Shown piece by piece: positions 1 to 64,000 of a DNA stretch of 64,000 nt. The stretch comes from Myxococcaceae bacterium (GTDB taxonomy: Bacteria; Myxococcota; Myxococcia; Myxococcales; Myxococcaceae). The notes beneath the pieces are model-generated. The model was given only the letters and a program-made list of their open reading frames with translations. It had not been told where the DNA came from and made no database searches. How positions within the stretch are numbered: position 1 is the first letter of the stretch; every line of letters begins with the position of its first letter. The stretch is taken from contig JAEUJQ010000083.1 of assembly GCA_016793095.1 (NCBI GenBank), forward strand, positions 124,001 to 188,000. The letters are read 5' to 3'. Both the position numbers and the translations under genes were made by a program.

Positions 1-2303
1 TGAGGCGAGCCGGTCTGCGCCTGGCGATCGAGCAGGACGATGAGCTCCTTCACGTCGTCGCGCGCCGTGAGAATGCGCTCGAGCTGCTGCAGGGCGGTGA
101 CGTGCGAGGGGGCGAGCCGCAGCACCTCCTGGTAGCCGTCCACCGCGTTGTCGATCTTCTTGAGCTGGTCTTCCCAGATGGCCGCGGCCTGGAACATCGC
201 GTTGGCGCGCTCGGTGGGATCGGTGCGGTTCGCGGCCTCGGCGCGGAGGATCTCGATGAGGCTCTCCCAGTCGCCCTGAGTCCGGTAGATGCGGGCGAGC
301 GCGCGCAGGGCAGGGAAGTGGTTCGGCGCGAGCGTCAGCACCTCGCGGTACGACGAGATCGCCTGGTTCTGATCGGTGAGCTTCTGCTCGTACAGCTCGC
401 CGATCTTCTGGATCAGCGCGGCTGCCTGATCGGTCGACGGGGCCATCTCGGCCTCGGCCCGGTACATGTTGATGAGCGAGTCCCAGCGCTGATCCTGGCC
501 GTAGAGGCGACCGAGGCTGCGCAGGGCGGGCAGGTAGTTGGGGGCGAGCTGCAGCACACGCTCCCAGGCGGCGATCGCGGCCGGGCGATCCTTCACGCTC
601 TCTTCGAGGATCTCGGCGCTGCGGTGCGCGAGCGAGATGACCTGCTTCTGATCGGTGGCGAGCCGTGCCTCCTGCTCGTTGAGCGCCAGCAGCTCCTGCC
701 ACTGCTGAGCGCGCTCGTACAGGCGCGCGAGGTTGCGCATGCTCGGCAGGTGATCGGGCGACAGCTCGAGCACGCGGCGCAGCGTCTCGATGGCGCGCGG
801 CAGGTCCTCGAGGCGATCTTCGTAGAGGCCGGCGATCTTGTTCAGCGTGGAGATCTGCTGCTCGCGGTCGGACAGCTGCAGCAGCTCCTGCTCGTGCATC
901 GAGATCAGCTCGCCCCAGCGGCCGAGCTTCTCGAAGAGGCGGGTGAGCGCCTTGGTGGCTGGGAGGTACCCGGGGGACAGGGTGAGGGCCTGCTTGTAGC
1001 GGCCGATGGCGTCGTCGATCTGACCGAGGCGCTCCTCGAGCGTCTCGCCAGCCTTGTAGAGGCGCCCCGCGCGCGTGCGGGCGTCGTCCGAGGCGGCCGC
1101 CTCGGCGTCGTAGGCCTCCACCAGCCCAATCCAGTTCTGCAGGCGGAAGGCGAGCTTGCCGAGACCGGCGAGGGCGCCGGCGTGGCCGGGGCTGCGCTCG
1201 AGGATCGCGCGGTAGCGGGCCGCGGCGTCGTGCTCGCGCTTGAGCTCTTCGTAGAGCGAGGCGAGGCGCAGGTTGATGGCGATGAACTCGCTCTGATCGT
1301 TGTTGGTGGTGACCCACGCGAGCAGCACCTCGGCGAGCTCCTCGAAGCGGCCGCGGGCCTCGTAGATGCGGGCCAGCTCGGCGAGCACGAGCGGCTCGCT
1401 GGGGCTCACGCGACGGGCAGCCAGCAGGGCCGCGAGGGCGTCTTCGGGGCGGCCGAGGCGCTCGTAGGCCTTGGCGATCTGCAGGAAGGTGGGGGCGGCG
1501 CCGGGGCCCTGGCCTTCGGCTTCGGCGGCGAGCGCGGCGAGCTCTTCGTCGACCGTGCCCTCGCGCTGGGCGACGCGTTTGATGGCGGCGAGCAGCTGGG
1601 GGTCGCGGCGATCGACCGCGAAGGCCTGGCGGAAGGCCTGGGCGGCGGCGGGCAGATCCTTCAGGCGATCTTCGAGGAGCAGCCCGGCGGAGGTGAGGTA
1701 GTGCGCGCGCGCGCCGTCGTCGGTGACGGTCTGGGCGAGCAGCTGGTTCACCCTCACCACCGAGGGGAAGTCGCCCTTCTCGGTGAAGACCTGCTCGAGG
1801 CCGACGAGCAGGGTGATGTCTTCGGGCTCGAGCGCGAGGCAGGCGGCGAGGGCGGCGGCTCCATCGACCTCGCGGGACAGGCGCTGCTCGAGGATCTGGG
1901 ACTTCTCGAAGAGGAGCGCGGCGCGGGCGCGCTTGCCCTCGGTGGCCTGCAGCTCGGCGTCGAGCAGCTGGGCGACCATCTGCCAGTTGCCGACCTCGGA
2001 GAAGAGGCGGCGGGCCGCGCGGATGTTGGCGAGGAACTTCGGGGCGAGCTTGAACGCGGCCTGGTAGGCGACGGCGGCGTTGCGCGCGTGCTTGAGGGGC
2101 GACTCCCAGAGCAGGCCGAGCTCGTGGAAGAGCAGGGCGGCGGCGGGCTGGTTGCCGATGGCGCGGGCCTCACGCTCGAGGGCGGCGATGCGTGCGCGCG
2201 CCTCTTCCTCGGTGGCGGTGACGGGCTCGGTGCTGGGCGCCGGGACCGGGATGGCGGGGATTGCGGTGGACAACGTTCTCGGGAACTCGTTCCGCTCCGT
2301 CAT
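1..2303 (-). CDS. Large TPR-repeat protein, C-terminus beyond window
   Basis: The frame opens with ATG at 2303 and runs without a stop to the window edge, giving at least 767 residues. After about 35 low-complexity residues the translation is wall-to-wall helical repeats of tetratricopeptide type, with recurring patterns such as AAxYRAILERSPGHAGALAGL and AIETLRRVLELSPDHLPSMR (small and aromatic TPR positions and Pro at the repeat end). No catalytic motif or signal peptide is seen, so a cytoplasmic scaffold is likely, as for other giant myxobacterial TPR proteins; the partner is unknown. A long plus-strand frame over the same DNA is only its antisense shadow. Confidence 0.85.
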   Translation of the reverse strand, partial: MTERNEFPRTLSTAIPAIPVPAPSTEPVTATEEEARARIAALEREARAIGNQPAAALLFHELGLLWESPLKHARNAAVAYQAAFKLAPKFLANIRAARRLFSEVGNWQMVAQLLDAELQATEGKRARAALLFEKSQILEQRLSREVDGAAALAACLALEPEDITLLVGLEQVFTEKGDFPSVVRVNQLLAQTVTDDGARAHYLTSAGLLLEDRLKDLPAAAQAFRQAFAVDRRDPQLLAAIKRVAQREGTVDEELAALAAEAEGQGPGAAPTFLQIAKAYERLGRPEDALAALLAARRVSPSEPLVLAELARIYEARGRFEELAEVLLAWVTTNNDQSEFIAINLRLASLYEELKREHDAAARYRAILERSPGHAGALAGLGKLAFRLQNWIGLVEAYDAEAAASDDARTRAGRLYKAGETLEERLGQIDDAIGRYKQALTLSPGYLPATKALTRLFEKLGRWGELISMHEQELLQLSDREQQISTLNKIAGLYEDRLEDLPRAIETLRRVLELSPDHLPSMRNLARLYERAQQWQELLALNEQEARLATDQKQVISLAHRSAEILEESVKDRPAAIAAWERVLQLAPNYLPALRSLGRLYGQDQRWDSLINMYRAEAEMAPSTDQAAALIQKIGELYEQKLTDQNQAISSYREVLTLAPNHFPALRALARIYRTQGDWESLIEILRAEAANRTDPTERANAMFQAAAIWEDQLKKIDNAVDGYQEVLRLAPSHVTALQQLERILTARDDVKELIVLLDRQAQTGSP

Positions 2304-2385
2304 GGAGGCGGGTCGTAGCACGCGAGGTGGCGGCTCAGCAGCGTTTCGTGTCGCGCCGGCCGGCCCGGTTCCGCTCCGTTCGGAG

Positions 2386-2913
2386 CTACTCTTCCGAGGC
2401 GGCGGTCGCGGCAGCGTCGTCGAGTGAAGCCACCATCGACGGTGCGTTCCGCTCGAGCCACGCTCGACAGCGGGGCAGATCGGCGCCGGCCTTGAGGAGC
2501 TCGACGACGTCGGCCCGGTCCTTCAAGCGAGGTGACTTGAGTTTCAGGTAGATCAGCACCTCGATGGGCGCCACCGCGAGCGAGTTCCCAGGCGCGGGCA
2601 GGTCGACGGTGAGGAACTCCTCGCCGGCCTGTGCCGAGAGGTGATCGACAATCACCCCCGCCACCTGAATCGGCACTCCCGGTTTCATGGTGACCAGCCC
2701 GCCAGCGTGATGTTCGAAGGCCTCGTCACCGACGAAGAAGTCGACGTCTTTCGTGGCGCGAGGGAAGCCGTGCGCTCCAACGGCGAGCCCTCCCACCAGC
2801 CAGTGTCTCACCCCAAGTCGATCGAGTTGGGCGGCGGCAGCGCGCATGGCCGTGAGCACCGTTGGGCTCACCGCTCCCTCCAGCAGCGAGAGATCTGGGT
2901 TGACGGTCTTCAT
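2386..2913 (-). CDS. Nucleotidyltransferase-fold protein (AbiEii/MNT-like)
   Basis: 175 residues from ATG 2913, chosen because GGGGA lies 8 bases upstream; an in-frame ATG at 2928 would add five residues. Residues about 38-60 carry the nucleotidyltransferase signature LVGGLAVxAHGxxRxTKDVDFFV: a GG pair followed by the DVD metal-binding acidic motif. The central IEVLIYLKLKSPRLKDRADV segment and the C-terminal helices match the AbiEii/DUF6036 type of stand-alone nucleotidyltransferase. Such proteins often act in toxin-antitoxin or abortive-infection pairs, but no partner gene is adjacent (flanks are the TPR gene and hutH), so the function is open. Confidence 0.75.
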   Translation of the reverse strand: MKTVNPDLSLLEGAVSPTVLTAMRAAAAQLDRLGVRHWLVGGLAVGAHGFPRATKDVDFFVGDEAFEHHAGGLVTMKPGVPIQVAGVIVDHLSAQAGEEFLTVDLPAPGNSLAVAPIEVLIYLKLKSPRLKDRADVVELLKAGADLPRCRAWLERNAPSMVASLDDAAATAASEE

Positions 2914-3005
2914 TCGCCGATTCCCCATCGCGGAGTAGTGGACACGAGCCAGCACGGCGTGAGGATGGCACGCTCCAGCCCCACCGGCCATGGACGGCGG
3001 AGCGC

Positions 3006-4544
3006 TCAGACCCGCCGCTGATCGTGCGACTGCTGCACGGCCGCCGAGAGCGCGCCGGAGTCGATGAGCTGCACCACCGCCGCCACGTCCTTGTGCAGCT
3101 CGCGATCGGTGTCCATGTGCGGCACCTTCGAGCGGATCAGCTGGTGCGCCACGTGCGGCCCGTGCCCCGGCTTCACCGGCGCGCGAAAGTCGATGGCCTG
3201 CGCCGCCACCAGCAGCTCGATCGCCAGCACGTGCTTCACGTGGTCGACCACCTGCCGGGCCTTGAGCGCCGCCGTCATGCCCATCGACACGTGATCCTCC
3301 CGGCCAGCGGAGGACGGGATCGAGTCCACGCTCGCCGGGTGACAGAGGATGCGCGACTCGGCGACCAGCGCCGCCGACGTCACCTGCGCGATCATGAAGC
3401 CCGAGTTGAGGCCCGGGCTCCGCGCGAGGAACGGCGGCAGGTGCGAGAGGGCAGGGTTCACCATCTGCTCCACGCGCCGCTCGCTGATCGCCGCCAGCTG
3501 CGTGAGGCCCATCGCCAGCACGTCGAGGCCCAGCGAGATCGGCTGCCCGTGGAAGTTGCCCGCCGAGACGATCTGCCCCGACTGCGCGAACACGAGCGGG
3601 TTGTCGGTGCCTGCGTTCACCTCGATCTCGAGGATGCGCCGGCAGAACGAGATCGCCTCGCGCGCGGCGCCGTGCACCTGCGGAATGCAGCGCATCGAGT
3701 AGGGGTCCTGCACCTTGTCGCAGTCCACGTGCGTCTTCACGAGCTCGCTCTCGGCGAGCAGCTCGCGCAGGTGCGTCGAGACCTTCCCGTGCCCCGCGTG
3801 CGGGCGCACCTGGTACACCTCCTGGATGAAGGGCTGGTGCGAGCCCAGCATGCCCTCGATCGTCATCGCGCCGGCCACGTCGAAGAGCTCCGCCAGCTCC
3901 TCGGCCTTCAGCTGCGCGTGCACGCCCACCGCGCACATCGCCTGGGTGCCGTTGACGAGCGTGAGGCCCTCCTTCGCGTCGAGCTCGACGGGCTTGAGCC
4001 CCACCTTGCCCAGCGCCGCCGCGCCCGGCAGCCGCTCGCCGTCGACGAACGCCTCGCCCAGGCCGATGAAGACGAGCGCGAGGTGCGCGAGCGGCGCGAG
4101 ATCTCCCGACGCGCCCACCGAGCCGCGCTCGGGCACCACCGGCGTCACCCCGCGGTTGAGCATCTCGAGGCCCAGCTCGAGCGTCGAGGGCCTGATGCCC
4201 GAGAACCCCTTCGCCAGCACATTGCACCGTAACAGGAGCAGCGCCCGCGCCTCGTGCATCGACAGCGGCGCGCCGACGCCGACCGCGTGGCTCATGATCA
4301 GGTTCCGCTGCAGCTGCCGCAGGTCCTTCTTGTCGATGCGCACCTCGGCCAGCGTGCCGAAGCCGGTGTTGATGCCGTACGCCGGCTCCTCGCCGCTCGC
4401 GACCTTGTCTACCAGCGCGCGGGCCGCCTCCACGCGCGTCCGTGCCGCGGGGTCGAGCTCCACCTTCCGGCCGCGCAGCGAGACGTCTTCGATCTGGTCC
4501 AGCGTGAGCGTGTTGCCGTTCACCATCAGCGTCGGGAGCGTCAT
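3006..4544 (-). CDS. hutH: Histidine ammonia-lyase
   Basis: 512 residues, the normal length for HutH. The enzyme removes ammonia from L-histidine to give urocanate, the first step of histidine degradation in the cytoplasm. The Ala-Ser-Gly triad that cyclises to the MIO cofactor is at residues 145-147 inside [14 protein letters not shown], and the YGINTGFG active-site loop begins at residue 57. ATG 4544 was chosen because the next upstream start would add seven residues unlike the family. No other hut genes are nearby; the gene is divergent from lysC. Confidence 0.95.
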
Positions 4545-4651
4545 GGCGCCGCGACATAGCCCCAACGTTCGAGCTGATCACCGTCGTCGCCGCGGTGGGC
4601 CTCGTGGTTTTTCGATTGGGGGCTCCGGGCCGCTGCGGTAGAGCCTGACGC

Positions 4652-5914
4652 ATGGCGTCAGCAGGGCGGAAGCGGAAGCTCATCGTGCAGAAGTACGGCG
4701 GCACCTCGGTCGGTGACATCGCGCGCATGCAGAACGTCGCCGGTCGCGCGCTGGCCGCCCAGAAGGCCGGCAACGACGTGGTGCTCGTCGTCTCGGCGAT
4801 GTCGGGCGAGACGAACCGGTTGCTGAAGCTCGTCAACGAGATCACCCCGCGGCCCAGCGAGCGCGAGCAGGACGTCGTCGTCGCTACCGGCGAGCAGGTG
4901 TCGGTCGGCCTGGTGGCCATCGCGATCCAGACGCAGGGCGGCAAGGCCACCAGCTTCCTCGGGCACCAGTGCCGCATCGTCACCGACAGCACGTTCTCGA
5001 AGGCGCGCATTCAGCAGATCGACGGCTCGCGCATCCTCGATGTGGTGAAGCAGGGCCACATCGCGGTGGTGGCCGGCTTCCAGGGCGTCGACGAGCACGG
5101 GAACATCACCACGCTCGGCCGCGGAGGCTCCGACACCACCGCCGTCGCGATCGCCGCCGCGCTCGAGGCCGACGCCTGCGAGATCTACACGGACGTGGAC
5201 GGCGTCTACACGACCGACCCGAACGTGGCCCCGGCCGCCCGCAAGCTCGACCGCATCAGCTACGAGGAGATGCTCGAGCTCGCCAGCCTGGGCGCCAAGG
5301 TGCTGCAGATCCGCAGCGTCGAGTTCGCCATGAAGTACCGGGTGCCCCTGTGGGTGAAGTCGTCCTTCTCGGACGACCCCGGCACGCTCGTCTGTGAGGA
5401 GGACGCAACGATGGAGGACCTGGTCGTCAGTGGCATCGCGCTCGATCGCAACGAGGCGCGCATCTCGATTCGCGACGTGCCGGACCGGCCGGGCGTGGCC
5501 GCGAAGATCTTCGGCGCGCTGGACGACAAGGCCATCGTCGTCGATCTGATCGTCCAGAACCCGCCGCTCGGCGGGAAGTCCGATCTCACCTTCACCGTCG
5601 GCAAGGCCGATCTCACCAAGGCTCACGACGTGGTGAAGAAGGTGTCGAAGGAGCTCGGCGCGGGCGACATCTCGACGGATCAAGACATCGCGAAGGTGTC
5701 GATCGTCGGGGTCGGCATGCGCAACCACTCGGGTGTCGCGGCGCGCATGTTCCGCACGCTCTCGACCGAGGGCATCAACATCATGGCGATCTCGACCAGC
5801 GAGATCCGCGTGTCGTGTGTGATCCCCTCGAAGTACGCCGAGCTCGCGGTGCGGGCGCTGCACACCGAGTTCGGCCTCGACCAGGGCGCGAAGAAGACGA
5901 AGAAGGCGAAGTGA
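4652..5914 (+). CDS. lysC: Aspartate kinase
   Basis: 420 residues. It phosphorylates L-aspartate to aspartyl-4-phosphate, the entry step to lysine, threonine, methionine and diaminopimelate. The N-terminal kinase domain starts with [11 protein letters not shown] and contains the [11 protein letters not shown] and [12 protein letters not shown] motifs. Two ACT domains follow, from about residue 265 ([18 protein letters not shown]) and about 347 ([19 protein letters not shown]), as in allosterically controlled LysC enzymes. A -10-like TAGAGC at 4639-4644 lies only 7 bases before the ATG, so the mRNA may be leaderless. The ComEA-like gene follows after 7 bases. Confidence 0.96.
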
Positions 5915-5921
5915 TCGGCCG

Positions 5922-6338
5922 ATGACGCGCGATGGCTGGCTGGTCGTCGCCCTCGTCATCCTCGCGGTCGCCGGGGTCGTCTCGTACTGGCGCTGGCCGT
6001 CCCCGGCGCCGGCCCTCGGCGACTGCCCTCCGCAGCAGGTGTTCCTCGATGACGCGGGAGTGGCGCGCTGCGGTGACGGCGGCGCTCCGACCCTGCCCGC
6101 GGGCCAGGCGCTGACGGTCGGGCAGCGGGTGCCGTTCTCACGGCTGTCAGCGGAAGACCTCGCTGTTCTACCGGGCATCGGCCCTCAGCTCGCGAAGCAG
6201 ATCATCGCGGAGCGCGACGCCCGAGGCGGGTTCTGCTCGTGGGAGGAAGTCGACGCCGTTGACGGAGTCGGGGCCGCCCGGTTGGAGGCTCTTCGTCAAC
6301 TGGCTGAGATTCCGTCGTGCGACGCAGGGCTGTGGTAG
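5922..6338 (+). CDS. ComEA-like helix-hairpin-helix membrane protein
   Basis: 138 residues. Residues 5-22 (WLVVALVILAVAGVVSYW) form one N-terminal membrane anchor. The C-terminal half has two helix-hairpin-helix motifs, LAVLPGIGPQLAKQIIAERD and VDAVDGVGAARLEAL, the arrangement of ComEA-family DNA-binding proteins. Two Cys residues near 36 and 48 lie in an extracytoplasmic linker. DNA uptake or envelope-side DNA binding is inferred from the fold; no other competence genes are near. Likely cotranscribed with lysC. Confidence 0.8.
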   Translation: MTRDGWLVVALVILAVAGVVSYWRWPSPAPALGDCPPQQVFLDDAGVARCGDGGAPTLPAGQALTVGQRVPFSRLSAEDLAVLPGIGPQLAKQIIAERDARGGFCSWEEVDAVDGVGAARLEALRQLAEIPSCDAGLW

Positions 6339-6347
6339 AACCGCGCG

Positions 6348-8852
6348 GTGCTGATCTCGTGCGAGAAGTGCTCGACGACGTACACGCTCGACGAAGCGCT
6401 GATCCCCGCCTCTGGAGCGCCGGTACAGTGCACGCGCTGCAGCCACGTCTTCACGGCGTATCCGCCCAGGCCCGACCCCGCGGCCCTCGACGAGGAGCCG
6501 ACGACAGGGAGCCGCCGGAGGCCTCCGCCCTCTGGGGTTCCGCAGTCGCGGCCAGCCAACCAGACGATGGTGTTCGGCACGGGAGCCGCGCCACCGCCCC
6601 CTCCGCCCCCGAAAGCCTCTGCGCACCAGACGATGGTGTTCGGGACGGGAGCCGCCCCATCGCAGCAACCCCCACAGCAGCCTCAGGCCCCGGCGAAGGC
6701 GTCGCCGCACCAGACGATGGTGTTCGGCACAGGCGCGCCCGCCCAGCCACCGCCGGCCGCGGCGTCTCCCAGGCCTTCCGCGCATCAGACCATGATGTTC
6801 GGCACGCCCGCCGGGCAGCAGCTCGCGACCCAACCGCAGACGGCTCCGGGCTCCGCCAACCAGACCCTGGTGTTCGGCGCCGGGGCCGCGCAAGGGGCGC
6901 TGCCACCACCAGCCGCCGCACCCGGGCCGAAGCAGACCGTCGCCTTCGGGACGCCCGCTGGGCAGCAGGCCGCCGCGCGCGAGCCGGGTCCGGCGCTGGC
7001 GCCCGCGAACCAGACGCTCGTCTTCGGGCAGAACCAGGCTCCAGTGCCACCGCCCGGGGCTCACCCGACCGCGGTCTTCGGCACGCCCGCGGGACAACAG
7101 CTCGCGAGTGGCCAGTCGCCTGCGACACCGGCGGCGCGCCCGGCGAGCGCCACCCTCGTGTTCGGAGCGGGCCAGCAGCCCGTGCCTCCGGCCGCGCAGG
7201 CGAAGCCCAACTCCACCATGATGTTCGGGCGTCCTCCCCAGGTGGCGGCCGCGCCGCAGCCGACGAAGACGATGGCGTTCGGCGCTCCGGTGACCGTCAA
7301 GCTCGACGCACCCGAGCTGGAGACCACCGAGGGCGAGGGCGAGCAGCGCGAGAGCACCGTGCGGGTGGATCTCGAGTCCATGATGCGTGAGCACGGGGAG
7401 GAGGCTGAGCCCGGTCGCCAGGAGCGCACCCAGCGGTTCGCGATGTCAGACGTGGACCCCTCAGCTGCGCCCCCGAGCGGCGGGGACAACGCAGGGGATC
7501 GCCACAACCGCACCGCGCTCTTCGCGATGTCGACGCTGCAGGAGACCACGAAGCCCGACGGCAAGCTGCCGATCGGTCCGACGCCGGGCCTGCCCGCGCC
7601 CGCCGCGAAGACGAACCCCAACGCCACGGCCCCCGAGTTGGGCACCGTGGGCGAAGCCTTCACCGCGCAGTCTTCCGACGCCGTCACCACCCTCCCGCCC
7701 AACGCCCTCTTCGCGCAGAACCTCAGCGTGACCGACACTGATCCCGGCTCGGATCCGCCCGGCGTCTCGACGCTGCTGGAGCCCGGCTTCGACGCCAAAG
7801 CGACTGTCCGGCAGGATCAGCCGATCGCGTCCACGCTGCCGAACCTGCCCCCCATCGGCCACCCGGCGACGGACATCGCGCACAACCCGCTTCGGCTCGA
7901 GCTCGCCTCCAACTCCGACCTGCAGGGCGTCGGCACCCAGCCCGAGCGGCCGATGTTGCAGGTGGACATGCAGAGCGAGGCCGCGGCGATGCAGGCGATC
8001 GCCTCGCAGGGGCGACGGCGCACCGTAGTGGCCGTCATCATCCTCCTCGTGCTGGTGATCGCGGGCGGGCTCGCGGTGCTCTGGCAGCTCTTCGGCAAGC
8101 AGCTGCTCGCGCCGCGCACGAACCCGCAGCTCCAGCAGGTGGTGGTGCAGGCGCTCGAGAAGCTGCGAAAGGAAGACGCGCAGGTGCGAGCCACCGAGCT
8201 GGAGCGGCTCGAGTCCATCGTGAAGGAGAACGCCGGCTTCGCGGACGGCCACGCGGCCCTCGTGCTGGCCCTGAGCCTCCAGTACGACGATCTGCAGGCC
8301 GAGCGCGCGGTGCTGGGAGTCCGGTACGACGCGCTCAAGAAGCAGCTCGAGGCGACGAAGGACGAACAGAAGAAGGGCGAGCTGGTCAAGCGCATCAACC
8401 AGCTCGCCGCGCGGTCAGAGGACCTGCGGCAGCCGATGACCGATGCCCTCAACAAGGTCGATCGCGCGCTCAAGGCCATGGACGCGGCCGTGAAGACAGG
8501 GTCGCCACCGGCCCAGGCCGCCCGGGCTCGCGCCCTGACGCTGGCGTTGCGAGGCGTCTCTCCAGAGTCCTCGGAAGACACGGACTACTGGGTGCGACTG
8601 TCCGGGCCGCTCTCGAAGCTCACCAACCCGAAGTCCACGCCAGAGGTGCTGAAGCAGGCCCTCTCCGAGACCGAAGCGCTGAGCGCTGAGCCGGACACCG
8701 CGGCGCTGCCCAGACCGCACTTCGTCGCCGCGCGCCTCCTCATCGCGCTGGGGGACGAGGGGAAGGCGACGGCGGAGCTGGACAAGGCGCTCGAGCTGAG
8801 CGCCAACTTCACCGCTGCCAGTGAGCTGAAGAAGCTCCTCGAGAAGAAGTAG
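6348..8852 (+). CDS. MJ0042-type zinc-ribbon protein with TMVFG repeats, TM and C-terminal helical domain
   Basis: 834 residues from GTG 6348. Residues 1-38 form a CxxC...CxxC zinc ribbon (SCEKCSTTYTLDEALIP ... CTRCSHVF) typical of the zinc-ribbon_5/MJ0042 family. Residues about 65-315 are a Pro/Ala linker holding eleven copies of a QTMVFG-like unit (TMVFG, TMMFG, TLVFG, VAFG, AVFG, MAFG). A transmembrane helix (VVAVIILLVLVIAGGLAVLWQL) is at about 557-580, followed by a helical TPR-like domain. TAGAAC at 6336-6341, 6 bases before the GTG, suggests a leaderless transcript. The role is unknown; topology suggests a cytoplasmic sensor or recruiting arm tied to a periplasmic domain. Confidence 0.85.
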   Translation: MLISCEKCSTTYTLDEALIPASGAPVQCTRCSHVFTAYPPRPDPAALDEEPTTGSRRRPPPSGVPQSRPANQTMVFGTGAAPPPPPPPKASAHQTMVFGTGAAPSQQPPQQPQAPAKASPHQTMVFGTGAPAQPPPAAASPRPSAHQTMMFGTPAGQQLATQPQTAPGSANQTLVFGAGAAQGALPPPAAAPGPKQTVAFGTPAGQQAAAREPGPALAPANQTLVFGQNQAPVPPPGAHPTAVFGTPAGQQLASGQSPATPAARPASATLVFGAGQQPVPPAAQAKPNSTMMFGRPPQVAAAPQPTKTMAFGAPVTVKLDAPELETTEGEGEQRESTVRVDLESMMREHGEEAEPGRQERTQRFAMSDVDPSAAPPSGGDNAGDRHNRTALFAMSTLQETTKPDGKLPIGPTPGLPAPAAKTNPNATAPELGTVGEAFTAQSSDAVTTLPPNALFAQNLSVTDTDPGSDPPGVSTLLEPGFDAKATVRQDQPIASTLPNLPPIGHPATDIAHNPLRLELASNSDLQGVGTQPERPMLQVDMQSEAAAMQAIASQGRRRTVVAVIILLVLVIAGGLAVLWQLFGKQLLAPRTNPQLQQVVVQALEKLRKEDAQVRATELERLESIVKENAGFADGHAALVLALSLQYDDLQAERAVLGVRYDALKKQLEATKDEQKKGELVKRINQLAARSEDLRQPMTDALNKVDRALKAMDAAVKTGSPPAQAARARALTLALRGVSPESSEDTDYWVRLSGPLSKLTNPKSTPEVLKQALSETEALSAEPDTAALPRPHFVAARLLIALGDEGKATAELDKALELSANFTAASELKKLLEKK

Positions 8853-8855
8853 CGC

Positions 8856-9578
8856 TCAGCGGGTCGCGAGGCGCTCGTTGGGCAGCAGCGTTCCGAAGGC
8901 GACGAAGAGCTCTCCCGTCAGCCGCTGCGGCGAGCCGGCGCGTGGCAGCCGGAGCCCGTCGTTGAGCACCTTGCCGGCGGTGTCCCGGGCGACCGACGGG
9001 GTGGCCAGGTTCATGCGGTAGCGCACGACTCCGCGGGCGACCCGGTGAATGACGAGCACGGTGCCATCGGGCTCGACGTCGTCCACGAGGCCGATGTGGG
9101 TGAGGCCGTCGTTCACCGCACCATCCCGGTTCAGATCGTAGGTCTCGCGGAAGAAGACGAGATCGCCGGCCACCGGTCGCCCACCATCATAGAGGCGCCC
9201 GTGGCGGGCGGCGAAGCGCCAGATGGCCGTGACGCCGTTGTCCTGCGGCTGCCCGGCCGTCATCAGATCGACGCCCAGCTGCGAATACACGCCGCGCACC
9301 AGCCCTGTGCAGTCGTCACCAAAGCGCTTGCCGCCGACCTCCACCCGCCGCTGGCCGACCAGGGCGCGGGCGGTCTCCACGACCCGCGTCCGCGCACCTG
9401 CCGGCACGTCGAGGGGCGTCGGCGTGCCGGTGACGGCGGGCACCTCGATGGCAGTCGGAGCCGCGGCGAAGGGCCGGTAGCCATCGTCCAGCCGCACCGC
9501 GCCGAGCGGCCGGCCGGTCGCGCAGCCGAGCGTGAGCAGCGCCAGGGCGAGGAGGAGTCCACCGCGCATGGATCGCAT
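8856..9578 (-). CDS. NlpC/P60-type lipoprotein
   Basis: 240 residues from ATG 9578 (an ATG at 9569 is equally possible). The N-terminus is a lipoprotein signal with lipobox LTLGC (Cys 19). The C-terminal half shows an NlpC/P60-like papain fold: catalytic Cys in DDCTGLVRGVYSQLGVDL, a central AGDLVFFRETYD strand, and His in LTHIGLVDDVEPDG. Such enzymes usually cut peptide stems of peptidoglycan. It ends 4 bases from the convergent upstream gene and starts close to the divergent lipoprotein at 9676. Confidence 0.8.
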   Translation of the reverse strand: MRSMRGGLLLALALLTLGCATGRPLGAVRLDDGYRPFAAAPTAIEVPAVTGTPTPLDVPAGARTRVVETARALVGQRRVEVGGKRFGDDCTGLVRGVYSQLGVDLMTAGQPQDNGVTAIWRFAARHGRLYDGGRPVAGDLVFFRETYDLNRDGAVNDGLTHIGLVDDVEPDGTVLVIHRVARGVVRYRMNLATPSVARDTAGKVLNDGLRLPRAGSPQRLTGELFVAFGTLLPNERLATR

Positions 9579-9675
9579 GGTGGCCCAGGTCCAGCGCCCG
9601 TCAATAACCCCGCCCTGCCCGGACGCCGGTTGTGGCTGCGCGCGGGGCGGGTTCCGGGCTACGAGCGTCTCGCTC

Positions 9676-11349
9676 ATGCTCCCAGGTCTGGTGCCGGTGC
9701 GCGTCGGGGTGATCATCGCGGTGGGGCTCACGCTCGCCGCGTGCCGCGACTCGGCCTTCAAGGCCGCCGCGAAGCGCGACTCGGTGACGGACTGGAAGGC
9801 CTTCCTCACGCAGCACCCGCAGGACGACAACGTGGACGCCGCGAGGGCCAGGCTCGCCGAGCTCGAGTTCGACGAGGCGAAGCGGGCGCACACCCTCATC
9901 GGGTACAAGCGCTTCCTCGAGCAGTACCCCGACGCTGCCCAGGCGAGAGCGGCGCAGGCCCTGCTCGAGACGATGCGCTTCAACGCGGCGAAGGAGAAGG
10001 GCACGGCGCCGGCGCTGCGCCAGTTCGTGCGGGAACACCCTGACGGCTCCCACCGCGATGAGGCCGACGCGCTGCTCAAGGTGCTCGAGCTGAAGGAGGT
10101 CGCCTCGCTCGACGAGGCCGCCACGCTGTCGCGCATCGCGGCGCAGAACCCCGACGATCCGCGGGCCGCAGAGGTCTCGAGTCGCCTCGACGAGGTCGCC
10201 TGGGCGCGCGCCACTTCACCGGCCGGCTGGCTCGCGTACCTGACCGACTTCCCCGCTGGGGCTCATCGTGACGAGGCGCGCACCAGGCTGCTCTCGGTGC
10301 AGCTCGAGGCCTTGCTCGTGTCAGGGCTGGTGAACGAGGCCGAGGCGCTGGCGAAGAAGAGCCCGCTGGCGAAGGGCGTCGCGGCCCTGCCTGCGCGGCT
10401 CGCGAAGGCGAAGGCCCTCGCGGCGCTCGAGACGTCGAAGGACGAGCAGCTCAAGAAGAGCCTGCCCGGCTTCAGCCGCCGCGCCCTCCCCGACGTCATC
10501 AAGTCGTTGCAGGCGCCCGATGCGATGGATCGCTGGCAGGCGGCGGAGGAGCTGGGGCAGTTCGTCACCGTGCAGACGATCGACCCGCTGCTCGATCAGC
10601 TGCGCGTCGCCCGGAACCCGCTCATCCGCGAGGCGGCGTTCGCGAGCTTGCGGCAGGTGTTGCGTGCGCTGCCGAGAGACGTGGCCGAGTACGAGGTCGC
10701 GACCCGGCTCGACGCGCTGTCGGCGACGGCGTCCGACGCCGTGCTCTTCCTCACCCGCGCGGTGCTGCTCGATCTGAGCGGGCAGCTCGAGAAGGCCGCG
10801 CTCGAGTACCAGCGCGCGTGGGATCCCCAGAGCCCTGACCCGGTGGTGCTCTCGCGGTGGATGGCGATCCGCGCGGAGCGCCGGCAGTTCTTCGCCGGGG
10901 CCGTCACGGCCCGTCAGCTCGCGGTGTGGGCGAAGGAGGCGGCAGCGGCCAGCTTCACCCCCACGCCGCCCACCGCCGGGTCGCTCGCCCGCGAGCTCTG
11001 CGCCGCGGCCGTTCAGGCCAGGGCCGCCCACGACTTCATCGCCGCGGCCCGCCGCGAGAAGACCGAGTTCCCCGACGATCTCGAGGCCTTCGAGGTGCGC
11101 GCGACCGAGGCCGTGAAGCTGACCCAGGCGAAGCTGCGCGACGCCGAGCTCATGCTGCTCGAGCAGGACGCGCGCGCCCGCACCTGCGGGAACGCCGACG
11201 TGACGGAGCGGGTGCGCGCAGGTGAGGAAGAGCGGCTGAAGGTGCTGGGGGGGCTCCGCCAGAAGCCGCCGAAGGATCTCCCCCTCTTGCTCGAGCTGGT
11301 CCGGCTCCGCGATCCTTCGCCGAGGGTTCGGGACGCGGCGGCTCCTTAG
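9676..11349 (+). CDS. Lipoprotein with TPR/HEAT-like repeats
   Basis: 557 residues from ATG 9676. A signal peptide ends in the lipobox LTLAAC. The rest is helical: short TPR-like units (AFLTQHPQDDNVDAARARLA, YKRFLEQYPDAAQARAA) followed by a HEAT-like segment (RWQAAEELGQFVTVQTIDPLL ... IREAAFASLRQVL). No catalytic motif is seen; an envelope assembly or scaffold role is inferred. TACGAG at 9660-9665 is a -10-like hexamer 10 bases before the start. Confidence 0.8.
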   Translation: MLPGLVPVRVGVIIAVGLTLAACRDSAFKAAAKRDSVTDWKAFLTQHPQDDNVDAARARLAELEFDEAKRAHTLIGYKRFLEQYPDAAQARAAQALLETMRFNAAKEKGTAPALRQFVREHPDGSHRDEADALLKVLELKEVASLDEAATLSRIAAQNPDDPRAAEVSSRLDEVAWARATSPAGWLAYLTDFPAGAHRDEARTRLLSVQLEALLVSGLVNEAEALAKKSPLAKGVAALPARLAKAKALAALETSKDEQLKKSLPGFSRRALPDVIKSLQAPDAMDRWQAAEELGQFVTVQTIDPLLDQLRVARNPLIREAAFASLRQVLRALPRDVAEYEVATRLDALSATASDAVLFLTRAVLLDLSGQLEKAALEYQRAWDPQSPDPVVLSRWMAIRAERRQFFAGAVTARQLAVWAKEAAAASFTPTPPTAGSLARELCAAAVQARAAHDFIAAARREKTEFPDDLEAFEVRATEAVKLTQAKLRDAELMLLEQDARARTCGNADVTERVRAGEEERLKVLGGLRQKPPKDLPLLLELVRLRDPSPRVRDAAAP

Positions 11350-11396
11350 ATCGCCTGGCTTCGCGGCGCGTTGAAGGTCGGACCTGAGGAGACACC

Positions 11397-11897
11397 ATGG
11401 CCCTGACCGTCCGAATCGCGAGCCCGTGCAGCGAGCCGTGGGAGTCGATGACCGGCGACGAGCGCACCCGCTTCTGCGCGAAGTGTCAGCTGTCCGTGCA
11501 CAACGTGAAGGAGCTGACCGAGGCCGAGACGCTGGCGTTGCTGCAGCGGGCGACGGGCCGCGTCTGTGGGCGCATCTTCCAGCGCGCCGATGGCACGGTG
11601 CTGACGAAGGACTGCCCCGTGGGCGTGGCCACCGTGCGCCGCAGGTTCGCGTTGTCGCTGGTGGCGGTGGCGGCCTTCGTCGTCGCGCTCGTGGGGGTGG
11701 TGGCCGGCGCGGCCCGTCAGCGCTCCGACGGGACGATGACGTTCCGCGAAGGGCTGCGGACCCGCTTCACGGACGTCAAGGAGCGCCTTCGCGACTCCGT
11801 CGTCTTCGGGCCGATCATCGAGCGGCTCGATCCTCAGCCGCACGTCCTCGCGGGCGAGATGGTGGCGGTGCCGCCCAGCACCACCGGCGCTCCGTGA
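11397..11897 (+). CDS. Cys-rich membrane protein of a conserved myxobacterial family
   Basis: 166 residues. The N-terminal domain has ordered Cys pairs: PCSEPWESMTGDERTRFC, AKCQLSVHNVKELTEAE, then VCGRIFQRADGTVLTKDCP. This pattern recurs in small uncharacterised proteins of many bacteria and probably binds metal. One transmembrane helix (FALSLVAVAAFVVALVGVVAGA) lies at about 82-103. GAGGAG 6 bases before the ATG is a good ribosome site. Function unknown. Confidence 0.8.
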   Translation: MALTVRIASPCSEPWESMTGDERTRFCAKCQLSVHNVKELTEAETLALLQRATGRVCGRIFQRADGTVLTKDCPVGVATVRRRFALSLVAVAAFVVALVGVVAGAARQRSDGTMTFREGLRTRFTDVKERLRDSVVFGPIIERLDPQPHVLAGEMVAVPPSTTGAP

Positions 11898-11982
11898 CTC
11901 GCTGCGAGCCAGGCGCGGACGCGGACGTCGGGGTGTGAGCGCGAGCGCGCCCGTCGGTGGGCGAGCGCGAGGCAGGCGCGGC

Positions 11983-13218
11983 TCAGTGCGCGAGCAGCCA
12001 CTTCACCGCGAGCACGCTGGCGATGACGCCCATCAGATCCGCGGCCAGGCCCGCAGGGACGGCGTGGCGTGCGCGGCTGATGCCGATGCTGCCGAAGTAC
12101 ACCGCCAGCACGTAGAAGGTCGTCTCCATCGAGCCGTTGAGCGTGCTGGCGAGCTGGCCGATGTACGTGTCGGGTCCGTGCGCGCTGATGAGATCGCCGG
12201 TGAGCGCGAAGGCCCCCGAGCCAGAGAGCGGACGGATGAGGGCCAACGGGAGGACCTCGGCGGGCATGCCCAGCGGCGCGGTGTAAGCGCCCAGGAAGCC
12301 GGTGATCGCCTCGAGCCCGCCGCTCTTCCGAAGCATGCCGACGGCGGTGAGGATCGCGACCAGCGAGGGGATGATGCCGACCGCCAGCATGAAGCCCTCG
12401 CGCGCGCCGGCGACGAACGTCTCGTACAGCTTCACCTTCCTCACGACGCCGACGGTCAGCATCGAGAGGATCAGCGCCGGCAGGATCCACGCGCTCGCCG
12501 CCTCCCCCAGGCGGTACACGGCGTACACCATCGCGCCGATGGCCCCGACGAAGAGCGCGAGCGGCACCAGCTCGCCGGGCGCGCTCTTCTCTCGTCGAGC
12601 CTTGATCGCCTCGTCCGCGAGCCGCTGTGACTCGGGGCCACGGAACAGCGGCAGCCGCGACAGCAGCACGGCGACGATCACCGCGGTGACGGTCGAGCAC
12701 GTGGTGGCGAGCAGGGTGGTGGGGAAGATCGCCGCGGGGTCGGCGGAGCCCTTGAGCGCCCGCAGACCGATCACCCCCGTCGGGAGCAGCGACACGCCGC
12801 TCGTGTTGATCGCGAGGAAGAGCACCATCGCGTTGGTCGCGGTGCCCTTCTCGGTGTTCAGGGTGTCGAGCTCCTTCATGGCCTTGAGCCCGAAGGGCGT
12901 GGCCGCGTTCCCCAGCCCGAGCGCGTTCGCGGCGATGTTCATCACCATCGCGCCCATGGCCGGGTGCTCGGGCGGCACGTCTGGGAACAGGCGCACCATG
13001 ATCGGCCGGATCAGCCGCGCCGCCACCTTCAACCCACCAGCCTCTTCGACGATCTTCATCAGGCCCAGGAAGAGCGAGATCGCCCCGACCAGCCCGATGG
13101 CGAGCTCGACCGCGGACTTCGCGCTGTCCATCGCGGCCTTGCCGACCTCGCCGGGCGTGCCGAAGAACGCCGCCGAGAGGCAGGCCAGCAGCACCAGTCC
13201 GTAGAAGACGACGTTCAT
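11983..13218 (-). CDS. SpmA-SpmB fusion (nucleoside-recognition/Gate domain membrane protein)
   Basis: 411 residues with about ten hydrophobic segments. The N-terminal half resembles SpmA (IGLVGAISLFLGLMKIVEEAG ... NALGLGNAATPFGLKAM) and the C-terminal half SpmB (VRKVKLYETFVAGAREG ... LALIRPLSGSGAFALTGD). Each half carries one nucleoside-recognition (Gate) domain. In Bacillus the two are separate spore-maturation genes needed for core dehydration; single-chain fusions occur in many non-sporulating bacteria, so substrate and role are unproven. The gene is divergent from the Hsp70 gene. Confidence 0.88.
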   Translation of the reverse strand: MNVVFYGLVLLACLSAAFFGTPGEVGKAAMDSAKSAVELAIGLVGAISLFLGLMKIVEEAGGLKVAARLIRPIMVRLFPDVPPEHPAMGAMVMNIAANALGLGNAATPFGLKAMKELDTLNTEKGTATNAMVLFLAINTSGVSLLPTGVIGLRALKGSADPAAIFPTTLLATTCSTVTAVIVAVLLSRLPLFRGPESQRLADEAIKARREKSAPGELVPLALFVGAIGAMVYAVYRLGEAASAWILPALILSMLTVGVVRKVKLYETFVAGAREGFMLAVGIIPSLVAILTAVGMLRKSGGLEAITGFLGAYTAPLGMPAEVLPLALIRPLSGSGAFALTGDLISAHGPDTYIGQLASTLNGSMETTFYVLAVYFGSIGISRARHAVPAGLAADLMGVIASVLAVKWLLAH

Positions 13219-13334
13219 GTTCGTGGGCTTCCCTCGCGCCCCATGTAGCCCATCGGCCCGGGGAATGGTCGCCGACCGCTCCGCCTGATTTCGCGAAGTC
13301 TGGCGAGAGGGCTCGTGCTACGACCCCGGTCCTC

Positions 13335-14945
13335 ATGGCGGAGAAGGGCCGCATCGTCGGCATCGACCTCGGCACCACCAACACGCTGGTGGCGTCGGTG
13401 AAGAACCGCGTGCCGCGCATCGTGCCCACCGATAAGGGCACCCTCATTCTCCCGTCAGTCGTCTCGCTCTCTCCCCGCGGAGACATCGTCGTCGGCGGCG
13501 TCGCGCGGGATCAGATCGTCACCAACCCGAAGAACACGATCTACGGCGCCAAGCGCCTCATCGGGCGCAAGTACGACTCCCGCGTGGTTCAGGCGCTCAA
13601 GAGCTACTACTCGTACGAGATCGTTCCAGGCGAGGAGGGAGACGCGGCGGTGTCTCTGGGCGGGCGCGTCTATTCGCTGCCCGAGATCTCGGCGATGGTG
13701 CTCGGGCAGGTGAAGACGATCGCCGAGCAGTTCCTGCAAGGGCCGATTGCCGAGGCGGTGATCACCGTGCCCGCCTACTACACGGACAATCAGCGGCAGG
13801 CCGTGAAGCACGCAGGTCACCTCGCGGGCCTCACCGTGAAGCGCATCGTGAACGAGCCGACCGCGGCGGCGCTCGCCTACGGCTTCAACCGTGGGCTCGA
13901 CCAGCGCATCCTCGTCTACGATCTCGGCGGTGGCACCTTCGACGTCTCGGTGCTCGAGGTTCGGAACAACGTCTTCGAGGTGGTGGCGACGGGCGGCGAC
14001 ACGTTCCTCGGCGGCATCGACTTCGACAACCGCATCATCGACTTCGTCTGCGAGGCGTTCCTCAAGGAGACGAAGGTCGATCTCGTGAAGAGCCCGATCG
14101 CCATGCAGCGGGTGAAGAACGCGTCAGAGGCGGCGAAGATCGATCTGTCGCTGATGCAGAACGTCACCATCGAGCTGCCCTACGTCGAGGAGAGGAAGGG
14201 CAAGCCGCTCGATCTCAAGGTGCCGTTGTCGCGCGAGCAGCTCAACTCGCTCACGCGAGATCTCGTCGATCGCACCTTCGAGATCTGCGACGACGTGCTG
14301 ACGGAGAAGGGCATCACGCGATCGTCGATCGACGAGGTGATCCTCGTTGGCGGGCAGAGCCGCATGCCCCTGGTGCAGCAGCGCATTCAGGAGCACTTCG
14401 GCAAGCCGGCTCGCAAGGGCGTGCACCCGGACGAGTGCGTGGCGCTGGGCGCGGCCCTGCTGGGCGAGTCGATGGACTCGATCGACTCGGTGACGCTGCT
14501 CGACGCGGTGTCGATGCCCATCGGCTACGGGCTGCCCACGGGCCGCTTCCGGAAGATCATCGACAAGAACCACCGGGTGCCGCTGGTGAAGAGCTTCCGC
14601 GTGCCGCCACCTCAGAAGCCCGGCGCGCCGTTCATCGAGATCGACATCTTCCAGGGCGACAGCGAGTTCATCGTCGACAACGAGTACCTCGGCACGGTGA
14701 AGCTGCCTGCGGCGAACACCGGCAAGCGCATCGACTTCCGGGTGGACGAGGAGTGCCTGCTTCACGTGTTCCTCGAAGACGCCGGTGAGCCCAGAGAGGT
14801 CAAGCTGGCGACCCGCGACACGCCCGAGGTGCTGAAGAAGGCGCTCGCCGAGGCGGCCGAGAAGCGCTCGCACCAGGAGGAGCGGGACGCGGCGGAGAAG
14901 GGTGGGCTGTTCTCCACCATCAAGCGGATGCTGGGGGGCAGCTGA
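13335..14945 (+). CDS. Hsp70-family chaperone, short DnaK-like
   Basis: 536 residues, about 100 shorter than classical DnaK. The ATPase domain is complete: VGIDLGTTNTLVASV at residues 8-22, the phosphate-2 motif VYDLGGGTFDVSVLEV, and the adenosine motif VILVGGQSRMPLVQQRI. The substrate-binding beta domain is shortened and the helical lid is reduced to a charged tail. It is probably a specialised Hsp70 for a particular client rather than the housekeeping DnaK. Its TGA overlaps the ATG of the next gene (TGATG), so the two are translationally coupled. Confidence 0.92.
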   Translation: MAEKGRIVGIDLGTTNTLVASVKNRVPRIVPTDKGTLILPSVVSLSPRGDIVVGGVARDQIVTNPKNTIYGAKRLIGRKYDSRVVQALKSYYSYEIVPGEEGDAAVSLGGRVYSLPEISAMVLGQVKTIAEQFLQGPIAEAVITVPAYYTDNQRQAVKHAGHLAGLTVKRIVNEPTAAALAYGFNRGLDQRILVYDLGGGTFDVSVLEVRNNVFEVVATGGDTFLGGIDFDNRIIDFVCEAFLKETKVDLVKSPIAMQRVKNASEAAKIDLSLMQNVTIELPYVEERKGKPLDLKVPLSREQLNSLTRDLVDRTFEICDDVLTEKGITRSSIDEVILVGGQSRMPLVQQRIQEHFGKPARKGVHPDECVALGAALLGESMDSIDSVTLLDAVSMPIGYGLPTGRFRKIIDKNHRVPLVKSFRVPPPQKPGAPFIEIDIFQGDSEFIVDNEYLGTVKLPAANTGKRIDFRVDEECLLHVFLEDAGEPREVKLATRDTPEVLKKALAEAAEKRSHQEERDAAEKGGLFSTIKRMLGGS

Positions 14946-15346
14946 TGCCGGTGCTGTTGACCGAGGCCTTCATCAGCCACGCCCTCGAGCTGCTCAACGC
15001 CGACGAGGGGCTTCCAGCAGCCGCCGAGGGGTGGTCGGGAGACTTCGGGATCACCATCGTCCGGACGACGGGCGTGCTGTGTGTGCACCTCAAGGCCCCG
15101 GTGGAGGGCCGCTTCGCCCCGCCGGCGTTCGTCACCCCCGACGCCCTGGCGGACGCCGGCGTGGCCTACGAGGCGAGGGCGGACGAGGCCACGTTCCGCG
15201 GGCTCATCGACGGGGGGCTGGATCCCATCGCCGCCATCGTGCAGAAGCGGCTCCAGGTGCGCGGCGATCTGCAGCCGATCCTCGCCCGCCTCAATCACCG
15301 TGGGCTCGCCGAGCGTTGGCTCGAGAAGCTCCGCACGGGGGGATGA
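14945..15346 (+). CDS. Small SCP2-like protein coupled to Hsp70
   Basis: 133 residues; the start overlaps the Hsp70 stop by one base. The sequence (VHLKAPVEGRFAP ... GLIDGGLDPIAAIVQKRLQV) resembles the sterol-carrier-protein-2 fold, in which a dimer or lipid-binding strand is followed by a DPxxAxxxxxLxxxGD segment (here VRGDLQPILARL). This is a pattern match only. Tight coupling suggests a client or partner of the neighbouring Hsp70. Confidence 0.65.
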   Translation: MPVLLTEAFISHALELLNADEGLPAAAEGWSGDFGITIVRTTGVLCVHLKAPVEGRFAPPAFVTPDALADAGVAYEARADEATFRGLIDGGLDPIAAIVQKRLQVRGDLQPILARLNHRGLAERWLEKLRTGG

Positions 15347-15347
15347 C

Positions 15348-15617
15348 ATGGGACTGCGCAAGCAACTCAAGGAGAAGGCACTGGGGCTGTCGGCGAAGGC
15401 GATGGAGCGCCTCTTCGCGGACGAGAAGCGGGCGCAGAAGATCGCCGAGACCATCGGCAGCGTGCAGCGCACCAAGGCCACCCTCGACAAGACGCAGGAC
15501 GTGGTGATGCACCAGCTGAACTTCGCCACGCGCAGCGACTTCCGGGATCTCGGCCGGTCGATCTCGTCGTTGAAGAAGCGCCTTCGAGCGCTCGACGAGA
15601 AGCTCGGGCGCGGCTGA
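15348..15617 (+). CDS. Small helical coiled-coil protein
   Basis: 89 residues from ATG 15348, preceded by a GGGGGG ribosome-binding run, one base after the previous stop. The chain is entirely helical and charged: KQLKEKALGLSAKAMERLF, then a C-terminal coiled-coil with heptads (LGRSISSLKKRLRALDEKL). No domain is recognised. Third gene of the Hsp70 operon and probably part of the same complex. Confidence 0.75.
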   Translation: MGLRKQLKEKALGLSAKAMERLFADEKRAQKIAETIGSVQRTKATLDKTQDVVMHQLNFATRSDFRDLGRSISSLKKRLRALDEKLGRG

Positions 15618-15676
15618 GCAGCGTCAGGCTTCGTGGAGGCGGCCCGTCGGCCCCTGCGACGGCCGCCGCATCGTCG

Positions 15677-15706
15677 TTGACAGGCCAGATTCACCGTGGC
15701 ACGTAG
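15677..15706 (+). promoter_or_regulatory. Candidate promoter of tRNA-Val
   Basis: A perfect -35 hexamer TTGACA at 15677-15682 is followed after 17-18 bases by a weak -10 (CACGTA/ACGTAG) around 15700-15706. That spacing places transcription start about 12 bases before the tRNA 5' end. The weak -10 limits confidence. Confidence 0.4.
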
Positions 15707-15723
15707 CGCCACCCTTGCAGCAC

Positions 15724-15795
15724 GGGCACATAGCTCAGCGGTAGAGCACCGCCTTCACACGGCGGGGGTCCCAGGTTCGAAACCTGGTGTGCCCA
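15724..15795 (+). tRNA. tRNA-Val(CAC)
   Basis: 72 nt. Acceptor GGGCACA pairs with TGTGCCC, discriminator A; D stem GCTC/GAGC; anticodon stem CCGCC/GGCGG with loop TTCACAC (anticodon CAC); T stem CCAGG/CCTGG with loop TTCGAAA. CCA is not encoded. The 3' half from 15750 lies within the prophage attachment repeat: after integration the intact tRNA is left here and only its 3' half at the far end. Confidence 0.95.
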
Positions 15796-15806
15796 CAACG
15801 GAAACC
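15750..15806. repeat. attL: 57-bp prophage attachment core
   Basis: These 57 bases are identical to 52315-52371. The core starts in the anticodon stem of tRNA-Val, covers the anticodon and T arms and acceptor 3' strand, and extends 11 bases past the tRNA. Flanks differ on both sides, which fixes the limits. Confidence 0.95.
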
Positions 15807-15831
15807 CACGGAAACCCCGTGGGTTTTCGTC
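15805..15831 (+). terminator. Rho-independent terminator supplied by the phage
   Basis: Stem CCCACGG/CCGTGGG (7 bp) with loop AAACC, followed by TTTTCGTCTTT. It lies just downstream of the reconstituted tRNA-Val and replaces the host terminator that integration displaced to 52370-52397. Confidence 0.75.
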
Positions 15832-15867
15832 TTTCTGGCGCCCTGCGTCATCCATGCCTGTCACCTC

Positions 15868-15929
15868 CTTGGACCTACTTTGGACCTGAAACGGTGTGAG
15901 ACGGTGTGAAGCGGTGTGAAGCGGTGGAA
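15868..15929. repeat. Left copy of integrase arm-type repeat
   Basis: Contains two TTGGACCT units followed by four tandem CGGTGTGA-like units about 10 bases apart. It matches 52181-52246 in the same orientation at about 57 of 66 positions. It overlaps the 3' end of the integrase gene. In the circular phage the two copies would flank attP, the layout expected for integrase arm-binding sites. Confidence 0.6.
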
Positions 15930-17155
15930 TCGGAGTAGGCCCGGTCGAGCGCGAGGCGCAGGTCCTCGTTCGACAGGTGGCCGTAGATGTCGTTCGTCGT
16001 CCTGATGCTCGCGTGCCGCACGACGCGGGCGACGTGAGCGAGGGGCACCCCGGCCTTCAGCAGGTTCGTCGCGCAGCTGTGGCGGAGGTCGTGGAACCGG
16101 ATGCGGGGCGGCACCGCGCGCACCCACAGCTTCGTGTGGTGGCGGCTGCAGCGCACGTCGCGGGGCTCGGTCTGCTGCACCTGGCGGACGAGGGGGCGGC
16201 CCTGCGCCTTGCACCGCCGGCACCAGAGCTCCCAGTGGTCGACGATGCCGACCGCCGCGCAGACGGTGCGCAGCACGAGGTGCGGGTCGGACTCGCGGGT
16301 GCGTGGCTTGCCCCTCGAGTCGGGGAAGAGCCAGGGCCCGCGGCGCCGAGCTGCGCGCTCGAGGTAGGGCACGAGGACGTCGGGCACGGGAAGCTCGTCG
16401 ATGCGGCCCGTCTTCGTCCCGGCCCGCTGGTACGACGAGGCGACCCGCAGCGTCCTCCTCCGAGCGTCCCAGTCGCCCTTCCTGAGCCCGAGAATCTCCC
16501 CCTTCCGGAGGCCGAGGTAGGCGGCGACGGCCATGACGCCGCGCCACGAGTCCCAGTGGAGGGCCGCGCGCTTGTCGGTGGCCTCGTACGCCAGCACCCG
16601 CTGAATCTCCTCGGGCGACAGGACGCGCAGCACCTTCCGCTCGACGCGCCGGCGGCGGGTGAGGGCGACCGGGTTGGCCGCGCCCCAGCGCCGCGGTGGC
16701 CGGCTCGCGGCAGCGAAGGCGGCGTGGAGCGACGTGCGCAGCCGGTTGATGGAGCCGGGCGCGAGGCCCTTCGCGGTCGGCCCCTCGTCGGGGCGGTCCT
16801 TCTCGAGCTGCTCGAGCCGGCGCTCGATGAAGTCGGCCGTCACCAGCGCGAGGGGCGTGCGGCCCAGCTCGGTGTGCTTGAGGTGCTTCTCGAGGCGCAT
16901 CCGCTCCATGGCGCGCGACGCCGGCGGGCACCGCTCCTCGAGCCACCAGTCGAGGAGCGACCAGAACGAGTCCCGGACGATGACGGGCGGGGCCTCGAGG
17001 CCGAGCCGCACCCGCGACGTCTGGGCCTCGAGCTCGGCGAGCAGCGCGAGGGCCTCACGGCGGCTCGTCGCCCGGGTGGCCTTGCGTCTGGGCACGCCGG
17101 CGGCGTCCGTCCAGGTGACGTACCAGCGCCGACCGCGTTGAAGGACGTGCCCCAC
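15875..17155 (-). CDS. Tyrosine integrase with zinc-finger-like insert
   Basis: 426 residues from GTG 17155, which directly follows the excisionase stop (TGAGTG). It recombines phage attP with tRNA-Val attB. Catalytic residues: R217 (GLRKGE), H355 and R358 (HDLRHS), H381, and the nucleophile Y391 (NDIYGHL). The N-terminal arm-binding domain covers about residues 1-65 and the SAM-like core-binding domain about 65-165. Between box I and box II, residues 312-340 add C312-x2-C315 ... C336-x2-H339/H340, a probable zinc knuckle not found in most integrases. The last 20 residues are encoded by the arm-type repeat. Confidence 0.95.
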   Translation of the reverse strand: MGHVLQRGRRWYVTWTDAAGVPRRKATRATSRREALALLAELEAQTSRVRLGLEAPPVIVRDSFWSLLDWWLEERCPPASRAMERMRLEKHLKHTELGRTPLALVTADFIERRLEQLEKDRPDEGPTAKGLAPGSINRLRTSLHAAFAAASRPPRRWGAANPVALTRRRRVERKVLRVLSPEEIQRVLAYEATDKRAALHWDSWRGVMAVAAYLGLRKGEILGLRKGDWDARRRTLRVASSYQRAGTKTGRIDELPVPDVLVPYLERAARRRGPWLFPDSRGKPRTRESDPHLVLRTVCAAVGIVDHWELWCRRCKAQGRPLVRQVQQTEPRDVRCSRHHTKLWVRAVPPRIRFHDLRHSCATNLLKAGVPLAHVARVVRHASIRTTNDIYGHLSNEDLRLALDRAYSDSTASHRFTPSHTVSGPK

Positions 17156-17371
17156 TCAGCGCCCCCTCAGGTTGAGGCCCATGACGGTCGGCCTCGGCGT
17201 CTGCGCGTCCAGCCAGCGGCGCAGCGCGAGCTCGTCGAACCGCAGCGCCCGGCCCAGCTTCACCGTCGGCAGCACGCCCCGGGCCGCCGCCTGGTACACC
17301 CACGACGGCGACATGCGCAGGAACGCGGCGGCCTCTTGCGCGGTCCACAGCTTCGCGGTCGACGTCGTCAC
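17156..17371 (-). CDS. Helix-turn-helix excisionase-like protein
   Basis: 71 residues from GTG 17371, chosen because GGGGGTG lies 5 bases upstream; longer in-frame starts lack a ribosome site. The core LWTAQEAAAFLRMSPSWVYQ ... GVLPTVKLGRALRFDELALRRWL is the MerR/AlpA-type winged helix (HTH_17) used by phage excisionases. It ends immediately before the integrase start, so the two are coupled. It would direct excision with the integrase. Confidence 0.8.
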   Translation of the reverse strand: MTTSTAKLWTAQEAAAFLRMSPSWVYQAAARGVLPTVKLGRALRFDELALRRWLDAQTPRPTVMGLNLRGR

Positions 17372-17627
17372 CGAACACCCCCATCGCCGCGCGCACGACG
17401 CGCAGCACTTCGCCTGGCCCTGCTGCACACGGAAACCGCCACTCGAGTCGCACCGCCCACCCCTCGCGTGACGGAGCGACACCAGCGCCGCTCCGGCGAC
17501 GGCTCGCCAGCCGTGAGGGAAGTAGTAGCACGCGCCACTGACACTGAACGCGCGTGCAGTGGAAGGGCGCGAAATCGCTCTGGAGGCTGCAAATCGGGCA
17601 TCGGCGCGTTCCCCTCTCCGTCGGTAA

Positions 17628-17927
17628 CTACTGCTTCGTGAGGAGCTGCTCGCGGAGCTTCTCGAGGTTCCGCGCGGCCAGCTTCTTCACGTACTCGACC
17701 CGCTGGGTCTTGTCGGTCGGGATGCTCCCGTTATCGGCGAGCCAGGCGCCGACGTACGCCTCGATCGCTTCGCTCACGAGGTCCGAGAACGACTTCTTCG
17801 TCTCTCCTCCCATCGCGAGGAACGCGGCGGTCTCCACCGCCTGAATCTCAGTGAGCAGCTCGACGAGGTGAACAGGCACAGAGATTCCGTTCAGCTTCTT
17901 CCTCGGCCCCACGCGCTGGTTCGCCAT
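17628..17927 (-). CDS. Small protein, possible ribbon-helix-helix regulator
   Basis: 99 residues from ATG 17927, with GGGAG 6 bases upstream (two further in-frame ATGs lack a ribosome site). The sequence KLNGISVPVHLVELLTEIQ ... SFSDLVSEAIEAYVGAWL looks like a beta strand plus two helices, as in ribbon-helix-helix DNA-binding proteins, with a charged C-terminal helix. The gene is the leftward member of a divergent pair at the accessory-region boundary. Its role is inferred from this setting only. Confidence 0.6.
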   Translation of the reverse strand: MANQRVGPRKKLNGISVPVHLVELLTEIQAVETAAFLAMGGETKKSFSDLVSEAIEAYVGAWLADNGSIPTDKTQRVEYVKKLAARNLEKLREQLLTKQ

Positions 17928-17985
17928 CGGTCTCCCGATGGTGGACCTACTCAACGAACCGCTTTCGCTCAACGCCATGTCGAAC

Positions 17986-18015
17986 ATCATGCGCCCAAAG
18001 GAATGCCACAATCAA
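17986..18015 (-). promoter_or_regulatory. Candidate leftward promoter
   Basis: On the minus strand TTGATT (18015-18010) is followed after 18 bases by CATGAT (17991-17986), upstream of the gene starting at 17927. Both hexamers match consensus at 4 of 6 positions. Confidence 0.3.
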
Positions 18016-18019
18016 TCCC

Positions 18020-18048
18020 TTGCAGTCAACTGAAAAGCGTTCTATATC
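18020..18048 (+). promoter_or_regulatory. Candidate rightward promoter
   Basis: TTGCAG (18020-18025), 17-base spacer, TATATC (18043-18048), in the most AT-rich patch of the left end. It faces the gene at 18141 and is almost back-to-back with the leftward candidate, a typical divergent control region. Confidence 0.35.
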
Positions 18049-18140
18049 GCATCCTGCGGGCGGGCGGTCGGTGAGTGGCGAGTCGCGGCGCTTCGGCGCG
18101 GCGAAGCACGCGGTGAGACCTGCAGCACGAGGGGTGGGCC

Positions 18141-18467
18141 ATGGCGACGAGAGGGAACGTCTTCCAGCAAGGGCCGCTGGAGGTGACGTCGGTGACGACT
18201 GCCGCAGGGCAGAGGCTCATCACGCTGGCCGACGCCAGCGGGCTGGTGCAGTACGAGGTGACGCTGCCCGCCGTCGACGTGCGCGAGCTCCACCGCCAGC
18301 TCGGGGCGTGGATCGACGCCGAAGAGCAGGAGAGGGTGCGCGCGGCCGGGTCGGTCACCGCCTGGTGCATCAAGTGCGGCGGGCGGACGGAGCCGAGGTT
18401 CCGCTACGGCAACCTCTGCGACGCCTGCTCACCGACCGCGACGCCGATGCCCCGAGGTGAGGCGTGA
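18141..18467 (+). CDS. Small protein with C-terminal zinc ribbon
   Basis: 108 residues. The N-terminal 55 residues look like a beta-rich fold (VTSVTTAAGQRLITLADASG), then a helix, then a four-Cys ribbon WCIKCGG ... LCDACSP. No named family is recognised. First rightward gene of the accessory block. Confidence 0.65.
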   Translation: MATRGNVFQQGPLEVTSVTTAAGQRLITLADASGLVQYEVTLPAVDVRELHRQLGAWIDAEEQERVRAAGSVTAWCIKCGGRTEPRFRYGNLCDACSPTATPMPRGEA

Positions 18468-18469
18468 CG

Positions 18470-18862
18470 TCAGTACGTCCAGTAGTGGCGGATGGTGAAA
18501 TTGGCAGTCGCAAGGTCGAAGTCGTAGGTGATGAGCAGCGTCGGCTTCTCGCGCGTCACCGGGTCCTTCTCGACGATCGGTGTGAAGTTCTGGCGCTGGC
18601 CGAGCGACATCGCGCTGAAATGCAGCGTGACAACGTCCCCCACATTGGAGACGAAAGGAGCGCTCGCGCTCTGGTTGGCGCCGATCCGTTTGTCCTTCAT
18701 GAGCTCGACGACACCACCGTCGTTCACCTGGACTCCCACCGTGAAGAGGCTTTCGGCGTAGTCGTTCTCGACGCGCACGGCGGTCTTCGGAGGCTCTGGC
18801 GGAGGGTTGATGTTGGACAGCCCACCACATCCAACCAAGAGCATCACCGCGAGGTAGCGCAT
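18470..18862 (-). CDS. Small phage-encoded lipoprotein
   Basis: 130 residues from ATG 18862. Signal peptide MRYLAVMLLVGC ends in lipobox LVGC (Cys 12). The mature part has a Pro-rich linker (NINPPPEPPKTAVRV) and a beta-rich domain ending IRHYWTY. It points against its rightward neighbours and ends 2 bases past the previous gene. A lysogen-expressed envelope protein, for example for superinfection exclusion, is possible but unproven. Confidence 0.7.
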   Translation of the reverse strand: MRYLAVMLLVGCGGLSNINPPPEPPKTAVRVENDYAESLFTVGVQVNDGGVVELMKDKRIGANQSASAPFVSNVGDVVTLHFSAMSLGQRQNFTPIVEKDPVTREKPTLLITYDFDLATANFTIRHYWTY

Positions 18863-18898
18863 GTCGCGCACTCTGCCGTCGGCGATCGGCCCGGTCAA

Positions 18899-19441
18899 TC
18901 AGCCCTCGTCGAGCTGCTTGATGGCGTCGGAGAGCCACGCCTCCTCTTCCTGCTGGAACTCGTCGGGGACCTGGTCGGCCCTCAGCTGCGCGAGCGCCTC
19001 CTCGAGGTGGCGGCGCTTCGCCCGGGCGCCCTTCAGCGTGTCCACCTTGTCGAGGGTGGCCTGCACGCCGATGCGCGCGGCCTCGAGGAGCAGCCGGTGC
19101 CGGCGCGGAGGCTCCGTCACCTTGAGGAGCGCGGCCTGCAGCACGTTCGCGCGGCTCGCCGGGCCTCGGGCGTCGCGCAGCTTGTCGAGCGTCTCGGCGA
19201 GGAACTGGTCCTCCAGAGTTGCCTTGGCCGCGCTGCAGTCGGCGTGTCTGGCGCGCTCCCCGCGCTTCCAGAGGATGTTCACCCCGGGCTCGATGGCCTG
19301 ATGGCACGCGGGGCAGCTGCTCCTCCACCGCGACACGATGACCTGCCAGCCACCCGCCCCGCTGTTTCCGCCCCTCAGGTAGCGGACGCCGACGACCATC
19401 GCGACGACGACCAGCACGAAGCTGCCGCAGCAGGCGGCCAT
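18899..19441 (-). CDS. Membrane-anchored protein with zinc-binding motif
   Basis: 180 residues from ATG 19441; a TTG at 19609 would add 56 low-complexity residues. The N-terminus has one transmembrane helix (SFVLVVVAMVVGVRYL). Then SCPACHQAIEPGVNILWKRG ... ARHADC gives a C-x2-C-H ... H-x2-C metal site, followed by a long helical region. It lies 36 bases upstream of the lipoprotein gene and is probably cotranscribed with it. Confidence 0.6.
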   Translation of the reverse strand: MAACCGSFVLVVVAMVVGVRYLRGGNSGAGGWQVIVSRWRSSCPACHQAIEPGVNILWKRGERARHADCSAAKATLEDQFLAETLDKLRDARGPASRANVLQAALLKVTEPPRRHRLLLEAARIGVQATLDKVDTLKGARAKRRHLEEALAQLRADQVPDEFQQEEEAWLSDAIKQLDEG

Positions 19442-19620
19442 GGCGACGGTCTCGGTAGTGTCTGGCCCGCTGGCCGGCGAGACCGGCGCCGACGCGACGG
19501 TCACGCCAGCATCGTGCCCCACGCCAGCGTCGTGGTGCTTCACCCTCGGTCCCGCCACCTGTCGAGCCTCCCCTGCGCGAACTCTGCCGGTGGCCCCCTC
19601 GTCGGTCAACGGAGGCTCGC

Positions 19621-20628
19621 GTGAGCGCGCACTGGCCGAAGACCTGCAACACCTGCCGGGAGTACTTCTGGCCCGCTCAGTACGTGCGCCTGCGACTCCC
19701 GCAGAACGGAATCGGCGAGTCGCACGACCTCACGTGGCGGCTCTGTCGCTGCGGCTCCACCCTCGCTGTCGCCACCGTCGCAATCCACAACCCGAAGGAG
19801 TCCCTCCATGTCCCGCTCATTGACGAAGCTCACCACCCTCAAGGCGAAGGCCGAGACGCGCACGCTCAGCGTGGGGCCGCTCCGCTCGACGCCGGTGGGG
19901 AAGTACACCCAGGACCAGCTCGAGTCGGCCCGGCAGCTCGTGGCCGTCGAGCTGAAGCGCCTCGAGCACTCCGCGGACTCGGAGGCGCTCTCCCGCCTCG
20001 AGCAGGACCTGCAGGCCGTCGAGGAGGAGCTCGACCGCCGCTCGGTGAACCTCGGCGCAGCCTGACACCTTCAGGGCCTGAGCATCGGCCCGCGACGCCT
20101 GGCGGCCTCCCCCCGACCGCTCCAGGTGTCGTCCTCTCCGGCGGCGTGCGCACGTACCGGCCCCTCGTCGCCCTCACCCTCTGGCAGCCCTGGGCCTGGG
20201 CCATCACCGCGGGGCTCAAGCGCGTCGAGAACCGGGGCTGGCGGCCGCTCCCCGGCCTCGCGCAGCCCGGCACCGTCATCGCCATCCACGCGGCCGTGCG
20301 GCAGGCCGACTGGGAGGACGTCGCCTTCGTGCGCGAGCTCGCGGTGCGGGCGGGCAGGGGGCTCGAGGTGCCCCGCGTCTTCGTGCACGGCGCCATCACC
20401 GCGGTCGCGACGCTGGACGGCGTGGTGACGTCCAGGGACGAACTCGAGCGCGACCAGCAGCCGTGGTGGGTCGGCCCGCTGGGCTGGGTGCTGCGCGATG
20501 TGCGGCCGCTCCGGGTGCCCCTGGCGTGCCGGGGGCAGCAGGGGCTCTGGCCCGTGTCGGGCGAGCTCGTGCACCAGGTGTGGGACCAGCTCGAGCCCCG
20601 CGGGGCGCAACCGGGAGGTGCAGCGTGA
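19621..20628 (+). CDS. Cys-rich open frame of uncertain extent, running into the ASCH gene
   Basis: GTG 19621 has an excellent GGAGG 5 bases upstream. The first 65 residues look genuine, with CNTCREYFW and LCRCGSTLAV zinc-like pairs. The frame then has no stop until 20628. Its middle (about residues 65-170) is low-complexity and antisense-like because it overlaps the better gene at 19808-20065, and its last 160 residues are the ASCH domain. Either the first gene lost its stop, or an indel hides its true end near 19810. Confidence 0.35.
   Translation: MSAHWPKTCNTCREYFWPAQYVRLRLPQNGIGESHDLTWRLCRCGSTLAVATVAIHNPKESLHVPLIDEAHHPQGEGRDAHAQRGAAPLDAGGEVHPGPARVGPAARGRRAEAPRALRGLGGALPPRAGPAGRRGGARPPLGEPRRSLTPSGPEHRPATPGGLPPTAPGVVLSGGVRTYRPLVALTLWQPWAWAITAGLKRVENRGWRPLPGLAQPGTVIAIHAAVRQADWEDVAFVRELAVRAGRGLEVPRVFVHGAITAVATLDGVVTSRDELERDQQPWWVGPLGWVLRDVRPLRVPLACRGQQGLWPVSGELVHQVWDQLEPRGAQPGGAA
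19808..20065 (+). CDS. Small coiled-coil protein
   Basis: 85 residues with GGAG 8 bases before the ATG. The C-terminal half (LESARQLVAVELKRLEHS ... LEQDLQAVEEELDRR) is a clear heptad coiled-coil. No domain recognised. Third-position GC is strong in this frame, which supports it over the overlapping frame. Confidence 0.65.
   Translation: MSRSLTKLTTLKAKAETRTLSVGPLRSTPVGKYTQDQLESARQLVAVELKRLEHSADSEALSRLEQDLQAVEEELDRRSVNLGAA
20146..20628 (+). CDS. ASCH-domain protein
   Basis: 160 residues from GTG 20146. The start LVALTLWQPWAWAITAGLKRVENRGWRP is the ASCH signature: an LxQPWA motif, then KxxENR. The fold resembles the PUA domain and binds RNA or modified bases; some ASCH proteins are nucleases or amidohydrolases for modified nucleosides. 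It is common in phage accessory regions. Its stop overlaps the next start (GTGA). Confidence 0.75.
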   Translation: MRTYRPLVALTLWQPWAWAITAGLKRVENRGWRPLPGLAQPGTVIAIHAAVRQADWEDVAFVRELAVRAGRGLEVPRVFVHGAITAVATLDGVVTSRDELERDQQPWWVGPLGWVLRDVRPLRVPLACRGQQGLWPVSGELVHQVWDQLEPRGAQPGGAA

Positions 20629-21134
20629 GCGAAGCGGTGAAGACGTGGCGCGAGTGGGCGGCTGATGGCTCCATTGCCTTCTGGGACTGCGACGACAACC
20701 GTGAGGTGCTGCGGTTCGAGGAGCTGACCGAGGCCATCGAGTGGGCCGTCGACGACGAGCTCAGCCCTGGCTGCGACGTCGAGGCGGTGGTGCGCGAGAA
20801 GTTCCCCGAGGGGCTCTCGGTGTTCGGCTGGGAGCGCAAGGAGGTGACCGCGCAGTGGCTGCGCTGGGAGGCCGAGTCCCTCGCGGAGCGGTTTTCCGAG
20901 TCCTTCTGCGAAGAGTTCGGCGGCGATGACCCGCTCGTCAGCGAGGAGCAGGAGGCGGAGCTCGCGACGGCCATCGCCGCCGCGCTCGAGGGCATGCGCG
21001 AGCGCCTCGTGCCGTGGCAATGCGAGCAGGTGGCGACGGTCGACCTCTCGCTCGAGGAGCTGCTCGAGCTGCTTCGGGAGCTGTGCCCGAGCTGGTTCAC
21101 CACGGCTGACCAGAGGCCTGGAGGCGGGACATGA
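20625..21134 (+). CDS. Hypothetical acidic protein
   Basis: 169 residues from GTG 20625, with GGGAGG 6 bases upstream and a GTGA overlap with the ASCH gene. Very acidic, Trp-containing and largely helical (EAIEWAVDDELSPGCDVEAV; LATAIAAALEGMRERLV). No domain recognised. Part of a coupled run of four small rightward genes. Confidence 0.7.
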   Translation: MSEAVKTWREWAADGSIAFWDCDDNREVLRFEELTEAIEWAVDDELSPGCDVEAVVREKFPEGLSVFGWERKEVTAQWLRWEAESLAERFSESFCEEFGGDDPLVSEEQEAELATAIAAALEGMRERLVPWQCEQVATVDLSLEELLELLRELCPSWFTTADQRPGGGT

Positions 21135-21382
21135 GCGGCCGGAAGAGGTCGTCGCAGTTGCGCGTTGCCGACGGGTACGTGCGCCTCGTCGTCGACTCGC
21201 GCGGGAAGACGTTCAACGTGCGGGTCGACCACCAGACCGGCGGCCCCACGGGGTGGGCGTGGCAGGTGACGGACGAGGCGGAGATGGAGGTGCTGCTCGT
21301 CGGCGAGGCGACGACGTACGCCGAGGCGGTGCGCAGGGCGTTCCGGGCGGCCGAGCTTGCGTCGCTGGAGGACGAAGAGTGA
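21131..21382 (+). CDS. Hypothetical small protein
   Basis: 83 residues; ATG overlaps the previous stop by four bases. Predicted beta-rich N-terminal part (YVRLVVDSRGKTFNVRVDHQ) and an acidic helical C-terminus. No family recognised. Confidence 0.65.
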   Translation: MSGRKRSSQLRVADGYVRLVVDSRGKTFNVRVDHQTGGPTGWAWQVTDEAEMEVLLVGEATTYAEAVRRAFRAAELASLEDEE

Positions 21383-22044
21383 AGGCGCGCTGCGAACTGT
21401 GCGGCACGGACCTGTCGGTGCGCGCCGAGCTGCGCCCGGTGCGCCACCCACGCTCCCCCGAGCCGTACCTGAAGCGCGTGCGCAGGAAGCCGCTGCAGGC
21501 CGTCATCGTCTTCCACCTCGAGGGGCAGTGGCCGCGCTCCGAGCTCGAGCGAGCCCTCGGGAAGCACCGCAGAGCCCGCGCGAGCCCATCCGCTTCTGCC
21601 AGCCGTGCTTCAGCACGGCGAACGCTCGGTTCCTCGAGGCGCTGAGCGTGGCTGTCGTTCGGCGGCTCGAGCGAGGAGAGGTGAGCTGGGCGGAGGTCGA
21701 CGCGTGGAAAGCCCGGAACGCCGCACAGCCTCACCGACGCCTGCGGCACTCCGGCCGGGTGGTTTTCGCCGAGTTGCGGCACGTGGTCGACCACGGGCTT
21801 GCCTCCGCCGTGGCGAGGCGCTTCGTTTCGTGGCCGTCGGGCGACGAAGTGCTCGCGCTGCGTCCGTGCCACTACGTCCCAGGCAAGTGGCGCTCGCACG
21901 CCAGGGCGCGTGACGTGGCTCCGCGCGCTGAGCGAGACGGGCGGCAGGTGGCAGGGCGTCGACGCGAGCGAGCTGCTGGTGGCGCTCGATGCCTGGCTGG
22001 AGGCCGGGTGCCCGCCACGCAGGTGGAGGCGCCTGACAAAGTGA
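21379..22044 (+). pseudogene. Zinc-ribbon protein broken by two apparent frameshifts
   Basis: GTG 21379 overlaps the previous stop and opens VKARCELCGTDLSVRAELRP with good codon usage to about 21570. That frame then degrades and stops at 21645. The matching second Cys pair (REPIRFCQPCFSTANARF) and the following coding-like stretch to about 21900 lie in another frame, and VTWLRALSETGG ... RRWRRLTK up to 22044 returns to the first. One ancestral gene with two compensating indels explains this best; separate small genes with GTG starts at 21648 and 21910 are the alternative. Confidence 0.45.
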
Positions 22045-22238
22045 GCAGGGCGCTGGTCGGGTCACCCAAGTCATTGACAAGAGGGGCCGGTCGGTTCCGA
22101 TTGTCGCGCGCGTCCGTCAATGCGATACGGTCAACGGCTGAAGGTGGTCCCCCCGTCCTCTGGCACCGGGCGACCTCTTCTCCAGGCCAAATGGAAGCGC
22201 ACAGGGGACCGCGCGTTTACACACTGCACGAGGCGACC

Positions 22239-22676
22239 ATGGGCAACGCAGCTCTGAAGACACAACCACCTGAGCCGAGGCTCCCCACCGCGAACCGCGA
22301 GACACGGCAGCACGAGAAGTTGGTGCGAGAGCTCAACGCGAGGCTGCTCACCGTCTCGCGAGAAGTGCCGACCGCGCGTGGAGCTGTGCCGGTGCCGCTC
22401 GACGTGCTCATTGCCGCTTCCGGAATCGGCTACACCCTCATCGGGCTGAGCTCCCCGCATCCTCCTTCGGTGAATGTTGCTGCCACTGAGGATGGCGAGA
22501 TCATCCTTTCGATTCTGGGAGTGGACCGGAAGGTGGACGTGTGGGTTGAACGTGCAGACGGCACCTTCAGCTACATCGCAAAGGACGGCGCACGAGTGAT
22601 GGAGGGCGACCTGCGAGAGGCCGAGGCGATGAAGCTGACTGAGTGGCTCGCTGCTCGAACGGCCACCATCGGCTAG
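22239..22676 (+). CDS. Hypothetical accessory protein, possible cargo gene
   Basis: 145 residues from ATG 22239 with GAGG 6 bases upstream. A TTGACA at 22074-22079 in the 194-base gene-free stretch before it may mark its own promoter. The middle (VPLDVLIAASGIGYTLIG) and the beta-rich end (ATEDGEIILSILGVDRKVDVWVERADGTFSYI) resemble small proteins often found beside toxin-like or defence genes, but no family is firmly recognised. Its stop overlaps that of the convergent gene by 4 bases. Confidence 0.65.
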   Translation: MGNAALKTQPPEPRLPTANRETRQHEKLVRELNARLLTVSREVPTARGAVPVPLDVLIAASGIGYTLIGLSSPHPPSVNVAATEDGEIILSILGVDRKVDVWVERADGTFSYIAKDGARVMEGDLREAEAMKLTEWLAARTATIG

Positions 22677-23071
22677 GCCGGCGCGTCTACACCCACCGAC
22701 CCGCCGAACCCTACGACCTCGAAACCAGGAACTCGAATCTCGATCCTGGCCAGACCAGCAAGTCGGTCAGCTGGGCCTCTCTTGGTGCACGAGAAGATAC
22801 GGTGACCGGGGAGGTCTTCGGGTGTGTCTTCGGGATCGCGCTCGATGGTGAACTCAACAAGCGCGCTGAGCGGAAGCGAAGCGACACCCCAGTTCGGGTG
22901 ACGCCTCACCACGTCTCGAAGAGTCGTCTCCGCGCCCAAGTAGACGGAGACGCCTCTGCTGCTTTTGAAGAGCCCCGAGCCGAGCCTGTATCCTGGCGGC
23001 TCTGGCTTGATGTGGTTCTCTGTCGAGTTGAAGGCGCGGTAGACGACGTCGGGGTTGTACTCATCGAACAT
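22673..23071 (-). CDS. Hypothetical accessory protein, possible partner of the previous gene
   Basis: 132 residues from ATG 23071, with GGGAG 8 bases upstream. The order VVYRAF ... YRLGSGLFKSSRGVSVYL ... HPNWGVASLPLSALVEFTIERDP ... LPGHRIFSC resembles a widespread small protein family (SxxxFK, SV, GVA and DP motifs) often found next to proteins like the convergent neighbour. It belongs to no phage structural family. The gene lies between the accessory and structural blocks, a usual place for cargo. Confidence 0.65.
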   Translation of the reverse strand: MFDEYNPDVVYRAFNSTENHIKPEPPGYRLGSGLFKSSRGVSVYLGAETTLRDVVRRHPNWGVASLPLSALVEFTIERDPEDTPEDLPGHRIFSCTKRGPADRLAGLARIEIRVPGFEVVGFGGSVGVDAPA

Positions 23072-23286
23072 CGGAACGGCTCCCTGGCGAGAACTTGCTC
23101 GCCATCCAGGAGTCCGGTACACCCACCTCTGTCAGGAGAGGGGTCGGACTCGTTTTCGATCTCACCGGGGCGGGTGCGCCGACGCTGGCCGCCACCATCG
23201 CGCCTGCGGCGCTCGAGCTGGCCACCGGCACCTAGCCGAACGGGATGAGCCAGCCCGGCTGCTTTCGGCCGTACTCGGCCACTGCG

Positions 23287-24093
23287 TCAGCCCTCCGCGA
23301 CCGTCAGGTCACCCGTCATGATGCCGGTGCTCGTCGCCGAGCAAAGCACCATCAGCGAGAGGCACGCGCCGTCGAGCAGCTCCGCGCCGCCCATGTCGAG
23401 GAAGTTCAGCACGCCGCCAGCGTTCGCCGCGCTGATGGGAATCTGCGCGAGCCGGTGCAGCAGCGTGAACCCGAAGTTCCCCGCGGTCGCCGTCGACGGC
23501 GTGAGGGAGAACGACTGGATGCTCTGCACGCCCTTGTCCCCCGCCTGGAACGGGAAGGGAATCATCTGCGTCGCCGTCGGCGCGTTCGCCGGGTGCGTGT
23601 ACGTCGAGGTCCGCGAGCCCGTGCCGGCCTCGTTCGTGTACGTCAGGGTGAAGGTCGAGCCGGTCGCGCCATAGGCCGTGTAGACCTCGAGCCACGGCTC
23701 GACGCCGACGTAGTTGCCGCCGACAGTGGGGTAGCGCGTCAGCGCCGTCGAGTTGATGGTCTGCGACGTGGTGGTCGTCCCGGAGAGGCCGCTGTTGTGC
23801 CAGAGCCGGTCGTAGATGATGAGCTGCCCGGCCGTCGCGCCCGCCGCTGCGAGCCGCGCGAGGTACTTCTTCGCCGCTCCACCGGCCCATGCGGTGAGCG
23901 GGAATGCGCCAGTCGTCGTCCTGTCGGGGATGGCCCCGGAGCCCGTGGCAGGCGTCGCGCCCGCGCTCGGGAAGCCAGCCGCCGTCCACAGCGACGAGAA
24001 CGTGCCCGCGCCCTCGGTCGAGACGCTCGCCTTGTACCAGTTGAACCGCTGCTTACTGGCGGCGACCAGACCGTCGAGAGTCGTCAGAGCCAC
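23287..24093 (-). CDS. Phage structural or tail-associated protein
   Basis: 268 residues. N-terminal KQRFNWYKASVSTEGAGTFSS, then beta-rich Gly/Ser/Thr sequence with phage-structural composition (TLTYTNEAGTGSRTSTYTHP). It ends the leftward late series, beyond the lysis genes, together with three small genes. A virion decoration or distal tail protein is inferred from composition and position. Codon usage matches the tail genes. Confidence 0.6.
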   Translation of the reverse strand: MALTTLDGLVAASKQRFNWYKASVSTEGAGTFSSLWTAAGFPSAGATPATGSGAIPDRTTTGAFPLTAWAGGAAKKYLARLAAAGATAGQLIIYDRLWHNSGLSGTTTTSQTINSTALTRYPTVGGNYVGVEPWLEVYTAYGATGSTFTLTYTNEAGTGSRTSTYTHPANAPTATQMIPFPFQAGDKGVQSIQSFSLTPSTATAGNFGFTLLHRLAQIPISAANAGGVLNFLDMGGAELLDGACLSLMVLCSATSTGIMTGDLTVAEG

Positions 24094-24102
24094 GGTGTCA
24101 CC

Positions 24103-24300
24103 TCACTCGGTCGGGTCAGGGTCCAGCACAGCCGCAGCGCGGCGCAGCTGACGCGCCAGCACCCGGGCCTGGTCGGGCGTCAGCTCGCGCTGCACGAGCC
24201 CGACGCGCACCACCACCGCGCCGCTCGAGGTGCGCGCGTCGACGTAGACAGGTACGCCCTCGCGCGTCACCGCCACGGGCTTCGGCTTCGCGGCGGCCAT
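24103..24300 (-). CDS. Small late protein
   Basis: 65 residues; ATG overlaps the previous stop (ATGA). Short beta segment (VPVYVDARTSSGAVVVRVG) followed by a helix (TPDQARVLARQLRRAAAVL). No family recognised. Confidence 0.6.
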   Translation of the reverse strand: MAAAKPKPVAVTREGVPVYVDARTSSGAVVVRVGLVQRELTPDQARVLARQLRRAAAVLDPDPTE

Positions 24301-24530
24301 CAGAACACCTCGAAGCCGAGCCGCAAGGCCTCGGAGGCCCAGAGGTCGGACTCAGCCTGCGTGAGGTTCTCACCCACCTTCACCAGCCGGAAGCGGGGCG
24401 CGGTCCCGGCGATGCTTCGCGAGAGGTCGAGCCGCTGGAACGCATCGGCGGCCGCCGTGGGAATGTCGGCGAACTCGCCACCGACCTGCACCGTCTGCTG
24501 TCCGACTTCGCTCTCGATGACGAAGGCCAT
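24300..24530 (-). CDS. Small late protein
   Basis: 76 residues. Mixed alpha/beta sequence without known motifs (VIESEVGQQTVQVGGEFADI; ESDLWASEALRLGFEVF). Coupled to the next small gene by a 1-base overlap. Confidence 0.6.
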   Translation of the reverse strand: MAFVIESEVGQQTVQVGGEFADIPTAAADAFQRLDLSRSIAGTAPRFRLVKVGENLTQAESDLWASEALRLGFEVF

Positions 24531-24539
24531 GTCCGCTCC

Positions 24540-24944
24540 TCAGTTCAGGTAGATGATGCCGTTGGCATCCCACTGCACGGTGACGCTCTGACCGGCCGTC
24601 CACGAGATGCCGTCGATGTACGCGAGCAGCGTCGACGTGCTCTCCACCCCGGTGTGCAGGTAGAGGACGAGCGCGTTCCCCGCGGACGCGATGGTGCCGA
24701 GCGCGGTGTCAGCCGCGTCGAGAGCGCGCGCGTTCGCCGGAGAGCCCGGGGTGATGATGGACTTCGACCCGAGCGCCACCGCCGACCCGGCGCGGTTCGG
24801 CGCGCTGATGTCGTCGAGGTTGTCGTGCGCGGCGCTGTACGTGTAGCCCGACTGCACGGGCAGCACGCGGATGTCGGACGTGTCGAGGTCGATGCCGCCG
24901 TTCATCACGCCCTGCTTGCCTGACGGGTACCAAGCGCTTGCCAT
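24540..24944 (-). CDS. Probable virion-associated protein
   Basis: 134 residues. The start MASAWYPSGKQGVMNGGIDLD followed by DIRVLPVQSGYTYSAAHDNL is a pattern common in uncharacterised tail-module proteins of siphoviruses. Beta-rich. Adjacent to the lysis genes. Confidence 0.6.
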   Translation of the reverse strand: MASAWYPSGKQGVMNGGIDLDTSDIRVLPVQSGYTYSAAHDNLDDISAPNRAGSAVALGSKSIITPGSPANARALDAADTALGTIASAGNALVLYLHTGVESTSTLLAYIDGISWTAGQSVTVQWDANGIIYLN

Positions 24945-24947
24945 GTG

Positions 24948-25292
24948 TCACCTCGGGAAGAAGAGGAAGAAGCCGGCGACGAGGCCAGCCAGCAGGCCAC
25001 CGACGGTGGCCAGGGTGATGCCCAGCGGCGTGACGGCCGGCGGGGGAGGGGCCTTCGGCTGCGTGCGCCAGGCCTTCACCTCGGCGCGGAGTGCCTCGAG
25101 CTCGCGGGCGCTGCGCACGGCCGCGAGCTCGTCCAGCACCAGCGAGGGGCCGATGGCGCGGATGGCCCCGGTGGCCAGCTCCACGGTGCCGCTGCGGACC
25201 TCGAGCACGAGCCCCTCCTCGGCAGGCACGCCCCCGTCCTGAGCTCGCACCGTCCCTCCCGACAGCACGAGCATGAGGACGAGGGCGCGCAC
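24948..25292 (-). CDS. Exported protein with C-terminal membrane anchor, spanin-like layout
   Basis: 114 residues. N-terminal signal peptide (MRALVLMLVLSGGTVRA), a periplasmic helical stretch (LVLDELAAVRSARELEALRAE) with coiled-coil character, and a C-terminal transmembrane helix (LATVGGLLAGLVAGFFLFF). This topology and its place near the endolysin suggest a role in the last step of lysis. It lacks a lipobox Cys, so it is not a classical u-spanin. Confidence 0.55.
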   Translation of the reverse strand: MRALVLMLVLSGGTVRAQDGGVPAEEGLVLEVRSGTVELATGAIRAIGPSLVLDELAAVRSARELEALRAEVKAWRTQPKAPPPPAVTPLGITLATVGGLLAGLVAGFFLFFPR

Positions 25293-25296
25293 CTGG

Positions 25297-25560
25297 TCAG
25301 CCCTCGATCGGCGTGAAGTCGACGAAGAAGGCGCGGCCCGGAACGAGCTCGGGGAAGATGAGCGGGTTCGTGATGCTGAGCTGCAGCTGCCCGCTCGGCG
25401 TCCACCTTGACCACTGGCGGTTCGCCTCGTCGTCGTCGCCCCCGTAGACGGGCTGCAGCGTCACCTGCACCGTGGTGACGGGCGTCGTCCCGTCGGGGTT
25501 GGGAGTCACGCTGCTCATCTGATGCACGCCGGTGATTCGGCACTTCGCTCGGAACGCCAT
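25297..25560 (-). CDS. Small late protein
   Basis: 87 residues from ATG 25560. Beta-rich (TTVQVTLQPVYGGDDDEANRQ; AFFVDFTPIEG), as in small head or tail accessory proteins. No family recognised. Confidence 0.6.
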   Translation of the reverse strand: MAFRAKCRITGVHQMSSVTPNPDGTTPVTTVQVTLQPVYGGDDDEANRQWSRWTPSGQLQLSITNPLIFPELVPGRAFFVDFTPIEG

Positions 25561-25621
25561 GGTGCTGCTCGCTTTCGGTGCGCGGGCCAACCACGCCCAC
25601 GAAGATGGAACCACGGAACCA

Positions 25622-26227
25622 CTACGGGACCGGCGGCCCCTTCCCGGTGAAGGCGTTGCGCGCGTCGGAGAGGCTCGTCACCGCGGCGCCGGCGGCCTCG
25701 CCCTGCTGCTGCGGCGTCGGCCCGGGCGGCTTCGCGGCCACCTGCTCCTGGAGGTTGGCGCCGAAGAGGAACGCGAACGCGCTCGCCATCGACGTCTTCA
25801 GCGCACCCAGCACCACCGCGATGACGATGGGCCCGGTGAGCGGCCCCGCGAGCGCCGCGGCCGAGAAGCCCCCAGCCAGGGCCACCACGATGGGCACCGC
25901 GAACGCGATGACGGGCATGTCCAGGACGCGCATCACCGCCGCGGGCATGAAGCGCCGGAGCGGCCGCCGCAGCACCCACACGACGAAGGCCACGCCCACG
26001 CCGGCCACCATCCACCAGTCCCCGCGCGCGACCGCATCGAAGAGCTGCTGCGCCAGCTTGAGCCCCTCGTCATCGATGACGGGCTGCACCGCCTCCTGGG
26101 CGAACGCCGCGAAGCTCCAGAGGGCCACGGCGACGACCGTCAGCACCAGCACGGCGCGCGCGAGGAGCCGGTGGAGCTCCCGCTCCCTGTCCCACTGCGT
26201 CCTGACCTGCTCGATGAAGTCGCTCAT
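25622..26227 (-). CDS. Multi-spanning membrane protein, holin candidate
   Basis: 201 residues from ATG 26227, directly downstream of the endolysin gene. Hydrophobic helices lie at about 27-45 (AVLVLTVVAVALWSFAAFA), 73-87 (WWMVAGVGVAFVVWVL) and in the long stretch 100-160 (VIAFAVPIVVALAGGFSAAA). The C-terminus is soluble and Gln-rich. Position and membrane topology favour a holin or anti-holin, although it is larger than most holins. Confidence 0.55.
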   Translation of the reverse strand: MSDFIEQVRTQWDRERELHRLLARAVLVLTVVAVALWSFAAFAQEAVQPVIDDEGLKLAQQLFDAVARGDWWMVAGVGVAFVVWVLRRPLRRFMPAAVMRVLDMPVIAFAVPIVVALAGGFSAAALAGPLTGPIVIAVVLGALKTSMASAFAFLFGANLQEQVAAKPPGPTPQQQGEAAGAAVTSLSDARNAFTGKGPPVP

Positions 26228-26234
26228 GACGTCC

Positions 26235-26744
26235 TCACTGGTGCGCGTAGAAGGTGGGCTCGTTGCGGCCGAAGCCGGCCGAGAGGGTTCCGCGGGTGAA
26301 GTTGCTGGCGCCGGCCTGCGCCACCCAGGTGCCGGCCTCGCCCAGGGCGGGCACCAGCACGGCGATGTGGCCCGGGCCGCCGGTCGGGTTGACCCACACG
26401 GCGACGGCCAGCCCGCCGCGATCGGCGTGCATCTGCGCCACCGTCTCCGAGACGTGCGTCCAGCCGTTCGGCCCGCCGAGCTGCGCCAGCCAGGCCGCGA
26501 GCTCGTTCGCCCGGGTGTGCCGCGGCAGCACCGCACCGAGCGCCTCGGCGATGTCCTGGGCGAACAGGTTGCAGAAACTGTCTGCCCGACCATCTCCCGA
26601 GACGTCGCGAGGGGCGTACCTGGCCGTGCCGCGGTGGTGGTGCTCGGCGACGATGGCCATCAGCCGCGCCGGCGCGCGGTTCGACGGGTCCGACCGCAGC
26701 CGAGCCCCTGGGGACTCAAGGCCAAGCGCGAAGAGGTGACTCAT
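26235..26744 (-). CDS. Endolysin, CHAP/NlpC-like
   Basis: 169 residues from ATG 26744 with GGAGG 5 bases upstream. C58 (ADSFCNLFAQDIAEALG) followed by H126 in GGPGHIAVLVPALG gives the Cys...His order of CHAP/papain-like peptidoglycan hydrolases. GLAVAVWVNP is the strand before the His. It would cut cell-wall peptides at lysis. No signal peptide, so release depends on a holin. Confidence 0.75.
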   Translation of the reverse strand: MSHLFALGLESPGARLRSDPSNRAPARLMAIVAEHHHRGTARYAPRDVSGDGRADSFCNLFAQDIAEALGAVLPRHTRANELAAWLAQLGGPNGWTHVSETVAQMHADRGGLAVAVWVNPTGGPGHIAVLVPALGEAGTWVAQAGASNFTRGTLSAGFGRNEPTFYAHQ

Positions 26745-27139
26745 GCGGACCTCCGGAGTCTGGTCGCCGTTCGACGTTCGACCACCTCTCGAGGGAAGGG
26801 CCGACCCTTGGGCCAGCCACGATTCCTGCCCTTGCGCAGCATGTCGGCGGTGTTGTCGGCGTGCGACCCGACGAAGAGATGGTCCGGGTTGATGCACGCA
26901 GGAACATCACATCGATGCAACACGCACTGGCCGGTCTTGACCTCGCCGAAATGCGTCACCCACGATGCTCGATGGGCGTAGACGTTCCCATCTCCAACGC
27001 GGAGCACGCCATAGCCCTTGTTGTTCTTCGCGGCCTTCCACAGCCAACAACCAGTGATCGGGTCCACCGCGATCTTCGCCAGCAGGCGCGTTCGCAGGTC
27101 GCCTCGCACGTACATGCCCTTGAGCTCCGACCGACTCAC
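26741..27139 (-). CDS. HNH endonuclease, homing-type
   Basis: 132 residues from GTG 27139 (GTGA overlap); ATG 27115 is an alternative. The HNH core is VYAHRASWVTHFGEVKTGQC, VLHRCDVPACINPDHLFVGS, HADNTADMLRKGR: histidines, Asn and paired Cys as in stand-alone phage HNH_3 nucleases. It interrupts the lysis cassette, suggesting a selfish insertion rather than a lysis function. Confidence 0.8.
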   Translation of the reverse strand: MSRSELKGMYVRGDLRTRLLAKIAVDPITGCWLWKAAKNNKGYGVLRVGDGNVYAHRASWVTHFGEVKTGQCVLHRCDVPACINPDHLFVGSHADNTADMLRKGRNRGWPKGRPFPREVVERRTATRLRRSA

Positions 27140-27249
27140 GACACCCACCAGGCGGCGGCGATGAAGCTCAGGACGATGGCCGTCATGACGGCCGACTCGA
27201 AGCGGTCGCGACGGGCCTCGTCCTCGAGGTGGCGCTCGTAGTTCGTCAT
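27136..27249 (-). CDS. 37-residue single-span membrane protein
   Basis: ATG 27249 overlaps the upstream stop (ATGA) and GGGGG lies upstream. A charged N-terminus (YERHLEDEARRDRFE) is followed by one hydrophobic helix (SAVMTAIVLSFIAAAWWV). Size and place in the lysis block suit a small holin or lysis modulator. Confidence 0.55.
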   Translation of the reverse strand: MTNYERHLEDEARRDRFESAVMTAIVLSFIAAAWWVS

Positions 27250-27605
27250 CGGGCAACCCCCTCCGCGAGCTCGCTCCTGATGGGGCACGAGGCCACCGAA
27301 CAGCCCTGGCTCTGCAGCTCCTCCAGCGCCTTGCCGTGGGCCTCGACCTGCTGCCGCAGCAAAGCAATCTCGATGCGGAGCGGCTCGAGCTCGATGCGTG
27401 TCACCGCGGTCGCCCCGAAGACGGCGAGCTCGCGCTTCACCTCGCCGAGCTCCTTCTTCAGCTCGCCCAGCGCCTCGAGGATGGCTGCCGACTCCCGGTT
27501 CCCCAGGAGCCGCGAGAGGAAGAACCAGAAGCCGGCGCCGCCAGCGGCGGAGCCACCCAGCTTCGCCACCTCCTGGGCCGTGTCGGTGAGGTTCGGGTCC
27601 GCCAT
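27246..27605 (-). CDS. Membrane-associated coiled-coil protein of the lysis region
   Basis: 119 residues. A short hydrophobic segment (AAGGAGFWFFLSRLLG) precedes a long coiled-coil (ILEALGELKKELGEVKREL; LRIEIALLRQQVEAHGKAL). Coupled to the 37-residue gene. Possibly a holin or lysis accessory; no family is firmly recognised. Confidence 0.55.
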   Translation of the reverse strand: MADPNLTDTAQEVAKLGGSAAGGAGFWFFLSRLLGNRESAAILEALGELKKELGEVKRELAVFGATAVTRIELEPLRIEIALLRQQVEAHGKALEELQSQGCSVASCPIRSELAEGVAR

Positions 27606-27653
27606 GCACCGGCAGGGTGCCCCGGGCCCTTCACACGATGCCCGGGCCCGTCG

Positions 27654-30416
27654 TCACTGGGTGGCGAAGCTGATGCCGCTGAGGCTGACCCACTCATTCA
27701 CGGGCACCGCTGGGCTGATGACGACCTGCCCGTTGGCCTGCACGTCGACGCGGACGAAGCCGCCAGCCCCGATGCCCACGGCGGAGAACGCCTCGTCGGC
27801 CGGTGGGCGGTAGCCGCTTGGCAACGTGAAGGGAATGGAGCCCCCCGCGCGCACCACAGTCGTCTGCACCAGGCCCCGGAGTCGAACGATGCCGAGCGAG
27901 TCCTTGCTATAGGCGGCATTCGCAAACGGCGCGCCCCAGTTCTGCCAGTTGGCGCCGAAGAGCGCGGCGGCGCCAATCCACGGGTCCTGGTCGATGCGCG
28001 CGCGGTGGAAGTCGGCCTCCTGGACGTAGATGTCGCCCACGTCCCAGGAGACCGCCGTGCTGCCCGCCGTCGCGCGCCTGAGGCGCAGCTGCAGGAAGTT
28101 CACGTTCGACGGGATGGTGCCGTACCCAGAGCCGAAGTCGATGACGGTGTCGTACCAGGTGTTCAGCGTTGGGTACGGGCCTGCCGAGTCGCCGGAAAGC
28201 GTCACCGAGTAGTTGATGATTTGGGTCGTGAGCGCCGCGTCCGAGAAGCCCCAGACGTCGACGATGAGGTCGTACGGCGAGCCGACCCCCGAGCCAGCCT
28301 GCCGGCGGATGCTCAGGTAGATGTTGAAGTTCCTGAGGCCGCGGCGCACCTCGAAGGCGGAGGACAGGAGGGAGCCCCGCTTCGAGGCGTGGGCGCGCAG
28401 GGCGATGTACCGGCCCTTGTTCGTGTCGGTGCCGTAGTAGACGGAGCCGCTCGAGCTCCACTCCTCGGCGTTCTCCGCCGGCAGCGTCGAGAGCTGCCAG
28501 TGGTCGACGGGGTTGGACGCGAGGTCGTCGGAGGCGTGCTCGAAGTTGCCGTTCAGCGGCAGATGGCTCTGTGTGGACTTCGAGTCGTAGTGTCCGCAGA
28601 GCGCCCTCGACGCCACGAAGGACACCTCGTCGCTCGCCTCCCCGTACACGTGGCGGTCTCCGTTCTTCGAGTAGGGGATGGCCTTCGAGTAGTACGTCTT
28701 CCCGGGGACCAACGACGAGACGACGTGGGACGTGGACTGGCCCGCGCTCTTGAGCGTCGACGCAGAGGGCGTAAACCCGGCAGTGGGCGCGACGTGCAGC
28801 TCGAAGTTCTGGTTGAGGGCGTTCTTCGCCAGCGTCTGCGTGATGCTGAACTTGGTGCCAGAGACGGTGAACTCGGGCGTCATCGTCGCCACGTTCACGT
28901 TGTTCAGCAGGGAGTTGAGGTGCAGGTCGCTGCGGTCGGCCCGGCCGTCTCGCTCGTGCCATCGGTCGAAGGCTGCTGCGCCCTTCGCTCTCAGCCTCAG
29001 CGAGGTCTCGCTGCCGCCTCCAGACACGCGATGAGTGAAGCCCTGCACCGCGAGCAGTTGCTGGACGGCCCAGTGCTGCTGGTCTGCCGGCAGCGTGAGG
29101 TAGTCGTTGACCTCGAGATAGGGGTCGAACGGCGTGGCGATGGCGACCTCGACGAGCGGGTCCTTGAGGTCGTCGCGGATGGCCTCGGCCATGCGCTGGG
29201 CCTCGGCGCTCGTGTCGATGTTGCTGGAGTCTGCCTCCTGAATCTCCATGAACCGGCGGCCGTACTTGGCAATCGAGCTGCTGTCTGACGCCACGTAGAA
29301 CTTGCGCCGAGGGCGCCCCTCGGCGGCGAGCGCGGAGCTGTCGTTGTAGGTGACACGCACCACATTCCGCACGTCGAAGACCTTCACCGCGGCCTCGCTG
29401 ACCGAGCGCACGTAGTCCTCCGAGAAGGTCCGCGTCGCGCCCGGCGACGTGCGCGCGGGCGCCCGCAGCGTGAGGTTGAATGCACCGGCAGAGAAGGCGA
29501 ACCGCAGCTCCCACCCGAGCTGGTCACCGAGGCGCTTCACCGCATCCAGCACTGAGGTGCGCTCTTGCAGCCAGGGCTTGACGTTCCACGACGGCGAGAC
29601 GGGGCACTGCACGGTCGTGTACCCGCTGCCCAGGTTGTCATCGATGAGCTGCTGGATGATGGACTGCACCGCGGTGCCGGTGGTGTCGCTCGTCGAGCCT
29701 GCCTCGGTGAACGTCACGCCGCCGCTCACCACCGTGGCCCCACTGCCTGTCGGCCAGGCCGGCTCGGTCGTGCCCTGCGCGCCGCTGACGGTGGTGGCCT
29801 TGTAGAAGTGCCCGTTGCGCTTCAGGGCGCTGGGTACGACGAGCTCGTTGAGTGAGACGGCCTCGAGGTCGTTCCGCCAGATGATGCAGCCCCGGGTCGC
29901 GTTGGCGCCCTGGGCGAATCCGTACGCGCGCTCGGTCTCAATCCAGGTGTCGCGCAGCTTCGCCCAGCGGTCGGTGCAGGTGAGCACCACCTCCTCGTCC
30001 GCCCACTGCACCTCGTCAATGAAGCCGTCGAAGAGAAGCAGCGCGTCGATGGGGGCGTCGCGCGTGCCGTGCTGGCCGGCTGAGTCGATGACGAGCGCTG
30101 CAGACAGCTTCACGCGGCGACCAGCGGCGACGACAGGCTCAGTCCCGCTGAAGTTCAGCGCCGTGCCCTCCTCGCCGATGACGGCGGTGGACACGACAAG
30201 GGGGCTGATGAGGGCGTAGCCCTTCCGACGGACGAGGCGGATGGTGGCAGTCCGCGGCGAGTCGAGGTCCTCCTGGACCTCTGCGTCCACCACCCAGTCG
30301 CGCAGCTCACGGCTTGCGCCGCCCGAGCTCGAGTAGACGAGGAAGGAGGTGACGGCGCCGCCGTGGTTTGGGTTCGCGAGGACGTAGATAGCCTGAGTTG
30401 ATGCGGTGCGGGCCAT
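27654..30416 (-). CDS. Large tail-tip protein with C-terminal receptor-binding-like domains
   Basis: 920 residues. The N-terminal 470 residues look like a tail hub (RDWVVDAEVQEDLDSPRTAT; DGFIDEVQWADEEVVLTCTD; WLQERTSVLDAVKRLGDQLG). Next comes a fibronectin-III-like segment (NFELHVAPTAGFTPSASTLK ... GKTYYSKAIPYSKNGDRH). A jelly-roll-like carbohydrate-binding region follows (LNGNFEHASDD ... WYDTVIDFGSGYG), then a C-terminal strand domain. Location after the tape measure fits the adhesion end of a siphovirus tail; domain functions are inferred. Confidence 0.7.
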   Translation of the reverse strand: MARTASTQAIYVLANPNHGGAVTSFLVYSSSGGASRELRDWVVDAEVQEDLDSPRTATIRLVRRKGYALISPLVVSTAVIGEEGTALNFSGTEPVVAAGRRVKLSAALVIDSAGQHGTRDAPIDALLLFDGFIDEVQWADEEVVLTCTDRWAKLRDTWIETERAYGFAQGANATRGCIIWRNDLEAVSLNELVVPSALKRNGHFYKATTVSGAQGTTEPAWPTGSGATVVSGGVTFTEAGSTSDTTGTAVQSIIQQLIDDNLGSGYTTVQCPVSPSWNVKPWLQERTSVLDAVKRLGDQLGWELRFAFSAGAFNLTLRAPARTSPGATRTFSEDYVRSVSEAAVKVFDVRNVVRVTYNDSSALAAEGRPRRKFYVASDSSSIAKYGRRFMEIQEADSSNIDTSAEAQRMAEAIRDDLKDPLVEVAIATPFDPYLEVNDYLTLPADQQHWAVQQLLAVQGFTHRVSGGGSETSLRLRAKGAAAFDRWHERDGRADRSDLHLNSLLNNVNVATMTPEFTVSGTKFSITQTLAKNALNQNFELHVAPTAGFTPSASTLKSAGQSTSHVVSSLVPGKTYYSKAIPYSKNGDRHVYGEASDEVSFVASRALCGHYDSKSTQSHLPLNGNFEHASDDLASNPVDHWQLSTLPAENAEEWSSSGSVYYGTDTNKGRYIALRAHASKRGSLLSSAFEVRRGLRNFNIYLSIRRQAGSGVGSPYDLIVDVWGFSDAALTTQIINYSVTLSGDSAGPYPTLNTWYDTVIDFGSGYGTIPSNVNFLQLRLRRATAGSTAVSWDVGDIYVQEADFHRARIDQDPWIGAAALFGANWQNWGAPFANAAYSKDSLGIVRLRGLVQTTVVRAGGSIPFTLPSGYRPPADEAFSAVGIGAGGFVRVDVQANGQVVISPAVPVNEWVSLSGISFATQ

Positions 30417-30419
30417 GCG

Positions 30420-31355
30420 TCACACCTCCACGAGCTCGCACTCGATGCTGACGGCGCTCGGGTCCCACGCCCCGTCGCGGTGGTGGGGCATCGGGTTGAT
30501 GGTGGTGCACTCCCCCAGGGCGATGAAGCTGCGAACGCCGTTCGCTGCGGCTGAGAGACTGCCAGGGAGGAGGTCGGTCTCGACCAGCACCCGTGGCAGG
30601 TGCGGCGCCCTGAAGCCTCCGTCGTTCCACGCACCAAGCAGCGTGTCTACCTGTGCCTGCTGGAAGAACCGGGGGATGAGGAAGAGGACCGAGTAGCTGG
30701 TCTCGACGGTGCCGGGCTGGATGATGAGCTCCGAGCCCGTGAACGTCCGCGAAACCTCATTCCCAGTGTACGCCTGCGCAGCACCCGCCGACGGTGGAGC
30801 GCCCAGCCGCTCGCGGGACACGTCGGGCGTTCCAACAGCTGAGCGCCAGCTCCACCCGAACAGGCGCGCATTGGCGCTGCCGCCAATCGTCCTGAAGCCG
30901 ATGAGGGTCACGCCGTCGATGCCGGGGTTCGACGCGTAGCCGCTCACAGCGGTCTGCTGCCTCGGCCTGATGTTGGGGATGACGAGGTTCTCGATGCCAC
31001 CGCCAGGGTCGGCGAAAATGGCGGCGTCGGGGTCGAACTCAGTCAGCGGGTTCACGTTGCTGACCATCCCCGAGTACCACCCGAGGTTCGACGACGCCCG
31101 GAGGCCCTTGCTGCCGTACGTGTCGCTCACCATCGACCAGTACTCGCCCTCTCCCGTGATGAGAGCCCGGTACAGCATGGCCTCGTCGAGCGACCGCGGC
31201 GCGAGCGCGAAGCTGATGGTGGCCTTCGTCCCGCGTCGGTCGCGCTGCAGGAAGCCGTTGGCGCCACGCATGGTGCTGCCCACCACCTCTTCCGTCACCG
31301 TGACGGAGTCGATAAGGACAGGCAGCGGTACCTTGTTCACCATCAGCATCGGCAC
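30420..31355 (-). CDS. Tail protein, distal-tail position
   Basis: 311 residues immediately after the tape measure, the usual place of the distal tail protein. Beta-rich (PVLIDSVTVTEEVVGSTMRG; TKATISFALAPRSLDEAMLY). No motif proves the family. Three-base spacing to both neighbours shows one transcription unit. Confidence 0.65.
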   Translation of the reverse strand: MPMLMVNKVPLPVLIDSVTVTEEVVGSTMRGANGFLQRDRRGTKATISFALAPRSLDEAMLYRALITGEGEYWSMVSDTYGSKGLRASSNLGWYSGMVSNVNPLTEFDPDAAIFADPGGGIENLVIPNIRPRQQTAVSGYASNPGIDGVTLIGFRTIGGSANARLFGWSWRSAVGTPDVSRERLGAPPSAGAAQAYTGNEVSRTFTGSELIIQPGTVETSYSVLFLIPRFFQQAQVDTLLGAWNDGGFRAPHLPRVLVETDLLPGSLSAAANGVRSFIALGECTTINPMPHHRDGAWDPSAVSIECELVEV

Positions 31356-31358
31356 GAG

Positions 31359-33509
31359 TCACTCTCCCGTGTCGGAGAAGCGGCCGCGTTTCTGCGACCT
31401 GAGCCGCTCGAGCTGCGCCTTCATCGCCTGGAGCGCATTCCCGTCGACCGGCGTGGTGACGTACACCTCGATGCTGCCGTAGACGTTCATCGCGCCGTCG
31501 GCGGCCGCGTACTGCTGGTAGGCCACCTTGTAGCCGCTGGGGACGTTGGTGAGGGTCTCTCCGAAGTCGCGGAACGAGGTCGCCACCTGGGTCGCAGCAG
31601 CAGCAGCCTCCTCGTCGGCGGTGGCCTTGGTCGCCACCGCCATCGCCGCGTCGTAGTTCGTGAGCGTCATGGCCGCGAGGGCGTCGTGGAAGGCCTTCGT
31701 CGAGGCCTTGCCCTGGCGGACGAAGTCGCCTGCGTTGCGCACCGTGCCAGCAGTGAAGATGGCGATGACGGTGTCGACGATGCCGGCGATGGCGTCGAGG
31801 AGGGTGTTCCAGACTGCGACAATGGCGGTCGCGAGGGCGCCCACAACCGTGAGAATCACCCGCGTGATTTCGAACAGGATGCGCATCACGACCTCCAGCA
31901 CCGCGACGAGCGGCTCGAGAATCGTCGCGATGAAGCTGAACAGCGGGGCCAGCATCGACAGGAAGTGGCCGACGATGACCAGGATGGGCGCGATCCGCCG
32001 CACGACCGAGGCGACGACGTTCAGGATGGGTGAGACAGCGGTGACGACGTTGGCCACGGCCTGGAAGGCGGGGGCGAGGACTTCACCGAGCGCGCCCAGG
32101 AGATCTCGCGCAGCCGGCTCGAGCGCCTGAATCACCAGCTCGAGGCCGCCTCCTGCGACGTTCATGAGGTTGGTGAATGCTTGCGTCTTCGCGAGCAGCT
32201 CGGCGAGACCAGCAGCGACGGCCGCCCACGGCCCCCCCTGCACGCCGGCGTTGATGACGTTGCTGACAATGCCGCCAGCCTCGCCCAGCTTGGCGACGAA
32301 GGCCTGGGCCGTGCCCGCGATACTGGACTGCATGGCCGCGCTCGCCTCCGCCGCCGCCTGCTGCGCGTCGAGCGCGCCCTGGGCGCCCTTCATGGCCTCC
32401 GGCGACGCCACCGCCGGCGAGAGCTGGCTCAGTCGCGAGCCTCTCGGCCCGCCGACGCTGGCGGCCCTCGCCACGCTCTGGTTCGACGCGGAGACCATGT
32501 TCGGCGCCTGTACGGGGTATGGCGCTCCGGGCGCTGCCTTCCCGACGGTGAGCGGCACCGACTTCGAGAACCTGCTCTTCAGCGAGTCGGACTTGAGGCC
32601 GAGCTCGTCGAAGATTTTCGACCACTCGTCCTTGTACGCCCCAGCCGCCGCCTTCCCCAGGTCGACGGCCGCGACGACCATGCGCTTCACGGCCGCACCA
32701 GACTTCATGTCAGCGGCGACGGCATCAATGACTCCGAGCGAGCCCCGCATCGCTCTGGCGACGTCCTTGTTCCCGATGAGTTCCTCGAACCGGGCGAGCA
32801 GGAGGATGCCCGCCTTCATCGTCCCGGCAAAGCCGTCGATGACGCGACCGAACAGCCCGGTGACGTACCCGGTGACGTCGGCCCACGTGTCGGCGAACCA
32901 CTGAGCCACCCGGGCGGCCACCTGCTGGATGCCTCCCCAGTTCTCCCGCCAGGCCCTGTGCAGCACCGCGATGCCGGCGGAGACTGCCGCCAGGACTGCC
33001 AGCACGGCCAGGAGTGGCCCGACGCCGATGGCCGCGATGGCCCCGGCGACGCCGCTGAAGACACCCGCGAGCGTGCCGCTCAGCGTCGCCAGGCGGCCGA
33101 CGACGAGGGAGACCGCGGTGATGGCCGCGGCGGCCTTGAAGACGTCGCCCACCATCGCCTTCGTCTCTGGCGACAGCTGCGCGAACGCGTCGCCCAGGCC
33201 CCGGATGACGCTCGACGCCTCGCGCACCGCGGGCACCAGCGCCTCGGCCACCGGCTTCGCGGCTTGCTTCATGGACAGGTTGAGCTCGTCCATCGCGCGT
33301 TTCGTGGGTCCGCTGACGTCGGAGGCCAGCTTCAGCGCGGCGACGCCCACGGCGGTGATGCTGCCGGCCACCTGGGCGGCGTCGTTGGCGGCCTTCTTCA
33401 CCTCGCGGCTGAACTTCTCGACGCTCTTCAGCGCGTCCTGCATCGACTTCGAGAAGCCGGACGTGTCGGCGGAGAGCGAAACGAAGAGGTTCCCGATGCG
33501 CATCGCCAT
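31359..33509 (-). CDS. Tail tape measure protein
   Basis: 716 residues. Starts IGNLFVSLSADTSGFSKSMQ, a common opening for tape measures. The body alternates coiled-coil (SVEKFSREVKKAANDAAQVA) with hydrophobic segments (AITAVSLVVGRLATLSGTLAG; VVASVVRRIAPILVIVGHFL; ITRVILTVVGALATAIVAV). It sets tail length and probably enters the host membrane during DNA injection. The usual rule of about 0.15 nm per residue would give a tail near 107 nm. Confidence 0.9.
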   Translation of the reverse strand: MAMRIGNLFVSLSADTSGFSKSMQDALKSVEKFSREVKKAANDAAQVAGSITAVGVAALKLASDVSGPTKRAMDELNLSMKQAAKPVAEALVPAVREASSVIRGLGDAFAQLSPETKAMVGDVFKAAAAITAVSLVVGRLATLSGTLAGVFSGVAGAIAAIGVGPLLAVLAVLAAVSAGIAVLHRAWRENWGGIQQVAARVAQWFADTWADVTGYVTGLFGRVIDGFAGTMKAGILLLARFEELIGNKDVARAMRGSLGVIDAVAADMKSGAAVKRMVVAAVDLGKAAAGAYKDEWSKIFDELGLKSDSLKSRFSKSVPLTVGKAAPGAPYPVQAPNMVSASNQSVARAASVGGPRGSRLSQLSPAVASPEAMKGAQGALDAQQAAAEASAAMQSSIAGTAQAFVAKLGEAGGIVSNVINAGVQGGPWAAVAAGLAELLAKTQAFTNLMNVAGGGLELVIQALEPAARDLLGALGEVLAPAFQAVANVVTAVSPILNVVASVVRRIAPILVIVGHFLSMLAPLFSFIATILEPLVAVLEVVMRILFEITRVILTVVGALATAIVAVWNTLLDAIAGIVDTVIAIFTAGTVRNAGDFVRQGKASTKAFHDALAAMTLTNYDAAMAVATKATADEEAAAAATQVATSFRDFGETLTNVPSGYKVAYQQYAAADGAMNVYGSIEVYVTTPVDGNALQAMKAQLERLRSQKRGRFSDTGE

Positions 33510-33512
33510 GGC

Positions 33513-33719
33513 CTACCTCCGTCTCGACCGCGCCTTCGACTTCTGCTCGGCCTCGCGCATCGCCTTCTTGTGCTCCTCGGCCTCCACCTCGAAGAGCGCG
33601 CCCCACTCGGCGAGCTCCGTGACAGTGAGCCGCTCCTCGAGCTCCGTCACCGTCATGCCTCCCAGCTTCTGCGCGATGGCGAACACGAGGCGGCGCTCGC
33701 CACCGCGCTTCAGTTTCCC
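33513..33719 (-). CDS. T extension of the G/GT tail assembly chaperone
   Basis: Read only after a -1 shift at 33713-33719, which joins the G protein to a 66-residue extension (KRGGERRLVFAIAQKLGG, then VTELEERLTVTELAEWGALF, and a Lys/Arg-rich tail). The extension has no ribosome site of its own near the junction. GT proteins bind both the tape measure and tail-tube subunits during tail assembly and are absent from the virion. Confidence 0.8.
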   Translation of the reverse strand, partial: GKLKRGGERRLVFAIAQKLGGMTVTELEERLTVTELAEWGALFEVEAEEHKKAMREAEQKSKARSRRR

Positions 33720-34084
33720 TTCGTCTCCTCCACCGCCTTCGCGTCGGGCCCCAGCGCGGCCATCGCGGCCTTGCCCACGAGGCCCCAGTACGGGTCGTCC
33801 ACCGCCAGGCCCATGACGGTTGGCACGTCGTTGTCGCTCCAGATGCGCACGCCCGACTCGTCGACGGCGAGGCGCGTGACGCACAGGGCGGTGAAGCGGT
33901 CGGGCGACTCCACCACCGCCTCCTTCCCGTCGGCCTTCACGCCGCCGAGCTGGAGCAGCTCCTTTCGCTCGGCCACCGTCGCCGTCTTCACGAACACCTT
34001 GCCGATGCCGGGCACCTCGCCGGCTTCGCGGAGGACCGGCTTGCTGCGGGCGAGGATGGCGGCGCGAATCTCTGCTGCGTTCAT
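33710..34084 (-). CDS. Tail assembly chaperone G
   Basis: 124 residues. Sits between the tail-tube genes and the tape measure, the fixed position of G-type chaperones. Mixed alpha/beta with LREAGEVPGIGKVFVKTATV at the front and a WGLVGKAAMAALGPDAKAV C-terminus. It ends in ETKGN followed by TGA, with the slippery heptamer covering the last two codons. Confidence 0.8.
   Translation of the reverse strand: MNAAEIRAAILARSKPVLREAGEVPGIGKVFVKTATVAERKELLQLGGVKADGKEAVVESPDRFTALCVTRLAVDESGVRIWSDNDVPTVMGLAVDDPYWGLVGKAAMAALGPDAKAVEETKGN
33713..33719 (-). promoter_or_regulatory. Programmed -1 ribosomal frameshift site GGGAAAC
   Basis: On the minus strand the last sense codons of G read AAG GGA AAC TGA. 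GGGAAAC is a canonical X-XXY-YYZ slippery heptamer, close to GGGAAAG of lambda G/GT. Slipping back one base re-pairs GGG AAA and continues as CTG AAG CGC, giving a 190-residue GT fusion. Confidence 0.85.
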
Positions 34085-34086
34085 GT

Positions 34087-34740
34087 TCAGGCTCCGATGG
34101 CTGCGACGGCCGCCCCGCCCCCGGGGCTTGAGCCGTCGAAGGCGACGTCGGCCGTCACCAGCCCGTCGACCTCGTTGGTGATGTTGTGCGACGAGAACAG
34201 CACCCAGGCGCGGAGGCGCTCACCCGAGGCGAAGAGGACGTCGAGGACGCGGTGTGCGCCGGCCTTCAGCCACCCGTCCACCGACTGTGTGCCGCCGGTG
34301 ACGGTGTCGATGTCCACCGTCTGCACCTGCAGCGACTTGAGGCTCCCCGAGAAGTCCACGAGTCCGGGCGTCTTCTTCCGCCACTGCGACTCGAAGACGC
34401 TGGAGTCGAGCAGCTCGCGCGACATCTCGAAGCTGCCCGAGGTGCACTCCGCCACCTGGTACGTGGGCAGGTACGAGAAGTCGACGGTGACGGGCCCTGT
34501 GACGGTGTAGCCGCCGACGAACTCGACGACGCCGAAGAGGTGCTCGACGGCGAGGATGTTCGCGGCCGCGACCGAGACCCCGTTGTCCTTCACGGTGATG
34601 GCGGCCGTCGGTTCGATGATGCGCCGGGCCGCGTTCGTCACCTGGTAGCGCTTGCCGGTGAGGAAGGTGGTGGCCTCGCCCGTGACTGGCACCGCAGCGC
34701 CCGTCACCTTCACCGCGGTCTGCCAAGCAGCGCGAGCCAT
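34087..34740 (-). CDS. Tail-tube-like protein, second copy
   Basis: 217 residues. Contains the same ordered features as the neighbouring major tail protein: CTSGSFEMSRELLDSSVFES, then WRKKTPGLVDFSGSLKSLQV. An N-terminal addition of about 90 residues (VTGEATTFLTGKRYQVTNA) is extra. It may form the tail tube jointly with the next gene, or a specialised ring at the tail end. Confidence 0.65.
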   Translation of the reverse strand: MARAAWQTAVKVTGAAVPVTGEATTFLTGKRYQVTNAARRIIEPTAAITVKDNGVSVAAANILAVEHLFGVVEFVGGYTVTGPVTVDFSYLPTYQVAECTSGSFEMSRELLDSSVFESQWRKKTPGLVDFSGSLKSLQVQTVDIDTVTGGTQSVDGWLKAGAHRVLDVLFASGERLRAWVLFSSHNITNEVDGLVTADVAFDGSSPGGGAAVAAIGA

Positions 34741-34753
34741 GACGCCTCAGGCC

Positions 34754-35176
34754 TCAGACGGCGACCGGCGCGGCGGTGAACTGGAACGAGGCCTCGAAGG
34801 CCACGACGTCCTCGAGGTCTCCTGAGTGGTTCGCCGAGGCCACCTTGCACTCGACCTGGAAGCCCTTCTGGCCGGCGCTGCCCGACGGGTTGAACTCGAC
34901 CTGCACCCAGATGCTGGCGCCCGACAGCAGCGACGAGCGGATGAGGGACTGGGGCGCGTCGGCGAACTCGGCGAAGCCCGACATGTCGACGGTGCCGTCG
35001 AGGAGCCCGAGCAGCTTCTGGTGCCAGCCCGAGGTGTCCTTGAACGTGGTGACGTCCAGGAGGTTCGCCTCCTGGTTGAGGCTGCACGTCTTGATGCCTG
35101 CCACCTCGTCGCTGCCCGAGGGGGCGGCGGCAGAGGCCTTGACGTAGACTTTCGTGGGGTGAGCGGCGACGGCCAT
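34754..35176 (-). CDS. Major tail tube protein
   Basis: 140 residues. CSLNQEANLLDVTTFKDTSG, then WHQKLLGLLDGTVDMSGFAE, follows the lambdoid tail-tube pattern (an L-D-x-T-x-F strand, then PGxxDxSG-like turn). Located between the tail terminator and the chaperones as expected. It forms stacked hexamers around the tape measure. Confidence 0.75.
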   Translation of the reverse strand: MAVAAHPTKVYVKASAAAPSGSDEVAGIKTCSLNQEANLLDVTTFKDTSGWHQKLLGLLDGTVDMSGFAEFADAPQSLIRSSLLSGASIWVQVEFNPSGSAGQKGFQVECKVASANHSGDLEDVVAFEASFQFTAAPVAV

Positions 35177-35232
35177 GGGTGCGTGCCTCCGAGAGAGGCC
35201 TCACCGTGCCGCGAGTCGTTCACACGATGCCG

Positions 35233-36195
35233 TCACCCGAGGGTCGCGGCGTACTGCGCATCGAAGTTGATGGCCCACAGGTGTCGCTGGTCGGAGTCGA
35301 CGCCGAGGTAGGCGGGCTGCGAGTCGCGCGAGTACCAGGACAGGTAGCCGGTGATGACGCGCTGGTGGCACCACTCGATGACGCCTCGAGCGAGCGCCTC
35401 GCCTGCAGCGAAGTCGTCGGCCGAGCTGCGCACCATCACCTGCACCGAGGGGTTGAAGACGGACTGACGCTCTCCCGAGAGCATCGACTCGGGCTCGCCT
35501 CCGCCGACATTCAGCGCCGCGACGCATGGTGACGGCGTCTTGTCGGTGTCGGGCATGCGGCCGATGAAGAGGTTGTCGGCCGAGGTGAGAAGCACGCCGC
35601 CCACCGTCTTCGTCGTGAGGAACTGCACGACGTCGAACGCGGCGTTCTTGATGGGCCCAGGCGACGGAGCCACCCAGGGGCTGGCGACCGACGTGGGCTC
35701 GCTCGAGAACTCCCAGTAGCTGGGCACGGCGCCGGCGGGCGCGTCGAGCCGCCCCTCGATGCCCGCCGTGACGTCGGCGCCGCTCGGAGTCAGCGAGTAG
35801 AGGTACGCGCCAGCGACGGCCACCAGCGACGGAGGCGTGCGCGCGGCTCCCGTCGGGTCGACGTACTGCAGCGAGCTCGGCGCCGCGCCGGCCCACAGCG
35901 CGCCGGCACCGTCTTCGAACTGGAAGCACCAGAACTGGTTCGAGTTGTCGACCTTGTGCACCGCGAACGACGCGCGCGCAGGCAGGTTGCCCGCGCCGCA
36001 GTCGACGAGCGCGACGGTGCCCACCGTCTCGTCAGCGTCCGAAGGCGTGAAGACCCACTTCCCCGAGCCGACGTGCGTGATGGCGGGAGGCGTGCGAGCG
36101 GCTCCCGTCGTGTCGACGTAGACGGCCAGCGTCACGCCCGTGGTGACGGGCGCGCCGGCGGAGTCGCGGACGGTGAGGGAGCGAGCGTCGGCCAT
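35233..36195 (-). CDS. Tail-terminator-like protein fused to two N-terminal repeat domains
   Basis: 320 residues. Two related beta domains occupy about residues 1-80 and 85-165, sharing VDTTGAARTPPAITHVGSGK / VDPTGAARTPPSLVAVAGAY and SxADxTxG. The C-terminal 140 residues (VVQFLTTKTVGG ... RQSVFNPSVQVMVRSSADDF ... AINFDAQY) resemble minor capsid/tail-terminator proteins, normally about 130-150 residues alone. The fused repeats may form a collar decoration. Confidence 0.65.
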   Translation of the reverse strand: MADARSLTVRDSAGAPVTTGVTLAVYVDTTGAARTPPAITHVGSGKWVFTPSDADETVGTVALVDCGAGNLPARASFAVHKVDNSNQFWCFQFEDGAGALWAGAAPSSLQYVDPTGAARTPPSLVAVAGAYLYSLTPSGADVTAGIEGRLDAPAGAVPSYWEFSSEPTSVASPWVAPSPGPIKNAAFDVVQFLTTKTVGGVLLTSADNLFIGRMPDTDKTPSPCVAALNVGGGEPESMLSGERQSVFNPSVQVMVRSSADDFAAGEALARGVIEWCHQRVITGYLSWYSRDSQPAYLGVDSDQRHLWAINFDAQYAATLG

Positions 36196-36198
36196 GGG

Positions 36199-36444
36199 TC
36201 AGGGCGTCTGGTCGGGGTCGACCGGCGGCAGAGCGTCGACGAACGTCTTGAACTGCGCCGCGCGGTCCGCAGCGAAGGCGGCCTGCGCGCCGTTCTCCTG
36301 TGCGTCGTGGCGAGCGAGCCAGTCGTTCGCGGCCGTCACCAGCTCGGCGACGTCGGCGCGAATCTGCGCACGTCGCTGGTTGCCCGTGCGGTTGGTGCGG
36401 AAGTCGGCGAGTGCGTCTCGGAACCACTGTCGAGGAGTAGGCAT
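36199..36444 (-). CDS. Small helical protein beside the fibre-like gene
   Basis: 81 residues, all-helical and charged (PRQWFRDALADFRTNRTGNQ; DVAELVTAANDWLARHD). Coupled by a 1-base overlap to the upstream fibre-like gene, so it may be its chaperone. No family recognised. Confidence 0.6.
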   Translation of the reverse strand: MPTPRQWFRDALADFRTNRTGNQRRAQIRADVAELVTAANDWLARHDAQENGAQAAFAADRAAQFKTFVDALPPVDPDQTP

Positions 36445-37184
36445 CAGAGCAGTCCTTTCACTTCCCAGCTGAACGGAAGCGTTGCGGTCGCAGCAGCGGT
36501 GCCGCTGACGGTGAAGAAGCCAGCCGCAGGGACGGCGATGAGTTCCTTGCAGGTGGCGTCGCGCGCGTGCGGCGTGATGATGATGTGCGAAGCGGCGCTC
36601 ACGAGAGAGTTGGTGATGACGACGCTCGACGCGGTCGCGGCGATGGCAGACTTCCCGATGGGCCTGTTGATGGTGGCCGCTCCGGGACTGGCGATACTGT
36701 CGGTGCCGTACTGGTCAATGCGGCCGAATGTGGTCCGGTCGACGAAGAAATACCCGACACCACCAAGCGTCACGTAGAAGTAGCCCGTCGTCTGCACGGA
36801 CGAGGACCGGAGATTGCCCGTGTCGAGGATGTACGAACCTTCGACTGTGGTGAGTCCAATCGCACTTACGCCGTTGCCGATGTACACACCACGCTTCACG
36901 ACGCGAAAGTTGTCAGCCTCCGACCCGCCGATTCCGGTTTTCACGGCAAACAGGGTCGCCGCGGCGTTCACCGACGCATCAGCGACGGAGGTGCCAGCCT
37001 TCACCACGACGTCGGTGGAGCCCGTGCCGTTCGTGTTGAAGAGCAGCCCGAGCTGAATGCCAGCGCTCGCGATGAGCGTGGCGGCGAACGTCTTCACGCC
37101 CGCAAACGTCTGCACGGCGAGGTTGACGATGCCGGCAGCGGTCGCGGAGGCAGGCCCCGAAGGTGACGGATTGGACGCGGGCAT
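36444..37184 (-). CDS. Fibre- or collar-decoration-like protein
   Basis: 246 residues. A Thr/Ala/Gly-rich beta repeat start (GIVNLAVQTFAGVKTFAATL) and a C-terminal INRPIGKSAIAATASSVVIT ... ATCKELIAVPAAGFFTVSG domain that recurs at the C-termini of trimeric phage tail fibres. It lies inside the connector/terminator block, away from the tail tip, which is unusual; a whisker or collar fibre would fit. Confidence 0.65.
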   Translation of the reverse strand: MPASNPSPSGPASATAAGIVNLAVQTFAGVKTFAATLIASAGIQLGLLFNTNGTGSTDVVVKAGTSVADASVNAAATLFAVKTGIGGSEADNFRVVKRGVYIGNGVSAIGLTTVEGSYILDTGNLRSSSVQTTGYFYVTLGGVGYFFVDRTTFGRIDQYGTDSIASPGAATINRPIGKSAIAATASSVVITNSLVSAASHIIITPHARDATCKELIAVPAAGFFTVSGTAAATATLPFSWEVKGLL

Positions 37185-37586
37185 TCAGCCTCCCACCAGC
37201 TTGCGGAGCCGGGCGACGATGCGTTCGATGAAACCGGGCGTGAAGGCGTTGAGCGCGCGCTCGAACCACTTGAAGCCGCGCGTGCCCTGAATCTTCTTCC
37301 CCCAGTGCACGCCCTCGTGCACCGCGGCCGCCTTCTCGTCGAGGTACGCAGCGGCCACGCGCACCCGCTGGCCCTTCCGCGTGACGGCCGAGGTGACGCT
37401 CGACGATGCGACGAGCTCGCCCGTTGCCTTCGGCGCGATGGCGTTGGCCTGAGCCATCAGCGCCGCCCCCTCCTGGGGAAGGGCGAGCTCCATCTCGCGC
37501 GCCACCTCGGCCGACTTCTTCTGCAGCGCACGGCGAAGAGCGTCGCCGCCTTCGACAGACATGAGCACGTTCACCCGGCCGGCCAT
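37185..37586 (-). CDS. HK97 gp10-like tail completion protein
   Basis: 133 residues from ATG 37586, overlapping the upstream stop (ATGA). N-terminal helix plus GAALMAQANAIAPKATGELV and VHEGVHWGKKIQGTRGFKWF ... IERIVARLRKLV match the gp10/minor tail completion family at the head-tail joint. Order after the adaptor gene is as in HK97. Confidence 0.75.
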   Translation of the reverse strand: MAGRVNVLMSVEGGDALRRALQKKSAEVAREMELALPQEGAALMAQANAIAPKATGELVASSSVTSAVTRKGQRVRVAAAYLDEKAAAVHEGVHWGKKIQGTRGFKWFERALNAFTPGFIERIVARLRKLVGG

Positions 37587-37909
37587 CAGAGCTCCACCTT
37601 CCACAGCGTGAGCCCACCGCTCGAGGGGTGCGGCGAGCTGGTGATGGAGATGGGCACGTTCGACGCCTCGGCGCTCGAGGTGGAGGCACCAGGCAGCCAG
37701 AGCCGGTCGGTCGCCTTCACCTCTTCCACCAGGTACAGCACGTGGCTCGAGACAACCTCATCGCCGTCGCGGTTGCGCACGTTGCGACGGAGCCCCTGGA
37801 CACGAGCAGCCACCGCACGCGGCGGGCCGTAGGTGTTCTTCCCGTACTGGTCCACCGAGACGTGCGAGGCCACGTGGACAGTCGCCGTCAGCAACCCGGT
37901 CAGGCTCAC
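37586..37909 (-). CDS. Head-tail adaptor protein (gp9/SPP1 gp16-like)
   Basis: 107 residues from GTG 37909 (GTGA overlap). Beta-barrel-like sequence (VHVASHVSVDQYGKNTYGPP ... LLEE-type strand VLYLVEEVKATDRLWLPG), as in phage stopper/adaptor proteins. It would plug the connector until the tail joins. Confidence 0.7.
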   Translation of the reverse strand: MSLTGLLTATVHVASHVSVDQYGKNTYGPPRAVAARVQGLRRNVRNRDGDEVVSSHVLYLVEEVKATDRLWLPGASTSSAEASNVPISITSSPHPSSGGLTLWKVEL

Positions 37910-38538
37910 TGGAGCCTCCGGTACGTGCTCAGCAGCGACTGAGCCGCGTGCGGGATGAAGCTCTGGCCAACGCCGATAATCGAGTTGGGCAGCTGGTAGG
38001 CGACGGAGTAGTCGCCCAGCGACTCGCTCGCGATGGACGGGTCGCGCGGCTCGCTGCGGTACATCGACACCACCGTCAGCAGGCACGCCTCTTCGATTTC
38101 GAAGGGGAGGTTCCGCGTGCCCGACTGCGCAGGCGTCACCCACCCGCCGGCGTACGTGACGACGATGGCCTTCACCTCGCCGTACAGGCGCCCACCGTCG
38201 TCGCAGAGGCCGGTGTACGGCCAACCAGCTGCCCGGTAGAGCGCGGCCGCATCGAGGTCCTCGACGGTGTAGTCGGCCGGGTCGAGCGTCGAGCCGTCGG
38301 GCATCACGACGCTGGCCACCGAGATGAGGGGAGCGACGCCGAGGTACAGCCGCACCTGGCCTTTGAAGCCCGGCAGCTTCTCGACGATGGCGGCGCCGTA
38401 GTGGAGCTGCGGCCGGTTGAGGTACCGGCGGATCGCCCCCGAGGCAGCGCCGATGAGGCGTGGCAGCTTCGGGTCAGAAGCGCTCACGCCGAGCACGTCG
38501 GCCGCCGCCGCCAGGGTCGTGAGGTCCGAATCGGCCAT
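37906..38538 (-). CDS. Head-tail connector protein (gp6-like)
   Basis: 210 residues from ATG 38538. The pattern LPRLIGAASGAIRRYLNRPQ ... RLYLGVAPLISVASVVMPDG ... ACLLTVVSMYR is the gp6/gp15 connector family that binds under the portal. The ATG is one base past the 3' end of a tRNA gene, with no Shine-Dalgarno element between, so it may be translated leaderless after tRNA processing. Confidence 0.78.
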   Translation of the reverse strand: MADSDLTTLAAAADVLGVSASDPKLPRLIGAASGAIRRYLNRPQLHYGAAIVEKLPGFKGQVRLYLGVAPLISVASVVMPDGSTLDPADYTVEDLDAAALYRAAGWPYTGLCDDGGRLYGEVKAIVVTYAGGWVTPAQSGTRNLPFEIEEACLLTVVSMYRSEPRDPSIASESLGDYSVAYQLPNSIIGVGQSFIPHAAQSLLSTYRRLQ

Positions 38539-38539
38539 G

Positions 38540-38611
38540 TTGCGGAGGCTGGATTCGAACCAGCGTGCCCGGGTTATGAGCCAGGTGAGGGAGCCGCTCC
38601 TCAACCCCGCA
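38540..38611 (-). tRNA. Initiator-like tRNA-Met(CAT) inside the phage structural operon
   Basis: 72 nt on the minus strand. Acceptor TGCGGGG pairs with CTCCGCA, discriminator A; D stem GAGG/CCTC; anticodon stem CCTGG/CCCGG with loop CTCATAA (anticodon CAT); variable loop GCAC; T stem GCTGG/CCAGC with loop TTCGAAT. The acceptor and the A11-T24 pair resemble bacterial initiator tRNA rather than elongator Met or Ile2. The usual C1-A72 mismatch is a T1-A72 pair and one anticodon-stem pair (T29-C41) is mismatched. CCA is not encoded. Confidence 0.8.
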
Positions 38612-38619
38612 AGAACTGC

Positions 38620-38666
38620 CCTCGCCGGCGTTCCCCGGGAGACGAGCGCTCCCGGCGTCGGCGAGG
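38620..38666 (-). terminator. Strong hairpin between decoration gene and tRNA
   Basis: Outer stem CCTCGCCG/CGGCGAGG (8 bp) and inner stem CCGGGAG/CTCCCGG (7 bp) form a long hairpin just before the tRNA. There is no T-run, so it may be an attenuator or RNA-processing signal rather than a full terminator. Confidence 0.5.
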
Positions 38667-38682
38667 CCCTGCTGGGGGGAAG

Positions 38683-39099
38683 TTACGGGTGCGCGACGGC
38701 CCCGGCGTTCGGCATGGTGAGGATGGCCTGGGCGCTGATGAAGCCGCCGCTCGTGGCGCCGGCCTGGGTCAGCTTGAGCCGGTAGTAGCGCTTCCCCACC
38801 TTGCTGAGGTTGACGCCGGTGCGCTCGCACACGCCGTCGTCCGTGGTGGCGATGGCCGGGGCCGCGCCGATGAGCTGGTCCGCGGTGAGCGCGACCTCGT
38901 CCGACATGTTCGACGCGTTGCCGCCGAACACCTGCCCGGTGAACGTGCCGTCGGTGATGACGCCCGTCGAGACGACGAAGGTGAGGCCGTTGTAGCCCTT
39001 CGTGTCGATGGTGGCGCCGGTGGTGACGCCGTTCCCCGTGACGGCGGCGGCGGGCGTCGTCGAGGGGACCGCCTTCATGACTTCGCTGTTGATGTCCAT
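38683..39099 (-). CDS. Head decoration or accessory capsid protein
   Basis: 138 residues directly after the capsid gene. Beta-rich (YNGLTFVVSTGVITDGTFTG; KVGKRYYRLKLTQAGATSGG) like small capsid-adjacent proteins of siphoviruses that stabilise the shell. The fold is inferred; no motif is decisive. Confidence 0.6.
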   Translation of the reverse strand: MDINSEVMKAVPSTTPAAAVTGNGVTTGATIDTKGYNGLTFVVSTGVITDGTFTGQVFGGNASNMSDEVALTADQLIGAAPAIATTDDGVCERTGVNLSKVGKRYYRLKLTQAGATSGGFISAQAILTMPNAGAVAHP

Positions 39100-39170
39100 G
39101 GCTGGTTCCTGGGTGCTGCGAGAAGAGGGTGGAGGCGCTGCGGGCTGCTGGAAGAGATTGACGGTGAGGC

Positions 39171-39200
39171 GAGGGAGCGCGCGCTCGGGCGCGCTCCCTC
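39171..39200 (-). terminator. Perfect 12-bp hairpin after the capsid gene
   Basis: GAGGGAGCGCGC and its exact reverse complement are separated by six bases, 8 bases past the capsid stop. No T-run follows. It probably stabilises the capsid mRNA end or attenuates read-through, adjusting downstream expression. Confidence 0.55.
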
Positions 39201-39208
39201 AGGCGGAA

Positions 39209-40567
39209 TCACGTGCGGGTGCTGTTGAGCGTGATGATGGGGCTCTGGCTCGACGAGCCGTTCTTGCGCGCGAAGCTCTTGGTCCACCACGGCTGGCCGC
39301 CGATGCGCTGGATGAAGCGCATCGCCGTCATGTCCTGCTCGAAGTAGACGTGCATCGACACGTCGGCACGAATGCCCGACGGGCCCGTCTTCGTCGCGAG
39401 GATGTACTCGAGCGGGTCCCAGAGGATGATGTCCCCCTCGGTGCCGAGCGCCTTGCAGTCCTCGCACACGATGACCGGCCGCCCCATCAGGGTGCCGTTC
39501 GGCCGCTCGAGCAACCCGCCGGGCGGCAGGTAGACGGGCTGGTTCGCCAGCGTCATCAGCGGCAGCACCGCCTCGACGTCGGAGTGCACCAGCCACACCG
39601 CGCGCGAGCGCGACTTCACCGGCAGGCACGACCACATCTTCGCGATGTTGTCGGCGATGACGGTGTTCGCGCCCTGGCCGGCCTTCGCCGCGGCCGTCAC
39701 CTTGGCGGTCGCGTTCAGGATGCCGAGCAGCGTGCCAGGCGAGCCAGCGCCGGTGATGATCTCCTGGTTGAGGAACTCGACCGTCTTCTCGGGCACTTTC
39801 GTCGACACGTACGACGACATCGCCGCCGCGTCCTGCATCAGCTCCTCGGTGAGCGGCACGAGCGCGCCCAGCTTGACGAGCTTCGTCTCGAGGCTGCCGA
39901 GCTTCGGCTTCGAGCCGGTCATCGTCGCGCCCTCGGCGATGTAGCCGACGATGATGCCCGAGCTCGAGTCCCAGGGCGCGTTCTCGTCGATGGGGAACGT
40001 CAGCCGGTTGGAGCTGGTGCGCTGATCATCGCAGAGCGCCGCCAGCGAGCTCTGGCCCTCGATGGCTTTGCGGATGTTCGAGCGGTAGTCAGGAGGCACC
40101 GCGAAGCCGCCCTCCTCGTTCACACCCTCGCTGCCGAACGTCGTGGCGGCGTTCAGGATGCGCGGGTCGCGCTTGATGCCAGCCCTGTGGTTGCGCGCCG
40201 CGATGATGAACTCGCCCTCGGACTGGAAGCCCCAGGTGCCCCTGCTCGCGCCGGGCTTGTCGCCGCCGGTGATGCGCGCGGCGGTCGTCTGGCGGACGGG
40301 CTTCGAGAGCTCGGCTGCGCTCGCCACCGCGCGCCGGGTCTCGGCGAGCAGCTCCTCCTGCTCCTTCGCCGCCTGCTCCTTCTCGGCGATGACGTCCTGG
40401 GCGTCCTTCAGCTGCGCCTGCACGGCACGGATGGCCGCGAGCTGCTCGGCGGTCGCCGGCGTGCCGGACTCGAGCTCCGTCGCCATCGTGTTCAGCTTCT
40501 CCGCGAGGCCCTCCGCGTGCGAGACGACCGCCGCGAGCGCCAACAGCTTCATCTGTTCCTTGGTCAT
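39209..40567 (-). CDS. Major capsid protein, HK97 fold
   Basis: 452 residues. Residues 1-95 are a coiled-coil scaffold/delta domain (ELLAETRRAVASAAELSKPV) removed by the prohead protease. The shell domain follows: NEEGGFAVPPDYRSNIRKAI, SLETKLVKLGALVPLTEELM, GAGSPGTLLGILN, and the P-domain to QDMTAMRFIQRIGGQPWWTK. This is the standard Phage_capsid family layout. Confidence 0.92.
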   Translation of the reverse strand: MTKEQMKLLALAAVVSHAEGLAEKLNTMATELESGTPATAEQLAAIRAVQAQLKDAQDVIAEKEQAAKEQEELLAETRRAVASAAELSKPVRQTTAARITGGDKPGASRGTWGFQSEGEFIIAARNHRAGIKRDPRILNAATTFGSEGVNEEGGFAVPPDYRSNIRKAIEGQSSLAALCDDQRTSSNRLTFPIDENAPWDSSSGIIVGYIAEGATMTGSKPKLGSLETKLVKLGALVPLTEELMQDAAAMSSYVSTKVPEKTVEFLNQEIITGAGSPGTLLGILNATAKVTAAAKAGQGANTVIADNIAKMWSCLPVKSRSRAVWLVHSDVEAVLPLMTLANQPVYLPPGGLLERPNGTLMGRPVIVCEDCKALGTEGDIILWDPLEYILATKTGPSGIRADVSMHVYFEQDMTAMRFIQRIGGQPWWTKSFARKNGSSSQSPIITLNSTRT

Positions 40568-41349
40568 GGTGCTTTCCTGTCTGGTGCTGCGTTGGTCTTC
40601 GGCTTGCGAAGCGACTGCGTGGCTCGGAAGGCGTCGAGGCGCGCCCGGACCGCGAGGGCCGCGGCCTCACTGGCGCGCGAGGCCTCCTCAGCCGGAGCCG
40701 CCGCCGGGGCGTTGTCCTCGGCGAAGGTGGCGATGCTGTCGGTGAGGCCGAAGTCGAGCGCCTCCTGCGCCGTCATCAGCTCGTCGCGGTCCATCTGCGC
40801 GAGCACGTCGGCCGCGGCCTTGCCCGTCTTCGCGACGTAGAGCTCGGCGATGGAGGCGGAGTACTTGTCGAGCTCGCCCGCGGTGCGCTCCGCGAAGGTT
40901 CGGAGGGAGGCGGCGGTGAAGACGTCGACGACGACGGTGGAGGCGTTGTGGATGAGCCACTTCCCGTGCTTCGCGGTGACGACGCGGTCTGCCGCGAGCG
41001 CGATGTACGAGGCGGCCGAGGCGGCGAGGCCGTCGATGTAGGCGACCTTCTCGCCCTTCCACCGCTCGAGCTGCGAGTAGATGGCGTCGGCCTCGTAGAC
41101 GCTGCCGCCGGGGGAGTTGATGAAGATGTTGAGGCGGCTCGCGCCGGAGAAGGCCTCGAGCTTCTCCTTGATGCCGCCGGCGGTGATGCCCTCTTCCCAC
41201 CACGAGGAGCCGATGACGCCGTAGATGTGCAGCTCGGCGACGTCGGCGTTGCGGACCTGCGCCACGGCCGGCCGCTGGCGGGCGAAGTGCGAGCGCCACT
41301 CCTGCAGCAGCCTGGGCGCGAGGTTGAGGGCGGGGGTCGGCGTCGTCAT
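40564..41349 (-). CDS. Prohead maturation protease, ClpP-like
   Basis: 261 residues. ClpP fold with FINSPGGSVYEADAIYSQL at 76-94, catalytic Ser 111 in DGLAASAASYIALAAD, and His 134 in KHGKWLIHNAS; a DFGLTD motif follows. It cleaves the scaffold domain of the capsid protein. Ser-His type, unlike the S78 protease of HK97 itself. The C-terminal 50 residues are a charged tail. The start overlaps the portal stop. Confidence 0.9.
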   Translation of the reverse strand: MTTPTPALNLAPRLLQEWRSHFARQRPAVAQVRNADVAELHIYGVIGSSWWEEGITAGGIKEKLEAFSGASRLNIFINSPGGSVYEADAIYSQLERWKGEKVAYIDGLAASAASYIALAADRVVTAKHGKWLIHNASTVVVDVFTAASLRTFAERTAGELDKYSASIAELYVAKTGKAAADVLAQMDRDELMTAQEALDFGLTDSIATFAEDNAPAAAPAEEASRASEAAALAVRARLDAFRATQSLRKPKTNAAPDRKAP

Positions 41350-42644
41350 GCGGCTTCTCCGAGACGAGGCGAGGGGAGGGCGCTGACGCCAGGCGTGGGC
41401 TCCTCGGCCGGCTCCGCCGTGGTTTCGGCCATCAGGCGCGGCAGCGTCGTCATGTTCAGCTGCACCGTGAGCACGTCGCCGGCCTCGCCGACGTCGTCGA
41501 GCCCCTCTTCGGCGCGCACCTCGTTGCGCGTCTTCACGCCGTTCTGCAGCCAGTTGCTGGCGGCGATGGCCCGCGTCTGCGCGTCACCGCGCACAAGGTG
41601 GGAGAGGTCGATTTCCGCGTACCACCACGGCCCCTTGGCCCCGGTGTTGAAGACCTTCGCGTTCAGCTCCTGGCAGTACCGGACCGCCCAGGGAAAGAGG
41701 CAGCTGTTCACGAAGTCGAGGCCCTGGTGCTCGATGTTCGAAAACGTGGCGTGCTCGAGGTGCTGAATCTTGTGGAGCGGCACGCCGAACCAGCGGGCGA
41801 TCTCCTCGACGGAGAACTTCTTGTCGTCGACGAGCGAGGCCTTCTGCGGGTCCACCGTCGTGGCCGTGAACTTGGCCCCGCCCTCGAGCACCAGCAGCCG
41901 GTGAGCTTTCCCCAGGCCGGCGTGGTTGTTCTCCCAGGACTCCCGGAGGGCCGCCTTCTGGTCCTCGCCGAGCTTCCCGGGGAACTCCGCCACCCCGCCG
42001 AGCTGGGCGCCGCGGCCGTAGAACGCCGCCGAGAAGCGCTCGTGCGCCGCCGCCACCGCGAGCGACCGGGAGGCGCGGGTCACCAGGTTCTCACCCATGA
42101 GGCCCGAGATGCTGGGACCGCGCAGGTGGAAGACGTCGCGCGCCTGGAGCGTGCGCACCTCGCCGCTCTCCTCCCGCACGTCGTAGACGAGCGCCCCGCC
42201 GTCGTCTCGGCGCGGCGTCACCCGGGTGCTGAGCAGCGGGTAGAGCGCGGCGACCCGGCCGCCGCGGTCGCGGGCGATCTCCGCGTACGAGTTCCCGTCG
42301 GCGATGGCCTGCAGGAAGAGGGCCTCTCGGAACGCGATGGCCGTCATCTCCTCGTTCGGCCGAACGTTCAGCAGCCAGACGCGGGGGTCCTTCTCGATTT
42401 TCCGCCGGCGCCTGGTGCCCTCGATGGGCTCGAAGATGTTCGTGGGCGCGGCCGCGAGGTTCTTCGCGATGACGTCCATGCACGCCCAGACCGCCGAGAG
42501 CATGAGCGCGTCTTCGCGGCTGAGCTGCAGGCCGGCGAAGCTGACCGCCATGGGCGGAGCGTTGAGGCGCGAGTCACCACGCAGCCAGCTGTCTCGCCAG
42601 GCAGCGAAGAACCCGCGGAACGCTCTCGTCACCCAGGAGGCCAC
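41346..42644 (-). CDS. Portal protein, HK97 family
   Basis: 432 residues, typical length. Motifs: ALMLSAVWACMDVIAKNLAA, PNEEMTAIAFREALFLQAIA, DGNSYAEIARDRGGRVAALY, and the C-terminal FSVEEIARWFGVPLHKIQHL plus RNEVRAEEGLDDV common to Phage_portal proteins. It forms the DNA entry dodecamer at one capsid vertex. Confidence 0.92.
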   Translation of the reverse strand: MASWVTRAFRGFFAAWRDSWLRGDSRLNAPPMAVSFAGLQLSREDALMLSAVWACMDVIAKNLAAAPTNIFEPIEGTRRRRKIEKDPRVWLLNVRPNEEMTAIAFREALFLQAIADGNSYAEIARDRGGRVAALYPLLSTRVTPRRDDGGALVYDVREESGEVRTLQARDVFHLRGPSISGLMGENLVTRASRSLAVAAAHERFSAAFYGRGAQLGGVAEFPGKLGEDQKAALRESWENNHAGLGKAHRLLVLEGGAKFTATTVDPQKASLVDDKKFSVEEIARWFGVPLHKIQHLEHATFSNIEHQGLDFVNSCLFPWAVRYCQELNAKVFNTGAKGPWWYAEIDLSHLVRGDAQTRAIAASNWLQNGVKTRNEVRAEEGLDDVGEAGDVLTVQLNMTTLPRLMAETTAEPAEEPTPGVSALPSPRLGEAA

Positions 42645-42690
42645 GAGTGTCGTTATCGCGCGGGCGATTCACACGACGGGGGAGGCCGCG

Positions 42691-44370
42691 CTACAGCAGC
42701 GTGAATCCGCCCTGAGGCACCTCTTCCTCGGGAGCGACGATGGACCGGCTGCGCGCCATGATGGCCGCGACGATGCCGTCGATCTTCCCAGACGCCTTCG
42801 CCTTGTTCGGCTTGAGGTTGCCGGCCTCGTCGGCGACCACCACCACGTTGTTCGCGCACCACCGCAGCACCGGGTGCCCGTTGTGCCGCAGCCGCCCCTT
42901 CACGACGGAGACCTCGAAGTCTTTCGTCGGCTCCGACATGGACTTGTAGCCCTGCCCGCATTCGACGCAGACCGGCTTCGCGCCGTCGGGCTCGAGCACG
43001 GCGATGCCCTCCTTCACGAGGTCGTTGACCAGCTTCTGCGAGCCCCAGGGATCGAAGGCGAGCTCGGTGATGCGGTACCGCTTCGCGAGCGCGGCCACCT
43101 CGGTCTTGATGAAGTCGTAGTCGATGGCGTTGCCCGGCGTCAGCGCGAGCCACCCCTCTCGGGCCCACTGCGCGTAGTGCGGCCGCCCCTTCGCCTCTTC
43201 GTCGGTCGCCCGGTCTTCCGGCAACCAGAAGCGGCACACGAGCTCGTGGCCGCGCTCGGTCTCGAACTCCAGCACCAGGGCGGTGAGGTCGAGCTTGCTC
43301 GAGAGGTCGAGCCCGGCCCTGCACGTGCGCCCCTCGAGCGCCTTCTCGAACTCGGCCCGGGGAATCGGCGCCGGGTCGCACGCTGTCCATGCATCGAGCG
43401 AGAGCCATGCGGTGCTCTGTTGGCTCCAGATGTTCAGGTGCTTGCGCAGGTACTCGTTCAGCGCCGAGGGCAGAGCCCGAGCCTCCTCGGCGCGCTCGCG
43501 CAGCCACGCGGGCTTCACCGACACGCCCCAGTTGGGGTTCGCCTTCTGCTGCGCGACCTCTGAGAACGGGTCGTCGCCGGCGTCGGGCGCGGCGATGAAG
43601 GCGAAGAAGGCGTCGTCCTCGAAGACGCCGTCGAGCACCTTCTGCGCGTAGTCGTGCTTCTCCCAGCCGATGGACTCCGGGCGGAAGACGCCCGCGGTGG
43701 TGATGGCCACCATCAGCGGCTCGCGCCGCGCGCCCATGCCCGACTGGATGACGTCCCACATGCCGCGCGTCTTGTGCGCGTGGAGCTCGTCGGCGAGGCC
43801 GGCGTGGGGGTTGAGCCCGTCCTGCGTTTCGCTGTCGGAGCCGAGCGGCTTGAAGAACGCGCCCGCCCCGTCGAAGGTGATGGAGTCGGCGAGCACCTTC
43901 ACGTGCCTCTTGAGCAGCTCGCTCTTGTTGACGGTCTTCCCCGCCTCGAGCCACAGCAGCCGCGCCTGGTCTTCCTTCGTCGCGAACGAGTAGACCTCGG
44001 CGCCTGGCTCCTGGTCGCCCACCATCAGGTACAGCCCGAGGCCGGAGGCGAGGAGGGACTTGCCGTTCTTCCGCGCGACCTCGATGTACGCGGTGCGGAA
44101 GCGGCGCAGCCCGTCGGCGCGCACCCACCCGAAGAGGATGCGGAGGATGCGGCGCTGCCACTCCTCGAGGATGAGCGGCCGGCCGGCCCACTCTCCCTTG
44201 TGGTGCTTGCAGAAACGCTCGACGAACTGCACGACGCGCTCGCCGAGCTGCGGAACGAACCGCAGCCCCTTCGGGTGCCCGCCCTGCTGCAGCGAGAGCG
44301 CGAGGTCGCGCTCGTGCCGCTCGTAGCAGAGCCGCTCGTACCTGCCGATCGCGCGCGACTGCGCAGTCAT
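42691..44370 (-). CDS. terL: Terminase large subunit
   Basis: 559 residues. The N-terminal packaging ATPase has the Walker A variant ARKNGKS at 99-105 and Walker B LADEL with D-E at 194-195, followed by the coupling motif ITTAG. The C-terminal nuclease domain has acidic LDLSSKLDLTALVLEF and FDPWGSQKLVNDL motifs. Family Terminase_1 (HK97/P27-associated). It cuts concatemers and pumps DNA into the prohead. Overlaps TerS by 4 bases. Confidence 0.93.
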   Translation of the reverse strand: MTAQSRAIGRYERLCYERHERDLALSLQQGGHPKGLRFVPQLGERVVQFVERFCKHHKGEWAGRPLILEEWQRRILRILFGWVRADGLRRFRTAYIEVARKNGKSLLASGLGLYLMVGDQEPGAEVYSFATKEDQARLLWLEAGKTVNKSELLKRHVKVLADSITFDGAGAFFKPLGSDSETQDGLNPHAGLADELHAHKTRGMWDVIQSGMGARREPLMVAITTAGVFRPESIGWEKHDYAQKVLDGVFEDDAFFAFIAAPDAGDDPFSEVAQQKANPNWGVSVKPAWLRERAEEARALPSALNEYLRKHLNIWSQQSTAWLSLDAWTACDPAPIPRAEFEKALEGRTCRAGLDLSSKLDLTALVLEFETERGHELVCRFWLPEDRATDEEAKGRPHYAQWAREGWLALTPGNAIDYDFIKTEVAALAKRYRITELAFDPWGSQKLVNDLVKEGIAVLEPDGAKPVCVECGQGYKSMSEPTKDFEVSVVKGRLRHNGHPVLRWCANNVVVVADEAGNLKPNKAKASGKIDGIVAAIMARSRSIVAPEEEVPQGGFTLL

Positions 44371-44894
44371 TTTGAGGAGCTGCTGACGAGCTCGAGCTTC
44401 GGGGCGCCGAGGAAGTCTCGCAGCGGATCGGCGTCAGGTGCCTCCTTGCCGGAGCCGGGCGCGGGCATCTTCGAGCGGCTCGCCGGCGTCAGGCCGAACT
44501 CGCAGCCGTACCGCAGCGCCTGGGCACGCGCCTCCTTCGCCACGGCGAGCAGCGGGTGGGCGTGGATGGCTCCCGTCGTGGGGTTCTCAAGCGTCATGCC
44601 CTCGCGCTCGACCTGCAGCTCGGCCCGCTGTGCCCGGTCGACGGCCGTGCAGTAGAGGGCGAGGGCGGTGCGGTCGGCCTCGACGAGCAGCTTCGCGGCG
44701 TCGAGGAGTCCGACCACGCGCGCCCACTCCGCCTTCGCGCCCTTCGTCAGGTGCGCCGGCGGCGCGGTGTTCACCGGCCCCTCACCTGCCAGCGAGACGG
44801 GCGTCGACACCTCGCGCGACTTCTTGAGCGTCCCGCGAGCTCGCTTCACCGCCGCGGGAAGGCGGTTGTGGCCCCCGCTACCCTTGCCGCCCAT
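44367..44894 (-). CDS. terS: Terminase small subunit, P27 family
   Basis: 175 residues from ATG 44894 with GAGG 7 bases upstream. The start MGGKGSGGHNRLPAAVKRAR, the APPAHLTKGAKAEWARVVGL motif and ADRTALALYCTAVDRAQRAE match P27 small terminases, which recognise the packaging site. Next to an HNH gene, as is usual in this family. Confidence 0.88.
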   Translation of the reverse strand: MGGKGSGGHNRLPAAVKRARGTLKKSREVSTPVSLAGEGPVNTAPPAHLTKGAKAEWARVVGLLDAAKLLVEADRTALALYCTAVDRAQRAELQVEREGMTLENPTTGAIHAHPLLAVAKEARAQALRYGCEFGLTPASRSKMPAPGSGKEAPDADPLRDFLGAPKLELVSSSSK

Positions 44895-45291
44895 CGGAGT
44901 CCTCACTTTCACTCGGGTTTTGCTGTCCGGACCGCGCTGAAGGTTGGCACCGGTCTAGGGGTGGGACGGGTGTAGAGATTTCGACCACCCTCCCCACGCG
45001 GAGGCGCGCACGCAGCAGGGCCAGCTGCCCCAGGGTGAGAGCGTCGAGCCCTCGCAGCACATCGAGGGCAGCGCCGACCGATTCATTCTGGGAGAGCAGC
45101 AGCTTCTTTCGGTGGGCCTTTCGCTCCTCAGCAGACAGCGACACCAACTGCTGGAGCTTCTCCCGCGCGATGAACTTCGCGAGACCTCCGACGTTGACGG
45201 GGTAGCCCCGCTTCTCGTCTTCGTGGTGACGCAGGTCGTTGCGCATCGCAACCAGGCGTGAGCCTGTCTTCCCGTGCCCTCGTCTCATCAC
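44878..45291 (-). CDS. Small basic phage protein upstream of terminase
   Basis: 137 residues, overlapping TerS by 17 bases. Highly charged; central helix (LAKFIAREKLQQLVSLSAEE) then LGQLALLRARLRVGRVVEIS. No family recognised. Likely a packaging accessory by position. Confidence 0.55.
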   Translation of the reverse strand: MMRRGHGKTGSRLVAMRNDLRHHEDEKRGYPVNVGGLAKFIAREKLQQLVSLSAEERKAHRKKLLLSQNESVGAALDVLRGLDALTLGQLALLRARLRVGRVVEISTPVPPLDRCQPSARSGQQNPSESEDSDGRQG

Positions 45292-45653
45292 TGCCCCTTT
45301 CCGGTCTTCTTGCCGTGGCAGTCGTGCGGCGAGGTGAAGTCACAGAGCGACTGCCAGTTGCCCTGGTCCCAGAACAGGTCCTGATCACCACGGTGAGGAA
45401 CGATGTGGTCGACGACCCGAGCGGGCGTCAGTCGACCGTGTCGCTTGCACTCAACGCAGAGCGGGTGAGCAGCGAGATAGGCCTCACGCGCACGCTGCCA
45501 ACGCCCACCGTACCCGCGCTCGTGAGCTGTGCCCCGACCGCCTGCAGCGAGGGCGGGTGACGCACGCTGAGCGTGCTTCGAGCAGTAGCGCCCACCGCGC
45601 ACGAGGGCGCCGCACGAGGGAGCAGAACAGGGCTTGGCAGCGCTCGAGGCCAT
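45288..45653 (-). CDS. HNH endonuclease of the packaging module
   Basis: 121 residues. Four N-terminal Cys (PCSAPSCGALVRGGRYCSKH) and a compact HNH core HPLCVECKRHG ... VVDHIVPHRGDQDLFWDQ, then NWQSLCDFTSPHDCHGKKT. This is the form found beside P27-type terminases, where it assists cleavage of DNA at packaging. Confidence 0.88.
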   Translation of the reverse strand: MASSAAKPCSAPSCGALVRGGRYCSKHAQRASPALAAGGRGTAHERGYGGRWQRAREAYLAAHPLCVECKRHGRLTPARVVDHIVPHRGDQDLFWDQGNWQSLCDFTSPHDCHGKKTGKGQ

Positions 45654-45880
45654 CAGCGCTTCCTCGGGCGCATCGGGATCGCGCCGTGAGGTGGTCGCTG
45701 GGACTCGGGCAGCATGAAGATGACTTCTCCCTCGGAGCGCATGACGATCTCAGCGACCACGTTGCCTCGGTGCACCGCCACAGGGCCGTCACCGACGTAG
45801 TCGAAGCTGTTGAGCTGCTCGAACCGATCACCGTTCTGCATGGTGACCACGACGGCGGCGGGGCTGACCTTCGCCTTCAT
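45653..45880 (-). CDS. Hypothetical small phage protein
   Basis: 75 residues from ATG 45880. Beta-rich (VSPAAVVVTMQNGDRFEQLN; VHRGNVVAEIVMRSEGEVIF). It overlaps both neighbours by a few bases. Function unknown. Confidence 0.6.
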   Translation of the reverse strand: MKAKVSPAAVVVTMQNGDRFEQLNSFDYVGDGPVAVHRGNVVAEIVMRSEGEVIFMLPESQRPPHGAIPMRPRKR

Positions 45881-46383
45881 GACCGCTTCCTCGGGCGCCC
45901 GTTGCGCAGCAGGTACTTCACGACGGTGTTGATGTGCAGCCCGAGACGCGCCGCGATGATCACACGCGCGAGGCCCTGCTTGTCGAGCGCCACCATCTGC
46001 CGAACGAGCCCACTGCTGATGCTGCGAGGGTGACGCGGCGTGCGCTGGTACGTGCGCACCTTCAGCGTGCCTCGCACCTGAGCGTGCACCCATCGGTACC
46101 AGCTGCGCTTGTCGACTCCGATTCGGTCGACCATCGCGGCGACGGTCACGCCGGCCTTCAGCAAGCGCAGCCCCTCCTCTGCGAGCTCGGGCGTGACTGC
46201 CGAAGGGCGCCCGAAGCGACCAGGCACACCGACGCTCTCACGCCATCGGGCGACCTTGGTGCGCTGGAACCGCCCTGACGAGCGAGCCCGTAGAAGTGGC
46301 GATTTGGTGGCTGAAGTGTCGTGTGAACCCACGCCGAGAGGCTCGACCAGGTCGTTCACACGAAGGGCGAACGCCAGCTGCAT
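45877..46383 (-). CDS. Protein with two helix-turn-helix motifs
   Basis: 168 residues from ATG 46383 (ATGA overlap with the methyltransferase stop). Two HTH-like segments: EEGLRLLKAGVTVAAMVDRI-GVDKRSWYRWV and GLVRQMVALDKQGLARVIIA-ARLGLHINTVVKYLL. The layout resembles resolvase/transposase-type HTH or a late regulator. No catalytic residues are seen. Confidence 0.65.
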   Translation of the reverse strand: MQLAFALRVNDLVEPLGVGSHDTSATKSPLLRARSSGRFQRTKVARWRESVGVPGRFGRPSAVTPELAEEGLRLLKAGVTVAAMVDRIGVDKRSWYRWVHAQVRGTLKVRTYQRTPRHPRSISSGLVRQMVALDKQGLARVIIAARLGLHINTVVKYLLRNGRPRKRS

Positions 46384-47558
46384 CAGCCCACCTTCCCGAA
46401 CCGTCCATCGAGAGCAGCCTGCAACCGACCGGCGATGATCGGCGCATAGTCCTCGGTGAGCTCGAAGCCGACGAACCGTCGCCCCTCGAGCACGGCAGCC
46501 ACACCCGTAGAGCCCGACCCAGTAAAGGGGTCCAACACCTGCCCACTGGGCGGCGTCACGAGACGCACGAGGTGGCGCATCAGCTCGACCGGCTTCACGG
46601 TCGGGTGGAAGTTCCGAGCACCTCCGTTGCGACCAGCCCCAGCGCGAGGAGTCTTCGTGCCAGCGCTTCCGTCTTCCCGGTCTGTGGCCTCTCCGCCGGA
46701 CATGGCTGGCAAGTGGTCGCACCCGAGGTCCCTCTCAGACCTTCCGGGTTTCGCAACGTAGAAGAAGCGCGAGGCACCGCCGCTGTCGCCGTACGGCACC
46801 CACGCACTTCGAGGGCCGAGATCGAGCGGGCTGACGATGGCGCGCTCTCGCCCCTCGCCGCCTTTCAGCGTGCCGCCCGTTCGAAGGTGCTCAGTCTGGC
46901 TGTCGAGCTCAGCCGCCGCACCCTCGTCGAGAAGCACGTTCGCAGGCCACCTTCCAGATGCTGACCCGCACACGACCCCAGCGCGCATGTTGAACCCGGG
47001 CGTTGGCGTGTTCCGTGCTGACCGAGTGTCGTCGGTGCCGATGCGGCACGCGTCGATGTTCAGCGCTCCAGTTCCCCACGTCGCGAGGTTTGCGGCGACC
47101 GTCCCTTCGAGAGGCTTCCGAGCTAGCACGATCGGCTCGTGACCTGGCTTCAGCGCCGTTCCTCGGCCCTCGCCGACGTTCAGCGACTTGGGGAACCCGG
47201 TCCCGTAGAACCAATGCAACGAGTCGCGGACCTCGAAACCAGCGTCTTCGATTGCACACGTCATGCGGTGGTAGGTGCGGGTGCCACCGAACGCGACGAG
47301 GTGAGCGCCTGGCTTGAGCACCCGCAGCACTCGACGCCAGAACTCGACCGAGAAAGCGACCCCGGTCCCGTCCCACTCTTTGCCCATGAAGCCGAGTTCG
47401 TACGGAGGGTCAGTCACGCACGAATCGATGCTGTTGCTCGGCATGCCCTCGAGAAGCTCGAGCGCATCGCCCAGTGAGACGGCAGCGCTCTCGTGCTCGA
47501 AGATGGCGCGCCCCGAACGACGAGGAGCAGCAGCCTCAATCCAGTCGACCTGCATCAC
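46383..47558 (-). CDS. DNA methyltransferase, beta class (N6-A or N4-C)
   Basis: 391 residues. Motif IV DPPY at 50-53 comes before motif I (DPFTGSGSTG, near residue 355), the beta-class order; FHPTVKPVELMRHLVRLVTP lies just before motif I. It transfers methyl from SAM to an exocyclic amino group in DNA. No restriction endonuclease is adjacent, so it is an orphan enzyme, probably for protection from host restriction. The recognition sequence cannot be read from the gene. Confidence 0.9.
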   Translation of the reverse strand: MMQVDWIEAAAPRRSGRAIFEHESAAVSLGDALELLEGMPSNSIDSCVTDPPYELGFMGKEWDGTGVAFSVEFWRRVLRVLKPGAHLVAFGGTRTYHRMTCAIEDAGFEVRDSLHWFYGTGFPKSLNVGEGRGTALKPGHEPIVLARKPLEGTVAANLATWGTGALNIDACRIGTDDTRSARNTPTPGFNMRAGVVCGSASGRWPANVLLDEGAAAELDSQTEHLRTGGTLKGGEGRERAIVSPLDLGPRSAWVPYGDSGGASRFFYVAKPGRSERDLGCDHLPAMSGGEATDREDGSAGTKTPRAGAGRNGGARNFHPTVKPVELMRHLVRLVTPPSGQVLDPFTGSGSTGVAAVLEGRRFVGFELTEDYAPIIAGRLQAALDGRFGKVG

Positions 47559-47968
47559 GGTGGCGTCACCGTCGGACTGTCGGCGTGCGCTCGGAACTGC
47601 TGCACGGGCACCTTGCCCTGCAGCCGACGCAGCACCGCGAGAATGCCCAGCACCTCGTTGCGCACCGAGGCCAGCACGTCACTCGGGTGGTACGGGTCCC
47701 ACGCCTGCGTCGACGGCTCCACTCGCTGCCGGCACTGCTCGAGGTACACGACCAGGTCGAGCCCCTCCTGGTACGCGTCGGCCAGCGCGTCACGCCCGTT
47801 CCACACGCGCAGCGGCACGCCGTACCGCTCGCGCCCGACCTGGTCCCTCGCGGCCATATCCGCGAGGAGCTCGGGGCTGGGGCACGTCGCCATGACGAGG
47901 GGCCACACGGCCGGGTTGTCGCGCTCGTCCTGCACGGGCGCGGGCTGGTCGACGAGGAGCGCGCTCAC
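47555..47968 (-). CDS. Phage protein with MazG-like signature
   Basis: 137 residues from GTG 47968. RDQVGRERYGVPLRVWNGRD followed by ALADAYQEGLDLVVYLEQC matches phage proteins of the MazG/dNTP-pyrophosphohydrolase-like type: G-x3-YG-x2-L, then D-x2-DAYQE-x-LDL. The acidic cluster would bind metal. Nucleotide-pool work is inferred. Confidence 0.6.
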   Translation of the reverse strand: MSALLVDQPAPVQDERDNPAVWPLVMATCPSPELLADMAARDQVGRERYGVPLRVWNGRDALADAYQEGLDLVVYLEQCRQRVEPSTQAWDPYHPSDVLASVRNEVLGILAVLRRLQGKVPVQQFRAHADSPTVTPP

Positions 47969-48291
47969 GTCCGCACCCCGTTCAACCTCGCGCACAGGGT
48001 GAGCGCGTCCTTCAGCAAGAACCCGCCCTTCCCGTGGTGCTCCCAGCCGGAGTCGTCCTGGTGCCGTCTCACGATGTTGAATTGATCGAGAAGAGCCCCG
48101 CCCAACCCTTGGCACTGCACGACGGCCCACGGCCGGATGGTGCGGGCCTCAGCCAACCCTGCGTCGAAGGCTGCGGCGCAAAGCACGGAGCTGATGCACT
48201 CCCGCCACTGGGCCACCGTCTGCGGCTCGACGTTGACGACGCTCGACCGCGCGTGCAGGTCCATGGTCTCGAGCACCTCGCTGAGCGTCAT
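47965..48291 (-). CDS. Hypothetical phage early protein
   Basis: 108 residues from ATG 48291. Helical N-terminal MTLSEVLETMDLHARSSVVN; Cys and Trp residues later (SVLCAAAFDAG; GWEHHGKGGFLL). The start resembles that of the upstream gene (MTLRELVAWLKDR), hinting at shared ancestry of the first segments. Function unknown. Confidence 0.6.
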   Translation of the reverse strand: MTLSEVLETMDLHARSSVVNVEPQTVAQWRECISSVLCAAAFDAGLAEARTIRPWAVVQCQGLGGALLDQFNIVRRHQDDSGWEHHGKGGFLLKDALTLCARLNGVRT

Positions 48292-48614
48292 GGGTTGGAC
48301 TCCCCGCACGAGACGCCCCAGAGAAACGCCTCGAGCGTCTCGGGCGTCATCTCGAAGCCGCACGTGCCGTACTTCGGGTTGAAGTACACCTCGTCCTCGA
48401 GGGTGTACTGGTACTCGCCGCCCTTCCACCCGTGGTGGCGCGTCGGGGAGAGTCCCTCTTCGATGGCCTTCAGCGCGTCCTGTGCCTCGGCGTACGCCTG
48501 GAACGTCAGGGCCGGGCACGCGTACACCTCGCGGCTCGCCACCATGGCGCCGAGGTGCACCACCTCCGACGCCGGTCGGTCCTTCAGCCACGCCACCAGT
48601 TCTCGCAACGTCAT
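48288..48614 (-). CDS. Hypothetical phage early protein
   Basis: 108 residues from ATG 48614. Start MTLRELVAWLKDRPASEVVH, middle AYAEAQDALKAIEEGLSPTR, end YFNPKYGTCGFEMTPETLEA. Overlaps both neighbours by 4 bases. No family recognised. Confidence 0.6.
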   Translation of the reverse strand: MTLRELVAWLKDRPASEVVHLGAMVASREVYACPALTFQAYAEAQDALKAIEEGLSPTRHHGWKGGEYQYTLEDEVYFNPKYGTCGFEMTPETLEAFLWGVSCGESNP

Positions 48615-49063
48615 GCTCTCGCCTTCTTCGCGCGCTGGATGCGCCTCTGCGTGTTCACGTCCACACCGCCGGCGATGCGCACGACGCCCATCACGCGCGC
48701 GCTCGAGACGACGGCCTTCCTCGCTACCAACTCGACGACCTGGCAGTCGTCGCACCAGGCGATGCCTGTGAGGGCGTCCTCGAGCGCCTTGATGCGGTTC
48801 GAGGTGTCCGAGCTGATGCGCTCGACGCCGAACCAGAGCCGGAGCTCGACGGGCAGCCCTGAGAGCGGCTGGCGACGGCCGAACGCGCGCCGCCAGGCGG
48901 CCTGCAGCGCGAGCTGGGCGCCGGTGAGCCACGCGCGGCCGCGCTGCGACTTGATGATGCGCGCTCCCCTTCCGCCCCTCGCCGACACGGGCGCGTAGAG
49001 CGCGTTCGTCGACGGCGGCAGGCCGGGCAGCTCGAAGCGGAACTCCCATGGCTCCCGCGTCAT
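48611..49063 (-). CDS. rusA: RusA-family Holliday junction resolvase
   Basis: 150 residues from ATG 49063. N-terminal FELPGLPPSTNALYAPVSAR and the acidic core SSDTSNRIKALEDALTGIAW-CDDCQVVEL carry the RusA metal-binding pattern (D, N, K, D, DD). It cuts four-way junctions formed during phage recombination and prepares DNA for packaging. The C-terminus is basic (TQRRIQRAKKARA). Confidence 0.87.
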   Translation of the reverse strand: MTREPWEFRFELPGLPPSTNALYAPVSARGGRGARIIKSQRGRAWLTGAQLALQAAWRRAFGRRQPLSGLPVELRLWFGVERISSDTSNRIKALEDALTGIAWCDDCQVVELVARKAVVSSARVMGVVRIAGGVDVNTQRRIQRAKKARA

Positions 49064-49352
49064 CAGGAGTCCCCCTCGGAGACGCGCTCGCGCAGCTGCG
49101 CAAGCCACGACTCGGCGAAGGCCTCGAGCAGCCCGTCGGCGTCCTCGCCGAGCGCCTCTGCGACGACGCGGAATCGCTGCAGAGCCGTCCTGGCGGGCTT
49201 CGCCTTCCGAGCCTTCTCGGTGCGCTCCGACGGCGCCTTCACGTCGTACACGGAGTCGCCACCGCACCGCTTCGGGTCCGAGCAGACGCCCTTCGAGTTG
49301 TCGCTGCGGAGCTTCTTGCCGCACCTGCTGCACTTCTTCGCTTCGGGTCCAT
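49063..49352 (-). pseudogene. Zinc-ribbon protein with one-base frameshift near its start
   Basis: ATG 49352 has GAGG 5 bases upstream but its frame is non-coding-like. One base later in register the DNA reads EAKKCSRCGKKLRSDN ... VCSDPKRCGGDSVYDV, a clear four-Cys ribbon, and continues to a normal end at 49063 (LLEAFAESWLAQLRERVS). Adding one C to the CCC run after ATG GA restores a 96-residue protein. Otherwise translation would need GTG 49251 (62 residues) or a non-standard start. Confidence 0.6.
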
Positions 49353-49379
49353 GGTTTCCTCGTGTGGGGATGGGACTGC

Positions 49380-49778
49380 TCAGAGCTCACGTGCGTCCAT
49401 GCCGTGCCGTGCACTGGCGGCCTCGGTGAGGCGGGCGACGCGGGCGAAGTGCGTCTGGCCGGGCGCGGCCGCGAGGTGGAACTCGGTGCGCCCGTGGCGA
49501 TGCGGGGCCGCGTGGCCCGCGACGAGAGCGCACCTCCGGCCGGTGTCGGGGTTGACGGCCTCGCACGCGCCGCGCCACCCGGTCGCCGTCACGACTGGCG
49601 CGGGCGGTGGCGGCTCGACGTGCACGGGCCGCACGTCAGCGACGACGTAGGGCGAGGCCGGCGGCGCCGCAGGCTTCCGGGTGCGGGCTCGGGGCAGCAG
49701 CTTCGCGGCCAGCCGGGCGATGACGGCTGCGCGAGCCCTCGCGCGCCGCTCCTCGGCGCCGACGATGCCGGCGCTCAC
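49380..49778 (-). CDS. Hypothetical protein with C-x10-C-x5-H-x4-H motif
   Basis: 132 residues from GTG 49778 (GTGA overlap). A basic, Pro-rich N-terminal half leads to GACEAVNPDTGRRCALVAGH-AAPHRHG, a probable single zinc site found in several actinophage and myxophage small proteins. Function unknown. Confidence 0.6.
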   Translation of the reverse strand: MSAGIVGAEERRARARAAVIARLAAKLLPRARTRKPAAPPASPYVVADVRPVHVEPPPPAPVVTATGWRGACEAVNPDTGRRCALVAGHAAPHRHGRTEFHLAAAPGQTHFARVARLTEAASARHGMDAREL

Positions 49779-50032
49779 GCGGCACCTCGACGCAGCTCGT
49801 GAGCCCACACCTGCGTCCGCCGGCGGTACTCGCGCAGCACGTCGGGGAAGCGCTCCCCGATGACGCCCGCGATGCCGAGGTGAGCCAGCACCGCGCCGGA
49901 CGTCATCGACTCGCGGCTGTGCCAGTCGGCGTGGCAGGCCCCGCAGACGGGCATGTCCCAGATGGCCGCGCAGGACGCGGCCCCGCAGCGGCCGCACGGC
50001 ACGGCGACGCGCAGCTCGGGCTCACGAAGCAT
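49775..50032 (-). CDS. Small zinc-ribbon protein
   Basis: 85 residues, overlapping the replication gene by 11 bases. VPCGRCGAASCAAIWDMPVC-GACHADWH has paired CxxC motifs and His. Possibly a DNA-binding or replication accessory protein by position. Confidence 0.65.
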   Translation of the reverse strand: MLREPELRVAVPCGRCGAASCAAIWDMPVCGACHADWHSRESMTSGAVLAHLGIAGVIGERFPDVLREYRRRTQVWAHELRRGAA

Positions 50033-50918
50033 GGCGCACCTCCCTCGGAAGGAACTGGTCCCACTGCGCCATGAAGGCCGCGAACGGCAGCGGCGGCGTG
50101 GCGGCCTGCCAGTGCGTCGAGTCGCCGAACGCGAGGAAGGCCTCGCGCATCCGCTCGACGGTGACGCCCGGCGTCATGAGGCACGTCGACCACCACGTGC
50201 CGAGGTTGCGCGGTCGCCGGCGCTCACCGACGAGTCCGGCTCGCTGGCGACGCGCCTGGGCCCACGCGAAGAAGTCCTCGCCGACCCACGTGTCGGGCGG
50301 CGTGGTGGGCTCCTGGTACGCGACCGGGCCAGTCTCGACGTCCGTCCGCGGGGGCGTCGGCGCGGGCTCGTGGATGACCAGCTTCCGGACGAACCCTGCG
50401 GGTGGTGGCGGATCTTCTTCTTCTTTTCTATTCGGTGTTCGGTGCTCGGTGCTCGGTGTAAGGGCCGGGAACGAGCCGGGGCTGTTTCCCGGCTCCAGCC
50501 GGGGACCAGCCGGAAGAGCGCCGGGCTTGAGCTCCGGCAGAGCGCCCGGCTGGCTCTCCGGCTGCGCAGCCGGCCGATTCGAGCCCCTTTTCAGGTTCCC
50601 GGCGGCCGCCTTTCCGCCCTTCGATCGAGCCTCGTGGAGCCGCAGGTAGCGGTCGGCGCCCTTCACGCGCCAGTCGGCCTCACCAGCCTCGAGCAGGCCT
50701 CCTTCGGCGAGCGCCGTGATGAGGGTCTCCAGCGCCTCGCCACCGAAGAGGCCGGCGAGCTGCAGCTTCGAGACCCGGTCGGACCGGAGCGACCAGGAGC
50801 GATGGTAGAGCCGCACGAGGCCGGCGATGACGCGGTCTTCGTGGACTCCCGAGGCGCGCGCCGCCTGGGGCGCGAGGACCTCGATGACCTTGAGCTCGAG
50901 CGCGATGTAGTTGCTCAT
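50022..50918 (-). CDS. Replication-organiser-like protein
   Basis: 298 residues. The N-terminal 105 residues look like a winged-helix domain (VIAGLVRLYHRSWSLRSDRV; LETLITALAEGGLLEAGEAD). A Pro/Glu-rich linker with repeats (PGALPELKPGALPAGPRLEP) follows, then a C-terminal helical domain (WVGEDFFAWAQARRQRAGLV; WWSTCLMTPGVTVERMREAF). This N-HTH/linker/C-helical layout is common to phage replication initiators such as lambda O; origin binding is inferred. Confidence 0.65.
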   Translation of the reverse strand: MSNYIALELKVIEVLAPQAARASGVHEDRVIAGLVRLYHRSWSLRSDRVSKLQLAGLFGGEALETLITALAEGGLLEAGEADWRVKGADRYLRLHEARSKGGKAAAGNLKRGSNRPAAQPESQPGALPELKPGALPAGPRLEPGNSPGSFPALTPSTEHRTPNRKEEEDPPPPAGFVRKLVIHEPAPTPPRTDVETGPVAYQEPTTPPDTWVGEDFFAWAQARRQRAGLVGERRRPRNLGTWWSTCLMTPGVTVERMREAFLAFGDSTHWQAATPPLPFAAFMAQWDQFLPREVRHAS

Positions 50919-51469
50919 GCTGCCCTCCGTGCTGCCTTCGTCGCGGCGATGCGGAGCCGCAGCGGGCCGCCCGCCAAAGCCTCAGGGGTCGGCGTGTTGA
51001 GCAGCTCGACGACGGTGGCCTGCCCCTTCACGACGGCGTGACGGGCGACCCCGAACTCCTCGGCCGCCTCGACGCCAGCGCCCTTGCCGCCGGTGCAGAG
51101 CGCGAACACCGCGGCCTGTTGGGACGGCGTCAGGGTCGGCCAGAGCGCCTGAAGCCGGTGCAGGGCGATGGGGCCGAGCTCGTGGCGCCCGTTCGCCTGG
51201 TGCCGCTCCAGCGCGCGAAGGTCGACGTGCTCCGCGGCCCTCCCGTTCCACCTGTCGTCGCCCACGTACCGCTTCACTGCGTTGCTCGCGTGGTGGCGGT
51301 ACTGCTCGGGCCCGACACCGAAGCCCCTCTGGTGGGCCAGCCATGACTGCACGAGCACGTCCTGAGCGACGTCGTCGGTCCACAGCTCGGCGCGGCGTCT
51401 CGTCGCTCGCCGTGCGGCCGACCTCGAGCACGCCACCATCACGGACCAGTTGCAGGGCAGGGCGCTCAT
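50915..51469 (-). CDS. Sigma-70-like (ECF-type) phage protein
   Basis: 184 residues from ATG 51469. Residues about 24-46 (ELWTDDVAQDVLVQSWLAHQ) resemble sigma region 2.2 (D-x-x-Q-D-x-x-x-x-x-W). Residues about 110-150 (WPTLTPSQQAAVFALCTGGK-GAGVEAAEEFGVARHAVVKGQ) resemble region 4.2. The size is that of ECF sigma factors. It could redirect host RNA polymerase to phage promoters. The region-4 recognition helix is weaker than in true sigmas. Confidence 0.55.
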   Translation of the reverse strand: MSALPCNWSVMVACSRSAARRATRRRAELWTDDVAQDVLVQSWLAHQRGFGVGPEQYRHHASNAVKRYVGDDRWNGRAAEHVDLRALERHQANGRHELGPIALHRLQALWPTLTPSQQAAVFALCTGGKGAGVEAAEEFGVARHAVVKGQATVVELLNTPTPEALAGGPLRLRIAATKAARRAA

Positions 51470-51849
51470 CGCCCACCTCCGAAGAGCTCCGCCTGCCCGG
51501 CCCGCCGCTCCGTTCGCAGCTTCGCGAGCTCGGCGGTGAGGCGGGCGATCTCCTCTGCCTGGTGCCTGATGAGCTCGGCAGCGGACTGGCGCCGGCGCTC
51601 GGTGCGCTTCTCGGGCTCGGGAGCGTGCGGGAGGAGCCGGTACTCGAAGGCGGTGTCGCTCCCTCCGACCGACCGGCACTCGTAGTCGATGGGCCTGTCA
51701 CCGTCGGCCCCGCGGCGAATTTCGTGGAGCCTCGCTGGGAAGCGCGAGCCGCCGACCTCGGCGAGTTGCGCCGCGGCGTACCAGGCTCCGTCAGCCATGA
51801 AGGCGCGGAGCCGCGCGCACTTCGTGTCGGCCTTCGCCGGGCGGCTCAT
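51466..51849 (-). CDS. Winged-helix protein with C-terminal coiled coil
   Basis: 127 residues from ATG 51849. KCARLRAFMADGAWYAAAQL-AEVGGSRFPARLHEIRRG and an FEYRLLP wing form a winged-helix domain. RRRQSAAELIRHQAEEIARL-TAELAKLRTERR is a coiled coil. Coupled to the LexA-like gene by a 4-base overlap. Possibly its co-regulator. Confidence 0.65.
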   Translation of the reverse strand: MSRPAKADTKCARLRAFMADGAWYAAAQLAEVGGSRFPARLHEIRRGADGDRPIDYECRSVGGSDTAFEYRLLPHAPEPEKRTERRRQSAAELIRHQAEEIARLTAELAKLRTERRAGQAELFGGGR

Positions 51850-52121
51850 GCTGCCCTCGCAGGCGCGAGCCACCGCAGGCCAGCCGGCGTGACGCTGAGG
51901 CTGCGCGCCGAACCAGCGATGCGCTTCAGCCAGCCGTGCTTCGTCAGCGCGGCGAGGTGGTCGGCGACGCCGTTGTTGCTCGCGATGCCCAGCTCCTCGC
52001 CGAGCTCGCGGAACGTCGGCGCGACGCCGAGCTCGGCGCGCAACCGCTCGATGGTGGCCAGCACCTCGAGCTGCCGTGGGGTGGGTGAGGGCGCGCTCCG
52101 CGCCTCCGAACGACGGTTCAT
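51846..52121 (-). CDS. LexA-like repressor with DNA-binding domain only
   Basis: 91 residues from ATG 52121; GGAGGAGG lies 8 bases upstream. TPRQLEVLATIERLRAELGV-APTFRELGEELGIASNNGV, then HLAALTKHGWLKRIAGSARS, is the LexA winged-helix domain almost end to end. The S24 autoprotease domain (about 110 residues in LexA) is missing, so RecA-triggered self-cleavage is impossible. A LexA-type operator lies 27 bases upstream. First gene of the leftward early operon. Confidence 0.82.
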   Translation of the reverse strand: MNRRSEARSAPSPTPRQLEVLATIERLRAELGVAPTFRELGEELGIASNNGVADHLAALTKHGWLKRIAGSARSLSVTPAGLRWLAPARAA

Positions 52122-52147
52122 CTGGTGCCTCCTCCCGCGCAGACTTC

Positions 52148-52165
52148 GCTGAACGTCGGTTCAGC
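52148..52165. promoter_or_regulatory. LexA-type operator upstream of the early operon
   Basis: GCTGAACGTCGGTTCAGC is a perfect 7+4+7 palindrome containing GAAC-N4-GTTC. It matches the published Myxococcus LexA consensus CTRHAMRYBYGTTCAGS at 16 of 17 positions. It would let host LexA, the phage LexA-like protein, or both, control the early operon. Confidence 0.8.
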
Positions 52166-52180
52166 GTCGAGGTGCGCGCC

Positions 52181-52246
52181 CTTGGACCTGCTTTGGACCT
52201 GAAACGGTGTGAAACGGACTGAAAGGGTGTGCAGCGGTGGAAACGC
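52181..52246. repeat. Right copy of integrase arm-type repeat
   Basis: Same order as the left copy: two TTGGACCT units, then CGGTGTGA-like units. A second short cluster (AAACGGTGTGA ... GAAGCGGTGGAAACG) lies at about 52273-52308. No gene is seen between 52122 and 52314; this stretch holds only the operator and these repeats. Confidence 0.6.
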
Positions 52247-52314
52247 GCGTGCAGCCAAACGCACGAGAACTCAAACGGTGTGACTCAGTGCGAAGCGGTG
52301 GAAACGCAGCGGAG

Positions 52315-52371
52315 CGCCTTCACACGGCGGGGGTCCCAGGTTCGAAACCTGGTGTGCCCACAACGGAAACC
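52315..52371. repeat. attR: 57-bp prophage attachment core
   Basis: Identical to 15750-15806. It carries only the 3' half of tRNA-Val (anticodon arm to acceptor 3' strand); upstream sequence cannot form the 5' half, so it is not a functional tRNA. Confidence 0.95.
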
Positions 52372-52397
52372 TCTCGGGAAACCGGGGGGTTTTCGCG
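52370..52397 (+). terminator. Original host terminator of tRNA-Val
   Basis: CCTCTCGG pairs with CCGGGGGG (8 bp, two G-T pairs) around loop GAAA, then TTTT. Integration separated it from the functional tRNA; the phage copy at 15805-15831 now serves instead. Confidence 0.65.
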
Positions 52398-52425
52398 TTT
52401 TCAGGGCGTGCGCTACCGTCATCGC

Positions 52426-53136
52426 ATGCGGCTCCTTCCGGGCGTGGCGCTGGTCCTCTGGGTGACTGCCGCCTCAGCGCAGGTCTACACGTGGACCGAC
52501 CAGGACGGCGTCGTTCACTACACCGACAACCCCAACTCGGTGCCGGCGAAGGCGAAGGCGCGGGTGACCGAGGGCGCAGAGATCAGCACCGTGAAGTCGT
52601 CGGCCGGCCCGCAGGCGCCGGTGGCTGTCGCGGTCCCGCCCGCTCCCGTTTCCCCGGGCCCCCTCGAGGACCCGGGCCGGCTCGAGCGTGAGTGGCGCCG
52701 CGCCTTTCGCGAGCTGAACGAGCGCATCGCCCGCCTCGAGGACGAGATCGAGCTCGACCGCAAGAAGGTCGAAGAGGTGGACGGCCTGCCCGTCGCTGCG
52801 CGCTACCAGTGCGTGCACGGGTTCGGGCGCTGGCTGGGCTGGGGTGGCCTCGTTCCACCAGTCGTTGGCTCAGGCAGCTCGGTCTCCGTGGGCGCCACCA
52901 GTCAGGGCCTTCCCGGCTTCACCGTCAACGGGGGAGTCGTCGTTCATCAGACCACGCAGGTCGTCAACTCGGGGATCGCCACGGCGCCGTGCCTCTTCAC
53001 GCTGAACCCGGAGTTCGAGCGCGCGAAGGAGCGGCTCGAGCTCAACCGGAAGGCGCTGGTCCGGGCGAAGGGCGAGCTGGCCGATCTCGATCGGCGCGCC
53101 TCGTTCGAGGCCGTTCCCCGCGAGTGGCGTCGTTGA
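52426..53136 (+). CDS. Exported DUF4124-domain protein
   Basis: 236 residues from ATG 52426. Signal peptide LLPGVALVLWVTAASA, then the DUF4124 core QVYTWTDQDGVVHYTDNPNS at 20-39. A coiled coil follows (ELNERIARLEDEIELDRKKV) and a second helical part at the C-terminus. DUF4124 proteins are periplasmic or surface proteins of unknown role. TACCGT at 52414-52419, 6 bases before the ATG, suggests leaderless transcription. Confidence 0.85.
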   Translation: MRLLPGVALVLWVTAASAQVYTWTDQDGVVHYTDNPNSVPAKAKARVTEGAEISTVKSSAGPQAPVAVAVPPAPVSPGPLEDPGRLEREWRRAFRELNERIARLEDEIELDRKKVEEVDGLPVAARYQCVHGFGRWLGWGGLVPPVVGSGSSVSVGATSQGLPGFTVNGGVVVHQTTQVVNSGIATAPCLFTLNPEFERAKERLELNRKALVRAKGELADLDRRASFEAVPREWRR

Positions 53137-53157
53137 TAGAGACGCCCCCGTTCAACC

Positions 53158-53231
53158 GGTCCCATAGCTCAGTTGGATAGAGCGGCGGTTTCCTAAACCG
53201 CAGGTCGCAGGTTCGATTCCTGCTGGGATCA
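53158..53231 (+). tRNA. tRNA-Arg(CCT)
   Basis: 74 nt. Acceptor GGTCCCA/TGGGATC (one G-T pair), discriminator A; D stem GCTC/GAGC; anticodon stem GCGGT/ACCGC with loop TTCCTAA (anticodon CCT); T stem GCAGG/CCTGC with loop TTCGATT. CCA not encoded, in line with the CCA-adding enzyme gene 26 bases downstream. Confidence 0.95.
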
Positions 53232-53256
53232 CTCCTCTGGAGAAGCGAGGCCCGCG

Positions 53257-54474
53257 GTGAAGCAGAAGAGCGCGCTGCTGCTCGAGCGGGCCGTCGTTCC
53301 ACCGGCGGTGCTCGAGGTCGTGCAGGGCCTCGTCACGGCCGGACACGAGGCGTTTCTGGTCGGCGGCTGCGTTCGGGACATCTTGCGGGAGCAGCCGCCG
53401 AAGGACTTCGACATCGCGACCAGCGCGCGCCCCGAGGAGGTGCAGCGCGCCTTCCGCCGCGTCATCCCCACCGGCATCGAGCACGGCACGGTGACGGTCG
53501 TGGTGCGGGGCGTCCACGTCGAGGTCACCACCTTCCGCGCCGAGGCGGACTACCTCGATGGGCGGCGTCCCTCGAAGGTCGAGTTTCACACCGACATCGA
53601 GGCCGATCTCTCGCGCCGCGACTTCACCATCAACGCCATGGCCTGGGATCCGGTCGGCAAGCGGCTGGTGGATCCGTTCGGTGGTCGCGACGATCTGGCC
53701 TCACGGACGATCCGCTGCGTGCGCAGCGCCATGGAGCGCTTCCTCGAAGACGGCCTGCGCGCGATGCGGGCCGTGCGGTTTGCGACGGTGCTGGACTTCG
53801 CGATCGCGCCTGAGACCGAGGCAGCGATCCCGCAGACGCTCCACGTCTTCCGCAAGGTCGCCATGGAGCGCATCAACCAGGAGTTCACCCGGCTCCTGCT
53901 CGCGCCTCACGTCGCGCAGGGCCTGACGCTCACGCGCCGCACCGGCCTGCTGGGTCAGTTCCTGCCCGAGGCCGAGGCAACGGAGCCGAGCGCGGTGGCC
54001 CGAGCGCCCGCGGACCTCGCGATCCGGCTCGCCGTCCTCCTCCATCACGCCGCCGGGGTGAAGGACGTCGTGCTGCGCCTCAAGTACCCGGTGAAGGTCG
54101 CGACCGACACGGCCCATCTGGTCGAACACCTGGACCTGCCGGCCGCCGACGCCCCTGACGCGCAGCTGCGCCGGTGGCTCGCGACGGTGAAGCCAGAGCA
54201 CGCGCCCTCGATCCTCGACGCGGCCGGGGCCCTGGGCGGCTCCGTCGCGACCCTGATGGACCGCAGCGCCGCGCTCATCGCCTCCAACCCGCCGCTCTCG
54301 ACGAAGGCCCTCGCCCTCAACGGCGGGCAGATCATGAAGGTGCTGAACGTCGGCCCTTCTCCCATCGTCGGCCAGGCCACCGCCTTTCTGCTCGACCGCG
54401 TCCTCGACGAGCCCTCCCTCAACACGCCCGCTGCGCTGGAGTCCCTGCTCGCAGGGTGGAAGCCGCCCGCCTGA
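53257..54474 (+). CDS. cca: CCA-adding tRNA nucleotidyltransferase / poly(A) polymerase family
   Basis: 405 residues from GTG 53257. Class II nucleotidyltransferase head: FLVGGCVRDILREQPPKDFD with catalytic D50 and D52, RRDFTINAMAWDP, and the nucleotide-selecting ERFLEDGLRAMRAVRFATVL. It adds or repairs CCA at tRNA 3' ends; poly(A) polymerase activity cannot be excluded from sequence. Both host tRNAs and the phage tRNA here lack encoded CCA. Confidence 0.9.
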   Translation: MKQKSALLLERAVVPPAVLEVVQGLVTAGHEAFLVGGCVRDILREQPPKDFDIATSARPEEVQRAFRRVIPTGIEHGTVTVVVRGVHVEVTTFRAEADYLDGRRPSKVEFHTDIEADLSRRDFTINAMAWDPVGKRLVDPFGGRDDLASRTIRCVRSAMERFLEDGLRAMRAVRFATVLDFAIAPETEAAIPQTLHVFRKVAMERINQEFTRLLLAPHVAQGLTLTRRTGLLGQFLPEAEATEPSAVARAPADLAIRLAVLLHHAAGVKDVVLRLKYPVKVATDTAHLVEHLDLPAADAPDAQLRRWLATVKPEHAPSILDAAGALGGSVATLMDRSAALIASNPPLSTKALALNGGQIMKVLNVGPSPIVGQATAFLLDRVLDEPSLNTPAALESLLAGWKPPA

Positions 54475-54740
54475 TCGCCATCAATCGCGACTCCACAGGG
54501 TTTCCCACACCGGCGCGGTGCGTCCACGGGCTCGAGCCGGCCGCCTTCTGAACAGGGTGTGGGCGGGTGGCTCGGATTCACCACAAAGGCTGAAACATCA
54601 ATAAGTTGTGCTGTGGATTGCGCCCGACGGACGACGTCACGTCCCCGTGACGCGCCGTGTAGGCTCCAGTGGGCTTCCTGTGGAAAACCCCGCCTGTCGA
54701 GGGGCTTTCAGGAACCAGAAGCCTGTGGCATCGACCCCGC
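54475..54740. other. Gene-free stretch with several DnaA-box-like 9-mers
   Basis: No gene seen. Four 9-mers near TTATCCACA occur: TTTCCCACA (54501), TTCACCACA (54577), TGTGGATTG (54612, reverse) and TGTGGAAAA (54679, reverse; 8 of 9). They surround a locally AT-rich run at about 54590-54606. They may bind DnaA, but the origin is not claimed. Confidence 0.35.
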
Positions 54741-55793
54741 ATGCGCGTCGTGGTGGCCATGTCAGGAGGCGTCGATTCCTCATCGGCGGCGGCCTTGCTG
54801 AAGGAGCAGGGGCACGAGGTGATCGGCATGACGCTGCGGGTCTGGAGCGATGACTCCGCGGCCCGCTGTGGGAGCTGCTGCAGCCCCGACGACATCGACG
54901 ACGCGCGTCGGGTGGCGGAGCGCCTCGGCATTCCCTTCTACGTCGCGAACGTCGAGGAGCTCTTCAAGGAGCGCGTCGTCACCCCGTTCGTGCAGAGCTA
55001 CCTCTCGGGGCGCACGCCGATCCCCTGCGTGTCCTGCAACGAAGACGTGAAGTTCGGCTTCCTGCTGAAGCGGGCGCGGTCGCTCGGGGCGAAGCTGGCG
55101 ACGGGGCACTACGCGCGCATCAAGGAGCGCGAGGACGGGCAGTTCGAGCTGCTCCGGGGCGCCGACCCTGCGAAGGATCAGAGCTACTTCCTCTTCACCC
55201 TCGGCCAGCACGAGCTGAAGGATCTGCTGTTCCCGGTCGGCGGTCTGACGAAGGCCGAGGTGCGCGAGCTCGCGGCGCGGCACCAGCTCGTCACCAGCGC
55301 CAAGCCCGAGAGCATGGAGATCTGCTTCGTCCCCGACGGCGACTACGCGGGCTTCGTCGAGAAGGTGGCAGGGCCGCAGCCGAAGGGCGAGGTCGTCTCG
55401 CAGGACGGAACGGTGCTGGGCGAGCACGACGGCATTCACCGCTTCACCATCGGCCAGCGTCGTGGCCTGCCGATGCCCGCCCAGGGCGAGCCGCGGTACG
55501 TGCAGCGAATCGACGCGTCCTCGCGGAAGGTGGTGGTGGGCCCCGCTGACGTGATCGCCCGTGAGTCCTTCCTCCTGCTCCGGCCGCGCTGGGTTGCTGG
55601 CGAGACGCCGGTCGATCGACCGCTCCAGGTGCGCATTCGCCACCGGCACCTGGGCGCGAAGGGCCGCGTGACGCTCGACGCCGACGGTCACGTCGCCGTG
55701 AAGCTCGACGCGCCCGTGAAGGCGGTGACGCCCGGGCAGGCGGCCGTCTTCTACGACGACGAGGCGGTCGTTGGCGGTGGGTGGATCCTGTGA
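54741..55793 (+). CDS. mnmA: tRNA-specific 2-thiouridylase
   Basis: 350 residues from ATG 54741. The PP-loop SGGVDSS is at 8-14. Catalytic Cys 99 ([12 protein letters not shown]) and Cys 195 ([13 protein letters not shown]) are present, as are GHYAR and KDQSYFLF. It makes 2-thiouridine at tRNA wobble position 34 using ATP and a sulfur relay. Ends in GTGA overlap with the next lipoprotein gene. Confidence 0.95.
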
Positions 55794-56545
55794 CGTTGCT
55801 TCGCGCGGTCGCCGTGCTGCTCCTGACCGCCGGGTGCCCGAAGCCTCAGAACACGCCGGTGTGCGGCCTCCACTCCGCGGCGGCGCCGTTGCTGATGCAG
55901 GGCGAGGTCGAGCGACCGGTCGCCGTGGGCTCGCGGCTGGGGTTGACGGACCGGGTCAAGGCGCAGGGGCCGACGTTGCTCGAGTGCTTCGGCGGAGCGC
56001 TTCGCGTGCTGGAGAAGGGCGACGCGGTCGTGATCGGCGAGCTGGTCGAGGCACGCATCGAGGCGGTCGCCGTCGACCGCTACGTGCTCGAGGGCCTGAA
56101 GCTGAAGAAGCTCGAGAACGCCGCGGCGGTCGCGGTGCAGGCCCGGTACACCGACACGCGCTTCACGCCAGCGAGCGCGCTGGCCTCGAATGAGCCGACC
56201 ACCAGCGACTACCTGCGCGCGTTCTTCACCCCCGACGGCCTCGCGACACTGGGCGCCGGTCCGAAGGCCGAGGGCCCCTCCACGCTCCCGCCTCCTTCTC
56301 GTCGCGTCGCCGTGCCGAACGTGCACGCCGGGCCGCTGGGCTCCTCGCTGCGCCGGCTCGAGGTGGAAGACGAGTTCATCTTCGCCGAGACCGACGATCT
56401 GGCGACCGCGGTGTTGCTCGAAGACGGCATCTACGATCTGGGCCGGACGGTCCGCCTGTACCTGCCAGACGGGGCCGAGGCCACGCTGGTGGACGAGGGC
56501 CAGAAGCTCGAGCTGGAAGGACCCATGGACGTGCGGCTGCGTTGA
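55790..56545 (+). CDS. Lipoprotein of unknown function
   Basis: 251 residues from GTG 55790 (GTGA overlap; GTG 55781 is an alternative). Signal [16 protein letters not shown] ends in lipobox LTAGC. The mature protein is beta-rich ([40 protein letters not shown]). No domain recognised. Confidence 0.75.
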
Positions 56546-56588
56546 CGTCGCTCAAGTTCGAGGCGCGTTCGGGTAGAGTCGGTCGCTC

Positions 56589-57536
56589 ATGCGCGTTTCA
56601 TCAGCTGTCCTCATCGGTGGAGTCGTCGGCTTCAGTCTCTCCCTCGCATCGTGCGGACCGACCACCGCAGCCTGTGGGCCGGGCACCTGTAACGGGTGCT
56701 GCGACTCGAATGGTGAGTGCCTCGCGGGGACGGCAATCTTCGAGTGCGGCAGCGGCGGGGCGATGTGCACCGCGTGCCAACCCAACGAGCTGTGCGTCGA
56801 GGGCGCCTGCGGGCTCTTCCCGGGTGGGCAGTACGACGGGAGCTTTCCGGGCGGGCGGGACGGCTCGATCAACTACGACGCGGGGCTCTTCGACGGCGGT
56901 CCGATGATCGACGCCGGCACCGACGCAGGTCGGCCGGACGCTGGCGGCATGATGGACGCTGGGCGCCCCGACGCTGGCGTGGACGCGGGCGCAGGGGGTG
57001 GTTCTGCAGGGGGCGCCGGTGGAGGCATGGCGGGGGGCGCGGGTGGCGGGATGTCGGGCGGAATGGCCGGCGGCTCCGCGGGTGGAATGGCCGGCGGCTC
57101 CGCGGGTGGAATGGCCGGCGGCACCGCAGGCGGAATGGCGGGCGGCTCCGCAGGCGGAATGGCGGGCGGCTCCGCGGGTGGAATGGCAGGCGGCTCCGCA
57201 GGCGGAATGGCGGGCGGGTCGGCGGGTGGAATGGCAGGCGGCGCGGGCGGCGGTGCGGCCATGCCCGACGCGGGCCCGCCGGTGTCCTTCATGAGCGACG
57301 TGGCCCCGATCTTCTCGAGCTACTGCGCGGGCTGTCACCCGAGCCGGCCCACCTACTCCGATGCGCGCGCGCGCGTGGTTCCGTTCAACCCGCCGGCGAG
57401 CCTCATTTTCCAGAAGATCACCGGCACCCAGTCCTCAGGAGGCCCGATGCCGCCGGGAGCCCAGCTGTCCATCGATGATCCGGCCGCGACGCTCACCATC
57501 GAGCGGTGGATCCTCCAGGGCGCGCTGAACAACTGA
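56589..57536 (+). CDS. Secreted lipoprotein with Gly-rich repeats and cytochrome-like CxxCH
   Basis: 315 residues. Signal peptide with lipobox SLASC; a Cys-rich N-terminal part (CGPGTCNGCCDSNGEC). An Asp-Ala-Gly linker follows, then an 8-residue repeat GGMAGGSA (about 7-8 copies). The C-terminal domain has heme site YCAGCHPS and MPPG at about 291, like single-heme cytochrome-c domains of the PSCyt1/planctomycete type. Probably an outer-surface electron-transfer or sensor protein. Confidence 0.8.
   Translation: MRVSSAVLIGGVVGFSLSLASCGPTTAACGPGTCNGCCDSNGECLAGTAIFECGSGGAMCTACQPNELCVEGACGLFPGGQYDGSFPGGRDGSINYDAGLFDGGPMIDAGTDAGRPDAGGMMDAGRPDAGVDAGAGGGSAGGAGGGMAGGAGGGMSGGMAGGSAGGMAGGSAGGMAGGTAGGMAGGSAGGMAGGSAGGMAGGSAGGMAGGSAGGMAGGAGGGAAMPDAGPPVSFMSDVAPIFSSYCAGCHPSRPTYSDARARVVPFNPPASLIFQKITGTQSSGGPMPPGAQLSIDDPAATLTIERWILQGALNN
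57060..57243 (+). repeat. 24-bp tandem repeat coding for GGMAGGSA
   Basis: About 7.7 copies of a 24-base unit with small changes (ggtggaatggccggcggctc type). The repeat keeps the frame and differs mainly at third positions, so copy number can change without loss of frame. Confidence 0.9.
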
Positions 57537-57570
57537 TCCCTTTCGGGCAGGGGTGTGAGGGCGCGCGAAA

Positions 57571-57598
57571 TTGACGAGGTGCTGCATCGCGCTACCGT
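57571..57598 (+). promoter_or_regulatory. Candidate promoter of the SPOR gene
   Basis: TTGACG (57571-57576), 16-base spacer, TACCGT (57593-57598). The start codon at 57611 lies 12 bases after the -10, so the leader would be only about 5 bases. Confidence 0.5.
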
Positions 57599-57610
57599 TC
57601 GCAACACGTC

Positions 57611-58402
57611 ATGCGCGACTCCCACCGTCTGAAAGAGAAGTACGAGCTGTCCCTCGACAGCCGACAGATCGTCACCCTCACCGTCGTCTCGCTGGTGGTC
57701 CTCGGCGGTGTCTTCGTGTTGGGAGTCGTCGTCGGGAAGAAGCTCGCCCACGAGACGCAGCGCCTCGACCAGCCCGCTGACATCCTCTCGGCGGCTGATC
57801 AGAAGACCGAGGCGCTCGCGCAGGCCGACAAGGCTCCGTCGCTCACCTTCCAGGAAGAGCTGACCGCACGCGCCCCCGAGCCGGCGAAGACGGTCGTCGC
57901 CCTCAAGCCGATGGAGCTCAGGCCCGAGCCATCGAAGCCGCCCGAGGCCGCGAAGCCCGCCGAGCCCGCCAGGGTCGAGGCCGCTGAGCCCAGACCCTCC
58001 GAGCCGAAGCCCGACGAGGTGAAGATCGCCGAGGCGCCCAGGGCCGAGGAGCCGACCCGCCTGCCCGAGACGCCGAAGGCCGAGCCGGTCGCGACGCGCA
58101 CCAATGACGCTGGCGCCCTCAAGGAGGCATTCGGCAAGGCGCAGAAGCCGCCCGAGGCGCCGCCAGAGGGCGGGTGGACGCTGCAGCTCTCGGCGTACCA
58201 GGACAAGGGCGAGGCCGAGCGCTTCGCCGCGGGGCTGCGCGACAAGGGCTACGCGCCGTTCATCATCGAGGCGAACGTGCCCGGCAAGGGCGTCTGGTTC
58301 CGCGTGCGAATGGGCCGGTTCGGGTCGAAGGAAGCCGCGACCACCTACCTGTCGGACTTCAAGCGCGAGACGTCGATCGCCGGCATCGTCACCAACAACT
58401 GA
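57611..58402 (+). CDS. SPOR-domain membrane protein
   Basis: 263 residues. One transmembrane helix at about 21-42 (VTLTVVSLVVLGGVFVLGVV). A Pro/Glu/Ala-rich periplasmic linker (75-180) follows, then a C-terminal SPOR domain (WTLQLSAYQDKGEAERFAAG, GVWFRVRMGRFGSKEAATTY). SPOR domains bind denuded glycan strands at the septum; a cell-division or envelope role is likely. Confidence 0.88.
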   Translation: MRDSHRLKEKYELSLDSRQIVTLTVVSLVVLGGVFVLGVVVGKKLAHETQRLDQPADILSAADQKTEALAQADKAPSLTFQEELTARAPEPAKTVVALKPMELRPEPSKPPEAAKPAEPARVEAAEPRPSEPKPDEVKIAEAPRAEEPTRLPETPKAEPVATRTNDAGALKEAFGKAQKPPEAPPEGGWTLQLSAYQDKGEAERFAAGLRDKGYAPFIIEANVPGKGVWFRVRMGRFGSKEAATTYLSDFKRETSIAGIVTNN

Positions 58403-58405
58403 CGC

Positions 58406-59035
58406 TCACGTCTCGGAGTCGGGGTTCTTCGTCCACTTGTCGACGTTCCCGTCTCCGTCGAGGTCTTCGCCGATGCGATCGACCTGATCGTTCTCCCAGT
58501 ACTCCCAGTAGTCCACGCGGCCGTCGCCGTTGGTGTCGCGCTCCTTGCGCACGAGCTTGCCCTTCTCGAAGAAGAGCCAGAGCGAGGGCTTGCCGGCCGA
58601 CGAGAGGTCGCGCTCCTTCCGCACGATCACGCCCTTCTCGTAGAAGTTCACCTGATCGACCTTGCCGTCGAAGTCGAGATCGAGCGCCTCGCGCGAGATC
58701 TGCTCCCGCTCGTCGTAGTTCCGGCTGATGTCGATCTTCCCGTCGGCGTTGATGTCGAGCTCCTTGCGGACGAGCCGGTCGATGTCCTTGCCGTCGGCGC
58801 TCTTCGCCTTCACCGTGTAGGTGAAGACGTCGGGCTTCTTGTCGCCGTTGAGATCGGTCTCCGTCTGGGTCTCGTCGCCCGCCTTGCGCTGCTTGATGTT
58901 CTCGGTGACGACGGTCTCGCCCTCGGCGGTCTTCGCCTCGCCCTTCTCGGCGCTCTTGTTCGTGCTGCAGCTCTGGGCGACGACGGCGAGGGCGGCAGCC
59001 AGCAGGGTCTTCCGGAGGGGGGTCATCCAGGTCAT
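58406..59035 (-). CDS. Lipoprotein with EF-hand-like calcium repeats
   Basis: 209 residues from ATG 59035 (ATG 59026 is possible). Signal peptide with lipobox AQSC. Five D-x-[ND]-x-D/K-G-x-x-D loops follow: DLNGDKKPD, DINADGKID, DLDFDGKVD, DTNGDGRVD, DLDGDGNVD. These resemble dockerin/EF-hand calcium loops. Common in myxobacteria; role unknown. Ends 3 bases from the SPOR gene (convergent). Confidence 0.78.
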   Translation of the reverse strand: MTWMTPLRKTLLAAALAVVAQSCSTNKSAEKGEAKTAEGETVVTENIKQRKAGDETQTETDLNGDKKPDVFTYTVKAKSADGKDIDRLVRKELDINADGKIDISRNYDEREQISREALDLDFDGKVDQVNFYEKGVIVRKERDLSSAGKPSLWLFFEKGKLVRKERDTNGDGRVDYWEYWENDQVDRIGEDLDGDGNVDKWTKNPDSET

Positions 59036-59078
59036 TTCCTTGCCCTATAGCCGAGTCGACATAGCGTCGTGAATCGCC

Positions 59079-59258
59079 ATGGCGCGCAAGAAGATCAGCA
59101 CCACGATCTACATCACGCCTGAGCAGAACGAGCTACTGAAGGTGCTGAACCAGAAGACGAAGGTGCCGGTGGCCGAATACATCCGCCAGGGCATCGATCT
59201 GGTGCTCGAGCGCTACAAAGAGCAGCTCCCGGGTCAGGGGCGCCTGCCGGGCATCTGA
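59079..59258 (+). CDS. 59-residue ribbon-helix-helix DNA-binding protein
   Basis: ATG 59079 to TGA 59258. KKISTTIYITPEQNELLKVL then TKVPVAEYIRQGIDLVLERY is a full ribbon-helix-helix: a beta strand with alternating polar/hydrophobic residues plus two helices, followed by a short Gln/Gly/Pro tail. Likely a dimeric transcription regulator (CopG/Arc type). A single conserved gene, not part of an obvious toxin pair. Confidence 0.8.
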   Translation: MARKKISTTIYITPEQNELLKVLNQKTKVPVAEYIRQGIDLVLERYKEQLPGQGRLPGI

Positions 59259-59301
59259 ATCTCGTTCATTGCACCGGGCGCGCGGGCTATGGACCCGCGC
59301 C

Positions 59302-60252
<951 letters not shown>

Positions 60253-60255
60253 AGC

Positions 60256-60840
60256 TCACCGCCCTGCGTCGGCTGGCGCGAGGCCCTCGAGCGACGAGGG
60301 CAGGGGGAGCGGCTGCGGCGGGGGCTGCTTCTCGGCCAGCACCTTGAGGGCGCTGAGCCCCTTCTCGAAGTGGCCTCCCAGCATGGCCTCGAGGTTCTCG
60401 CGGAAGAAGCCGCCCATCGGCGGCAGCGTGCCCTGGTCGCTCCACGTGACGGTGGTGCCCTGGCCGTCGGGAACGAAGGACAGCCGGCCCCGCGCGTTGA
60501 CGACGTCGGACTCGATGGCCTCGTCGATGGAGACGCCGGTGAGATCGGCGGCCGTCACCGTCATCGCGCCGCGACCCATCACCGGGCCCTGCCATTGCCA
60601 CCGCGCGCCCACGCCCTCCTCGGGCCCGGCGAAGGTGTTCACCAGGTTCGGGTCCATCGCCTTCGTCCACACGGCCCAGTCCTGCCAGCGGCGCAGGTTC
60701 GCGACGAAGGGCAGCACCCGCTCAGGGGGCGCCTCGATCCGGATCGACCGCGCCACGCTCCACTGCCGCGGCAGCAGCGCACCGATGGCTCCGATGAGCA
60801 GCGCGACTGCGCCGACGAAGATGGCGACTCTCTTCAGCAT
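60256..60840 (-). CDS. SRPBCC/polyketide-cyclase-like membrane-anchored protein
   Basis: 194 residues. N-terminal transmembrane helix (VAIFVGAVALLIGAIGALL). Then an SRPBCC domain: SIRIEAPPERVLPFVANLRR-WQDWAVWTKAMDP, GARWQWQGPVMGRGAMTVTA and a C-terminal helix NLEAMLGGHFEKGLSALKVL. It binds a small hydrophobic ligand by family analogy. Divergent from the YceI-like gene with 21 bases between start codons. Confidence 0.82.
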   Translation of the reverse strand: MLKRVAIFVGAVALLIGAIGALLPRQWSVARSIRIEAPPERVLPFVANLRRWQDWAVWTKAMDPNLVNTFAGPEEGVGARWQWQGPVMGRGAMTVTAADLTGVSIDEAIESDVVNARGRLSFVPDGQGTTVTWSDQGTLPPMGGFFRENLEAMLGGHFEKGLSALKVLAEKQPPPQPLPLPSSLEGLAPADAGR

Positions 60841-60847
60841 GTGGACG

Positions 60848-60855
60848 CCTATACT
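60848..60855. promoter_or_regulatory. Shared two-way -10 element
   Basis: CCTATACT reads TATACT rightward (60850-60855), 6 bases before ATG 60862. Leftward it reads TATAGG (60853-60848), 7 bases before ATG 60840. One TATA core therefore seems to serve both genes, and both mRNAs would be leaderless. Confidence 0.55.
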
Positions 60856-60861
60856 TCAGTC

Positions 60862-61365
60862 ATGGCTCGCATCGACGCTTCGAAGGTGCAGGTGCTCGTC
60901 TTCACGTTCAAGGAAGGGCTGCTGTCGGCGGTGGCCCACGATCTGAAGCTCGAGGTGAAGCGCTGCGCGATCGACGAAGACGGTGATCGCCTGATGGGCG
61001 ACTTCGAGGTCTCGTCGATCACGGTCGTGAACGCCATGAAGGACCAGGCTGACGAGCCCGGCGCGCTCTCGGCCTCGAACAAGGCGGACATCGAGAAGAA
61101 CATGCTCCACGACGTGCTCGACGCGCGGAAGCACCCGACGGTGCGCTTCGAGTCCACGAAGGTGTCGGCGACGACGATCGAGGGGCGGCTGACGCTGCAC
61201 GGCGTGACGAAGGCGGTGACCGGCACGAGGAAGGACAGCGGAGGAGCGCGCGTGGCCGAGTTCCGCCTCGATCAACGCGACTTCGGCATCAAGCCGTTCA
61301 GCGCGATGCTGGGCACCTTGAAGATCAAACCCGAGGTGCTCGTGCGGGTCACCCTCGCTGGCTGA
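60862..61365 (+). CDS. YceI-like lipid-binding protein
   Basis: 167 residues. VLVFTFKEGLLSAVAHDLKL, then DVLDARKHPTVRFESTKVSA and GRLTLHGVTKAVTG, follow the YceI lipocalin-like barrel pattern (K-P-x-x-x-F-x-S; G-x-L-T-x-x-G-x-T). No signal peptide is seen, so it appears cytoplasmic, unlike most YceI proteins. It may bind isoprenoids or fatty amides. Confidence 0.85.
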   Translation: MARIDASKVQVLVFTFKEGLLSAVAHDLKLEVKRCAIDEDGDRLMGDFEVSSITVVNAMKDQADEPGALSASNKADIEKNMLHDVLDARKHPTVRFESTKVSATTIEGRLTLHGVTKAVTGTRKDSGGARVAEFRLDQRDFGIKPFSAMLGTLKIKPEVLVRVTLAG

Positions 61366-61548
61366 CGGCTGCTCGCCCGTTGGTTCGAACTCCGTGGCCG
61401 CCGCGACCGGCAAGAAACGCCGGCGCCCATCGCGGCTCGACGGCACCGATCCAGCTGGGCTCAGCGCGCCCCGCCCGGTTGAATCGGACTTCGTCGCCGT
61501 CGCGACCGGCACGACACGCCTGCGCCCATTCACCCAGAGGGCTGGGAG
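61366..61548. repeat. Convergent intergenic region with an imperfect direct repeat
   Basis: No gene. A 30-base element at 61401-61430 (CCGCGACCGGCAAGAAACGC...) recurs at 61500-61529 with four mismatches, 99 bases apart; similarity extends weakly upstream of both copies. The first copy can form CCGGC/GCCGG. It may be a dispersed palindromic or repeat family; no terminator with a T-run is seen. Confidence 0.55.
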
Positions 61549-62064
61549 CTACGTCTTGATGGCGGGTCTGATGAGCGTCCGGGCCGGCTCGTCGTCGACC
61601 TCGCTGGCCAGCGACTGCAGCCGGTTGTTGGTGACGCGCAGGCGCCGCGACAGCTCCCGGCAGAGGTTCTGGAGGATCATCACGTAGCCGGCGACGTCCT
61701 CCTGGTAGAGCTTGAAGAGGTCGCGGTTGCCCAGCGAGAAGACGAGGGCGGGCTTCTCGACGATCACCGTGGCGCTGCGCTTCTGAATGTCGATGAGCGT
61801 CATCTCTCCGAAGAACTCGCCGGGGCCGAGGCGGATCAGCTTGCGGCGGGTGCCGTCGTCGTCATCGCGGCACACCATCACCTCGCCGTGCCGGACCAGG
61901 AACATCGCGCGCCCGGCCTCTCCCTGCTTGCACACCTCGGTGCCGGGCTCGAAGTGGTGCTCGCCGAGCATGCCGATCACCTTCTTGAGCGTGCCCTCCT
62001 CGAGGCCGCCGAAGAGGGCGATCGACGGCAGCCACGTACGCAGGTCCTGGGTGTCCTTCGCCAC
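61549..62064 (-). CDS. Cyclic-nucleotide-binding-domain protein
   Basis: 171 residues. CRP-like beta-roll: FEPGTEVCKQGEAGRAMFLV, RHGEVMVCRDDDDGTRRKLI, and the phosphate cassette FFGEMTLIDIQKRSATVIVE with the binding Arg before SAT. No DNA-binding domain; the C-terminus is helical (ILQNLCRELSRRLRVTNNRL). Likely a cAMP/cGMP- or c-di-GMP-sensing adaptor. It starts 4 bases downstream of the VWA gene stop and may be cotranscribed. Confidence 0.85.
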   Translation of the reverse strand: MAKDTQDLRTWLPSIALFGGLEEGTLKKVIGMLGEHHFEPGTEVCKQGEAGRAMFLVRHGEVMVCRDDDDGTRRKLIRLGPGEFFGEMTLIDIQKRSATVIVEKPALVFSLGNRDLFKLYQEDVAGYVMILQNLCRELSRRLRVTNNRLQSLASEVDDEPARTLIRPAIKT

Positions 62065-62067
62065 GCG

Positions 62068-63240
62068 TCACCTCGCCTTCGTCAGCTGCCCGACCGCGTC
62101 ACCCAGGCCCTCGAGGGTGAGAGGGTACATCGGAAACACCTTGCGGATGACGTCCACCGTCGTCTGCCACCAGCTCGACGGCGGCTCGGGGTTGAGCCAG
62201 GCGCTCGACGGGAAGTGCTCGCGCAGCCGCATGAGGTGCACGACGCCCTCGAGGCCCTCGTCGTCACTCCAGCCCGAGACGCTCATCAGTTCCCACGGGG
62301 CCATGAGCGCGTCGCCCACGACGATCAGCTTGTAGCGGCGATCGGTCTCCGCGAAGAGCTGGGGCAGGGTGAGGGGCTCTCTGAAGTTCGCGTGCTTGTA
62401 GACGCGCCCGTAGACGCAGTTGTGGAAGTAGTACGTGCGCAGCTCGCGGAAGTGGGTGGCCTTCTTCGCCGCCGTGAAGAGCCGCGAGACGAGGTGGGCG
62501 AACGGATCCATCGAGCCGCCCACGTCCATCAGCAGGATGACGCGGGTGTTCGACTTGCGAGGCGGGCGCAGCACCACCTCGAGGTCGCCCAGGTTGCGCG
62601 CGGTCTCGCTGATCGTCCTGTCGAGATCGAGCTCGTCGTGGGACCCCTCTCGCGCGAACGCCCGCAGCTTGCGCAGCGCGACCTGCATCTGCCGCACGTC
62701 GAGCACCAGATCGTCGCGGTACTCCTTCCAGGCGCGCTCCCCGGCGGTGCGCACGGCGCTCTTCATGCTGGGGCCGTCACCCACCTTGATGCCGGGCCGC
62801 GCGGCCTTCCCGGAGTTGCCGAAGGGCGAGGTGCCCGCGGTGCCGATCCACTTGTTGCCGCCGTCGTGGCGCTCTTTCTGTTCTCGCAGGCGCTGCTGGA
62901 AGAGCTCCTCGAGCGTCTTCAGGTCGAGCTGCTCGAGCAGCGCCTTCTCTTCCGGCGTCAGCGAGCGGTCTGGTTGCCGGGCCTCACGCACCCATTCGAG
63001 CAGCTCCTTCGTGAGCTCGATCGACGCCGACTCGATGCCCTGGAAGTGCTTCGCGAAGGCCTGATCGAACGCGTCGAGGTGCTTCTCGTCGTGCACCAGC
63101 AGCGCCCGCGCGACGAAGTAGAAGCCGTCGAGCGAGCTCTCGTGCAGCCCCTGGAGCAGCGCCTGCCCGAGGGCGACGGCCTCGGTCGCTCCCACCGGCA
63201 CCTTGCGGCTGCGCAGCTCGTAGAGGAAGGGGACGAACAT
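62068..63240 (-). CDS. VWA-domain protein (CoxE/YehP-like)
   Basis: 390 residues. The C-terminal von Willebrand A domain has the MIDAS motif ILLMDVGGSMDPFAHLVSRL, with Gly replacing the usual first Ser of DxSxS. The N-terminal half (FVPFLYELRSRKVPVGATEA) matches VWA proteins paired with MoxR ATPases. Overlaps the MoxR stop by one base, so the two act together, probably as a chaperone that inserts metals or activates a target. Confidence 0.88.
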   Translation of the reverse strand: MFVPFLYELRSRKVPVGATEAVALGQALLQGLHESSLDGFYFVARALLVHDEKHLDAFDQAFAKHFQGIESASIELTKELLEWVREARQPDRSLTPEEKALLEQLDLKTLEELFQQRLREQKERHDGGNKWIGTAGTSPFGNSGKAARPGIKVGDGPSMKSAVRTAGERAWKEYRDDLVLDVRQMQVALRKLRAFAREGSHDELDLDRTISETARNLGDLEVVLRPPRKSNTRVILLMDVGGSMDPFAHLVSRLFTAAKKATHFRELRTYYFHNCVYGRVYKHANFREPLTLPQLFAETDRRYKLIVVGDALMAPWELMSVSGWSDDEGLEGVVHLMRLREHFPSSAWLNPEPPSSWWQTTVDVIRKVFPMYPLTLEGLGDAVGQLTKAR

Positions 63241-64000
63241 CAGGCCCTCCTGGGCAGGCGCCCGCCGAACTGATCGGCGAACGCGATCAGGTCCTGCTCC
63301 CGCTTGAGCAGCGCGCCGATGAAGGGGAGCTGCTCGTCGAGCTTCACGTTCGAGATGCCGGTGGCCTTGAGCGCCGCGAGCCAGTCGATGAGCTCGCTGG
63401 TGGACGGGCGCTTGCGCAGGCGGGAGAACGCCCGCAGCTCGTAGAAGACGCCGAGCGCCTGATCGACGAGCCGGTCCGCGAGGTCCGGGTGGTGGACGTG
63501 GACGATGCGCTGCATCAGGTCCTTGTCCGGGAACTCGATGAAGTGGAACACACAGCGCCGCAGGAACGCGTCGGGCAGATCCTTCTCGTTGTTCGAGGTG
63601 ATGACGACGACCGGGCGGTGCTTCGCGACGACCTCCTCGTCGGTCTCGATCACCTTGAAGCGCATGCGATCGATCTCGTGGAGCAGATCGTTGGGGAACT
63701 CGAGATCGGCCTTGTCGATCTCGTCGATCAGCAGCACGCGTCGCTCGGGCGCGGCGAAGGACTCGCCGAGCGGCCCGTGACGGATGTACTGGCGGATGTC
63801 GCGCACGTCCTTGTCGTTGAAGCGGCTGTCGTGCAGGCGCTGCACCGCGTCGTAGACGTACAGGCCGTCCTGGGCCTTCGTCGTCGACTTGACGTTCCAG
63901 GTGAGCAGCCGGAGGCCCAGCGCGTTGGCGATCGCCTCCGCGAGCAGCGTCTTGCCGGTGCCGGGCTCTCCCTTGACGAGCAGGGGCCGTTGAAGAGCGA
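63240..64000 (-). CDS. MoxR-family AAA+ ATPase, N-terminus beyond window
   Basis: At least 252 residues to the window edge. Walker A GEPGTGKT is read close to the edge (about 63952-63975); Walker B VLLIDEIDKADLEFPNDLLH and sensor-1 PVVVITSNNEKDLPDAFLRR follow, then a C-terminal lid (HPDLADRLVDQALGVFYELR). MoxR ATPases remodel partner complexes with VWA proteins. The start codon is not in the window. Confidence 0.92.
   Translation of the reverse strand, partial: ALQRPLLVKGEPGTGKTLLAEAIANALGLRLLTWNVKSTTKAQDGLYVYDAVQRLHDSRFNDKDVRDIRQYIRHGPLGESFAAPERRVLLIDEIDKADLEFPNDLLHEIDRMRFKVIETDEEVVAKHRPVVVITSNNEKDLPDAFLRRCVFHFIEFPDKDLMQRIVHVHHPDLADRLVDQALGVFYELRAFSRLRKRPSTSELIDWLAALKATGISNVKLDEQLPFIGALLKREQDLIAFADQFGGRLPRRA

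Follow-up and report, generated by a model that had tools for sequence, protein, structure and literature searches.

An initiator-type tRNA gene flush with the connector start codon in the head operon of a Myxococcaceae prophage: a candidate punctuation element

The carriage of tRNA genes by bacteriophages is an old question, and the usual answers to it are codon supply and escape from host nucleases. Initiator-type tRNAs are among those carried, with examples in Vibrio phage VH7D, Aeromonas phage 31.2, DSS3_MAL1, mycobacteriophage Erdmann, and Streptomyces phage Comrade, where, as far as they are annotated, they are found in arrays away from the head genes. A single CAU tRNA is also present in phiLM21-like and RR1-A rhizobial phages, BUCT566, and Donnerlittchen, which have genomes of 49-58 kb; their tRNA-Met is not flush with an ATG and is placed between or opposite genes of a regulatory or early kind, or else separated by 200 nt from the gene that follows. 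In mitochondrial tRNA punctuation (PMC8437803), RNase P and RNase Z free the mRNAs that lie beside tRNAs in polycistronic RNA. Leaderless initiation is an established bacterial route (PMC2268962), and leaderless messages have been predicted in cluster O mycobacteriophages from the position of a promoter at the ATG (PMC4351075). In tRNA-dependent lysogeny, a temperate phage carries a tRNA of the same isotype as the host attachment-site tRNA, which is not reconstructed on integration (mBio 2024, PMC10865867).

The tRNA described here, from a prophage of a Myxococcaceae bacterium, resembles those of the first group of phages in its CAU anticodon, its initiator-type D and acceptor stems and, in common with several of them, its T1, and it resembles that of the second group in being the only CAU tRNA. 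It differs from both in its place within the head operon, where it abuts a start codon. As in mitochondrial punctuation, the tRNA abuts an ORF and its excision, here predicted, would leave a nearly leaderless mRNA; unlike the mitochondrial case, the setting is the operon of a bacterial phage and includes a single tRNA, its processing is a prediction, and the organelle enzymes differ. The predicted message shares with those of the cluster O phages the lack of a leader and of a Shine-Dalgarno (SD) sequence, but no promoter-like site was found here and the end would come from processing of the tRNA. The open-access literature searched yielded no account of a phage head gene with an initiator tRNA flush against it, which is not proof of absence.

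The prophage and its late operon

The window, by which we mean the whole 64-kb stretch of DNA that was analysed, belongs to a genome of 8.8 Mb (G000, contig C51). The prophage spans about 36.6 kb and is bounded by a host tRNA-Val at one end and, at 52308, by an incomplete copy of the same gene; a 57-bp core at 15750-15806 is directly repeated at 52315-52371 and leaves the tRNA-Val intact. A temperate phage with a tyrosine integrase, a tRNA attachment site and a tRNA of its own has much in common with the phages of tRNA-dependent lysogeny, and its tRNA might be thought to replace a host tRNA destroyed by integration. This explanation has next to no probability and is refuted for the prophage by an isotype mismatch, the attachment site lying in tRNA-Val(CAC) and the phage tRNA being CAU, by the restoration of the attB tRNA (70.0 bits) through the 57-bp core, and by an intact host fMet gene elsewhere in the genome.

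Several further features of the host genome concern tRNAs or lie close by. Just outside the prophage, at 53158-54474, a tRNA-Arg(CCT) is followed by a gene recognised by eye as resembling a CCA-adding tRNA nucleotidyltransferase, and an ORF at 56589-57536 contains long tandem repeats of the GGMAGGSA type. The host fMet gene (L036 1-1574, G000:C79) is adjoined on its 3' side by what appears to be a large serine recombinase, and a second element is possibly integrated at tRNA-fMet. On one contig of the host assembly, low-scoring tRNAs of various isotypes are clustered together with a separate fMet-like gene (G000:C39:144-956 and 54168-54329; L038), an arrangement suggestive of a large phage or element.

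The late genes of the prophage are arranged on the minus strand in the order TerL, portal, ClpP-like protease, capsid, phrog_5707, tRNA, and adaptor phrog_442 (Table 1). The tRNA thus lies inside the structural operon, between the phrog_5707 and head-tail adaptor (connector) genes, as an earlier, preliminary description of this DNA had placed it.

Table 1. Features of the prophage and its attachment site, in window coordinates
Feature	Position	Strand	Evidence or remark
Host tRNA-Val(CAC), attachment site	15724..15806	+	tRNA call; 70.0 bits, intact
Tyrosine integrase	15875-17155		
Head-tail adaptor (connector) gene, 210 aa	37906..38538	-	phrog_442 E=6.8e-23; ATG 38538-38536
Initiator-type tRNA(CAU)	38540..38611	-	72 nt, ending at discriminator A73; no encoded CCA
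GC-rich hairpin, 8 nt upstream of tRNA 5' end	38620..38666	-	Predicted fold and alignment
phrog_5707 structural gene, 138 aa, upstream of tRNA	38683..39099	-	PHROG E=1.3e-11
HK97-type major capsid protein	39209..40567	-	PF05065 E=1.8e-40
Head maturation protease (ClpP-like)	40564..41349	-	PF00574, phrog_94
Portal protein	41346..42644	-	PF04860 E=4.2e-90
Terminase large subunit	42691..44370	-	PF20441, PF03354

The preliminary description had also claimed a complete cloverleaf, and both programs used agree: ARAGORN calls a minus-strand tRNA-Met(CAT) at 38539-38611, and covariance scoring against Rfam RF00005, which had been set beforehand as a test, accepts 38611-38540 with 42.1 bits (E=1.5e-5, cutoff 29) and two non-standard pairs. 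The sequence reads TGCGGGG TT GAGG AGCGGCTC CCTC A CCTGG in its 5' part and, after CCTGG, CTCATAA CCCGG GCAC GCTGG TTCGAAT CCAGC CTCCGCA A. It contains the T1-A72 and A11-T24 pairs and the T29xC41 mismatch that had been read from it, and a single base, C38539, separates A73 from the connector ATG, again as first described. The strand, the copy in a sister phage and the hairpin upstream of the tRNA go beyond that description.

Initiator-type character and the U1:A72 pair

On the identity elements of its sequence, the prophage tRNA is of the initiator type. The A11:U24 pair, which characterises 4430 of 4438 bacterial initiators but no elongator Met or Ile2 tRNA (PMC5143459 Table 3), is present both here and in the copy carried by a sister phage described below, and both copies have U1:A72, which is not a strong pair, at 1:72. 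The latter had first been regarded as odd for an initiator, a view that has to be reversed. A published survey lists U1:A72 for 63 of its 4438 bacterial initiators, as against 3 elongators (PMC5143459 Tables 2 and 3); wherever the surveyed bacterial initiators have a Watson-Crick pair at 1:72 it is this one, and elongators virtually never have it (PMC5143459). Being rare in elongators and known in initiators, the pair points to an initiator. The three G-C pairs at 29-31:39-41 are complete in the sister copy (GGG/CCC), and the prophage copy has UGG/CCC; the mismatch originally noted at T29-C41 is thus real and breaks one typical initiator pair, but it is private to the prophage, the sister having G29-C41. 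Among the host tRNAs the closest is fMet, with 79% identity, and two further CAU tRNAs with elongator-type stems have 61-64%.

The U1:A72 pair is also common among phage tRNAs of this type. In viral-contig initiator-type tRNAs with A72 and A11:U24 (loci L102-L327), a sample picked by sequence pattern and counted without regard to phylogeny, U1 is found in 20 of 52 distinct sequences and 16 of 32 clusters, and the bacterial survey has it in 63 of 3501 initiators with A72 (PMC5143459). As judged from this pattern-picked sample, phylogeny being ignored, U1:A72 is far commoner in phage initiator-type tRNAs than in bacterial initiators. The GGG/CCC anticodon stem is absent from many of the 24 most frequent viral initiator-type tRNA types listed. 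The C1-A72 mismatch compromises processing of the tRNA 5' end (PMC5143459), a handicap that U1:A72 would relieve.

Conservation in a sister phage and the start of the connector gene

The occurrence of the tRNA in related phages, proposed at the outset as a check, was borne out in one viral contig, IMGVR_UViG_3300002461_001097, where the same tRNA (L079 6473-6544; 48.3 bits with RF00005) occupies the same place and is likewise flush with the ATG. Amino acid identity between this sister phage and the prophage is 89-90% for the portal, 82% for the capsid, 71% for the connector, and 91% over 129 aa for the phrog_5707 protein. The two tRNAs are identical at 69 of 72 positions and differ only at 26, which is unpaired, at 29, where the G of the sister gives an intact CCGGG/CCCGG stem, and at 44 in the variable loop. 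Of the 72-column windows of the aligned region, 5.7% are as conserved as the tRNA, mostly in coding DNA, since protein-coding stretches are conserved too; the comparison was therefore made with silent sites. Four-fold degenerate sites in six flanking genes are 72% identical (545/757), and at that rate 69 of 72 has P = 2e-7. That both phages keep the tRNA in this position, and with this identity, is more than chance. As one block, conservation extends from the 3' arm of the hairpin upstream, across the 8-nt linker and the tRNA, to the bases that precede the ATG. The hairpin leader folds with -34.5 kcal/mol in the prophage and -31.2 kcal/mol in the sister, its 3' arm and the linker being identical and its loop different, and it may form the 3' end of the upstream message.

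Beyond the sister phage, the tRNA is absent from the connector locus in L039, L092 and all connector relatives with scanned loci from 193 genomes. An exact search for the tRNA pattern gave no match in a collection of 84,980 species genomes, a DNA search of 96 family genomes did not find the prophage tRNA, its hits being fMet-like genes of the hosts and a few others, and no relatives of phrog_5707 were found in the genome contigs. The Rfam score of 42.1 bits compares with 65.3 for the host fMet and up to 75 for other host tRNAs, and because of this difference, the T29xC41 mismatch and C21, the prophage copy may be partly degenerate. The same features, together with the absence of the tRNA from the other relatives examined, would suit an insert acquired by the common ancestor of both phages and now drifting without function. 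We regard such decay as improbable, given 69/72 identity where silent sites stand at 72%, changes that apart from position 29 are all tolerated or neutral for pairing, and intact head genes on either side.

The N-terminus of the connector, MADSDLT, agrees with those of L039 and the sister phage. The ATG follows A73 by 1 nt in the prophage and by 2 nt in the sister, and the reading frame relative to the tRNA therefore differs between the two. Translation only from an upstream start inside the tRNA region had been named as an observation that would refute the first reading, and the prophage does have an in-frame TTG at 38604; it has no counterpart in the sister, whose upstream frame is closed by a stop within the tRNA (the TAA of the anticodon loop) with no ATG, GTG or TTG between, so that the gene must start at the tRNA-flush ATG. 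Neither a promoter nor a terminator was found in the gap before the connector gene. The reported lack of an SD sequence was confirmed, the anti-SD duplex amounting to about 0 kcal/mol (0.1) at both tRNA-bearing loci, against -4 to -11 kcal/mol for most neighbouring late genes. The connector relative L039, which has no tRNA and 58% identity, starts at the same residue with the SD sequence GAGGTAA (-7.2 kcal/mol). This contrast is suggestive only, because TerL and portal of the same prophage, along with the gene at 36195, also lack an SD sequence.

Flush arrangements were also sought elsewhere. An initiator-type 3' half with an ATG within 0-4 nt occurs in 73 viral-contig stretches, most of which open short frames only. 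Besides the sister phage, good cases are L180, an unrelated phage in which the tRNA is flush with the large terminase gene, and L156, in which it is flush with the ATG of a phage MazG-like gene. The L180 terminase (L180:1211-3622) holds a LAGLIDADG-type insertion, which is probably an intein. L141/L198, which represent one Dam-like methylase gene, were not accepted as a strong case, because the frame has another ATG upstream and an SD-like start occurs later. In L072, from a genome of the same family (G060:C347), a CAU tRNA lies 3 nt before the ATG of a short, apparently frame-broken ORF, and is a doubtful case. Flush cases were rare among 120 stretches sampled separately, and no excess over chance is shown for flushness by itself.

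The main rival to punctuation draws on this last result. The tRNA could be an ordinary accessory one, serving as an extra initiator or Met tRNA or as a spare for fMet damaged by anticodon nucleases such as VapC, with its position a matter of compaction and the connector modestly translated from the uncut polycistron. Initiator-type tRNAs are widespread in phages, the host has 8 VapC-type PIN-domain matches, and some VapC toxins cut tRNA-fMet (PMC10264068). Such matches do not, however, make tRNA-fMet the target, and phages generally avoid encoding this VapC target (PMC10264068). A folded tRNA directly 5' of the start would be expected to hamper ribosome binding. Above all, an accessory role leaves unexplained why 1-2 nt to the ATG has been kept in both phages through a change of frame and without an SD sequence; the retention of a flush tRNA through a frame shift in two sister phages is a stronger point than flushness alone. 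We consider the accessory role possible but on balance unlikely.

Proposed excision of the tRNA as the source of the connector mRNA

The best reading of the locus, to which we give a probability of about one half, is that the co-transcribed tRNA is excised as punctuation and leaves a near-leaderless connector mRNA. Transcription would place the tRNA in one RNA with the capsid and connector genes. It would be cut at its 5' end, behind the hairpin, by the RNase P of the host, which is assumed to be present, and the hairpin would then close, and could protect, the capsid-side message at its 3' end. The host's RNase Z, whose gene scores 329 bits against a cutoff of 293, would cut after A73, the expected 3' route because CCA is not encoded. 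This is in keeping with the host, in which CCA is encoded in few of the 44 tRNAs examined and is missing from fMet; tRNAs without encoded CCA have also been remarked upon for some Myxococcales (PMC5143459). The freed tRNA could receive CCA and methionine, and the connector mRNA would begin C-AUG in the prophage or CA-AUG in the sister, with a leader of 1 or 2 nt, and would be translated as a leaderless message; the excised tRNA possibly supplies initiator as well. We infer from the sequence the origin of the mRNA end in tRNA processing, the leaderless translation, the charging of the tRNA and its use in initiation. The near-leaderless message put forward in the preliminary description accordingly stands as to anatomy, which fits and is kept in the relative, while excision, leaderless translation, aminoacylation and formylation of the tRNA, and the boost to initiation suggested for infected cells keep the rank of predictions.

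The conserved fold and flush position, along with the conserved linker and 3' arm of the hairpin, could alternatively belong to a cis-acting tRNA mimic that stays uncut and binds methionyl-tRNA synthetase, IF2 or RNase P, so regulating the start of the connector. This is very unlikely, as a full tRNA bearing the features of an RNase P and RNase Z substrate would be expected to be cut in a cell that has RNase Z, and a precedent was not found in the open-access literature searched.

Returning to punctuation by an excised tRNA, a wider form of the idea is that initiator-type tRNAs serve phages as intercistronic processing elements, in which one excision would yield both a leaderless late mRNA and an extra U1:A72 initiator that is easier to process without encoded CCA, and that such elements would have arisen more than once, at connector, large terminase, and other genes. 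This generalization is speculative and, as it stands, rather doubtful. The excess of U1:A72 among phage initiator-type tRNAs offers a second lead that can be tested. At the present locus, it is the position of the tRNA and not its anticodon that suggests a role in making an mRNA end.
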